DNA from: a virus
Length of the DNA stretch: 43,215 bases
IMG/VR virus record: IMGVR_UViG_3300027899_000026
Location: 1-43,215 of that record
Direction: 5' to 3' (one strand)
The notes under the pieces: generated by a model
Seen by the model: the letters and a program-made list of their open reading frames with translations, nothing else
Told to the model about the DNA's origin: nothing
The model's database searches: none
Shown: positions 1-43,215 of the stretch, piece after piece
How the letters are laid out: every line of letters starts with the position of its first letter
Numbering within the stretch: position 1 is the first letter of the stretch
Program-made: the position numbers and the translations under genes

Positions 1-105
1 CTATCTGGTAATGCACCGCAAATGACAAACTGAGCATACTCTTTGGCGATGTCGTCCAAATCTCGCCGAATGCGGCGCTAACCGAGCCGGTGCATTACCA
101 GATAG
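1..105. repeat. 18-bp inverted repeat at the left end
   Basis: Bases 1-18 are the exact reverse complement of bases 88-105. The right arm lies inside the terminase reading frame and encodes conserved-looking sequence. The left arm brings an in-frame stop at 9-11, just upstream of sequence that still reads as terminase. The simplest reading is a fold-back or chimeric contig end rather than biology. A true terminal hairpin cannot be excluded from this window alone. Confidence 0.75.
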
Positions 106-617
106 CCAATCGAGTTAAAGAGGAATGCCGAAACCGGAATGTTCCTCCCGATAAGTTCGCCCTTGACTCCAGCGGAGAAGGCGGAGGTTTGGCCGACATT
201 CTGACCCGAGAATGGGGCGTTGTTCACCGCGTTGAGTTCGGCGGTTCTCCGTCAACCATCCCGGTCAGCGACGAGGATAGTCGGCCATGCAATGAGGCGT
301 ACGACCGGAAAGTGACTGAACTGTGGTTCTCGATGCGGAAATGGGTCATCGAAGAGCGTGTCGGAGGCTTGGACATCGAGACATTGCAGGAGTTCTGCTC
401 GCGCATGTTCGATGATTCCAAGCGGAAGATATCGGTCGAATCCAAGACCGTGATGAAGCAGCGCACCGGAAAATCGCCTGACTTGGCCGACGCTGCTGTA
501 GTCTTGCTTGATCTAGTCCGCAAAACCGCTGTCCTCGAACCGAGAGCAACCAAGATGGATAAAGTTTGGGAAAAGCTCGTTCGAGACGCTGATTCTATTT
601 ATTACGACGACTTATGA
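12..617 (+). CDS. Terminase large subunit, C-terminal nuclease part (5' partial)
   Basis: This is the headful-packaging nuclease that cuts concatemeric DNA at the portal. The visible part is the RNase-H-like nuclease domain. It has KFALDSSGEGGG with a candidate metal-binding Asp, and SPDLADAAV near the C-terminus with the usual late Asp. The N-terminal ATPase domain lies outside the window. Coding sense clearly extends upstream of the GTG at 90 (the frame reads ILFGDVVQISPNAALTEP), so 90 is not the true start. The frame is blocked at 9-11 inside the inverted-repeat arm, probably an assembly artefact. The stop overlaps the next start as ATGA. The family call is secure; the exact 5' end is unknown. 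Confidence 0.85.
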   Translation, partial: CTANDKLSILFGDVVQISPNAALTEPVHYQIANRVKEECRNRNVPPDKFALDSSGEGGGLADILTREWGVVHRVEFGGSPSTIPVSDEDSRPCNEAYDRKVTELWFSMRKWVIEERVGGLDIETLQEFCSRMFDDSKRKISVESKTVMKQRTGKSPDLADAAVVLLDLVRKTAVLEPRATKMDKVWEKLVRDADSIYYDDL

Positions 618-1243
618 GCGCAAATACAGGTTACAAAATTCTTAATGAACACATGGTGATTCCTGGCGGTTGGAATTATCGAGTTCCAGAGACTGGCATT
701 GAAATCATGGGCGGCAGTTTGCCTCAGCTCCATGAGTTTGTTCGCAACCATTACATAGCCAATGCCATCGCCATACCAAGCAACCTTGACACGTTAATCA
801 CCGAGTATTCGTGTCTAAACGGTGCCGACTGCTCTTTCAATGAGATAGAAATTCCGAAGCCGCAGGGTCGTAAATCCCTGCAAATTGGCGATGTAATCCG
901 ATTCAGCATGAGTCTGCTTCACGGCCTTACGGTTGGAGGCGGCAAAGTTGATCAGGTGGAAGCGACTAGGAGGGCGTCAATCTGTTCGACCTGCATGTAC
1001 AACCGTAAACCGCTCGGATGCACCGGCTGCAACGCTCGGGTGCTGAAGGAAGCGGTAAAAACTTTTTCTCAACACGGAAGTACTCCGCTAGACGAATCGC
1101 TGCAAAGCTGCGAATTTTGCGGTTGCTTTATCAGGAGTATGGTGTGGTTTCCCATTGAAACGCTCCATAAATTTACAGACGCTACAGAGAACAAAAACCT
1201 TCCGGCCCACTGCTGGAAAAAACGACCATGTACGGATCAATAG
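614..1243 (+). CDS. Cys-rich putative zinc-binding protein between terminase and portal
   Basis: I do not recognise a named family. The 209-residue protein has a C-terminal half with Cys pairs spaced as zinc ligands: CSTC, then CTGC, then CEFCGC, plus a late AHC. This suggests one or two zinc ribbons or knuckles. The N-terminal half has no clear motif. The start overlaps the terminase stop (ATGA) and the end overlaps the portal start by 16 nt, so it is translationally coupled to packaging genes. A role in packaging or in DNA/RNA binding is inference from position. Confidence 0.75.
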   Translation: MSANTGYKILNEHMVIPGGWNYRVPETGIEIMGGSLPQLHEFVRNHYIANAIAIPSNLDTLITEYSCLNGADCSFNEIEIPKPQGRKSLQIGDVIRFSMSLLHGLTVGGGKVDQVEATRRASICSTCMYNRKPLGCTGCNARVLKEAVKTFSQHGSTPLDESLQSCEFCGCFIRSMVWFPIETLHKFTDATENKNLPAHCWKKRPCTDQ

Positions 1244-3477
1244 CCCAACTGCCGCTCCAGACCCTCAACGAAGACGGCAAAGCGCCAGAGACGCGCATAG
1301 CCGACGCGGCATCGGCCCGTGAAATCTTCCAGAAGCTCATCATGGCCGACGAGCTTCGGAATAATACGCGAGCCAAGCTGCGTGGCCTAGTCGATGGCAA
1401 TCCTCCGTACAACCCGTCCGAACTGCGCCGTAACAATCAGGCGTTCCGAACCAATGTGAACTTCCGCGAGTCGGAAGCGTTCCTCACGTTGGCCATGTCA
1501 GCCTTCTACGATGTGTTCGCGGAAGTCCCTACCTACGCAAATGTCCGTACCGCTTACGGTAATGACATGGATAAGCGTGAGGAATGGTCGAAGGTTATCA
1601 CCGAGGAATTCGACCGACTTCAGAAGCTGGACAAGGACTTCGATTATCTCGTTCAGCTTTCTCAGCGAGAAATGGTGTTGATTGGAGACGGTCCGTTGAT
1701 CTTTGAAGACAGCACCAACTGGCGCTGCAAGGCCATCATGGCGACGGATCTGCTTGTTCCTGATGGAACCAAGTCGAATGTCAGCGACTGGAAGGTGGCC
1801 TGCGTCCGCACTCGCATGGGCGTGGATGATCTGTTCGAGAAGATTCAGGATGAAGAGGCGGCAAAAGCTGCCGGTTGGAATGTCGATTATGTCCGCAACC
1901 GCATTCGTGCGGCGATGCCTGAGCCGTATCGATCTGGTGTTCAGTACGATTGGGAGTTCTTCCAACGTCAACTTCGTTCGAACGACATCACTTTCTCTGC
2001 TCGTTCAGAGGTGGTCTTGATGTGCCACGTTTTCTACAAGGAATTCGATGGTCAGATTAGTCACTGCATCATCGATGAGCGTGACAGCGAGAACTTCATG
2101 TATCGGAAGTTGCGCCGGTTCACCCGATGGGAGCAGGTCATTCATCCGATGTATTACGACCGTGGTGATGGCGAGCATCACGGAGTCAAAGGCTTGGGCA
2201 TCAAGATGCTTCAGGCGATGGAGCTGAAGAATCGGCTTCGTTGTTCGATGGTTGACAGTGCGTTTGCTCGCACTCAGATCCTGTTCCGACCTCTAAACCC
2301 CAATGCGCTGAGCAAGACCAGCGTCGTTCAACAAGGACCGTATGCGATATTGCCGCCCGACTACGAAGTCATTCAGCAAAACATTGCTGGCGTTCTGGAC
2401 GCTCCTATGGCGGTCAACGCGGACCTTGAGAATGTTCTTCAAGGCAACCTGTCTCAGTATCGCCAATCGCTCAACAAGCCGCAGGGAAACCCTCGCACGG
2501 CCACGGAAGTACAAGCGATTGTCTCCCAGCAATCGGCAATCGGTAAGACGCAGTTGAGCCGGTATTACACTCAGCTCGATTCTTTCTTTGAGGAACGCTA
2601 TCGCCGCGCTTCGAATCCGAATCTCAATCCGATTACTCGCTCGGACAAGGATGCCATCGAATTCCAGCGTCGCTGCCGTGAGCGTGGGGTGCCGCCGCAA
2701 GCCATGATGGACATCGATTACGTCGAGGCTACTCGCACGGTGGGCCAAGGTTCTCAATTCGCTAAGCAACAGCTTCTCGGTTCGCTCCTAGGGTTGTCTG
2801 GTTCTCTTCCAGAAGGCGGCAAGATCAACCTGCTCAAGGACTACATTGCTGCCCAGGTTGGGCAACAAATGGTGGATCGGTATCTGCCGTCTCAAGTCCA
2901 GTCTTCTCGCGTTCAGGATCAGGCTGCTCTTGCTGTGCTGGAGCATTCGTCGCTGCGTCAGGGCAACATGCCCATCGTTACGGATACGCAGAATCAGGTC
3001 ATCCATATCGAGACTCACCTTGGAGCAGCCAACGAAGCAGCCGCATCACTTCAGCAGGGTGGCAATCCGCAGGAGATTGTTCTCTTCCTCCAGGGCATCG
3101 GTCAGCACGTTCAGGATCATCTCCAACGCCTGTCCACCGATCCTTCGCGCCGTCAGCAGGTCGATGCGTATGTCCAGCAGCTCCAGATGCTTAGTCAGAC
3201 CATCGAACAGCTTGGTCAGATGATTCAGGAACAGCAGCAAGCTATGGCTCAGCAACAACAAGCTCAGGCGATTCAGCAGGGTGTCGATCCTCGTACTGCC
3301 GTGATGAATGCGGAGGTTCAGGCAAAAATCGCTCGCCAGAACGCCGAGGTTATGGCCAATATTCAGCGTCAGAACACGAAGGCGATGGCCGACTTGGCTC
3401 GCCGGAATGCGAAGACGACGGCGGACATTCAACGAGCGAACGCAACTGCTGAGTCTACCTTGGCGCGTCAGGGATGA
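1228..3477 (+). CDS. Portal protein (head-to-tail connector type)
   Basis: This 749-residue protein is the dodecameric portal that forms the DNA gateway and docks the terminase. The middle carries hallmarks of the podovirus head-to-tail connecting family: a stretch around YAILPPDYEVIQ, then GNPRTATEVQAI and a following helix with QLDSFFEERYRR. Residues about 600-700 are Gln-rich. The last 50 residues form four near-perfect 11-residue repeats (ARQNAEVMA, QRQNTKAMA, ARRNAKTTA, QRANATAES). This is typical of a right-handed coiled coil, here a plausible portal barrel extension into the head. Length fits the family. It overlaps the upstream gene by 16 nt and the next gene by 4 nt. Confidence 0.88.
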   Translation: MYGSIAQLPLQTLNEDGKAPETRIADAASAREIFQKLIMADELRNNTRAKLRGLVDGNPPYNPSELRRNNQAFRTNVNFRESEAFLTLAMSAFYDVFAEVPTYANVRTAYGNDMDKREEWSKVITEEFDRLQKLDKDFDYLVQLSQREMVLIGDGPLIFEDSTNWRCKAIMATDLLVPDGTKSNVSDWKVACVRTRMGVDDLFEKIQDEEAAKAAGWNVDYVRNRIRAAMPEPYRSGVQYDWEFFQRQLRSNDITFSARSEVVLMCHVFYKEFDGQISHCIIDERDSENFMYRKLRRFTRWEQVIHPMYYDRGDGEHHGVKGLGIKMLQAMELKNRLRCSMVDSAFARTQILFRPLNPNALSKTSVVQQGPYAILPPDYEVIQQNIAGVLDAPMAVNADLENVLQGNLSQYRQSLNKPQGNPRTATEVQAIVSQQSAIGKTQLSRYYTQLDSFFEERYRRASNPNLNPITRSDKDAIEFQRRCRERGVPPQAMMDIDYVEATRTVGQGSQFAKQQLLGSLLGLSGSLPEGGKINLLKDYIAAQVGQQMVDRYLPSQVQSSRVQDQAALAVLEHSSLRQGNMPIVTDTQNQVIHIETHLGAANEAAASLQQGGNPQEIVLFLQGIGQHVQDHLQRLSTDPSRRQQVDAYVQQLQMLSQTIEQLGQMIQEQQQAMAQQQQAQAIQQGVDPRTAVMNAEVQAKIARQNAEVMANIQRQNTKAMADLARRNAKTTADIQRANATAESTLARQG

Positions 3478-4202
3478 AAAACATACATTTCGTTCACGGA
3501 CTTCACGACGACGGATTCCATATCTGCGACAGAATCGCAATCGCTTCAGCTTGGATGAACAATCCAGACTGGAGCGTTTTTCTTTGGTGTCCTCAAGAGC
3601 CAACTGGAGAACAATGGGAGAAGTTGAAGGCGAAGGTTCCGGTTCGGGTGATGTTGATTGATAACCCTCGCATTTGGAACGGCAATGAAATCGCGCATTA
3701 CGCCAATCGAACCGACCTGATTCGGCTCAGCGTGATGTACACGATGGGTGGTGTTTATTGCGACACAGATACAATCACATTGGCTCCATTTCCAAAGCAT
3801 TGGTTCAATTACGAATCGATCATTGGGCATGAATTCTGCGAATCAGGAACAATCGGTCTTTGCAACGCGATATTCTTCGCAAAACCGTTTAGTAAATTCG
3901 TATGGAAATGGCTCTGCAAAGCTCAAGATTTTGATGGCACTGGATGGAATACACTAGCCGTCACTTGGCCTTACGAAATCTACAAAGAAAACCCGATGAT
4001 CTGTCATCCGGTAAACTTTGAAATGCTAGGATTTATCCACTGCGGTTCAGGGAAATATTGGGATGGAATTCACTCTCTTGACGGATGTATCGTGGCCCAT
4101 CTTTGGCGCACCTATCACCGAGAGAAAATGGAGTCGCTGACCGAAGAGATTATCTCAAAGAAAGAAAATACTTACTGCTTACACGCATCCAAATACCTGT
4201 GA
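3474..4202 (+). CDS. GT32-like glycosyltransferase (capsular polysaccharide type)
   Basis: It probably transfers a sugar from a nucleotide-sugar donor. The sequence shows the DXD-containing segment GGVYCDTDTITL at residues 92-103, preceded by RTDLIRLSVMYTMGG. This matches the glycosyltransferase sugar-binding (DXD) family related to GT32. The 242-residue length is that of a single GT-A domain with no membrane segment. The start overlaps the portal stop (ATGA) and the end overlaps the next GTG, so the cassette is translated with the portal. Bases look more AT-rich than in the flanking portal gene, which suggests acquisition. The acceptor (virion protein, host glycan or DNA) cannot be seen. Confidence 0.8.
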   Translation: MKNIHFVHGLHDDGFHICDRIAIASAWMNNPDWSVFLWCPQEPTGEQWEKLKAKVPVRVMLIDNPRIWNGNEIAHYANRTDLIRLSVMYTMGGVYCDTDTITLAPFPKHWFNYESIIGHEFCESGTIGLCNAIFFAKPFSKFVWKWLCKAQDFDGTGWNTLAVTWPYEIYKENPMICHPVNFEMLGFIHCGSGKYWDGIHSLDGCIVAHLWRTYHREKMESLTEEIISKKENTYCLHASKYL

Positions 4203-4840
4203 AATTTCCGACCACATTCTGCATCTCGCTCAAAGTTGCCGAAGATCGGCGCAAAAAGGTGACGCAGCATCTAAAAGATAGAGCAATCAACTTTAATCTT
4301 TTTGATGCAATTCACGCATCCAAGATGGGTCTTAAAACTCGATATGCATATCTTGATGATAAACTGAATTGGCAACCAGAAGACGGTCCTCCGTACAAGA
4401 TTTCACAAGGTGTTCTTGGATGCTCAATGTCTCATTACACGCTTTGGCGTATCATGCAGTACATTGACGATGATGCTTTTCTTGTTTTAGAGGATGACGT
4501 TGAGCTTTGTGATGGTTTCAAAGAAAAGTTGATTGAGAGGATGGCCGCTCTTCCGGCTGATTGGCAGTTTGTCTTTGTAGGCCACTGTTGCATGGATTCA
4601 AACCACATCATGGTCAAAGATGGAATTGCTTACACTCCAGTTGCTCCGATGTGTACGCATGCGTATCTAGTGCGTAAATCGGCTCTTCAACATTTAATTG
4701 ATACAAACGATATGATGTATGCCCCAATCGACATTCAACTCAAAAAACGAAGCATGCCAAGCATGATCCATTATTCATTAATCCCACCGCTTGCGATTCA
4801 GAATGGCGACGCAAGCACATACACTTACTGCGACAAATGA
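4199..4840 (+). CDS. GT25-like glycosyltransferase (LPS biosynthesis type)
   Basis: The protein resembles family 25 glycosyltransferases, such as those that add galactose to LPS. It opens with FCISLKVAEDRRKKV, has GCSMSHYTLWRIM, the acidic FLVLEDDVEL segment expected for metal/nucleotide-sugar binding, and a C-terminal region with TPVAPMCTHAYLVRKSA. I chose GTG 4199, which overlaps the previous stop as GTGA and begins right at the conserved N-terminus (213 residues). The ATG at 4085 would overlap the upstream gene by over 100 nt and add an unrelated leader. It is third in the coupled chain after the portal. Confidence 0.8.
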   Translation: MKFPTTFCISLKVAEDRRKKVTQHLKDRAINFNLFDAIHASKMGLKTRYAYLDDKLNWQPEDGPPYKISQGVLGCSMSHYTLWRIMQYIDDDAFLVLEDDVELCDGFKEKLIERMAALPADWQFVFVGHCCMDSNHIMVKDGIAYTPVAPMCTHAYLVRKSALQHLIDTNDMMYAPIDIQLKKRSMPSMIHYSLIPPLAIQNGDASTYTYCDK

Positions 4841-5448
4841 ACACATCCGAAGCATGGGAAAAAGTAGTTCAAGCCAGAAAGTCAATCCACGGATGGACTT
4901 TTGAAGACAAAAGCAAGTACATGTTCGACATTGTACTAGATCAGAAGCCGAGTGTTGTTGTCGAAATTGGAGTTTGGAGCGGACTTAGTTTGGCCAGTTT
5001 TTGCGCCGCATCTCTGATTCACACCGATTGCAAAGTGTTTGCAGTTGATCCGTGGAGCGAGATTGCGATGAGTGAAAATGGGTACAACGAAAATTTAAGT
5101 GAACGGCAGTTCCAGCTTGATGGAATTTACACTCAGTTTCTGCGTAACTTTGCGGTTCTTGGATTGGACAAAAATCTGACCGTTCATCGGAAAACCTCAT
5201 GGGATGGATCGTTTGCTTTCGCCGATGAAAGCATCGACATAATCCATCTTGATGGAGCGCACACCGAATGGGATTCAACGCGAGACTTGATTGCTTGGAC
5301 TCCAAAGCTCAAGGTTGGTGGGTTGTTCATAATGGACGATGCGAATTGGGAAACCATGAAGCTCGTTCAGACTCTGGCGCTTAAAAAATACGAGCATCTA
5401 ACTTATCTTGAAGGCGGCAAAACTCGCGTCTTCGTGCGTAAAAAATGA
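4837..5448 (+). CDS. Class I SAM-dependent methyltransferase
   Basis: A Rossmann-fold methyltransferase of the type often found in glycan clusters. Motif I is VVVEIGVWSGLSLASF (about residues 40-55), the acidic strand-2 end is VFAVDPW, and DIIHLDGAHTEWD matches the family with a metal- or substrate-facing Asp/His. The 203-residue length is that of a single domain. It starts at ATGA over the end of the GT25-like gene and ends in ATGA into the next gene. Methylation of a sugar made by the neighbouring glycosyltransferases is the natural inference; the substrate is not visible. Confidence 0.8.
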   Translation: MNTSEAWEKVVQARKSIHGWTFEDKSKYMFDIVLDQKPSVVVEIGVWSGLSLASFCAASLIHTDCKVFAVDPWSEIAMSENGYNENLSERQFQLDGIYTQFLRNFAVLGLDKNLTVHRKTSWDGSFAFADESIDIIHLDGAHTEWDSTRDLIAWTPKLKVGGLFIMDDANWETMKLVQTLALKKYEHLTYLEGGKTRVFVRKK

Positions 5449-6800
5449 AAGACATAATCCGAAGCATCAGCCTCAAAGCTCTCAAGCGATTTGCCAATGG
5501 AGGAGACGGTCAGGCGGACCTTCTCATGCAGATTGAAGACCTTCAGAAAACCCTTGAGATTCGAACCAAGGAACATGACGAGCATTTGACCGAGGTCCGC
5601 GAGGAGCGCGATCATTGGCTTGCCCTGTACGACGAAATCAAATTCGCAGCCGAGTTTCTAATGAGCTACGCAAAAAATGATGTCCCCAAGCTGACCGAAC
5701 AGACCGATTGGGAGGTTGGTAAAATCGTTCTCCCGCAGGAAACGGGAACATACTACTTCAACCCAGCCATCATGCAGGAGCCTGATGGACGAATCATGCT
5801 CTTTGCTCGTCGCTGCCGTAACAAGCGCGAGAAGGATGAGGATGTCTACGTCGAGAAGAACGACATCGTCGCCTTCGAGCTGAGTAAAGATTTACGAGCC
5901 ACAAAAAAGTCGATTCTTCAGCTAACGTCTCATTATCCGAATGAGCAGTTTGAAGATCCTCGCGTGGTCAGATTCGGTGACAAGTACGCCATCAGCGCGT
6001 GTACATTCATCCCGTTCAAGAGCTACGCGCATCAAGCGATGTTCCTGCTCGACAAGCAGTTCCTAAACGTGGGCCGATTCGATCCGATCTACGGCAACAA
6101 CTACGCGCAGGCCATGATCAACGATGGCCATGAAAAGAACTGGCTCTACTTCGCTCACGACAACGCTCCGCACATGATTTACTCGGCCAATCCGCATGTC
6201 GTGGTGCGGATGAATGGGCGGTTAGAGAAGGAGGCAGAGTACGTCACCGAAGAGTTCAATCCGCTCTGGAAATTTGGCGAGGTTCGAGGTGGAACGAATC
6301 CGATCCTTTGCGATGGACTCTATTGGACGTTCTTCCACAGCTCGCTTCCTTGGATCAACAGCAAGCGACGGTATTACATGGGAGCATACGCATTCGAGGC
6401 TAAGCCTCCTTTCCGTATCGTTCGCATGACCACGTTGCCGCTTCTAACAGGAACGAATCAGCAGGATTGGTGGCCTGGATTGCCTGCGGTCGTATTCCCG
6501 TGCGGTGCTTTCTTCGATAGCGCGAAGAACAATTTCGTCATCTCGTACGGCATCAACGACGTTGATTGCGGTTACATGAAGATACCTTTGGCCGACCTAC
6601 TTGAGGTTACGAAGGTGATTCGACCGAAGCGCGATGTGGTCAACAAGGAGAACCCTCCGACATTGGTTGACGTTCTCGATCCGATTCCCGAGCGGCATAA
6701 ACTGAAACGAAACAAGAAATCAAAGTACAATGAACTGGCTAAGAGGCTTGACGAAAACCCGCAGCAATCAGGAGAAGCAGGATCTACTGAGTCTGCCTGA
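5445..6800 (+). CDS. GH130-like five-bladed propeller protein with N-terminal coiled coil
   Basis: Residues about 20-75 are a charged helix likely to form a coiled coil. From about residue 95 the protein resembles the beta-mannoside phosphorylase/hydrolase (GH130) propeller: FNPAIMQEPDGRIMLFARR, QFEDPRVVRF, a GGTNPI blade followed by YWTFFHSS, YMGAYAFEAKPPFRI and FVISYGINDVDCG. GH130 enzymes act on mannose-containing glycans. Here it may cleave or bind the glycan handled by the upstream transferases. The 451-residue length fits a propeller plus extra helix. I cannot confirm the catalytic acid by eye, so a binding-only role is possible. Confidence 0.7.
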   Translation: MKDIIRSISLKALKRFANGGDGQADLLMQIEDLQKTLEIRTKEHDEHLTEVREERDHWLALYDEIKFAAEFLMSYAKNDVPKLTEQTDWEVGKIVLPQETGTYYFNPAIMQEPDGRIMLFARRCRNKREKDEDVYVEKNDIVAFELSKDLRATKKSILQLTSHYPNEQFEDPRVVRFGDKYAISACTFIPFKSYAHQAMFLLDKQFLNVGRFDPIYGNNYAQAMINDGHEKNWLYFAHDNAPHMIYSANPHVVVRMNGRLEKEAEYVTEEFNPLWKFGEVRGGTNPILCDGLYWTFFHSSLPWINSKRRYYMGAYAFEAKPPFRIVRMTTLPLLTGTNQQDWWPGLPAVVFPCGAFFDSAKNNFVISYGINDVDCGYMKIPLADLLEVTKVIRPKRDVVNKENPPTLVDVLDPIPERHKLKRNKKSKYNELAKRLDENPQQSGEAGSTESA

Positions 6801-7062
6801 GGTAAACATTTCCGAATGGCAAACAGAAGGTCAGCAAGCTGAGCTGGCTCAAATTCTTAAGAATCCAATCCTTCGCATGGCCATTCGAATCGTCGCTGAG
6901 TCGATGCCTGTACCGATGCCGTCTGCGAACAGCAAGGAATCCGACATTATTTTCGCTGCCGGTGTAACCGCTGGCTACGCACATTGTCTTGAAAACCTCC
7001 GTAAATTGGCGGTAATTGAGACGCAGAAAGAACCTGAAGCAACTTTCGATAAACAATACTAA
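6730..7062 (+). CDS. Small conserved phage protein upstream of scaffold
   Basis: 110 residues, no recognised domain. The core around LLSLPEVNISEWQTEGQQ and KNPILRMAIRIVAE looks like a compact helical protein of the sort often found between portal and scaffold genes. A function in head assembly is only positional inference. The ATG at 6730 overlaps the GH130-like gene by 71 nt. A later start is possible, but the N-terminal residues look coding. The gap to the scaffold start is 10 nt. Confidence 0.65.
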   Translation: MNWLRGLTKTRSNQEKQDLLSLPEVNISEWQTEGQQAELAQILKNPILRMAIRIVAESMPVPMPSANSKESDIIFAAGVTAGYAHCLENLRKLAVIETQKEPEATFDKQY

Positions 7063-7072
7063 ATAAAACAAC

Positions 7073-8245
7073 ATGGACGAACCACTTAACTCACCTCTCG
7101 TTAACTCTGCTCAACCGCCCGACTTTGGCAGCTCATTCATCGACGCATTCAAGGCGAATGGCATCGAAGACGCGGCGGCGGCGGACGAAGGTGCATCGAC
7201 AGCGGCCCAGGTGACTGAGGATCCGAAGCAAAAGAAGACAGCATCCTCCAAGCTCAGCAAATCCGAAATGGATATTGAGCGGATGTTCGGCACTAAGAAG
7301 ACCGAAACCGCTCCAGTTACCGAGGATGCTGCGGCGAATGCTGATGCTGACATCCCGGAATCCATCAAGTCTACGAAGGCCGCTGATGCTTTTCGCAAGA
7401 TCAAGGAAGAGAAGGCGCAGCTTGCGAAGCAGTTGGAGGAATTGAAGCTCGGAAAGTCTTCGACTCCTGACTTCGAATCCAAGCTGAAGACCTTGCAGGA
7501 GGAACGTGATGCGCTTTCCGAGCGTGTTCGACTCCTCGACATCGAGCGTCACCCTGAATTCGTCAAGAAGTACGAGAGCAAGATCAATGGAGTCTTTGAT
7601 TCCGTGAAGAACTTGGTCGGAACTGATGGCGAACGCCTCGTTGGCCTACTCAAGTCGCCTGAGAACGACTATCGGAACTCGCAGATCGACGACATCGTTG
7701 AGGGTCTTTCTCCGTCGAAAAAGGCAAAGCTCGGCGCATTGATCGTGAAGTACGACGAAATCAATGGAGAACGCACTTCCGAGATGTCGGAAGCAAAGTC
7801 CGATTACGACGCTATTCTTTCTCGTTATCAGCAGGACAATGAGGAGGGAACCAAGGCGGCATTGGAGTCGGCCAATAAGACCTGGCAGAAGGTTTCAACC
7901 GATGCTCGTTCGCTTGAGATTTTCGAACCTCGCGAGAACGATGAGGAATGGAATTCCGAGCTAAACGGACGACTTAGCCTCGCTCAGCAGATTTTCAATG
8001 GCGAGAACAGCGAAGAAGACCTCGCCAAGGCCGCTCTTTGGGCCGCTGCTGCGCCTAAATACCGCGAGCTTCTCTATTCTCAGGTTGAGGTAAACAAGCG
8101 CCTACAAGCCGAATTGGCGAAGTATCGAGGCAGCGAACCTGGAGTTACCTCTCGCGCAACGACCGGCGGAAGTCGTCCGTCGAATACGAACTCTTCGAAG
8201 AGCGAGGATTTCGTTGCCAGCGTGATGAAGTCGCTCGGACGCTAA
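7073..8245 (+). CDS. Capsid scaffolding protein
   Basis: A 390-residue, highly charged, Ala/Glu/Lys-rich protein with long predicted helices. The heptad-like region around residues 100-160 includes KIKEEKAQLAKQLEELKLG and LQEERDALSERVRLLD, and the tail is flexible and Ser/Gly-rich. This composition and its place after the portal fit an internal scaffold that guides procapsid assembly and is then lost. It ends the plus-strand head operon, followed after about 10 nt by a hairpin terminator. Oddly, the capsid protein it should work with is encoded over 4 kb away on the opposite strand. Confidence 0.75.
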   Translation: MDEPLNSPLVNSAQPPDFGSSFIDAFKANGIEDAAAADEGASTAAQVTEDPKQKKTASSKLSKSEMDIERMFGTKKTETAPVTEDAAANADADIPESIKSTKAADAFRKIKEEKAQLAKQLEELKLGKSSTPDFESKLKTLQEERDALSERVRLLDIERHPEFVKKYESKINGVFDSVKNLVGTDGERLVGLLKSPENDYRNSQIDDIVEGLSPSKKAKLGALIVKYDEINGERTSEMSEAKSDYDAILSRYQQDNEEGTKAALESANKTWQKVSTDARSLEIFEPRENDEEWNSELNGRLSLAQQIFNGENSEEDLAKAALWAAAAPKYRELLYSQVEVNKRLQAELAKYRGSEPGVTSRATTGGSRPSNTNSSKSEDFVASVMKSLGR

Positions 8246-8253
8246 AAACAATT

Positions 8254-8292
8254 ATCCCCCGATGGTTTCATAGCCACCGGGGGATTTTCGTT
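8254..8292 (+). terminator. Hairpin terminator after the scaffold gene
   Basis: ATCCCCC (8254-8260) pairs with GGGGGAT (8279-8285), with an inner TGG/CCA closing the loop. A T-rich run follows on the plus strand. It lies between convergent gene blocks and could also stop minus-strand transcripts, although the T-run favours the plus strand. Confidence 0.8.
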
Positions 8293-8296
8293 TGAA

Positions 8297-8443
8297 TCAC
8301 TTTCCTCGATAAGGACCGCTGCCACTCGGAACCGGCTTAGGCTGAGGTTTAACCGGCGGCTTCGGAGGTGGAGACTGCTTGTAAGGTCCGCTGCCGGATG
8401 ATCGGACAGATGGCGAACCTTTGTATGGTGCGTTGCTGCTCAT
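8297..8443 (-). CDS. 48-residue Pro-rich peptide with PYK/PYR repeats
   Basis: A short gene with ATG at 8443 and a good SD (AAGGA) about 7 nt upstream, 2 nt after the lipoprotein stop. The product has three related units, NAPYKGS, SGSGPYKQS and SGSGPYRGK, around a central KPPVKPQPKPVPS stretch. It has no membrane segment and no known domain. The basic, extended, repeat-bearing character suggests a disordered linker or ligand-binding peptide. The position last in the lysis-like chain does not fix a function. It stops 5 nt short of the shared terminator. Confidence 0.6.
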   Translation of the reverse strand: MSSNAPYKGSPSVRSSGSGPYKQSPPPKPPVKPQPKPVPSGSGPYRGK

Positions 8444-8445
8444 AA

Positions 8446-8676
8446 TTATTCCTTTGGAAGAGCATACCAACCTTCATGGATGATGATGCTGTTCTTACTA
8501 CGCACCGTTTTGCCGCTGGAGTCAACCACCCAAACCTTAGCCTTAACGCTCTCAGCGAGGCGCACAGGCTCACCGTGGGGGACGTAAATCACTCTGCTCG
8601 CGCAGCTCACGCTCATGCTCGCGCACACGATCAAGAAGACCGCGCTTAAGATCGGGTTGCTTCTTAGCATCTTCAC
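8446..8676 (-). CDS. Small predicted lipoprotein (possible outer-membrane spanin)
   Basis: 76 residues from GTG 8676, or 74 from ATG 8670. The N-terminus is a clear lipoprotein signal, ILSAVFLIVCASMSVSC, with a lipobox-type end SVSC. The mature part, with VWVVDSSGKTV and EGWYALPKE, is short and soluble. The first ~107 nt lie inside another gene in a different frame (8570-8749), the nested layout known for spanin pairs Rz/Rz1. That, and the holin nearby, suggests an o-spanin-like role. The mature region is not Pro-rich as in typical Rz1, so this is only suggestive. Confidence 0.7.
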   Translation of the reverse strand: MKMLRSNPILSAVFLIVCASMSVSCASRVIYVPHGEPVRLAESVKAKVWVVDSSGKTVRSKNSIIIHEGWYALPKE

Positions 8677-8749
8677 TCGTTATGTCCTTGGTCGTCAGCG
8701 AATGAAGCCAGATGACCAGCTTCATCACGAAGTCGGCCAGGAAGTTCAT
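8570..8749 (-). CDS. 59-residue charged helical protein overlapping the lipoprotein gene
   Basis: The ATG at 8749 overlaps the upstream stop (ATGA), giving a protein with an amphipathic/hydrophobic start (MNFLADFVMKLVIWLHSL) and a highly charged helix such as LLDRVREHERELREQ. The shape recalls a minimal inner-membrane spanin, and the lipoprotein start is nested within it. The hydrophobic segment contains Asp and Lys and is weak for a membrane anchor, so a soluble coiled-coil protein is equally possible. It has no recognised family. Confidence 0.6.
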   Translation of the reverse strand: MNFLADFVMKLVIWLHSLTTKDITSEDAKKQPDLKRGLLDRVREHERELREQSDLRPPR

Positions 8750-8925
8750 TCAGGATCCGTTGCATTCTCAAGGTTTTGGAGAATTCGCCGAATCGCTTTT
8801 TCGGTTCTCAGGTCATCATCACTTAGCATGATTCCCTTGTTTACGGCGTCGTGAACGATTGAAATCGGAGTCTCAACGACGACACCGAGTGTCGCTTTAG
8901 TCAGTGAAGAAATAACTCCAAACAT
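8746..8925 (-). CDS. 59-residue small phage protein in the holin cluster
   Basis: Starts MFGVISSLTKATLGVVVETP and continues with a charged C-terminal helix (RRILQNLENATDPE). I chose ATG 8925 over the upstream alternative at 8982 because the conserved-looking sequence begins there and it just overlaps the holin stop. The N-terminal third is hydrophobic and may be membrane associated. The family is not identified; its place between holin and spanin-like genes suggests a lysis-accessory role. Confidence 0.6.
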   Translation of the reverse strand: MFGVISSLTKATLGVVVETPISIVHDAVNKGIMLSDDDLRTEKAIRRILQNLENATDPE

Positions 8926-8929
8926 AAGT

Positions 8930-9109
8930 TCATTCAGTTTTGGCAGCGGAGGTCTTGTTCTTCCAGATCGACCAGACGGCACCGATCAGGGTGACGGTTG
9001 CACCAGCAATTTCGGCGACTTGATCAGCACTGGCCAATCCTTTGGCGACGAGAAAACCGCCGAGTGCGCTAAGACCGTGGCGGATAAGAGAGGATACGTT
9101 GGGGTTCAT
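8930..9109 (-). CDS. Holin-like small membrane protein
   Basis: 59 residues with two hydrophobic helices separated by a short turn (GLSALGGFLVAKGLAS, then EIAGATVTLIGAVWSIW) and a Lys-rich tail (KNKTSAAK). This is the class II holin/Pam3-gp28-like layout common in podoviruses. Such proteins open the cytoplasmic membrane at lysis. The start overlaps the previous stop (ATGA), so it is coupled to the second membrane protein upstream. Confidence 0.75.
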   Translation of the reverse strand: MNPNVSSLIRHGLSALGGFLVAKGLASADQVAEIAGATVTLIGAVWSIWKNKTSAAKTE

Positions 9110-9303
9110 TTGTTTCTATTTTTGAATTTCTGATACAGTTCAACCAGCTTGACGACGCATGTCAGAAAAGCGGCGAAGGCACCGAGTGCGAGGGATGCCG
9201 TCTTGAGATTCGGATCGGAGAACATGGCGTTCCCCATGATGCCGATGATCGGACCACCGACGCCGATTGAGATGTCTCGAATGAAAGCGTGGTGGTCCGT
9301 CAT
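9106..9303 (-). CDS. Second small membrane protein next to the holin
   Basis: 65 residues. The N-terminus is MTDHHAFIRDISI, then two apolar stretches, GVGGPIIGIMGNAMF and LALGAFAAFLTCVVKLVELY, ending in a basic tail KFKNRNK. It could be an antiholin, a second holin or an accessory membrane protein. The neighbouring holin is the better canonical match. The stop is shared with the holin start (ATGA). Confidence 0.65.
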   Translation of the reverse strand: MTDHHAFIRDISIGVGGPIIGIMGNAMFSDPNLKTASLALGAFAAFLTCVVKLVELYQKFKNRNK

Positions 9304-9312
9304 CGTATGCGA

Positions 9313-9474
9313 TTAGTTAGCGGAAGGAACCTGCGACTGCTTGGCGGCTTCCAGAATAATTTCGGCCAGAGGTACTCCGACCTTTGCGTTCTGGAAACCG
9401 CCAGCCTTGATGGCGATATCGATGAGTTGCAGCAGGGTATTCGCTTGTTCCGTGGTCAGTTCAATTTTAATCAT
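9313..9474 (-). CDS. 53-residue conserved-looking phage peptide
   Basis: The product starts MIKIELTTEQANTLLQLIDI and ends ILEAAKQSQVPSAN. It looks like a compact helical protein with no membrane segment. The ATG overlaps the stop of the 9471-9866 gene (ATGA), which makes it credible despite its size. Function unknown; it is co-transcribed with lysis genes. Confidence 0.65.
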   Translation of the reverse strand: MIKIELTTEQANTLLQLIDIAIKAGGFQNAKVGVPLAEIILEAAKQSQVPSAN

Positions 9475-9866
9475 GCCGACGGAGCATCGGAGACACTCGC
9501 AACATTGACAACCAAAACCGGCTCAACCTGCTCAATGATCGGCGGCACCGGCGGCAACCACGGCAGCGGCGGAGCGATGACCGGAGGGTTGATCTGGTCA
9601 GCGATCTGCGCGGTGACGTTCGCTTCGATGGCCTTCTGATCTACGCCATTGCTGAAGCACCAGCCGAGAACTTGAGCCTGCGTCAGATCCTCGTACGGAG
9701 TGAACGAACCGCTGGGCGGAGCGAACGACGCGCTGCCGTAGCAGGTGCCGCTGTACTGATCCTGCGAGCCGTTGCAACGCCAGTCGGCGGTGATTACGAC
9801 ATCGGTTTTGTCGCCTTCGGTCGGCTTGACCAGCAGGCGTTCGATGATCCAGTTGATGGTAATCAT
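9471..9866 (-). CDS. Conserved phage virion-associated protein of unknown function
   Basis: 131 residues. The pattern INWIIERLLVKPTEGDKTDVV, ITADWRCNG, an S-G-T-x-YGSASF stretch and LTQAQVLGWCFSNGVD is a module I associate with many environmental podoviruses, usually next to tail-fibre or lysis genes. The C-terminus is Pro-rich (INPPVIAPPLPWLPPVPP). It is probably a small beta-rich virion or fibre-associated protein. The exact role is not known. Confidence 0.7.
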   Translation of the reverse strand: MITINWIIERLLVKPTEGDKTDVVITADWRCNGSQDQYSGTCYGSASFAPPSGSFTPYEDLTQAQVLGWCFSNGVDQKAIEANVTAQIADQINPPVIAPPLPWLPPVPPIIEQVEPVLVVNVASVSDAPSA

Positions 9867-9877
9867 GGTGGTATGGA

Positions 9878-11266
9878 TTAGGCGACTTTGACGATGATCC
9901 GCGCACGGCCATCAGCGTCGATGCTGATAACCTTACCGACGGCCAGTTGATACTGTTCGAAGGTCGGATTGCTGACAGCCTGACCTTTGATTCCAGTGCC
10001 GTTGACAACCGGCACGATGTAGTCACCAGCCTTAGCTCCAGTCACGTTGACGGGAACCTGACCAGCGAAGGCAATGCGGTCCACAAGCTGGCGAGCAGAT
10101 TCCAGATCAGCACCTTCAAGCCCAACTCCCCACTTGTCGTTTCCGACATAGGAAGGATCGGTCGATTTCACAACGAACGAAACAGCATCAGCGAACACAT
10201 TGGTCAGCTTACCGTTGGCGTCGATGCCAGCGACATCACCCTTCGCCAGAACGAAGTCGCCGCATTTGACCATGTACTCGGCATAGTCAGCACCGGAAGC
10301 ATTCACTGTTCCACCAGCGTTGATGGAACGCGAAGTGGTTGCATTTTTGCCTACCTTTAGTGCAGTTGCGCCTCCGTTAAAACCTTCAGCATCTGTAACA
10401 TAAACAAGAAAACTGTTGTTTATTGTAGAAGATGTCCAACGCGCCATTTCGACACCCGCAGTAGAACCTGCTGATTGAATCCAAAGACGACCATTTCCAG
10501 CCGCACTAGGAGTTCCAATCAACAGATTTCCCGATGCGTCGAGCCGCATTCCCTCAACCGGAGTCAGCGCAGCGCCAGCACCACTGGAATTGTTCGTCGA
10601 ATAATACCATTCGTGCGTTCCAGTGCTGGGGTTTTGATGATATGAGAGCGAATAACCGTTTCCGATGTACTTGTTCGCTCCATCAAAATATCGGTTGTTG
10701 GTAAGAAACAACGTACTAGAATACTGCCAAGCAGCCGATTGAGTTCCAACCTGAACTGCTTTCACCGAGTTTTGCCACGCACTCGGCGCAACCCCCACGC
10801 CCAGCCCCGTGGAGTTCAGGGTCATGGCGTCCGATCCGCTCAACTGGAAAGTATGGGACGATGCACCATACGCCATCGCTGCCCAAGCAGATCCGCCTCT
10901 ATTGTACGAATAAAGGTTGCTGTTTGAATTTGTAGAGCTGTAAAACAGTTCCAATCCAACACCAGTAGTAGGAAACGTCGGAGTTCCGCGAACAGCAACC
11001 AATCCCCGAACGTCGAGCTGTGACTCTGGAGAAGCGGTAAGCAAACCCACCCGATTGTTCGCCGAATCAACCTTCAGGACGTTCGTATCCACCGTCAGAT
11101 CGCCGGTGATGGTGGCGGTACCCGGAACAACGATGTTATTGCCGCTCGGTCCGGTAGCCGTGTACAGCTCCGTGAAGTTCTGGTTGCAGTAATCGAACGA
11201 CGTTCGCAACGGTGTCCCCGTTCCATCGTTCGGCGATGCTCCGATATTGATCGTTTGCTTTGCCAT
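9878..11266 (-). CDS. Tail fibre/appendage protein with peptidase-G2-like C-terminal domain
   Basis: 462 residues. The N-terminus INIGASPNDGTGTPLRTSF is a widespread fibre-attachment motif. The middle is Ser/Gly/Asn-rich and repetitive, as in trimeric fibre shafts. From about residue 310 SGADYAEYM followed by VLAKGDVAGI and SFVVKSTDPSYVG matches the intramolecular chaperone/auto-cleaving peptidase G2 type of C-terminal domain. It probably recognises the host surface. Its neighbours 11293-11938 are small proteins that may join it in the appendage. Confidence 0.78.
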   Translation of the reverse strand: MAKQTINIGASPNDGTGTPLRTSFDYCNQNFTELYTATGPSGNNIVVPGTATITGDLTVDTNVLKVDSANNRVGLLTASPESQLDVRGLVAVRGTPTFPTTGVGLELFYSSTNSNSNLYSYNRGGSAWAAMAYGASSHTFQLSGSDAMTLNSTGLGVGVAPSAWQNSVKAVQVGTQSAAWQYSSTLFLTNNRYFDGANKYIGNGYSLSYHQNPSTGTHEWYYSTNNSSGAGAALTPVEGMRLDASGNLLIGTPSAAGNGRLWIQSAGSTAGVEMARWTSSTINNSFLVYVTDAEGFNGGATALKVGKNATTSRSINAGGTVNASGADYAEYMVKCGDFVLAKGDVAGIDANGKLTNVFADAVSFVVKSTDPSYVGNDKWGVGLEGADLESARQLVDRIAFAGQVPVNVTGAKAGDYIVPVVNGTGIKGQAVSNPTFEQYQLAVGKVISIDADGRARIIVKVA

Positions 11267-11292
11267 ATCTGATTAAATGATTGTTTTTCGAG

Positions 11293-11502
11293 TTACAGAA
11301 ATTCGGTCATGTCCGCCGTGATGATCGTGGAATCTGACGTAATCACCGTGTTATCCGCAGTGATATCCGCCATGCCACCAAGAGTCGAAGCCTCCCAAAG
11401 TAGGCCAATCTCCAGCAGATTACGCTCACGCGGACTCTTGCACGAAGCTCCGTAAGCCTCCGCAATCAGACTAGCGGCTTGTTCGCAGGAGATGTTTGCC
11501 AT
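11293..11502 (-). CDS. Small protein sharing an N-terminal domain with its neighbour
   Basis: 69 residues. The first ~38 residues (ISCEQAASLIAEAYGASC, then SPRERNLLEIGLLWEAS) align with the start of the 11504-11938 product. The rest is a Thr/Ile/Asp-rich run (ITADNTVITSDSTIITADM) that looks like a short beta-repeat tip. Probably a virion or fibre-associated protein; no named family. Confidence 0.6.
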   Translation of the reverse strand: MANISCEQAASLIAEAYGASCKSPRERNLLEIGLLWEASTLGGMADITADNTVITSDSTIITADMTEFL

Positions 11503-11503
11503 A

Positions 11504-11938
11504 TCAATGATCAGCTAATTTGAACCATGCGACTCCGTTGGTCATAATGATCAGACTGTTCCACTGCGGAGTCAGCGCATGGGTCGTCGCGCCATCAATC
11601 GTCTCGCTCGCGTAACCATCGATAATCACCTGGTTCGCACCAGCATTGATCCGCTTGAACGCATAGATACGACCCGGAACAAGCGCAGCAGGAGGCAATG
11701 TCATCGTAATCGCGCCACCAGTCGCATCGGCGATGATCAGATAATCACCGCTCACCACATTGCCACTGGTCGTCACACTTCGATACGCGCCGCGTGTAGC
11801 GCCACCACCCTGAAGATACGTCGCAATGCGATTCTCCAGAGCCAACTTGGCCAACTCGACCTCCCAAGGAGAACGACATCCAAGCGATGCCGCCTCATTG
11901 ATCAGCGTCTCCGCCTCATCGCATGTGATGTTTGGCAT
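11504..11938 (-). CDS. Fibre-like virion protein with a beta-rich C-terminal domain
   Basis: 144 residues. The N-terminal helical segment (ITCDEAETLINEAASLGC and SPWEVELAKLAL) is paralogous to the product of the adjacent downstream gene. After a GGGATRGAY linker, the C-terminal domain (GAITMTLPPAALVPGRIYAF, then NQVIIDGYASETIDGA, ending NGVAWFKLADH) resembles small beta-sandwich fibre or decoration modules. A role in the appendage is inferred from the fibre next door. Confidence 0.65.
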   Translation of the reverse strand: MPNITCDEAETLINEAASLGCRSPWEVELAKLALENRIATYLQGGGATRGAYRSVTTSGNVVSGDYLIIADATGGAITMTLPPAALVPGRIYAFKRINAGANQVIIDGYASETIDGATTHALTPQWNSLIIMTNGVAWFKLADH

Positions 11939-11951
11939 ATCGATTTACAGT

Positions 11952-12248
11952 TTAGGCCATCGGACCACGTCCGCGCTGCATCACCTCGGCGATAAAACCG
12001 CCGCCGCCGGGAGCAGACCCTTCCTCCATCTCCTCACCCTCCTCGTACTCCCCCTCCTCCTCGCCACGCTCAGCCATCTTCTTACCCTTCGACTTCTTCT
12101 CGTATCCAGGAATGGCCATGCCATCAATCTCGATAACCTCAGCCTTGCCACCCTTGCCAAGAACGATAGTCGCCATCGTCTGGAAAGCCTCGCCTTCCTT
12201 CAGGTTCTCGGGAATTTCAACGCCTTTTGGAATGGTAAAAACCGGCAT
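11952..12248 (-). CDS. Small protein with acidic low-complexity tail
   Basis: 98 residues. A folded-looking start (MPVFTIPKGVEIPENLKEGE) is followed by a Lys cluster (KKSKGKKM), then a Glu/Gly run (EEEGEYEEGEEMEEG) and a Gly-rich end. Function unknown. It is the first gene after the capsid terminators, so it may begin a separately transcribed fibre/lysis unit. An acidic tail could act as a DNA mimic or an electrostatic clamp, but nothing in the sequence proves it. Confidence 0.6.
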   Translation of the reverse strand: MPVFTIPKGVEIPENLKEGEAFQTMATIVLGKGGKAEVIEIDGMAIPGYEKKSKGKKMAERGEEEGEYEEGEEMEEGSAPGGGGFIAEVMQRGRGPMA

Positions 12249-12281
12249 GACGGGAGCATCACTTCGTGGCCTACAGTGTCA

Positions 12282-12320
12282 ATTAAAAACCCCTCACCAA
12301 CCTTTCGGGTCGATGAAGGG
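12282..12320 (-). terminator. Second of two tandem terminators behind the capsid gene
   Basis: On the minus strand a 12-pair stem (with three G-T pairs) closes over the loop CGAAAG, built from bases 12320-12308 and 12301-12290. It is followed by TTTTT at 12289-12285. Confidence 0.75.
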
Positions 12321-12365
12321 TGTCCTCGTTTTGAGGGACTGTACAATGCCGGCGAAAAGATACGT

Positions 12366-12400
12366 AAAAACAAAAAACCCGCAAGCCTTTCGACCTGCGG
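12366..12400 (-). terminator. First of two tandem terminators behind the capsid gene
   Basis: On the minus strand CCGCAGG pairs with GCTTGCGG (one G-T), with loop TCGAAAG, then TTTTTTGTTTTT. It lies about 30 nt past the capsid stop, giving a strong rho-independent terminator for a highly expressed gene. Confidence 0.82.
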
Positions 12401-12429
12401 ATTCTTTCGTATGCTTAGCGTTTACAGCG

Positions 12430-13668
12430 TTAGCTGCAAATGATCTGAGTCAAAGCACCAGTGCAACGACGGAAGATAATCGTCATGCCCTGGTTCGTGA
12501 ACACCGGCTCGCTCGCATGAACGAACTCAGCGTAGTGCTGACCCTTCTTGTCCAGAGGATCAACGCAATCGGTGTTCAGCTTGTACGCGCCAGTCACCCA
12601 CTGCCACTCGCCCATGTAGTTCGTAGGCATCCACGCCAAGTCGCCAACCCGATTCACCGGGCGAACGATATGGCTCTTGAACACATACGGAGTAACCACG
12701 AACGCAGCCTCGTACGGAGCAGTCACCCAGCTCGGGTTGACGCTGAACACCGTACCCTTAGTACCGCTCGAACTGGTGAACGGCTGAACCAGCGTGTACT
12801 TACCACCAGCGTAGGTAAACCGGGGCGGGAACAGATTCGGCACATGCCGGAAGTTCTTAATCACCCGATTCGCACCAATGCGCTTCAACAACTCAGCACC
12901 AGCGCCACTGCCCTGATCCGCATAACGCAGGTCATCGCGGAACGCAGGGTTGTTCTGAGCGATACGCTGCGAAGCCTCCAGACCGATATACAACGGGAAC
13001 ACCGGACCGTCGCTCGAATAGCTGATGAAGCCAGAACTATCAGGATTCGTCGCGCCATTACGGATCAACGTGGCAGCAGCAACATCCAGCATCTCCTGCG
13101 TCAACTCAGACGTGGACTGATTCAGCGCCTGACCAGCCGATCCAGTCTGAATCCAAGGGAACTCATTCACACCAGACGGAATCGTCTCAACCTGAGTGAA
13201 CGAAGAGTCGGCCACGGCCTTGATCGCGAACTTCGCGAAAGTGTTCTGATAGCGAGTCTCCCAAGAACGCTGCGCACGAATCGACAGCTTCTCCAAGTAA
13301 ACGCGCAAGAACGCCTCCACACGATGATCAAAGGTCAGATCATCCTTACACAACAGCGGACCTTTCAGCGCGAAACGCTCAGGACTCCAGGTAACCGCAT
13401 TGTAACCAACCGGAACGTCATTGTAGGTGACGTCGCAAGCACCTTGATTTTCACCGCTCGCAAGCGTGATGGCCGACCACTCCTCAGCCGCAGTCGGCTC
13501 AATCGAAGTGGTGGTGAACGAGGTCTGGGTCAAACCAGTCCCCTGAGGATACTCGCCGCGCTCAATCAAATTGAGCCACATCGAGCGATACGAAGCCCGC
13601 TTATAAACGTCCTGCGCGAGCGACTCAGTAGCCACCGCGAAGGCGTTGAAAACATTGGAACAAGCCAT
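12430..13668 (-). CDS. Major capsid protein
   Basis: A 412-residue protein with capsid features: N-terminal MACSNVFNAFAVATESLAQD, a long mixed alpha/beta body, no enzyme motif, terminal position before strong terminators and an isolated transcript. Regions such as WSPERFALKGPLLCKDDLTF, RAQRSWETRYQNTFAKFAIK and GLEASQRIAQNNPAF suit an HK97-fold capsid subunit of a podovirus. I identified it by overall look and context, not by a single motif. There is no SD before the ATG. It is transcribed against the scaffold/portal operon. Confidence 0.72.
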   Translation of the reverse strand: MACSNVFNAFAVATESLAQDVYKRASYRSMWLNLIERGEYPQGTGLTQTSFTTTSIEPTAAEEWSAITLASGENQGACDVTYNDVPVGYNAVTWSPERFALKGPLLCKDDLTFDHRVEAFLRVYLEKLSIRAQRSWETRYQNTFAKFAIKAVADSSFTQVETIPSGVNEFPWIQTGSAGQALNQSTSELTQEMLDVAAATLIRNGATNPDSSGFISYSSDGPVFPLYIGLEASQRIAQNNPAFRDDLRYADQGSGAGAELLKRIGANRVIKNFRHVPNLFPPRFTYAGGKYTLVQPFTSSSGTKGTVFSVNPSWVTAPYEAAFVVTPYVFKSHIVRPVNRVGDLAWMPTNYMGEWQWVTGAYKLNTDCVDPLDKKGQHYAEFVHASEPVFTNQGMTIIFRRCTGALTQIICS

Positions 13669-13871
13669 GTGAGATGAAAAATTAAACCGACGTTAAACCG
13701 ACTCTATCGGTAGGCCATCCTATCCATCACACGATGGCTGATCTGCCCACCATTCCATTTTGCGGAGCGTCATCGCCGCTTAGACAGTTTGCGATGGCTG
13801 ACCAAACCTTCGCCTTGCTTAGGGTCGTTACGCGGACTGAGACATAAGAACGTCTACTCAGTCAATTAAAA
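13669..13871. promoter_or_regulatory. Capsid-gene upstream region with repeats
   Basis: About 200 bp without a gene. It holds CGATGGCTGA twice, exactly 60 bp apart (13732 and 13792), a GACTGAG/CTCAGTC inverted repeat (13835-13863), a small hairpin motif GGTAGGCCATCCTATCC (13709-13725), and two copies of GTCGGTTTAA just before the capsid start on the minus strand. No clear sigma-70 promoter is visible. Phage-specific promoters or operators are plausible but unproven. Confidence 0.4.
13709..13725. repeat. Intergenic hairpin motif, copy 1
   Basis: GGTAGGCCATCCTATCC, in which GGTAG can pair with CTATC. It matches 16 of 17 bases of 16770-16786. Both copies sit in intergenic DNA. Confidence 0.55.
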
Positions 13872-14408
13872 TTAGACGGCTGATTGCAAACCCAAAGGGT
13901 TCTCAAATAGCTCATGCTGCTCCGCCATGTAGGACTTATTCCCACACAGTAGGCCAATCCTCCCAGGTCTGATCATCTCAGCTTTCGCCATGAATCCCCT
14001 GAAACTGTACGGTCCAGGAAACGACCCAATCATCAACGCATAGAAATCCACTCCACCAGTCTTCCTCGCACCCTTCCGCGTATCGACCAACAACTTCCCA
14101 TTCTCATACTTCGTCGTCTTCACATCCACCCTAGAACCATCACTCAACACACAGTCATACAACGGATGCGGAGGCGGACGATCCGTATCCAAATCAGGAT
14201 ACAAATTGAACAGCTTACAGAACGCTATCTCTCCACACACACCCTCCAAATCAATCGTCGCAGATGACTCCGCACTGATCTTCAAATTCACAATGTTGAA
14301 CGAGCGATTATTGCCGTTCCTATGCTTCGCCACAAAGTAAGCAAGCTTACGTTCTGCGTGTGTTAAAGAAGCAGTTTGACCGATTTTTACTTTGTTTAGC
14401 ACGGTCAA
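13872..14408 (-). CDS. PD-(D/E)XK nuclease-like protein
   Basis: The 178-residue protein shows the order expected of a restriction-like nuclease: an acidic helix DLEGVCGEIAFCKLF, an Asp in HPLYDCVLSDG, then RVDVKTTKY giving the (D/E)-x-K pair. This layout is shared by resolvases, repair nucleases and restriction-type enzymes. The substrate is unknown. The start is uncertain: TTG 14408 or GTG 14402, neither with a good SD. It is encoded on the minus strand between the capsid gene and the small-terminase candidate. Confidence 0.6.
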   Translation of the reverse strand: MTVLNKVKIGQTASLTHAERKLAYFVAKHRNGNNRSFNIVNLKISAESSATIDLEGVCGEIAFCKLFNLYPDLDTDRPPPHPLYDCVLSDGSRVDVKTTKYENGKLLVDTRKGARKTGGVDFYALMIGSFPGPYSFRGFMAKAEMIRPGRIGLLCGNKSYMAEQHELFENPLGLQSAV

Positions 14409-14573
14409 AAAGGTGGAAAATTTTTGAGGGGGGTATCGTAAACGAAGCCCACCCCCAAAGGGGGCCTCCCCCCTCGCCAGTCAATCTCTACTTATCCCAT
14501 AGGAAAACAATCCTTTTCCTGCCCTAGGACACAAAATGTCCGACAATAGTCTGATAATATGCATTATCAGACT
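14409..14573. terminator. Hairpin-rich gap, including an 11-bp perfect stem
   Basis: AGTCTGATAAT (14548-14558) and ATTATCAGACT (14563-14573) form a perfect 11-bp stem with loop ATGC at the end of the minus-strand gene 14567-15025, extendable by CGAC/GTCG across a bulge. Further left are GGACA/TGTCC, AGGAAAA/TTTTCCT and CCCCC-AAA-GGGGG hairpins. There is no good T-run behind the main stem, so the terminator call is tentative. An operator is also possible. Confidence 0.45.
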
Positions 14574-15025
14574 GTCGTCTCGGTGTCGTTTCCGTGGTTT
14601 ACCTGAACTTCGATCGATCGATCCGGCATCGATCCAAGGAGATTGATTGAAACGCTGGTAGCTTCGCCTTGTTCACTCCAACCGAAAACGAGAGCCGATC
14701 GCTTTGCAACGCTTCCAAGGATTTGTTCTCGAGTCGACTCATCTTTGATGCCGTCCAAGTCATAGCTGTCTATGCGTTCGAGCGTTGCAGCTGCGTCGGC
14801 AGCAAGCTTCGAACGGACTAGTGCGGAGAGGCTTTCTAGGGATTGAGCTTTCTTTTCAATGCAAACCGTTTGCATTTGCCTCCTTAGTTTCGTCAATCCC
14901 GTTCGACTGGCTTTGGTTTGCACCGTTTCAACGCATAGCTTCAAATCGCTTGCAATCGCCGACAGTTCTTCTCCGGCAAGGTATCGGGCCGACACAGTTT
15001 CCCAGACTTCGCTTGGCTTCGCCAT
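14567..15025 (-). CDS. Putative terminase small subunit (HTH protein)
   Basis: 152 residues. The N-terminal region (YLAGEELSAIASDLKLCVET, then VQTKASRTGL) reads as a helix-turn-helix like those of small terminases. It is followed by a helical middle rich in Leu/Ala (LSALVRSKLAADAAATLERI) and a short C-terminal part (ATSVSINLLG) resembling the large-subunit-binding segment. If correct, it recognises packaging sites. It lies far from the large subunit and on the other strand. A transcriptional regulator is the main alternative. Confidence 0.5.
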   Translation of the reverse strand: MAKPSEVWETVSARYLAGEELSAIASDLKLCVETVQTKASRTGLTKLRRQMQTVCIEKKAQSLESLSALVRSKLAADAAATLERIDSYDLDGIKDESTREQILGSVAKRSALVFGWSEQGEATSVSINLLGSMPDRSIEVQVNHGNDTETTV

Positions 15026-15188
15026 GCATGACGGGTAACCGTTTTCCGCTCCCCCGGCAATGCGCCGCTTGTGACGGCGCGGAAAATCCCTCGTTTTCCT
15101 AAGGATTTCCCACGTTTTCCCCCTTCCTAAAAATATTTTTACTTTTCTTTTGACTTCCCACCTTGTCCCCCCTAGCCTGTCCTAACCA
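15026..15188. promoter_or_regulatory. Divergent intergenic region before the early genes
   Basis: This gap separates a minus-strand gene from the start of the plus-strand early block, so it should hold divergent promoters. Visible items are a GCGCCG/CGGCGC hairpin (15062-15080), CGTTTTCC three times (about 15040, 15092 and 15112) and a pyrimidine-rich stretch after an A/T run (15129-15139). I cannot point to a convincing -35/-10 pair. Confidence 0.35.
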
Positions 15189-15293
15189 ATGAAATCCGCG
15201 CTCCGAAAACTCTCTTCCTTCCTAGCCCTTTGCCTTACCTACGCTGTCCTAGGTTACGCCTTTTACTTCCTTTTCATCGCCTCTCAGTTCTAA
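15189..15293 (+). CDS. 34-residue single-span membrane peptide
   Basis: Begins MKSALRKLSSFLALCLTYAV and ends FLFIASQF: a basic N-terminus and one long hydrophobic segment, so a small inner-membrane peptide or uncleaved signal anchor. It is the first gene of the early block. It lacks an SD but has the same CAATG-type leader as its neighbours. Small early membrane peptides of phages often modify the host envelope; that role here is inference. Confidence 0.45.
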   Translation: MKSALRKLSSFLALCLTYAVLGYAFYFLFIASQF

Positions 15294-15311
15294 CCCTCAA
15301 TCCAATCACCA

Positions 15312-22178: not shown

Positions 22179-22969
22179 GCATTCTAAACCGCCACATTAA
22201 CTTCGACATGCCAGCCGAGAAGTATCACGCCGTTGATGCTCTCTCCAAGTCGATGATGTCCAAGATCCTGAAGTCGCCAGCGCACTACAAGGCAGCGTTG
22301 GAGGAGCATCAGGAGCCGACTAAGGCGATGCAGATGGGTACGGCGATTCATACCGCTGTTCTCGAACCGCACCTGTACTCGCAGGTCGTAGCGGTCGTTC
22401 CGCCTGACATCGACGGTCGTACGAAGGAAGGTAAGGCGTGGAAGGAAGCGCACAAGTCGCGCATTCATCTGACCCATGCCGAGGACATCGACATCCAGGG
22501 TGTTTCGAACAGCGTTCGTCGCCATCCGTTCTGGGACATCATTCATCTGGCCCACAAGATCGAAGCGAGCGTGTTTGCTGAGGATGCTGAGACTGGCATC
22601 TCTCTCAAGGCGCGTCCTGATCTGTGGGTCGAGGATCATACGCTTGTCGATGTGAAGACTACGGATGACGCGACTCCTGAAGGGTTTAGCCGGACCGTAA
22701 CAAGTTTTGGCTACCACATTCAGGCCGCGCATTATCTTGCGATGACCGAGGCTGAGAACTTCATCTTCGTCGCCGTCGAACGCAAAGCTCCGTATGCAAT
22801 CGGCATCTACAAGCTAGATGCAGAGTGGCTTCAGGCGGGTGAGAACCTTCGCAGGAAGGCAATCTCAACGCTGCACGAGTGTCGCGCACTGGACAGTTGG
22901 CCAGCCTATCCGACTGCTACACAAACACTTTCATGCCCAAAATGGGTGCTGAATAAATCCGAGAGTTGA
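22175..22969 (+). CDS. RecE-like exonuclease (PD-(D/E)XK)
   Basis: 264 residues. The order LSKSMMSKILKSPAHYKAAL, MQMGTAIHTAVLEP, ISLKARPDLWVEDHTLVDVK, TTDDATPEGF and GYHIQAAHYLAM is the exodeoxyribonuclease VIII/PDDEXK-12 signature: metal ligands Asp and the E/D-x-K pair in VDVKTT, and a Gln-Tyr type helix. It digests one strand of duplex DNA to create substrate for RecT. ATGA overlap with RecT shows they are made together. Confidence 0.85.
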   Translation: MSILNRHINFDMPAEKYHAVDALSKSMMSKILKSPAHYKAALEEHQEPTKAMQMGTAIHTAVLEPHLYSQVVAVVPPDIDGRTKEGKAWKEAHKSRIHLTHAEDIDIQGVSNSVRRHPFWDIIHLAHKIEASVFAEDAETGISLKARPDLWVEDHTLVDVKTTDDATPEGFSRTVTSFGYHIQAAHYLAMTEAENFIFVAVERKAPYAIGIYKLDAEWLQAGENLRRKAISTLHECRALDSWPAYPTATQTLSCPKWVLNKSES

Positions 22970-22994
22970 AACAGAATCAAAACCGCTAACAAAT

Positions 22995-23420
22995 ATGTTC
23001 AAAGTTAATCGTAAGGACGCTGGCAGCAATTACATCAACGCTGAAGGCGAGTACATTGTAACCGTGATGAAGGTCGAGGAAACGCTCGATGCTAAGGGCC
23101 GCGAGGTCTGCAAGGTGACATTCGCAACCGATGAGGGAGCGAGCATCGCTGATCGTTTCATCAATCAGGAGAATGTGTGGTTCCGCGTGAACCAGTTGGT
23201 TGCTGCGACGAACCACAATGTACCGGATGGAACCGAGGTGGATTTCCTTGGTGTGAAGGGCAGCTACGCGAACTTCCTTCGTTCGATGATCGGACTCAAC
23301 CTTGTCATCACCGTTCGTGTTGAGGAGTACGACTTTAATGGCGAGAAGAAGAAGGCGTATCGCATCAAGAACATGAAGGGATTCACTGCCCAGACTGAAG
23401 CTGAGGAAAAGCCGTTCTAA
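22995..23420 (+). CDS. DUF669-like ssDNA-binding/recombination accessory protein
   Basis: 141 residues with ITVRVEEYDFNGEKKKAYRI and an OB-like start (YINAEGEYIVTVMKVEETLD). The protein follows RecE and RecT, as DUF669 proteins do in many phages, where they are proposed to bind ssDNA. The acidic end (EAEEKPF) is like that of SSB proteins. Family call moderate; function inferred. Confidence 0.6.
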   Translation: MFKVNRKDAGSNYINAEGEYIVTVMKVEETLDAKGREVCKVTFATDEGASIADRFINQENVWFRVNQLVAATNHNVPDGTEVDFLGVKGSYANFLRSMIGLNLVITVRVEEYDFNGEKKKAYRIKNMKGFTAQTEAEEKPF

Positions 23421-23436
23421 GTTAAAGCACGGAGGG

Positions 23437-23459
23437 GAGCGTATTCCGCGATAACGCTC
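23437..23459. repeat. Small inverted repeat before thyX
   Basis: GAGCGT (23437-23442) and ACGCTC (23454-23459). It is in the 72-bp gap before thyX and could shape its leader. No T-run follows, so not a terminator. Confidence 0.35.
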
Positions 23460-23492
23460 GGTAGTCAATTCTAACGCACACAATTCGTATCC

Positions 23493-24140
23493 ATGAGAGT
23501 CAAACTTGTAGCTATCACCAAACCCCTTGTCGGCGACGGTAACATGACCGCATCCGACTTCATCACGTTCGCAGCGCGTGTCAGCAATCCGAGCAATCAG
23601 ATGAGCTTGCTCACCGCTCCGAAGTTACTGGCCTACTGCATCAAGAACGGCCATTGGAGTATCTTCGAGCAGGCCAGCATGACGGTCGAGATTCAGACCA
23701 GCCGAGCGATATCCGCACAGATCATTCGCCATCGCAGTTTTTGCTTCCAAGAATTTTCACAAAGATATGCGCCAAGCGATGCGCCGGAGCCGGTTGAACT
23801 TCGCAGTCAGGATCGAGTGAATCGCCAGGGAAGCGGTGATTCATTTGAGAAGGACTGGGCATACGATGTGGTTGCCAAGTCTGTTAATCTGGCATTTACA
23901 ACCTATCGAACATTGCTTCAAGAGGGTGTTAGTCGGGAGACAGCGCGAATGGTTCTGCCGCTCTGTACGCAGACCACGCTCTACATGACCGGCAACATTC
24001 GCTCATGGATTCACTATCTTGAGCAGCGTTGCGCGAAGGGTACGCAGAAGGAACACCGGCAGATCGCCGAGGCTATCCGCGACACGATCTTCGCTGTCGA
24101 GTTCCCGCACATTCACAACGCATTGCAGGAGGCCAAATGA
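23493..24140 (+). CDS. thyX: Flavin-dependent thymidylate synthase
   Basis: Makes dTMP from dUMP using FAD and methylene-tetrahydrofolate. The family signature is intact: RHRSFCFQEFSQRY around residues 79-92, with further conserved parts YCIKNGHWSIFEQASMTVEI and VSRETARMVLPL. The 215-residue length is normal. In phages it boosts thymidine supply for replication, in line with the recombination genes upstream. The 3' end runs into the next gene by an ATGA junction with GGAGG upstream. Confidence 0.92.
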   Translation: MRVKLVAITKPLVGDGNMTASDFITFAARVSNPSNQMSLLTAPKLLAYCIKNGHWSIFEQASMTVEIQTSRAISAQIIRHRSFCFQEFSQRYAPSDAPEPVELRSQDRVNRQGSGDSFEKDWAYDVVAKSVNLAFTTYRTLLQEGVSRETARMVLPLCTQTTLYMTGNIRSWIHYLEQRCAKGTQKEHRQIAEAIRDTIFAVEFPHIHNALQEAK

Positions 24141-24337
24141 GCGAGCAAAACAAATCAGAGACTGTACGACTAACATTTAAGGGATTGCTGTCCATCTATC
24201 TACCAGAAGCGAAAATGATGGAGGTCTACAACGCAACCGAGCTGTGCTGCCGCAGGAACAACTGGGGCATCGCAATCGACGAGAGCAACCGATTGGATTT
24301 TGTTCCGATGGTGAGAGTCGAGGAGGACAAGCCGTGA
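24137..24337 (+). CDS. Array gene 1: unknown small protein
   Basis: 66 residues (VRLTFKGLLSIYLPEAKMME). No motif. Starts on an ATGA junction after thyX. First of a run of about 14 short genes separated by nearly the same stop/start sequence. Its end reads EEDKP. Confidence 0.55.
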   Translation: MSEQNKSETVRLTFKGLLSIYLPEAKMMEVYNATELCCRRNNWGIAIDESNRLDFVPMVRVEEDKP

Positions 24338-24624
24338 GCGATTTGATATTAAATCCAGAATGGGAACACGCACAGTTTGTGTCTATTTCTGAATTGAGAG
24401 AATGCGAACGGAAACTGGAGGTGCTTAACCGTGGCAACGCCAATGCCGAGCGAATCCTTTGCGAGGCTGCTGGCGTCGAATCCGGGCGCGATGTCCTCGA
24501 CTGGATCGTGGCGGCGAAAGACCACATCAAGCGGCTGGAGGAGGCGGGGGATGAAGCAATCTACCCTCTTGAATATGCGGCCAGAGTGAGAATTTGGACA
24601 GAAGCCAAGGAGGCCAAGCTGTGA
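24334..24624 (+). CDS. Array gene 2: coiled-coil protein
   Basis: 96 residues from GTG 24334, with ELRECERKLEVLNRGNANAE and VAAKDHIKRLEEAGDE. The IKRLEE helix recurs in other genes of the array. Start chosen because the GTGAGC junction follows AGGAGG by about 7 nt. Function unknown. Confidence 0.55.
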   Translation: MSDLILNPEWEHAQFVSISELRECERKLEVLNRGNANAERILCEAAGVESGRDVLDWIVAAKDHIKRLEEAGDEAIYPLEYAARVRIWTEAKEAKL

Positions 24625-24836
24625 GCCAATCAATCAACGACGGAGGACCGGCGTTTCCTCACGAAACATCACTTGGATATCACCACGGCATGACCCTCCG
24701 CGACTACTTTGCGGCGGCAGCGTTGCAGGGATTGATGGCAAAAGTAGATCCAGAAGATCATTGGGCGGATTATCGCGCAAAATGGTCATATGAAGCAGCC
24801 GACGCGATGCTCAAAGCGAGGGAGGACAAGCCGTGA
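24621..24836 (+). CDS. Array gene 3: GMTLRDYFAAAALQG-type phage protein
   Basis: 71 residues from GTG 24621. INDGGPAFP and GMTLRDYFAAAALQGLM are the signature of a very common phage accessory family without known function. Starts and ends on the array junction motif. Confidence 0.7.
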   Translation: MSQSINDGGPAFPHETSLGYHHGMTLRDYFAAAALQGLMAKVDPEDHWADYRAKWSYEAADAMLKAREDKP

Positions 24837-25036
24837 GCAGTCAATTCACCATCGCCGACCGCGAGTTGGTCAAGATCGCCTCAACTGGATCTGTCTGGGT
24901 GCAGCACGACATCACTCCACTGGAAGTGGCTAAGATTGTAAAACTTATGAGTCAGCGAATCGAAAAGCTAGAGCAGGAGAACGACGCAATGAGAGCCGAT
25001 CTGCTGCTGTGGAACGAGAAGGAGGTGAAGCCGTGA
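24833..25036 (+). CDS. Array gene 4: coiled-coil protein
   Basis: 67 residues from GTG 24833. The C-terminal half (RIEKLEQENDAMRADLLLWN) is nearly repeated at the end of the 25248 gene, both at protein and DNA level. The N-terminal part is unrelated. A domain shuffled between array genes is likely. Confidence 0.6.
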   Translation: MSSQFTIADRELVKIASTGSVWVQHDITPLEVAKIVKLMSQRIEKLEQENDAMRADLLLWNEKEVKP

Positions 25037-25251
25037 GTGACAAGCAGTGGTTCATCACGCCACACAGCGACATAGAATGGTTGATAATGCCGTGTATGGT
25101 CTTGGTGGCGTTTGCTTGTTTGATTTCAAACCTTGTTGGATTAACCACTGGAAATGAACAAATAAGACACGAAGCGGTTGCCTCTGGCCACGCCGAATGG
25201 GTGGCCGACAAGAGCGGTAAACCACAATTCAAATGGAAGGAGTGCAAATGA
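25033..25251 (+). CDS. Array gene 5: membrane protein
   Basis: 72 residues from GTG 25033. One clear hydrophobic span (WLIMPCMVLVAFACLISNLV) followed by a soluble part. Single-span membrane protein of unknown role. Confidence 0.55.
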   Translation: MSDKQWFITPHSDIEWLIMPCMVLVAFACLISNLVGLTTGNEQIRHEAVASGHAEWVADKSGKPQFKWKECK

Positions 25252-25559
25252 ACAACAACTTACTACTTAATTCAACCGATCTAGGTGTCGGAAAACAAAT
25301 GGAACCAAACATGATCGAATGGAGAAAGTGCGGCAAAGCAATCCTAACGATCCACGCCGATGGACTCATCACCGTGTCGGAAGATTGCAAACCTACTGAG
25401 ACAGCGGCTGAGGTGCTACGCATCATGCGCGATCAATGGCTGGCCGACATACAGTGCGCCAAGATCCGCGAGCTTCAAGAGCGCATCACTCAACTAGAGT
25501 CAGAGAACGACGCTCTTCGCGCCGATCTGCTGCTGTGGAATGAGAAGGAGGCCAAATGA
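25248..25559 (+). CDS. Array gene 6: coiled-coil protein
   Basis: 103 residues from ATG 25248. N-terminal part with ILTIHADGLITVSEDCKPTE, then a heptad helix (ELQERITQLESENDALRADL) almost identical to that of gene 24833. The shared tail includes the SD of the next gene. Confidence 0.6.
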   Translation: MNNNLLLNSTDLGVGKQMEPNMIEWRKCGKAILTIHADGLITVSEDCKPTETAAEVLRIMRDQWLADIQCAKIRELQERITQLESENDALRADLLLWNEKEAK

Positions 25560-25903
25560 ATATCGAACAAACCAAGGAAGCCATCCGCGTGATGCAGGCA
25601 TTCGTGGATGGGAAGGAAGTGGAACATCGGTATAACGGAAAGTGGGTAAAGATTTATGTACCGAGGTGGGACTGGGATGACACAGACTACCGCATCAAAC
25701 CCAACCCAACATTCCGCCCGTGGACCTCCGATGAGGTGCCTGTTGGTGGTCAAATTAGGAATAAGGCAATCTCTGAATACCGTTGGTTGATTGACCGGAC
25801 AGCCGATCTAACCGTCCGAAATGAGTGGTTAGAAAGACACGAACACAGCATCGACGGCGGTAAAACATGGCACCCGTGCGGGGTGATGGAGGAGTGCAAA
25901 TGA
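25556..25903 (+). CDS. Array gene 7: phage protein with DYRIKP motif
   Basis: 115 residues. KEAIRVMQAFVDGKEVEHRY, DTDYRIKPNPTFRPWTSDEV and PVGGQIRN form the signature of a widespread phage family, often called hypothetical. Function unknown. Ends ECK, with SD-like GGAGTGCAA before the next ATG. Confidence 0.65.
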   Translation: MNIEQTKEAIRVMQAFVDGKEVEHRYNGKWVKIYVPRWDWDDTDYRIKPNPTFRPWTSDEVPVGGQIRNKAISEYRWLIDRTADLTVRNEWLERHEHSIDGGKTWHPCGVMEECK

Positions 25904-26190
25904 ACGATCATATTCCTGACCTCACGAAAATGATCGGTGAGACGCCGAGGACGGATGCGGCGTGGAAACCTGATGGAGGAGATGGCTATCCAACCGTAGA
26001 TGTTGACTTAGCTCGTCAACTCGAACGCGAACTCAACGCGGCCCATGAGCGCATCAAGCGGATGGAGGAGGCGCTGACCTGGTACGAATCCACAGTGTCC
26101 GACTGCAATCGCCACGGACCTAAAGGTGATGTTGCTCGCGATGAGTTGGCAAAAGATCAAGGGCGCAAAGCCAAGGAGGCCAAGCCGTGA
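25900..26190 (+). CDS. Array gene 8: TPRTDAA-type coiled-coil protein
   Basis: 96 residues from ATG 25900. ETPRTDAAW and ARQLERELNAAHERIKRMEE are typical of a common phage protein type with an LERELNAA...IKRLEE helix. Paralogous to array gene 9. Function unknown. Confidence 0.65.
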   Translation: MNDHIPDLTKMIGETPRTDAAWKPDGGDGYPTVDVDLARQLERELNAAHERIKRMEEALTWYESTVSDCNRHGPKGDVARDELAKDQGRKAKEAKP

Positions 26191-26495
26191 ACCATATTGG
26201 TAACGCCAACAAAAAGGTCAGCGATACGCCCATATCTGATTCTACTCCTCACAACGTAGGCGAACTCGGTATGCTGTGCAGGAAACTCGAACGCGAACTA
26301 AACGCTGCCAATGAGCGAATCAAGCGGCTGGAGGAGGAGCTGGAGCGGACCAAGCAGGATCGGAACGCGATTGCTAAGAACACCCGCGAGCCGCTGCTGT
26401 TGAAGCTCGATCATGCCGCCGAGCGCATCAATCGGCTGGAGGAGTTGTTGTGGTTAAGTCAGCCAGTTTGCGAAGCCAAGGAGGCCAAGCCGTGA
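26187..26495 (+). CDS. Array gene 9: paralogue of array gene 8
   Basis: 102 residues from GTG 26187. Shares KLERELNAANERIKRLEEEL with gene 25900 and has a second coiled-coil (HAAERINRLEELLW). Starts and ends on the conserved junction. Confidence 0.6.
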   Translation: MNHIGNANKKVSDTPISDSTPHNVGELGMLCRKLERELNAANERIKRLEEELERTKQDRNAIAKNTREPLLLKLDHAAERINRLEELLWLSQPVCEAKEAKP

Positions 26496-26746
26496 GCGAT
26501 GAAATTATCCGCACATGCCCAAATACAAAATGCAGGACATGTTGCATAAAAGAATATAATTACACACCAGGATACAATATGGACATAGGTGAAATCGTTC
26601 CGCAGGAATGTCCCGCTTGTGGTGCTTGGCTCGGTCAAAAGTATTGGGGTAACATTGATCGAATTAGCAAAATGAAAGAGCCAAGCCAATCACATAAAGA
26701 ACATTGGGCTAGAGGACTTGGCTTAACCAAGGAGGAAAAGCCGTGA
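26492..26746 (+). CDS. Array gene 10: zinc-ribbon protein
   Basis: 84 residues from GTG 26492. CPNTKCRTCC and CPACGAW provide four or more Cys ligands, a compact zinc ribbon. Slightly AT-rich compared with neighbours. Function unknown. Confidence 0.55.
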   Translation: MSDEIIRTCPNTKCRTCCIKEYNYTPGYNMDIGEIVPQECPACGAWLGQKYWGNIDRISKMKEPSQSHKEHWARGLGLTKEEKP

Positions 26747-26934
26747 GCGATCAAAATAAATATCCATTGACCCCATCTTGGTATGCATTTGGTGGTTTTT
26801 TTACAACACCAGTCCTTGCTACGACACTGCTTTTAGGGGCTGTGATTTTGTTTGCAGTTTGGCCATTTACGCCAATGATTTTTTATCTAAAAAGGAAAAG
26901 TGAATTACAACAAAACAAGGAGGTGAAGCTGTGA
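26743..26934 (+). CDS. Array gene 11: small membrane protein
   Basis: 63 residues from GTG 26743. A long apolar stretch (TPVLATTLLLGAVILFAVWP) and a basic end KRKSELQQNKEVK. Single- or double-span inner-membrane protein; unknown role. AT-rich. Confidence 0.55.
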   Translation: MSDQNKYPLTPSWYAFGGFFTTPVLATTLLLGAVILFAVWPFTPMIFYLKRKSELQQNKEVKL

Positions 26935-27218
26935 CACTCGAAGAAATAATTATAGAGGAATCGCACAATTTAAGTTTTCCGCACGGAAGGAATCTACGCT
27001 CAATAGCATTTCATGTCCGCAAGCTGGAGGATTGGGCGAAGCAACTAGAGAATGAGAACGACACCTTTAAGAAACGCATCAAGCGGCTGGAGAAGGCTCT
27101 TGAGTCCATTCGAGAATACTGGAACCGAGACAACAATGAGGGAGCGATGAATGACGCTTGCTGGCACGCAATCAACACAGCGTCAGAAGCACTGGAAGCC
27201 AAGGAGGCCAAGCTATGA
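26931..27218 (+). CDS. Array gene 12: coiled-coil protein
   Basis: 95 residues from GTG 26931, with the recurring heptad helix (LENENDTFKKRIKRLEKALE). The N-terminal part (MTLEEIIIEESHNLSFPHGR) is unique. Function unknown. Confidence 0.55.
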   Translation: MTLEEIIIEESHNLSFPHGRNLRSIAFHVRKLEDWAKQLENENDTFKKRIKRLEKALESIREYWNRDNNEGAMNDACWHAINTASEALEAKEAKL

Positions 27219-27499
27219 GACTCAACGATTCCCAGCGCAAGCTCAAGCTCATCACCAACAGCATTTCCACTGTTTGGAAGGGAAAGCGCGAATGCCCGAT
27301 CTGCATCCACACCACCGTTTGGAGCATTGGAACCATCGTTGAGGCCCGAGAGTTCAACGAAGGTAATCACTGTCCCGGTGCTGCAATTACTCCGCTGATC
27401 CAAGTTCAGTGCAACAACTGTGGGTACACCGTGTTGTTCAACGCCATCGCTCTCGGCGTCGTTGACCAATCAACTGGAAAGCTAAAGGAGGAGGAATGA
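27215..27499 (+). CDS. Array gene 13: zinc-ribbon protein
   Basis: 94 residues from ATG 27215. CPICIHTTVW and CNNCGYTVLF are two CxxC pairs of a zinc ribbon, preceded by a helical KLKLITNSISTVWKGKRE. Ends KEEE, again over an SD. Confidence 0.6.
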   Translation: MRLNDSQRKLKLITNSISTVWKGKRECPICIHTTVWSIGTIVEAREFNEGNHCPGAAITPLIQVQCNNCGYTVLFNAIALGVVDQSTGKLKEEE

Positions 27500-27693
27500 A
27501 TGCAGCATTCATCTACAAACACACAATGGCCGGCGAAGTGCTGATTGTGGATATGGAACGAGCGAAGCAACTGGACGCAGCAAGTGGACATTGGAAACTC
27601 ATCCACTCGGTCAATGCGGTCGAGACGCTCGCATTCATTGTGTCACTAACGCCAAAGCAGAGAAACAAGTACATCAAACAACTTACGAAGTGA
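27496..27693 (+). CDS. Array gene 14: unknown small protein
   Basis: 65 residues (MNAAFIYKHTMAGEVLIVDM ... LTPKQRNKYIKQLTK). No motif. The last gene whose start carries the array junction. Confidence 0.5.
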   Translation: MNAAFIYKHTMAGEVLIVDMERAKQLDAASGHWKLIHSVNAVETLAFIVSLTPKQRNKYIKQLTK

Positions 27694-27695
27694 AT

Positions 27696-27881
27696 ATGAA
27701 ACCTAAACGCAAGACTACGGTAATCACAATCGACTCAACACTTCACACCGAGCTGCGCGCTATTTGCGACAAGCACGGAGTAAAGATCGGATTTCTCGCT
27801 GATCAAGCGGTGAGAGAGCTACTGGCAAAGTTGAACAATACTGCTCAAGTAAGTACATCTTTGTCAGCTTTCACTCGCTAA
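27696..27881 (+). CDS. Ribbon-helix-helix (CopG/Arc-like) regulator
   Basis: 61 residues from ATG 27696. A beta strand TTVITIDSTLHTELRAIC, then KHGVKIGFLADQAVRELLAK, fits a small ribbon-helix-helix DNA binder. It probably autoregulates or controls early genes. The 80-bp gap behind it has two stem-loops that could be its operator or a leader for the helicase gene. Confidence 0.6.
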   Translation: MKPKRKTTVITIDSTLHTELRAICDKHGVKIGFLADQAVRELLAKLNNTAQVSTSLSAFTR

Positions 27882-27888
27882 GGCGAAT

Positions 27889-27943
27889 CGTACCTTGTGG
27901 TACGAACAATAGCCTCCGGTTGTAATGAAACTGCAACCGGGGG
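27889..27943. repeat. Two adjacent hairpins before the helicase gene
   Basis: CGTACC-TTGT-GGTACG (27889-27904) and CCTCCGGTTG/CAACCGGGGG (27913-27943, one G-T pair) stand side by side. No T-run follows the second, so regulation of the helicase leader or a terminator for the array are both open. Confidence 0.5.
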
Positions 27944-27961
27944 TGCAAATCTCCTAAAATT

Positions 27962-29041
27962 ATGAATCTGAGAGAATACCAAAAGAAAGCAGTAGAGTGG
28001 GCCAAAACTAGCGATGGCCTGATCATATCACCCGCAGGAAGTGGCAAGACATGGATTGCCGCGAGCATCATCAAGCATTACGCAACGCTGAATCCAGATT
28101 GGACGTTTGGATGGACAGCACCGACTAGGGAAACCTGTCAGCAAGCTAGAGTGTCTCTTCGCGTTGCTGGTGTGCTTGAAAGCGTCGTCGATGTCCGGTG
28201 TCCGCATGAGTCAGTGGACTTCAGCAAGAAACAGCTTCTTGTAATCGACGAAGCAAAGCATAGCCCTGCTCGCGTCCTGAAAGGCATCATAGAGTCGTGT
28301 AACGGCATGCGTTATGGCTTCGATGCCACGCCGTGGTGCGATGATCCAGAGCGTAACGCGGTGACTAAGATGCTGTTCCGCAATCGCGCCTACGAAATCA
28401 ATCGCAGCGACATTGGTGATTCATTGGCCGACGCTTACCTCGAAGTCAGCGATGCCACCGATCTGAACATCAAGCAAAAGATCGATGACAACATCGACCG
28501 TCTCTTCAATGCGCGGCGTCGCTACATGCGGATAAGTGACGAAGAATTGAAGCGCATGTGTGCATGGGAATCGCTCGTTGAAATTGGCATCTGCGAGAAT
28601 CGTGAACGCAATGAGTCGGCCATCCAATACGCACTGGAACACGGCGACATGCAGACGCTCATCCTCATCCCACGCATCACTCTCGGAGAGCAGTACGAGA
28701 AGCGCATTCCAAACTCTCGGCTCGTTCATTCCAAGATCGGCAAGAAGCAGCGCAAGGAAGCGATGGAAGAATTCAAGTCTGGCAAGCTGCGGACCATGAT
28801 TGCCACATCATTGGCCGACGAAGGGTTGGATCTTCCGAATGTTGAACTGCTCATCATGGTGAGCGGCGGAAGGTCGTCGCAGAAGACGATTCAGCGAGCG
28901 AGTCGAGCGTTACGCAAAACAGAAACCAAAAACTGTGCGACAATCATGGACTTCTCTGACAAGTTCCATCCCATCGGAGCGTACCATTCGAAAAAGCGGA
29001 TGGCATGCTACCGAGAGCTAGGTTGCGTATTTTTACAATGA
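27962..29041 (+). CDS. SF2 DNA helicase with DEAK box
   Basis: 359 residues. Motif I ISPAGSGKT (residues 22-30), motif II DEAKH (96-100), motif III-like DATP (121-124), motif V around MIATSLADEGLDLPN and motif VI TIQRASRALR. The architecture is UvsW/RecG-like single helicase, useful for branch migration or replication restart. Motif II is DEAK rather than DEAD/DEAH and motif VI has QRASR in place of QRxGR; both may alter ATP coupling. Neighbours are SSB and a RuvC-like resolvase. The stop overlaps the SSB start. Confidence 0.85.
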   Translation: MNLREYQKKAVEWAKTSDGLIISPAGSGKTWIAASIIKHYATLNPDWTFGWTAPTRETCQQARVSLRVAGVLESVVDVRCPHESVDFSKKQLLVIDEAKHSPARVLKGIIESCNGMRYGFDATPWCDDPERNAVTKMLFRNRAYEINRSDIGDSLADAYLEVSDATDLNIKQKIDDNIDRLFNARRRYMRISDEELKRMCAWESLVEIGICENRERNESAIQYALEHGDMQTLILIPRITLGEQYEKRIPNSRLVHSKIGKKQRKEAMEEFKSGKLRTMIATSLADEGLDLPNVELLIMVSGGRSSQKTIQRASRALRKTETKNCATIMDFSDKFHPIGAYHSKKRMACYRELGCVFLQ

Positions 29042-29391
29042 ACACGATGAACGAAGTGACTTCCGCTTCACCAAGCGAAAACTCAGTCTCCCTTATTGGG
29101 GAGTTAAGAGCCACAACCAGAAAATCAGAAACCAAAACTGGCGCACTAATGGTTCGCCGCGTGATTTCAATTGCCCGACACTGGACTGACCAAGACGGTC
29201 GTTTAATTGAAGATTACGATGATTTTGAGCTTTCTTCTTGGGGTGGAGTTGCGGAACGGATGTTGGAGATATCAAGCGGATCTTTGGTGCGAGTTAGAGG
29301 CAGGGTAAAAGTAGAGCGATGGGTAGATGGGGCGGAGACTAAATCTGCCGTTCGAATCGCCGCTGAACACGTTCAAGTTCTTTGCTTCTAA
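29038..29391 (+). CDS. ssb: Single-stranded DNA-binding protein (OB fold)
   Basis: 117 residues from ATG 29038. SVSLIGELRATTRKSETKTG, MVRRVISIARHW, FELSSWGGVAERM and GSLVRVRGRVKVERW give the OB-fold strand order of bacterial SSB. It lacks the long acidic tail of host SSB. It would protect ssDNA during replication and recombination. The ATGA overlap couples it to the helicase. Confidence 0.72.
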   Translation: MNTMNEVTSASPSENSVSLIGELRATTRKSETKTGALMVRRVISIARHWTDQDGRLIEDYDDFELSSWGGVAERMLEISSGSLVRVRGRVKVERWVDGAETKSAVRIAAEHVQVLCF

Positions 29392-29400
29392 GTACTCATT

Positions 29401-29865
29401 ATGAAGAAATGTTCTGGATGTGGTCTTGAAAAGACTTTGGAGTGCTTTTCGAAAAAAGTGTCATCGAAAAACATTTTGCAGTCGAAATGCAAGACATGCA
29501 GTTTGCTCTATCAGGCTAAATACAGATCAAAAAACTCAGAAATATTGCTTCTGCAAAGAAGGGAAAAATACCAGAAGATTAAGTCCGATCCTATTCGTCG
29601 CGCTATATATCTTGAATCCATAAAAATCAACACCTTACGCTCCCATCAGCGGCATCCAGGAAAACAGCAAGCAAGGATGGCTGTTGATTATGCCGTCAGA
29701 ACAAATCAGTTAATCAGGCCAAATTTTTGCAATGAATGTGGTGTTCCGTGCAAGCCTGAGGCGCACCATGAAAGCTATGAAAAAGATCAATGGCTGAACG
29801 TGAGATGGATGTGTAGATCCTGTCATGCAGCCAACCACAGAAAACACAAAGTACTAAGCGAATGA
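29401..29865 (+). CDS. HNH-type zinc-finger endonuclease-like protein, copy B
   Basis: 154 residues. Same plan as the protein at 20726: N-terminal CSGCGLEKTLECF...CKTC, a long basic helix, then CNECGVPCKPEAHHESY and RWMCRSCHAANHRK. The pair shares about 25 residues around CKPEAHHxSY...QWLxVRWxC. AT-rich against its neighbours. A second copy 8.7 kb away suggests spread as a homing-type gene. No SD is needed for its start at ATG 29401. Confidence 0.75.
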   Translation: MKKCSGCGLEKTLECFSKKVSSKNILQSKCKTCSLLYQAKYRSKNSEILLLQRREKYQKIKSDPIRRAIYLESIKINTLRSHQRHPGKQQARMAVDYAVRTNQLIRPNFCNECGVPCKPEAHHESYEKDQWLNVRWMCRSCHAANHRKHKVLSE

Positions 29866-30323
29866 AAAATAATAAACCAATCGTAGCTGTTGACCCTGGT
29901 GTCAGCGGTGGATTCGCGGTCAACACGCCGGACGGAATCGTCCTGCTGTCGATGCCAGAATCGCTGCCTGAAATCTGCGGTCTTGTTAATCAACTAAAGA
30001 CGGCCAATGCGCAGTTGTGGATTGAGGAACTTCCTCTGTTCGTTTCTCCCATGACGAAAAGCTCGTCGATGGCCGTGCTTCACAGAAACCTCGGTCGCGT
30101 TGAAGCTGCTGCCTACGCATACGGATACGCTCTTCACAGAGCAGCTCCAAAAGTGTGGCAGGCTCCTCTGGGACTGGGCGGAAAAGCATCGTGCAAAGAT
30201 CATGCGGAATGGAAGAGAAAGCTCAAGGCAAAGGCGCAGGAGTTGTATCCACACCTAGACGTGACATTGAAGAATTGCGACGCACTTCTGATCCTTCATT
30301 TTGCCCTAGGAGGTGGAAGGTAA
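29862..30323 (+). CDS. RuvC-like Holliday junction resolvase
   Basis: 153 residues. RNase-H-like layout: VAVDPGVSGGFAV (first Asp), LWIEELPLFVS (Glu), and a late NCDALLILHFAL (Asp). This is how phage RuvC-family resolvases look. It would cut junctions created by RecE/RecT-driven recombination before packaging. ATGA overlap with the HNH gene upstream. Confidence 0.75.
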   Translation: MKNNKPIVAVDPGVSGGFAVNTPDGIVLLSMPESLPEICGLVNQLKTANAQLWIEELPLFVSPMTKSSSMAVLHRNLGRVEAAAYAYGYALHRAAPKVWQAPLGLGGKASCKDHAEWKRKLKAKAQELYPHLDVTLKNCDALLILHFALGGGR

Positions 30324-30439
30324 TGAGACGCGCCAATCGTCCTCCATCAAAGGATGAACTCAAAGAGTTGCTCGTCGCAGCGTTCGCCGCTGGCGTGGTA
30401 ATCACCGCAGCTTACTTCATGCTCTTCATCGTAAAATGA
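30323..30439 (+). CDS. 38-residue membrane peptide
   Basis: Starts MRRANRPPSKDELKEL and then one hydrophobic helix (LLVAAFAAGVVITAAYFMLF). The SD AGGAGG precedes the ATG, and its last bases overlap the next start. Single-span inner-membrane peptide; role unknown. Confidence 0.6.
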   Translation: MRRANRPPSKDELKELLVAAFAAGVVITAAYFMLFIVK

Positions 30440-30630
30440 GCGAGTACACGAAACCTTTGTCCGAGGAAACGGACGTCGAAACTTTGCGAGCGGCCATCGC
30501 GGAGTACCAATGGTTGGCCAAAACATTGTTCAAATCTTTGGGGTGCGGTTGCAATGGAGGTCAGGACCTCTGCTGGAACTGCACCCAAGCTGAGCGACAC
30601 TACAAGCACACAATCGAGATATACAAATAA
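30436..30630 (+). CDS. Small Cys-containing protein
   Basis: 64 residues with CGCNGGQDLCWNC, probably a zinc site, and a helix at the end (AERHYKHTIEIYK). ATGA overlap with the upstream gene. Function unknown. Confidence 0.55.
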   Translation: MSEYTKPLSEETDVETLRAAIAEYQWLAKTLFKSLGCGCNGGQDLCWNCTQAERHYKHTIEIYK

Positions 30631-30827
30631 TGAACTCAAACAAACAGGCGACATTTCGGGTTGCAGATGCAGATGAGTCTACGTCAAAAATAGACTTCAG
30701 GTACTTTGACCGTAAGTACAAGGAATGGCTTATCCGCCGTGGATTCGCCGATGAACTTGGCAATCCCCTCGGGATGCGCCACTCAAACGGACGCCGTGTA
30801 AAATCAATCAAATCCGATGAACTCTGA
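30630..30827 (+). CDS. Small basic protein of unknown function
   Basis: 65 residues (TFRVADADESTSKIDFRYFD, YKEWLIRRGF). Start and previous stop share a base (TAATG). It overlaps the next gene by 11 nt. No motif. Confidence 0.55.
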   Translation: MNSNKQATFRVADADESTSKIDFRYFDRKYKEWLIRRGFADELGNPLGMRHSNGRRVKSIKSDEL

Positions 30828-31017
30828 AATCTCCAGACAACAACTGTTGAAGGAAGCACCGCAACTGATCGAGTATGCGATTCTTCGCGGTTGGATCAGC
30901 AAGCCAAAGCCGAAGATAAATCTCGACGGAGTCTGGCATGCCGATGGTGCCGGACATCTCGACAACGCTTCTGAAGATGAAATACAAAAACTGCGGGAAC
31001 AGTTCAATCCAGGTTGA
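30817..31017 (+). CDS. Small protein of unknown function
   Basis: 66 residues: MNSEISRQQLLKEAPQLIEY, then GWISKPKPKINLDGVWHADG. Its start lies 11 nt inside the previous gene; its end overlaps the next. Confidence 0.5.
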   Translation: MNSEISRQQLLKEAPQLIEYAILRGWISKPKPKINLDGVWHADGAGHLDNASEDEIQKLREQFNPG

Positions 31018-31162
31018 TGTTATCTGCGATGACGTAGAAATACGGATCGGAGAAACGAAATGGTCGGGTATAATCTATACCCGCGAGGGCAAGTCGAAGG
31101 TGTACGTTCGAACTAAGGCTGAGTTTAAGGCCAAGTTCGTTCCGATAGATGAGAAGCCCTAA
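30977..31162 (+). CDS. Small beta-rich protein of unknown function
   Basis: 61 residues from ATG 30977 (MKYKNCGNSSIQVDVICDDV, WSGIIYTREGKSKVYVRTK). The upstream ATG at 30938 is less likely because it would deepen the overlap with the previous gene. No motif. Confidence 0.5.
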   Translation: MKYKNCGNSSIQVDVICDDVEIRIGETKWSGIIYTREGKSKVYVRTKAEFKAKFVPIDEKP

Positions 31163-31373
31163 CCTTTACATTGGCGCACAAGAGCAGCTCTTTGCGAAGT
31201 TCCAGTCTCGTTCCATTGCCATCCAGCACTGGAGCAAGTACCTGATGACTCCCAAAGAGCTTGCTCTCCTTTTCAGCAAGTTAGAGAAATCAAATTCAGT
31301 CCTCTCCGAAATCGCCAAGACTGACCTTGGACGAAGTGGAGAGTTAGCGAGAAAACAACTTGGAATCGAATGA
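31149..31373 (+). CDS. Small protein of unknown function before the primase-helicase
   Basis: 74 residues (IGAQEQLFAKFQSRSIAIQH, LLFSKLEKSNSVLSEIAKTD). Helical, no motif. It overlaps both neighbours, so it is coupled to the primase-helicase gene. Confidence 0.55.
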   Translation: MRSPNLYIGAQEQLFAKFQSRSIAIQHWSKYLMTPKELALLFSKLEKSNSVLSEIAKTDLGRSGELARKQLGIE

Positions 31374-33193
31374 ATCAATCAAAGATCGACCGTGCACGTG
31401 CGTGGGTTAGAAGCACCCCAGGAGCCGTCGCAGGTCAAAATGGACATGGAAGTACCTTTGCCGTGGCAACCGCGCTCATACACGGTTTTGAGCTGAATGC
31501 GGGGGATGCTGCGATGCTCCTCGATGAGTACAACCAGAAATGCCTGCCACCGTGGAAGCCGAATGAACTGGCCCACAAATTGAATCAGGCGTCAGTTGTC
31601 TCGCATGACAAACCGCGTGGATGGTTGCTGTCCGCTCAAAGCGGAACGCCAGTGTCTGCCACCGGCAAGTTCGTGGTTCATAAGATTCAGGCAATCCCGG
31701 AGCCAGCATCCAGATTTACGACCATCGACTTCCTGAAAGCCTGTTTCGAGCAGGATGAAGTTGTCTGCATCTGCAACGACATCATCTGCGATGAGGAGGG
31801 TAAAGGTAGGCCAGCGTCCAAGGGTACATTCCTCAAGCGCGACGAATGGATTGAGAAGCATTTCACACCGCCCATCAGCTCGATGTGGACGAGCAATGAG
31901 AGCCGTGGAGCTTATGTCCGCATCAATCCATGTCTCGATGAGACTGGATCGGATTCAGGCGTAGCAGCGTTCCGCCATGTCCTCGTTGAGATGGATGAGA
32001 AGACCAAGGACGAGCAATGGACGATTCTCAAGGAGTCGAAGTTGCCCATATCGGTCGTCATTGATTCGGGCGGCAAGAGTCTGCACGGATGGGTGCGTGT
32101 GGATGCGGCGAACAAAGAGGAATGGGGAGAGCGTCGTGATGTCGTTTATCGCCACCTTGAAGCTCTAGGAATCGATCCTAAGAACAAGAACGCGAGCAGG
32201 TTCAGTCGTTTGGCTGGTGTGATGCGCGATGGCAAGGAACAGAAGCTGTTGGCAATCCATGTCGGGTCGGTGAATTGGGATGCGTTTACGGACTACCTTG
32301 AGTCGCAGGACATGCCTCAGGAGTTCTCGCTCGACAGCATCATCGAGTACGATCCTAAGAATGATCCTGACAATTTGATCGGTGACAGATGGTTACGACG
32401 CGGATCATCGCTTCTATTCGTTGGTCAGAGCGGATGCGGCAAAAGCTCTATGGCTGCGTATCAGGGAATGAAGTGGGCATCCGGCGAAGCATGGTTTGGT
32501 GTGAAGCCAGTTCGTGCGCTGAAGGTGGCCTACATCCAAGCTGAGAACGACATTGCCGATCAGCATGATGCGCTGAAAGGAGCTGCTGAGATGACGTTCG
32601 GAAAGGAGAATTGGGAGCGAGGGTTGCGAAACGCGGACATGCTCTTCTTCCGCGAAACGGTTCGAACAGGATCAGACTTTGCGACAATGCTCAGGCGTCT
32701 CGTTCGCAAGACCAAGGCTGACGTCGTTTACATCGACCCGCTGCTCTCCTACATGGGAGGTAATCCTGCGGACATCGAGGTCTGTGCGAACTTCACGCGA
32801 CATCTGCTCCAGCCGATTATGATGGAGACAGGAGTTGTCCTGGTACTCGTCCATCATTTCCCCAAGCCGAAGGGTAAGGACGACAAGCCGGAGAGCGTGG
32901 CAGATTTGGCCTACTCAGGATTTGGATCGTCCGATCTGACGAACTGGGCGAGAGAGGTGATTGTGATGAAGGAGGTAGGCTTCAACAATCCACGCAAGTT
33001 TATGCTCGGCATGGCGAAACGGGCTGACCGTTCCGGCATGACGGACAAAGAAGGGAAAGTCACCGGATCGATTATGATCCAGCGCGGTTCGAACGGCGAC
33101 ATCTCATGGAACTACGCGGAGCCTGAGAAGTTCGTCGTCGATAAGGAGTCGGTGAAGAAGCCGTACACCAAGGGAAAATACCCTAGGCGTTAG
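31370..33193 (+). CDS. Primase-helicase: archaeo-eukaryotic primase-like plus RepA/DnaB-like ATPase
   Basis: 607 residues. The middle N-terminal part has RHVLVEMDE near residue 205 with following KLPISVVIDSGGKSLHGWVR and RFSRLAGVMRDG, the pattern of a primase-polymerase domain. The second half is a RecA-type helicase: Walker A VGQSGCGKSSMAAY (about residues 350-363), Walker B VVYIDPLLSYMGG and VVLVLVHHFPKPKG. It likely primes and unwinds the fork. With no DNA polymerase in view, it may work with a host polymerase. Its stop overlaps the convergent gene at 33183 by 11 nt. Confidence 0.8.
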   Translation: MNQSKIDRARAWVRSTPGAVAGQNGHGSTFAVATALIHGFELNAGDAAMLLDEYNQKCLPPWKPNELAHKLNQASVVSHDKPRGWLLSAQSGTPVSATGKFVVHKIQAIPEPASRFTTIDFLKACFEQDEVVCICNDIICDEEGKGRPASKGTFLKRDEWIEKHFTPPISSMWTSNESRGAYVRINPCLDETGSDSGVAAFRHVLVEMDEKTKDEQWTILKESKLPISVVIDSGGKSLHGWVRVDAANKEEWGERRDVVYRHLEALGIDPKNKNASRFSRLAGVMRDGKEQKLLAIHVGSVNWDAFTDYLESQDMPQEFSLDSIIEYDPKNDPDNLIGDRWLRRGSSLLFVGQSGCGKSSMAAYQGMKWASGEAWFGVKPVRALKVAYIQAENDIADQHDALKGAAEMTFGKENWERGLRNADMLFFRETVRTGSDFATMLRRLVRKTKADVVYIDPLLSYMGGNPADIEVCANFTRHLLQPIMMETGVVLVLVHHFPKPKGKDDKPESVADLAYSGFGSSDLTNWAREVIVMKEVGFNNPRKFMLGMAKRADRSGMTDKEGKVTGSIMIQRGSNGDISWNYAEPEKFVVDKESVKKPYTKGKYPRR

Positions 33194-33371
33194 CTTTCTC
33201 GCGCAACGCTCGACGACGTCCTTTGGCGGCAAGCGATTGGAACTTCGCCTTACCGAGCTTCTTGCGGCCAATGTAGGCGGCCAAAGCAGCAGGATCTTTC
33301 ACACCCTTCTTCTCAAGGCTACCGATGAGCTTTTCGTAACGTCCGCCACCGCCAAGTTTCATCTTGTCCAT
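33183..33371 (-). CDS. Small basic conserved phage protein
   Basis: 62 residues: KLGGGGRYEKLIGSLEKKG, VKDPAALAAYIGRKKLGKAK and FQSLAAKGRRRALREK. The AALAAYIGRKKxG signature is very common in environmental phages, mostly near virion genes. Basic and helical, perhaps DNA-binding. It ends tail-to-tail inside the primase-helicase stop region. Confidence 0.7.
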   Translation of the reverse strand: MDKMKLGGGGRYEKLIGSLEKKGVKDPAALAAYIGRKKLGKAKFQSLAAKGRRRALREKANA

Positions 33372-33375
33372 AAAA

Positions 33376-33687
33376 TCAAATAGAGGTTGAGGTTAAAACC
33401 GACAGAACAATCGCAAAAATCCACGCAGCGCATGACCAGAACTTAGGCGTCGTCTTGTCCTTCGCACTCGCGCAGTTATGCCGCGCACGGAAGTTCTTAC
33501 GACGCTCAGGATTTGACTTCTTGATCGTCATATTAGGATCGCCGAAGCGAACCTTGATGACATTGTCGTTGTCGTTCTTAACGTACACCGCACTCTTCTT
33601 CCGCTCACCCGGAGTGTAGAACGGCTTGTTGAGCGTCACCTTCTTGCCATGATAGGTATTACCTTTTTTGGAAAGAGAGGTTTTCAT
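33376..33687 (-). CDS. Conserved phage protein with KVRFGDPNM...RARHNC motif
   Basis: 103 residues. GERKKSAVYVKNDNDNVIKV, RFGDPNMTIKKSNPERRKNF and RARHNCASAKDKTTPKFWSC form a block seen in many marine and freshwater phages, sometimes beside or fused to head genes. The end is hydrophobic (AAWIFAIVLSVLTSTS), unlike the usual form, so here it may be membrane-attached. Function unknown. TAATG overlap with the large internal protein. Confidence 0.7.
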   Translation of the reverse strand: MKTSLSKKGNTYHGKKVTLNKPFYTPGERKKSAVYVKNDNDNVIKVRFGDPNMTIKKSNPERRKNFRARHNCASAKDKTTPKFWSCAAWIFAIVLSVLTSTSI

Positions 33688-36600
33688 TAGAATCGACGAA
33701 CAGAAGCTGAAGGGATTTGAGGGCGTTCAGCCTCCTCGCGCTCATCGTTACGCATTTTTAGACGGTCAGCCTCAAGTGTAAGAATCTTGGGCCATCGACG
33801 GTTGAATGCGTCCATCTGATCCTTTGCAACCTGATCAATTGGTTTTGTAACTGTGGCAAGATAATCTGGATTTCTAAGAACCCTGCCGATTGCAGCAGCC
33901 CCGGTTACCGCAGCAAGGTTGGACAAAGCCATTCTTCCGTACATGTTTGCACCAAAAGCTGAGGCAACGGCAGATGTCAGAGCAGGTATGAGTTTGCTCT
34001 TAACGAGGCTATCTTTCTCGATTACAACAGAAAGCTGATCAGCAATCTTGTTCATCTGATCGACTCCAGACTTTCCGAACGCCTCAACAATGAGCGGATT
34101 GTACTGACCTGAAATCAGCTCGCGCATTTTGTTGATGTTTACCTGCTTTTTACCGGCATCTAGCGATTCTCTGAAAAGATTGCCAACGACCAAATTCTGA
34201 ACGTCGCCAACAAGATCTGGCCTTTCGTTCCGCATGACATTCATAAATTCCTGAACGACATACCGCTGTTGCTTGCCATAATCAGTTGTCAAAAACTTGA
34301 CCACATCTTCCGGCTGAACCTGATTGGCAGAAAGCCTACCAGTCTTGGTTGCGTCCAAAACCATCTTCTGGAAGTCAGTCGCCTCCTTGGATGATTGCTG
34401 AACGTAAAGCTGAAGATCCTTGGCCAATCTGCTTGAGTCTGGATTCGACAGTATCAACTTGATCTGCTCGTCATCCAGTTTGATTGGAAGTTTTCCATTT
34501 ACTGCACTCTTAAGATCGGCCAAAGCGGATGTTATTTGCTTTGTCTTTGCATCCATCTCTTTGAATTCAGGACCAAGATCAGGGCGAGGCTGCTCAAGCT
34601 GTTGAATCTCTTCATTGACTGATTTGAGCTTCTTTTCATTCTCTTTCAAGAGTCCACGAGCAGACTCATCATCTTTTGCAATTCTTGCCTCAAGATCCTT
34701 GGACTTGGTAACTAGGTCGTTTTTCTGAGTTGTTAGAGTAGATTTTTTATCAACCAAATCTTTGTAACGTGTTGCAACGTCTTGGATTTCAGAAAGTTGA
34801 GGGAAAAACTCGTTAGCCACTTCTTGGGTCAGTCCAGTTCCTTTTCCTCGTTTTGCTTGAGTCAAAAGATTCAAGAACTGAACTGGAGTTTGACCTTCTG
34901 TTCTCAACTTGTTGTAAACAAAGTCGTAGAGCATTGGCTTAAAAGTAGGCTCCCAGTCAGATCCGGCTAACTTCTTCATCACCTCCAATGCTTCACCACC
35001 ACGCGATCCAAGCAAGCTCATCACAGCTTCAGGCTTTCCGCCACCTTCACCAGTCTCACGCAGAAGACTTCCGACAAGAGTTCCTTTGAATCTCGTTATG
35101 CCTTCACGATAAGATGCGTTCTGTTTTTTTAGGGCAGCTTTTAAATCTGCATCAGTATTAAGGCCTTCCTCAATTCTTTTTTCAACACGTTCAAGCTCTT
35201 CAAACTTGTCGTAAGTTGCCATTTGGACAGGTTTATTGAAGTCAATTTGATCAAGAATTTCAGTCCTCTTTTCTTTAAGGTCTTTCAGAGTGAAAAGATC
35301 TACAACTGGATTGCCATCCTTGTCTTTAACCACATCTCCATTCCTATCCAGTCTTTCAACGGGAACCGAAATTGCTTCAAGCCTAGGATCTAAATCTCTA
35401 TACCCTTTATTCTGCTCTGCTTTAAAAGCTGTTTTAAGTTTGTTCGCTTCTTCGCCAAATTTCTTTCCAGTTTCAAACTGACCAACAGGCTTTCCATAAT
35501 CGAACTTGGGGTCAAACCCGCTTTCGATTTCTTGAATCTGCCGCTGTTTGTCGGCTATCTCGTTGTCGATTTGGGTTCTTGTGATGTCGTCAGACGCTTT
35601 AAGGTCTTTCTTCTGAGTCTCAAGATTTCTGATGTCGTCAAACAATCCTTTTGACTCTAACTGAAGTTCCCCTTCAGCTCTTCTAGCGGCACCTAACAGC
35701 TCGGAGTTTTTGTCTGCAAACGCAAAATCGACCTTCTTTTTTGCTTCTCCAATCATCTGTTCAGCATTTAGGACAATTCCGCTGATCAGATTTTCGTCGA
35801 TGTCTTTACGTTCGGTAACTCGCTTAAGTTCGGAAACAATTTGATTGGTTAGTTCGTCTCCGCTTAGACCGTTTGCGCTTCCAGTCCTGATAGAATTTTG
35901 AAGGAAGTCGGTAATGTTTCCCTGCCAAGCTCGAATGTCTTCAGGTCGAGTTCCAGAAAGCTGCGGCGAGTAAAGCGTATCAGCCAATTGGGATGCCATT
36001 GCTGGATCAATTCCACCTCCAGCGCCAAGCTCTCGGCGAATTGCATCAGCGCGTTCAGTTAAAAACTGCTGCGTGTAAGGACGTTGAATTTCTCCGGCAA
36101 ACTTTTTCAGGCTTGCGCCACTTCTTGAAAGCGCACCAAGACCTCTTAGTCCTCCTGAAAATGTAGGAAGGAAAAGGCCACTCAACGCGCCTTGTTTAAT
36201 AATCTCTTCGGTTTTTCCAGATTCATCCCCCAGCGTTGAAGCAAATGCTTGAGCGGCTCCGGTCATTCCTCCGGCAGCACCTTCTTTAAGAATTTGCTTC
36301 AGTCTTGATGACTGTTGCGGAACGCCAGTTTCAGCAGTGGTTAAAAACTGCAAAGGACTCCTAAATCCTCCAGCTCCACGCTTTGAAAAACTAAGAAGAG
36401 GAATTCCTTGGGAAGCAGCTTCTTGGATGTCATACGGCTCTGGAGCTATTGTCTGGCGAAGAAGTTCACTTCCAACTCCAGCAATCATTTCTCCTCCAAC
36501 CGTTTGACCTCCTGGAATTTGAGAAAGACCGATTCCAGCGGCCAAACCGGCAGCCATTCCAAGTCCGCGTCGAGCCTGATTGAACCGATACTCGTTTAAT

Positions 36601-36998
36601 AGCTTTTGCTCCTGAGGAGTGAATTCAATTGGAACCTCAGGATTTCCTCCACTTGCCTCAAACTCCTGAAATTTCTTAGCACTCTCACGGCCAAGTCTCA
36701 GATCAGCTTGTTCAACAAGAAGACTCTTTGGCCTAAACGTGTCACGACCAACAAGCGGAGCTTTGGCAGCTGCTTGATTGACCGCCTCCATAGAACCCAT
36801 TGGAGCTTCATCTGGAACAAATGAAATTTCTGGAGTCGCATTTACTCCCTGCTGCTCGTCTGGAACAAACGTTATTTCAGGTTGAACGGAAACCTGATTT
36901 ATTGGTTGTTCCGACAACCCTACATCAACTGGCTGAATAGGTTGGCCAGCTTGCGCCTGATCAATCTGACCTTCATTCTGCAAAACATACTCATCCAT
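33687..36998 (-). CDS. Large internal/ejection protein, 1103 residues
   Basis: The longest gene of the window, first of three consecutive internal-protein candidates. The N-terminal ~60 residues have the repeated unit PEITFVPDEQQG / PEISFVPDEAPM. Apolar Gly/Ala runs (GLGMAAGLAAGIGLSQIPGG, GAAGGMTGAAQAFAS) could cross or insert into membranes. Long coiled coils follow (around VDKKSTLTTQKNDLVTKSKD). This matches the gp15/gp16-like ejection proteins that build a channel through the envelope. No lytic domain is visible. Role by position and size. Confidence 0.65.
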   Translation of the reverse strand: MDEYVLQNEGQIDQAQAGQPIQPVDVGLSEQPINQVSVQPEITFVPDEQQGVNATPEISFVPDEAPMGSMEAVNQAAAKAPLVGRDTFRPKSLLVEQADLRLGRESAKKFQEFEASGGNPEVPIEFTPQEQKLLNEYRFNQARRGLGMAAGLAAGIGLSQIPGGQTVGGEMIAGVGSELLRQTIAPEPYDIQEAASQGIPLLSFSKRGAGGFRSPLQFLTTAETGVPQQSSRLKQILKEGAAGGMTGAAQAFASTLGDESGKTEEIIKQGALSGLFLPTFSGGLRGLGALSRSGASLKKFAGEIQRPYTQQFLTERADAIRRELGAGGGIDPAMASQLADTLYSPQLSGTRPEDIRAWQGNITDFLQNSIRTGSANGLSGDELTNQIVSELKRVTERKDIDENLISGIVLNAEQMIGEAKKKVDFAFADKNSELLGAARRAEGELQLESKGLFDDIRNLETQKKDLKASDDITRTQIDNEIADKQRQIQEIESGFDPKFDYGKPVGQFETGKKFGEEANKLKTAFKAEQNKGYRDLDPRLEAISVPVERLDRNGDVVKDKDGNPVVDLFTLKDLKEKRTEILDQIDFNKPVQMATYDKFEELERVEKRIEEGLNTDADLKAALKKQNASYREGITRFKGTLVGSLLRETGEGGGKPEAVMSLLGSRGGEALEVMKKLAGSDWEPTFKPMLYDFVYNKLRTEGQTPVQFLNLLTQAKRGKGTGLTQEVANEFFPQLSEIQDVATRYKDLVDKKSTLTTQKNDLVTKSKDLEARIAKDDESARGLLKENEKKLKSVNEEIQQLEQPRPDLGPEFKEMDAKTKQITSALADLKSAVNGKLPIKLDDEQIKLILSNPDSSRLAKDLQLYVQQSSKEATDFQKMVLDATKTGRLSANQVQPEDVVKFLTTDYGKQQRYVVQEFMNVMRNERPDLVGDVQNLVVGNLFRESLDAGKKQVNINKMRELISGQYNPLIVEAFGKSGVDQMNKIADQLSVVIEKDSLVKSKLIPALTSAVASAFGANMYGRMALSNLAAVTGAAAIGRVLRNPDYLATVTKPIDQVAKDQMDAFNRRWPKILTLEADRLKMRNDEREEAERPQIPSASVRRF

Positions 36999-37001
36999 AA
37001 A

Positions 37002-38408
37002 TTATTTAATGGTTCCTTGCACTCCATTGATAATCACCCTTGTACCAGGTTGAACACCAGCTGCCTTTGCTTCTTCAATCGTCCTAAAAGAAGGAGTAGA
37101 AACAGCAGCGTTTGTCAAACTCATCGCCTGAGTAGCAGGAGCCGTAATCATCGCACCTCGTGAAGGCATTTGAGATGTTCCAGCAGGAACAGGCTTCCCG
37201 TATTTTTGATAAATTTCATTCACCCTCCCCATGCTGTTTTCAACTCGACTGTCGAGTTCTCCTTTTTTAATTTTAATTTTTTCAACAAAACTATCAACAT
37301 CTGCACCAAACAGTTTCCCGCCTTCAATTGCTCGTTTAATTCCAAAAAGATCAAGCTCGCTTAACAAGCGTTTTGATTCTTCAAGTCCAACAGCGTCTTT
37401 ACCTTCTGCGCTATTCAAAACTTTAGCAATTGATCTTGCTGAATTTAAAGCAACATATTCGCTTACAGTAGGATCTTCAAGGATTCCAATTTCGTATCCA
37501 ATTGCATCAGAGATGCTTTGTTTGTTTGCAATATCATCTGCAAACTTTTTAACAAGCCTGTCATCAACTGCATTCAGTTTTACATCTCCAACCTTTGCTG
37601 GTTGAAGAACTTTTTGCCTGTAAATATCATTTCTGTCACGCAATTGATCCAGCCTAACCCTCTCATTCGCAAGTCTTTGAAGCTGAACTCCTTTTGAAAA
37701 ATCAAATTTTTCACGATTAAGAGAAGAGGACTCTTCTGCTAGAGCCTTTTTATAATTTAATGTTGCTTCAGCGATTGCATTTTTATCGCCACCTTCTTTT
37801 ACAAGTCTATCAAGATTGCTTTTTGCAAGCTCAAGATTTCCTTTGATTGAGCTTGTCTTGGCTTCGGTTTGAGCAAGCGCAGCTTCTCGTTCTTTGGCTG
37901 CAATTTTGTTTACAAGATCGTAGTCGATATCTTGCTGGCCAGTTTGTGTGTTGAGTTTAAAAGCGCCATATTTTGCTGCGATATTGTATTGAGCTGCACT
38001 CAAGGCATCAGCTTTTGCTTCGGCCCTTCTCTTGGCGTTTATGAGTTCAGCCCGAGCGGAATATTTCTCAAGATTGTTGAGCATCTTATCCGCCTCAAGC
38101 CGGTACTGCTTTGACTTGAATGCAGGGATGACAGGGAACTTTGCGTCTGCCTTAGGGTTGTCGAGAAAGTCTCCGACCTGCTTGCCAAGATCAGAAAATG
38201 TCTTGAACTCGGCAACCTGCGCTTCTTGCTCGCCAATCGCATCAGCAAGAGTCATATCCCGAATCTTGTTCTGAAGCTCCATTCCTTGGCGCTGGAGCAA
38301 CGATTCAGCAGTCTGCATCTGCAACTGCTCCATCATCCGCTTCTGCGTCTGTGCGCGGTCGTAGAGGCTTGCGCCTAGCTGAAATGCTTCGAGTGTAGGG
38401 TCGGCCAT
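37002..38408 (-). CDS. Internal virion protein with long coiled coil
   Basis: 468 residues, mostly helix: RMMEQLQMQTAESLLQRQGM, ALSAAQYNIAAKYGAFK, AAKEREAALAQTEAKTSSIK. No enzyme motif. The order (gp14-like at 38415, this gene, a >1000-residue protein) is the order of internal core proteins in T7-type phages. The C-terminus is Pro/Ala-rich, then GVQPGTRVIINGVQGTIK. Confidence 0.6.
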   Translation of the reverse strand: MADPTLEAFQLGASLYDRAQTQKRMMEQLQMQTAESLLQRQGMELQNKIRDMTLADAIGEQEAQVAEFKTFSDLGKQVGDFLDNPKADAKFPVIPAFKSKQYRLEADKMLNNLEKYSARAELINAKRRAEAKADALSAAQYNIAAKYGAFKLNTQTGQQDIDYDLVNKIAAKEREAALAQTEAKTSSIKGNLELAKSNLDRLVKEGGDKNAIAEATLNYKKALAEESSSLNREKFDFSKGVQLQRLANERVRLDQLRDRNDIYRQKVLQPAKVGDVKLNAVDDRLVKKFADDIANKQSISDAIGYEIGILEDPTVSEYVALNSARSIAKVLNSAEGKDAVGLEESKRLLSELDLFGIKRAIEGGKLFGADVDSFVEKIKIKKGELDSRVENSMGRVNEIYQKYGKPVPAGTSQMPSRGAMITAPATQAMSLTNAAVSTPSFRTIEEAKAAGVQPGTRVIINGVQGTIK

Positions 38409-38414
38409 AAAATT

Positions 38415-39248
38415 TTAACCTGCTTCAAGAATTCCCATTCCAGGAGTCGATCCGGTAGTCATACCGGCACCGCCATAAGATCCGCCAATCGGTGGTGATG
38501 AATAGAGGTATGAAGGTGCAAAACTAGATGCTCCTCCTCCGCCTCCCATTCTTCCTGCCATTCCGCTTTGGAACATTGATCCGCCAATGACTCCACCCAT
38601 TGATTGCAGGCCACCACCAATTGCAGCCATCGTAGGATCTGGCATCGCAGCCACCTGAGCGGCAGCCATATCGCGATTGTACTGCGCTGATTGCTGGTTC
38701 TGCAAAGCATTCACACGCTGAGCAGGAGTAATGAACATGCTGCTGATCGAGAACGGCTGAGCCATTCCAAATGTACGCTGCTGCTGGATGAAGTTTTGAG
38801 CTTGAGCAAGGCCAAGCTGTTGTCTCGCTTCTGAGGCTCTGGCGTAATTTTGAACAGCACCAAACAATCCCATTCCAGATCCACCGCCATATCCACGAGT
38901 CAATGCTTGACCGGCTGAAAACCGTTGAAGATTGCGAGTAGCTTCAGGAGAGAGTTCTCCACGAAGTGCAGACCCAATGTTGCTGCTTGCCTGCGAAATC
39001 AACTGGTCATAACCGGGAATTGCCCGACGAAGCTGCTGCTCAAGTTGAGACTGCTCGGCGGCGGTCGTCTTTTGAGCAAGTTCAGTGGCAGGTTGAAGCG
39101 CCTCGATGTTCTGCTGAATCGCTTGCTTTTGTTCAGCTTGAAAATCGATTGGCTTGAATGCCGGAACCTTTGGCTTTTTACCCGCAGCCAAAAGTCCTCC
39201 GCCAATACTTGCGGCACCTAAAATTGCTGCACCTGCGATGATACCCAT
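38415..39248 (-). CDS. Internal virion protein (gp14-like), glycine-rich tail
   Basis: 277 residues. The N-terminus is apolar (MGIIAGAAILGAASIGGGLL), followed by coiled-coil segments (FQAEQKQAIQQNIEAL) and a long Gly/Ser/Met-rich end. Small internal proteins with such an N-terminal hydrophobic stretch are ejected first and insert into the host outer membrane. It has a perfect SD, AAGGAGG, before ATG 39248. Confidence 0.62.
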   Translation of the reverse strand: MGIIAGAAILGAASIGGGLLAAGKKPKVPAFKPIDFQAEQKQAIQQNIEALQPATELAQKTTAAEQSQLEQQLRRAIPGYDQLISQASSNIGSALRGELSPEATRNLQRFSAGQALTRGYGGGSGMGLFGAVQNYARASEARQQLGLAQAQNFIQQQRTFGMAQPFSISSMFITPAQRVNALQNQQSAQYNRDMAAAQVAAMPDPTMAAIGGGLQSMGGVIGGSMFQSGMAGRMGGGGGASSFAPSYLYSSPPIGGSYGGAGMTTGSTPGMGILEAG

Positions 39249-39251
39249 AAA

Positions 39252-39797
39252 TTAAAAAACCTCCTTCACAAGACGACTGCCGTTCTCAATCGAGAACACC
39301 TTTTCAGGTTCGTGACGTTGGATGTTCATGGTAACCAGACGTGCAGCTTTTTCCTCAGGAAAAGCTCGCTCGTTATGGAAGCAATGAACCCATATCCGAC
39401 GCAAAGTATCCACCTTAAAAAGTTCCCCTTCTCCAACGGTCATCACGCTGTTCGTTGCTGCCCATTTGTCAGCATATTCGCGCAATGCCTGAACTGAAGG
39501 CAGATGAACCTCGTAACCGAATCGTTCGGTGCATTCTTTGGCTGACGCTTCCGCATCTTTCTTGACGTACACTTTGATCGAATCATGCACGATAGCCTTC
39601 GGCAGATATCCGTAAGTCGAGCAATCAGCAACGTACCTGTAACGGTTTCGATATCCCTCAATTGATTTCTGCCAATTCGGATCAGTTGCACCCTGCTCAT
39701 GTAGGCCAAGGCAATCTGGTTCTAACGAGAAAAGGACCGACATGAATGCCGATCCGAATCGTGGCAGACCGCAAATTTGGAATAGTTTACCGTTCAT
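39252..39797 (-). CDS. Sulfotransferase-like P-loop protein
   Basis: 181 residues. The start ICGLPRFGSAFMSVLF resembles the 5'-phosphosulfate-binding loop of sulfotransferases (GLPRSGSxxL) with one Ser replaced by Phe. KVYVKKDAEASAKECTERF matches the later 3'-phosphate-binding region by its RDP/S-like spacing, although not exactly. It may move sulfate from PAPS to a glycan or protein; loss of a canonical Ser makes activity uncertain. It sits between internal-protein genes and the citrate-synthase-like gene. Confidence 0.55.
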   Translation of the reverse strand: MNGKLFQICGLPRFGSAFMSVLFSLEPDCLGLHEQGATDPNWQKSIEGYRNRYRYVADCSTYGYLPKAIVHDSIKVYVKKDAEASAKECTERFGYEVHLPSVQALREYADKWAATNSVMTVGEGELFKVDTLRRIWVHCFHNERAFPEEKAARLVTMNIQRHEPEKVFSIENGSRLVKEVF

Positions 39798-40353
39798 TTT
39801 TTATGCACAAAGAAGTCCAAGCTGCGGTTCGAGCTAGGATGAAGATGGCCGACTCAGCACCGGGGATTACCCCAAGTTCGTTACAAATGACAGCACTGTA
39901 GAGAGCAGCATTCGGATGGATGTTCTTGCCCATGTCTTTCATCCAGCCATGAAGTTGCTCAATGCGAGCATTTGCATTTGAGAAGTCAGACTTGATCAGT
40001 TCACTTACACGACTCCATGCCGGATCAATTTGATCCTTGAAGAACGAGTTCCCGAAACCGGGAATCTTCATTCCAGCTTCGATGGCCGACTTCAATGCTC
40101 GCTCATCAAACCGTTCGTAAACGAATCGAGCAGGGCCGATTGGACCGTGAGCGTCGCCAAGCGTAAGGATAGCTGAGGCGATTCCATTCGTAAGTTGTCC
40201 GCTTCCAAAGAAAGCGTTTACAGCAGCGCCAGAACTGGAGTTCTGGTTATTCCGAGCAGCCATGTCATGCGCGTCAAAAACAGCCTGAAGCAACTCCAAC
40301 TTCTGCGGAGTCGCATCAGCCAGCGCAAAATCGATGTTCAGTTTTAGAACCAT
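39787..40353 (-). CDS. Citrate-synthase-like protein lacking catalytic residues
   Basis: 188 residues from ATG 40353 (SD GGAGGA). The C-terminal two thirds follow the citrate synthase small-domain order: LTLGDAHGPIGPA (site of the first His, H69), MKIPGFGNSFFKDQIDPAW (canonical GFGH; here N102), NIHPNAALYSAVICNELGV (canonical PNVD; here A150) and FILARTAAWTSL. Two of the three catalytic residues are replaced, so it is probably not an active synthase. The large domain is missing. It lies inside the virion block, and overlaps the neck-protein gene by 10 nt. A structural or CoA-binding role is inference. The family resemblance is moderate to strong by eye. Confidence 0.6.
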   Translation of the reverse strand: MVLKLNIDFALADATPQKLELLQAVFDAHDMAARNNQNSSSGAAVNAFFGSGQLTNGIASAILTLGDAHGPIGPARFVYERFDERALKSAIEAGMKIPGFGNSFFKDQIDPAWSRVSELIKSDFSNANARIEQLHGWMKDMGKNIHPNAALYSAVICNELGVIPGAESAIFILARTAAWTSLCIKNER

Positions 40354-41315
40354 TGAGAAAATCCTCCGCCGTTCAAGCCGACTCCGACCATTCGGATGGT
40401 AGCAACAGCGTCTCCGAGATACTGCATCGTTTGCTCCTGAACAGCTTGAACTGCTTTGGCTTCGTAGGCCACTGCTTCCTGAATCAAATCGTTCTCTTCC
40501 TTGCGAATCGCCATGACCATGAGCTTGATGGCGTCTGGACACGGAGGAATGAGGTAGTCATTGACGCTCGTAGCGTTGATATGGCGCATCTTCGCCATGA
40601 CCGTCACCGGCTTGCTGTCATCTGAAGCGCATCGATCAGCGAGGTAACTGCGACGATACTGGGGCAGCGTTTCATCAGGATCGTAAACGGCCAGATCCGT
40701 CTCACTCAAAGTCGTCGCATTGTATTCGTACAAACGACTTGCCGTGTTCGTAGCCTCGCGGATTACTCCGGTCAGAGTGGTGAACTTCTTGGTCGATTGA
40801 ACGTACGGCAAAGCGAGCGTCAGCTTCTCGCCGTCGATCCAGACACCACCGCTCTGGGTGCGAATCCACTGACCGTTTGCGTCTGTTCCCTGCAATGTGA
40901 TGGTCTTGCCGACATCAGAAGCGTCACCAGGGTAGACTCGAATGTAGCTGTTAGTATCACCAGACATGTCGCGGTAAGAAACGACAGTGCCACGGTCAAC
41001 AAGCTGCTTCCCGACGCACACGTTATCTCCGCCAAGAAGTCCATAGCCTGTTTCCTGAAACTCGAACCATTGATTGCGAACCGTTCCGACTCCGCAGCAA
41101 TCGGCCACCGATTCGATGGTTTCGATCTGGCGCGGCCAAGTGATGCAGCCACCGACCGTGTGAATCGTGAAACGTCCGTATGCACCGGCCCACAGACCCT
41201 TGTGAAGCAGTCGTCGACACGCTTGATTGATGTAGTCATAGACACGTGCGTCATCGACGCAAACGCCGATAGCCCGAGCAATCGTTGACCTGATATCTTG
41301 GACGATCAGCTTCAT
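40344..41315 (-). CDS. Neck/tail tubular-type protein (virion)
   Basis: 323 residues. The start (VQDIRSTIARAIGVCVDDAR, YDYINQACRRLLHKGLW) looks like the helical adaptor at the base of tail tubular protein A-type neck proteins. The middle is beta-rich (TITLQGTDANGQWIRTQSGG) and the end is helical. Such proteins connect portal and tail tube. Call from position and general appearance. Confidence 0.55.
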   Translation of the reverse strand: MKLIVQDIRSTIARAIGVCVDDARVYDYINQACRRLLHKGLWAGAYGRFTIHTVGGCITWPRQIETIESVADCCGVGTVRNQWFEFQETGYGLLGGDNVCVGKQLVDRGTVVSYRDMSGDTNSYIRVYPGDASDVGKTITLQGTDANGQWIRTQSGGVWIDGEKLTLALPYVQSTKKFTTLTGVIREATNTASRLYEYNATTLSETDLAVYDPDETLPQYRRSYLADRCASDDSKPVTVMAKMRHINATSVNDYLIPPCPDAIKLMVMAIRKEENDLIQEAVAYEAKAVQAVQEQTMQYLGDAVATIRMVGVGLNGGGFSQWF

Positions 41316-42109
41316 TTGGTGTAGTAGATTCGGCCCGTTCGCTTGATGAAGTAAACACCGTAGAACGGCGGAAGATTGTTGTGGCCAACAGTAGCTTGAC
41401 CATCGTTTCCAGTCTTCTCTGCGTTAGTGGTCGAGATTTCTCCGCTTGTAATTGAAGGACCAGGACCGCCAGTACCTGTTCCGCCTCCACCCTGCAAAGT
41501 CAGAGTCGAATATGTTCCAACCCCACTCCACGACTTGTTGACGAGATAGTAATCGTCATTGTTCGGCGCAATCCTTTGGGCAACGCCATGCGTATGATCG
41601 TTGAACGGTGTTTCTGGAACTGTGAGCGTGTGCTTGTCCTCACCGGCAACGAGCGTTGAGCTTGTCTTGCCCTGAACAGCAACTGCTCCGCTTGCGGCAA
41701 AAGATCCAACGCCAACCGGGAATCTCGCTTCAAACTCGGTGTCAACCTTCCACATCGGTCCAGACCAAAGACTCGGTGTGTTGGTGTTTCCGCCATCGTA
41801 CGTCTGAAGATCGACAGTTGTTCCAACGTAGATGCGCCTATCGCTTCCACTTGCGGCAACAGGGTTTTGACGCAGCCAAACTCCGCTCTGGTAAACCCAC
41901 CAATTTCCGTTCTCGTCCAACCAAGGATAAACCTGATTGTTCAGCGCAGGCGTCGTTGGTCCAAAGTTGAAGAACGAGTTTCCAATCGAGCTGTTAAAAT
42001 TAGCCTGCGTCCCACTGACAATATCGTTGGCCAACTGCTGGTAATTAGTCGGGCAATATCCGACCGGCAAACTCGGCGGAGTGAGCGTAATGAGTGTGAG
42101 GTTTGGCAT
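41312..42109 (-). CDS. Tail collar-domain/short fibre protein
   Basis: 265 residues. The C-terminal part has TPFNDHTHGVAQR and GHNNLPPFYGVYFIKRTGRI, the collar/short-tail-fibre hallmark with HTH and NLPP-type residues. The N-terminal part is rich in Asn/Thr/Trp (QVYPWLDENGNWWVYQSGVW). Likely a receptor-binding or collar protein. ATGA overlap with the downstream neck-protein gene. Confidence 0.72.
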   Translation of the reverse strand: MPNLTLITLTPPSLPVGYCPTNYQQLANDIVSGTQANFNSSIGNSFFNFGPTTPALNNQVYPWLDENGNWWVYQSGVWLRQNPVAASGSDRRIYVGTTVDLQTYDGGNTNTPSLWSGPMWKVDTEFEARFPVGVGSFAASGAVAVQGKTSSTLVAGEDKHTLTVPETPFNDHTHGVAQRIAPNNDDYYLVNKSWSGVGTYSTLTLQGGGGTGTGGPGPSITSGEISTTNAEKTGNDGQATVGHNNLPPFYGVYFIKRTGRIYYTK

Positions 42110-42110
42110 A

Positions 42111-43215
42111 CTAAGCTAAAGTAATGAATGATTCAGACGAATACGTCAGCGGATTAACATCGCAGACATCAAGCGGAGTGCATGCAGGATACACGCTGCG
42201 GCATTCTCCAACACTGGATTCCTGAACGTCGTAAGCGTGAACTCGAAGACTCTTGATCCGGCAATATCCGATGATGCTGATCATAACCTGCACCTCGTAA
42301 AGGTTGCGAGCAGGAGTGCTGATCGTCTCATTGCACGGAGCATCCGAAGGCGTTGGGAACCGCATTTTCGGACGATACTGCGGCTTGAAGTTGGTCAGCG
42401 GACACAGATCCAAGCACTGCGTAGTAGTCGCGCATTCAGCGAAATCAATCCACTCGATCCATCCGGGATACTGATCGGGTCGATAGGTGACATTGAACGA
42501 AACATCACCCTCAAGCGAGTCGATGAACAAGTCGCCAGAATCCAAACGCTTCAAACCAAACGGAACTTCAAAGTTGTAAGCTCTGCTTTGAAACATCCAT
42601 TCAATCTCTTTTTTAGGTTCTACAGTATTGCTGTCGAACTTGTCCGTCTTGGTTATCTCCCAAATCTGAATCGAGCTGTCGGATGCGCGAGCAATGCAAA
42701 AGCATCTGTCTCCGTAAGCATTCTCGGTCTTAAGAACCTGCAACGCATCGAGTCCAGTCCAGATTCCAGCCCAAGCAGGCGGAAACTTTTTCCGCATCGA
42801 AGTGATGAGGTCAAAGTCGAGGACTGAAAGAGCTTTATGAATGACTCCCTCTGAGTTGTATCGAGGCTGAGAAGTCATCAGCAATCGATTATCGAAAACA
42901 ACCGCAGAGCTGGCCCAGAGCAGATTGGTCTGGTCGTTCTCGATGATGTTTACCATCTCGCTGCTGATCGGAGTATTTCCGTAGTCACTGAACGATCTGC
43001 GAGCGATTACAAATGAGCGGACACCATCGACTGCTCGGTACAAGACATCGCCATTGATTGTTATGGCCGACCTAGCTCCAAGAGCGCCACTGCTGAGCAA
43101 GCTGATGGCTTGAATCGGATAATTCAGGTTCTTCCAAACATCACGATCAACTGGAGCATTTATGCTGAAGACGTATCGAGGCGTGAAGATAAGAAGCGGT
43201 CCTTGGCCAAGCGAC
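42111..43215 (-). CDS. Virion structural protein (tail tubular B/propeller-like), cut by the window
   Basis: At least 368 residues; the coding frame runs on to the last base (reading SLGQGPLLIFTPRYVFSINA at the edge), so the TTG at 43100 is only an internal codon. NGDVLYRAVDGVRSFVIARR, VVFDNRLLMTSQPRYN and DLIVxx-like strands give a beta-propeller look, as in tail tubular/nozzle proteins of podoviruses. The C-terminal half contains Cys pairs (CATTTQCLDLC). Probably part of the tail tube. Confidence 0.65.
   Translation of the reverse strand, partial: SLGQGPLLIFTPRYVFSINAPVDRDVWKNLNYPIQAISLLSSGALGARSAITINGDVLYRAVDGVRSFVIARRSFSDYGNTPISSEMVNIIENDQTNLLWASSAVVFDNRLLMTSQPRYNSEGVIHKALSVLDFDLITSMRKKFPPAWAGIWTGLDALQVLKTENAYGDRCFCIARASDSSIQIWEITKTDKFDSNTVEPKKEIEWMFQSRAYNFEVPFGLKRLDSGDLFIDSLEGDVSFNVTYRPDQYPGWIEWIDFAECATTTQCLDLCPLTNFKPQYRPKMRFPTPSDAPCNETISTPARNLYEVQVMISIIGYCRIKSLRVHAYDVQESSVGECRSVYPACTPLDVCDVNPLTYSSESFITLA

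Follow-up and report, generated by a model that had tools for sequence, protein, structure and literature searches.

Mosaic phage genomes have long raised the question of how module borders arise. For lambdoid phages, an early proposal invoked short conserved sequences at the boundaries between modules (Susskind & Botstein 1978; Clark et al. 2001, HK620; as cited in PMC3029335). The likeness to the array described here is that short gene-border sequences were put forward, according to that citing account, as places where homologous recombination gives rise to mosaics. Most mosaic borders have no recognisable sequence (PMC3029335), and whether mosaicism stems from illegitimate recombination followed by selection or from short shared sequences is still debated (PMC3945230). 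A second precedent is provided by the start-associated sequences (SAS) of cluster K mycobacteriophages, a 13-bp sequence, GGGATAGGAGCCC, located 3-7 bp before start codons, in many cases behind intergenic gaps >50 bp and with inverted repeats at about half of the sites, which has been interpreted as a translation-start feature and is not tied to gene exchange (PMC3203893).

The array and its anchors

The window, meaning the whole stretch of DNA that was analysed, comprises 43,215 nt of viral sequence (IMG/VR record IMGVR_UViG_3300027899_000026, positions 1-43,215), and all features described here lie on its + strand. An array of short genes is bounded on the left by ThyX (23493..24140; PF02511, E 4.4e-48) and on the right by a superfamily II-type helicase (27962..29041), and both anchors bound each of the 35 distinct arrays from IMG/VR relatives that form the comparison set. 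Gene content between these fixed anchors is highly variable among relatives, the arrays ranging from 3 to 15 genes and from 666 to 3824 bp, and most flanking spacings are approximately constant (exo-ssb, 14-33 bp; helicase-ssb2, -26 to 11 bp). Content between junctions is thus not fixed, as a prior sequence-only reading of this DNA had anticipated. The phages carrying the array form an uncultured group, known through metagenomes. A host search among 84,980 bacterial and archaeal genomes returned no relatives of the helicase, and, judged by the helicase, the isolate that comes closest is Verrucomicrobia phage P8625 (33% identity), a match that faintly hints at a verrucomicrobial host; P8625 carries no array, the interval preceding its helicase being occupied by one small unrelated gene. 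In a DNA search of INPHARED, matches were confined to ThyX-type stretches and short chance pieces.

Pfam and PHROGs left most array genes without a function assignment, and their products may be accessory or host-interaction factors. Recognisable members include a family c2 gene similar to the C-terminal part of PHROG 2201 (24621..24836), a membrane-span gene of family c9 (25033..25251), a gene with cysteine pairs that appears zinc-ribbon-like by eye (26492..26746) and a zinc-ribbon-like gene of family c12 (27215..27499) that has 10 kinds of downstream neighbour in relatives. The right-hand edge of the array is formed by an Arc-like ribbon-helix-helix gene of family c1 (27690..27881), whose start lies in the same -4 register as the array and has no Shine-Dalgarno (SD) sequence. 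The sequence-only reading considered the products unrelated, which is not true of all of them, as six form a single-linkage group of coiled-coil products with common pieces (genes 24334, 24833, 25248, 25900, 26187 and 26931). A second repeated sequence, the coiled-coil joint ATCAAGCGGCTGGAGG, lies inside several of these genes: in gene 24334 (24526..24541), where it is the left border of a 105-119-bp module common to many contigs, in gene 25900 (26053..26068), twice in gene 26187 (26319..26334 and 26427..26442) and in gene 26931 (27078..27093), where homology blocks of contigs L096 and L115 start at 27075.

Junction sequences in the window

Each of the 14 listed array starts is present and overlaps the preceding stop by 4 nt as RTGA, exactly as first read. 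The further claim that all 14 starts lie on the same junction proved to be too broad, as nine of the 14 carry a near-identical cassette, with consensus AAGGAGGCCAAGCC followed by RTGA and a border that varies at many positions. Allowing ≤3 mismatches, this consensus occurs nine times in the window, always within the array, and the 20-mer AAGGAGGCCAAGCCGTGAGC occurs eight times, again only in the array and on the + strand, where shuffles expect 0.01. The nine cassettes precede genes 24334 (GAGGAGGACAAGCCGTGAGC, 24320..24339, 2 mismatches), 24621 (24607..24626, 1 mismatch), 24833 (24819..24838, 2 mismatches), 25033 (25019..25038, 3 mismatches), 26187 (26173..26192, 1 mismatch), 26492 (26478..26497, exact consensus), 26743 (26729..26748, 2 mismatches), 26931 (AAGGAGGTGAAGCTGTGACA, 26917..26936) and 27215 (27201..27220, 3 mismatches). 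Four junctions of a minor type have the SD and AA in common with the cassette, but read GGAGGCCAAATGA or GGAGTGCAAATGA; these lie between ThyX and gene 24137 (GGAGGCCAAATGAGC, 24123..24142) and before genes 25248 (GGAGTGCAAATGA, 25234..25253), 25556 (25542..25561) and 25900 (25886..25905). The junction of gene 27496 (AAAGGAGGAGGAATGA, 27482..27501) shares the SD alone. Among the 91 pairs of window junctions, in-register identity is at least 16 bp in 8 and reaches 20 bp in 2, and one pair, the neighbouring junctions of genes 26187 and 26492, is identical over 23 bp.

The SD positions are the most conserved portion of the joint, and spacer bases that are dispensable for SD pairing are conserved too. 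The motif is not equally strong before non-array genes, a comparison on which the sequence-only reading had staked its proposal: the other -4 overlaps scored in the window differ from AAGGAGGCCAAGCC at at least 7 of 14 positions, and the notion that all overlaps of this phage look alike was rejected. An SD does accompany the -4 overlap at 20726, outside the array. Across pooled loci (35 arrays), ≤2 mismatches to AAGGAGGCCAAGCC were found in 81 of 235 distinct array overlaps, versus 10 of 199 long-gene overlaps, such that, as boundary-sequence mosaicism holds, a short sequence is kept at module borders across different phages. The exact 20-mer AAGGAGGCCAAGCCGTGAGC also matched six genomes, most likely by chance, since junction-like sites number one or two in each and the coiled-coil joint is absent.

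Breakpoints and register among relatives

Ends of DNA-homology blocks between arrays cluster at junctions, on the left in 490 of 1288 cases (~3.6x the uniform expectation) and on the right in 524 of 1028 (~4.7x), counts that are phylogenetically non-independent. When collapsed into 257 site families, 98 lie at junctions versus 38.5 expected (sd 5.9, max 57, 500 random sets; ~2.5x chance) and 31 at the coiled-coil joint versus 11.9 expected (sd 3.3, max 27). However, 122 of the 257, about half, fall at neither joint, which counts against reading the array as a dock. Module content differs among relatives, with breakpoints at conserved borders, the other hallmark of boundary-sequence mosaicism.

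Direct comparisons bear out the expectation, raised from the sequence alone, that whole cassettes are gained or lost with breakpoints in the junction. Four genes present in L144 are missing from L010; the two are 99.2% identical on the left side and 94.9% on the right, and the switch falls within the SD. Window positions 26474-26748, which hold gene 26492 as a whole cassette, match contig L191 at 264 of 275 positions (96%), with both borders in junctions (those of genes 26492 and 26743) and unrelated flanks, and positions 25018-25251 form a block 90% identical to L303, bordered on the left by the junction of gene 25033 and on the right by the minor-type junction of gene 25248. Exchange also takes place at the intragenic joint, where halves of coiled-coil genes are swapped: L016 and L120 have in common a 251-bp block running from coiled-coil joint to junction that is 99.6% identical, versus 82-86% in their other common parts.

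The register is kept through these changes, and reading frames stay intact. An exact -4 overlap was found in 112 of 119 heterologous gene combinations, in which the upstream neighbours differ, versus 11 of 31 listed gene pairs elsewhere in the window; in a set of family c9 genes selected by gene alone, 58 of 61 had an upstream overlap of -4, although the upstream neighbours were of 22 different kinds. Joint bases -7 to -1 are sequence of the upstream gene, yet they travel with the downstream gene: when the latter is in common they are 69% identical, versus 44% when permuted (0/500 permutations). Bases -14 to -10 likewise rise with a common downstream gene (68% versus 54%), which places the switch point somewhere within the joint.

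Explanations and comparison with known systems

Taken together, the joint sequence, variable content, clustered breakpoints, kept register and sharing of whole cassettes make it probable that the array is an accessory-gene dock of one phage lineage, with uniform, register-keeping joints at which exchange occurs. Each small gene ends in GAG GCC AAG CCG TGA or a close form, placing the SD in its last codons and its stop across the next start. In this model, a gene ending thus could follow any other, with coupling ensuring its translation. The joint, being near-identical at most positions, also provides up to 18-23 bp of identity for a crossover, either between two phages or between two positions within one phage, by which whole genes would be inserted, deleted or swapped in the exact -4 register; the second joint, within the coiled-coil genes, may play the same role for gene halves. 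The catalyst is proposed to be a RecT-like annealing protein (21309..22178, start approximate; PHROG 561, E 2e-23), partnered by a PD-(D/E)XK nuclease of the DUF3799 type as its exonuclease (22175..22969; PF12684, E 2e-28), which are present in 81 and 82, respectively, of 83 testable ThyX loci and may effect crossovers by annealing at these identities. The minimal efficient pairing segment reported for Red beta is 23-27 bp (PMC3945230). Most window junction pairs fall below this length, such that exchange would be inefficient unless assisted by flanking similarity. The modular dock by short-homology recombination that had been proposed at the outset is supported in its variable content and clustered breakpoints, whereas its chemistry is what we infer. 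More tentatively, and with rather more doubt than belief on our part, the joint may be a dual-purpose code moulded by two demands, ensuring coupling for any gene order and serving, along with the intragenic joint, as a near-universal recombination address at which the phages' own annealing recombinase reshuffles a shared pool of genes and half-genes. If so, a pool of accessory genes and halves would be held by the population, an integron-like effect without an integrase.

An alternate scenario, which we regard as unlikely, puts translation first: selection for coupling keeps the joint, illegitimate exchange occurs anywhere, survivors are those with intact genes, and the repeat has no role in recombination. 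The best-conserved positions being those of the SD fits this scenario, whole-gene selection alone would place breakpoints near borders, and illegitimate exchange near gene borders is a standard account of many mosaic boundaries (PMC3029335). Conservation of the joint might also come from selection for translation, a point against the dock. However, the translation-first scenario does not account well for conserved spacer bases that SD pairing does not need and that travel with the downstream gene, for intragenic exchange at a second repeated sequence, or for the absence of the joint from most other overlaps of the same phage; nor is an exact register in so many new combinations readily expected of random cut-and-paste.

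It is very improbable that assemblers fused pieces from different phages where the joint repeats and so created mosaics carried by no virus, although a chimera formed there would preserve the register and contig ends are enriched near the array (40 of 61 within 3 kb downstream of ThyX, versus 15 upstream). Metagenome assembly word sizes usually exceed 18-23 bp, the length of the joint. Moreover, at least four identical arrays came from separate metagenome records (L079/L080, L137/L138, L032/L055 and L053/L074), some of which may be samples of one site, a near-identical array is found in L108/L111, and common blocks diverge by substitutions in the manner of evolved copies. An integron-like site-specific system with a recombinase recognising the joint would suit the cassette-like look of the array, whose small genes have a border in common, but was rejected as scarcely credible, as neither a tyrosine integrase (PF00589) nor a serine resolvase was found in the record, itself possibly incomplete, no inverted repeat lies at the junctions, the border is variable at many positions and gene halves move too.

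The dock thus has to be placed among systems already described. In the nin region of lambda, as in the array, several adjacent genes overlap as ATGA, but the ren-Q borders are mutually dissimilar, with a longest in-register identity of 10 bp, whereas window junctions reach 23 bp and do not have each their own sequence. Unlike in lambda, a single joint is repeated at most positions in one and the same genome, which would let any gene be joined to any other, and an intragenic joint is added. In genes 67/68 of the mycobacteriophages Brujita and Island3, with a 60-bp common 3' end, a gene is similarly gained or lost through recombination between the 3' ends that adjacent genes have in common (PMC3029335), but this happened once and the repeat is longer, where the array has >10 genes and a common stop/start joint. 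The cluster K SAS resemble the array in placing an SD-core motif before many non-structural genes of different families, with conservation exceeding the needs of 16S rRNA pairing (PMC3203893), and differ in sequence; neither their 13-bp consensus nor upstream inverted repeats were found in the array. Integron cassettes also form growing and shrinking series of exchangeable small genes, but the joints of the array are coding sequence, and an integrase and attC-like sites at junctions were not found. Open-licence literature yielded no description of stop/start joints that repeat or of small-gene arrays driven by microhomology. The general idea is nevertheless not as undescribed as the initial reading had it, since boundary sequences and SAS were already known. 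The near-universal joint, together with the intragenic one, is a new and unusually clean form of the old boundary-sequence idea. The joint provides a simple marker for hypervariable accessory-gene regions in viral metagenomes, and because most borders of the array, across dozens of relatives, carry an almost unchanged sequence, the intragenic joint serving as an internal control, the question of mosaic origin becomes directly testable by a plasmid or phage cross.

The array and its joints

In the window, one complete IMG/VR virus record (43,215 bases), ThyX (PF02511; 23493-24140) and a helicase (27962-29041) flank 15 small co-directional genes, each of which overlaps the last 4 nt of the preceding gene (the -4 register); ThyX is itself preceded by a RecT-like annealing gene, a PD-(D/E)XK nuclease gene (exo) and a short gene labelled ssb by position only. 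The sequence-only reading had placed a nearly identical stop/start cassette at 14 of these starts. That description fits nine junctions, which are close copies of AAGGAGGCCAAGCC(G/A)TGA; across the whole window, the 20-mer of that reading has eight matches with at most 3 mismatches, all in the array, where 0.01 were expected. It was too broad for four further junctions of a shorter ATG form and for the junction at 27496, which has the SD only. Because the joint is coding, the upstream proteins end in EAKP, EAKL, EDKP, EVKP, ECK or EAK, in line with the termini (ExKP, ExKL, E(C/A)K) read earlier. The motif was not equally strong before non-array genes, as the other scored -4 overlaps of the window differ from the joint at 7 or more of 14 bases, and, with all fetched loci pooled, 81 of 235 array overlaps lay within two mismatches of the consensus versus 10 of 199 long-gene overlaps, and some of these 10 may lie in unanchored arrays. 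Outside the array, the -4 overlap before gene 20726 (20712-20731) has an SD and is of a minor junction type (caggaggagtcgaaATGA). Within it, the similarity of the family c2 gene (24621-24836) to PHROG 2201 (226 positions) is confined to the C-terminal part of the PHROG, which would fit a domain that turned into a separate gene, or the opposite change.

Array content among relatives

Viral contigs searched with the helicase and ThyX yielded 144 distinct loci, all on metagenome contigs, with 35 distinct arrays bounded by both anchors. Gene content between the anchors varies, as had been anticipated: the 35 arrays hold 3-15 genes in 666-3824 bp, with the -4 register at 262 of 327 starts, and across relatives gene families appear and vanish around a loose order, while the adjoining intervals are for the most part constant, a few recT-exo and ssb-ThyX spacings being outliers. 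A side group of nine loci (L025, L026, L030, L032, L053, L056, L067, L069 and L073) uses another joint sequence, AAGGAATCCAAGCCATGA, and keeps its right half mostly unchanged, as c8-c6-c5-c1 in the majority. Contig 3300021962_000056 (92.5 kb; L378, L379) carries two copies of the c9 membrane-span gene, separated by about 47 kb; this one genome may hold two arrays. Contigs also tend to end at the array: of 61 contigs with ThyX, 40 stop within 3 kb of it towards the array and 15 in the other direction, and of 58 with the helicase, 30 and 13 do so. The contig nearest the window, 3300005805_000166 (L008/L075; 100% identical in ThyX, 99% in the helicase), stops 88 bp past ThyX and begins inside the helicase gene; both of its ends thus fall at edges of the array, which would fit a different array in that sample. 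A population in which many versions of the array coexist would produce this pattern, although repeats by themselves also impede assembly.

Breakpoints and probable exchange at the joints

Blocks of DNA homology shared by arrays stop at junctions, where breakpoints had been proposed, far more often than uniform placement predicts (98 versus 38.5 expected among 257 site families, above all 500 random sets; shared descent is handled in these counts only by collapsing similar sites). A second excess (31 versus 11.9 expected, same families) falls at an intragenic coiled-coil repeat, ATCAAGCGGCTGGAGGAG, which encodes IKRLEE and occurs inside array genes at 24526-24541, 26053-26068, 26319-26334, 26427-26442 and 27078-27093. 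In gene 24334, the 105-119 bp that run from this repeat to the junction have counterparts in many other contigs, about 90-95% identical and preceded by differing front halves, and between L016 and L120 the stretch from coiled-coil joint to junction (251 bp) is 99.6% identical, whereas the other common parts of these arrays are 82-86% identical. The repeat serves as a second breakpoint site, across which gene halves are swapped. Individual events can be followed at the junctions. L010 and L144 are 99.2% identical as far as the SD of one joint, past which L010 resumes in frame with L144 sequence four genes later at 94.9%; the unequal identities suggest that two phages exchanged DNA, rather than that genes were simply deleted. 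Window gene 26492 recurs at 96% in L191, a contig that matched neither ThyX nor the helicase and whose other genes are only weakly similar, as a 275-bp block that begins in one joint and ends in the next (no third copy turned up in a separate search), and gene 25033 likewise recurs joint-to-joint in L303 at 90%.

The joint itself appears to take part. Among 46 gene families that have two or more upstream neighbours, the exact -4 register is kept in 112 of 119 combinations, and the last 7 bases before the start, which lie within the upstream gene, go with the downstream one (69% identity versus 44% permuted). In an independent set picked by the c9 gene alone, the register holds in 58 of 61 cases upstream (22 kinds of neighbour) and 62 of 62 downstream (19 kinds). 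Kept register and tracking bases point beyond selection for whole genes, although translational constraints specific to each downstream gene could add to the 69% versus 44% result; chimeric assembly at the joints is unlikely.

Possible mechanism and known systems

The phage's own RecT and nuclease, whose genes occur in 81 (RecT) and 82 (nuclease) of 83 testable relatives, may anneal or exchange strands at the joints; searches found no integrase, resolvase or inverted repeat. The longest in-register exact identity between window joints is 23 bp, and across arrays 244 of 28,271 heterologous joint pairs reach 23 bp or more; joint identities lie at or below the minimum of 23-27 bp reported for Red beta (PMC3945230). 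RecET is reported to join sequences of 5-13 bp at low frequency (PMC2327257), and exchange, even if rare, might suffice where the phage population is large. Recombination of phage modules at short sequences on their borders is a long-standing idea, as cited in PMC3029335, which describes a mycobacteriophage recombination via a 60-bp common gene end. The lambda ren-Q borders, checked here, have at most 10 bp common to any two, and the start-associated sequences of cluster K phages are likewise a repeated SD motif but differ from the array joint in sequence and place. New here are how uniform the joint is, the fact that it is coding, which would keep any gene order translatable, and the presence of a second joint inside genes.
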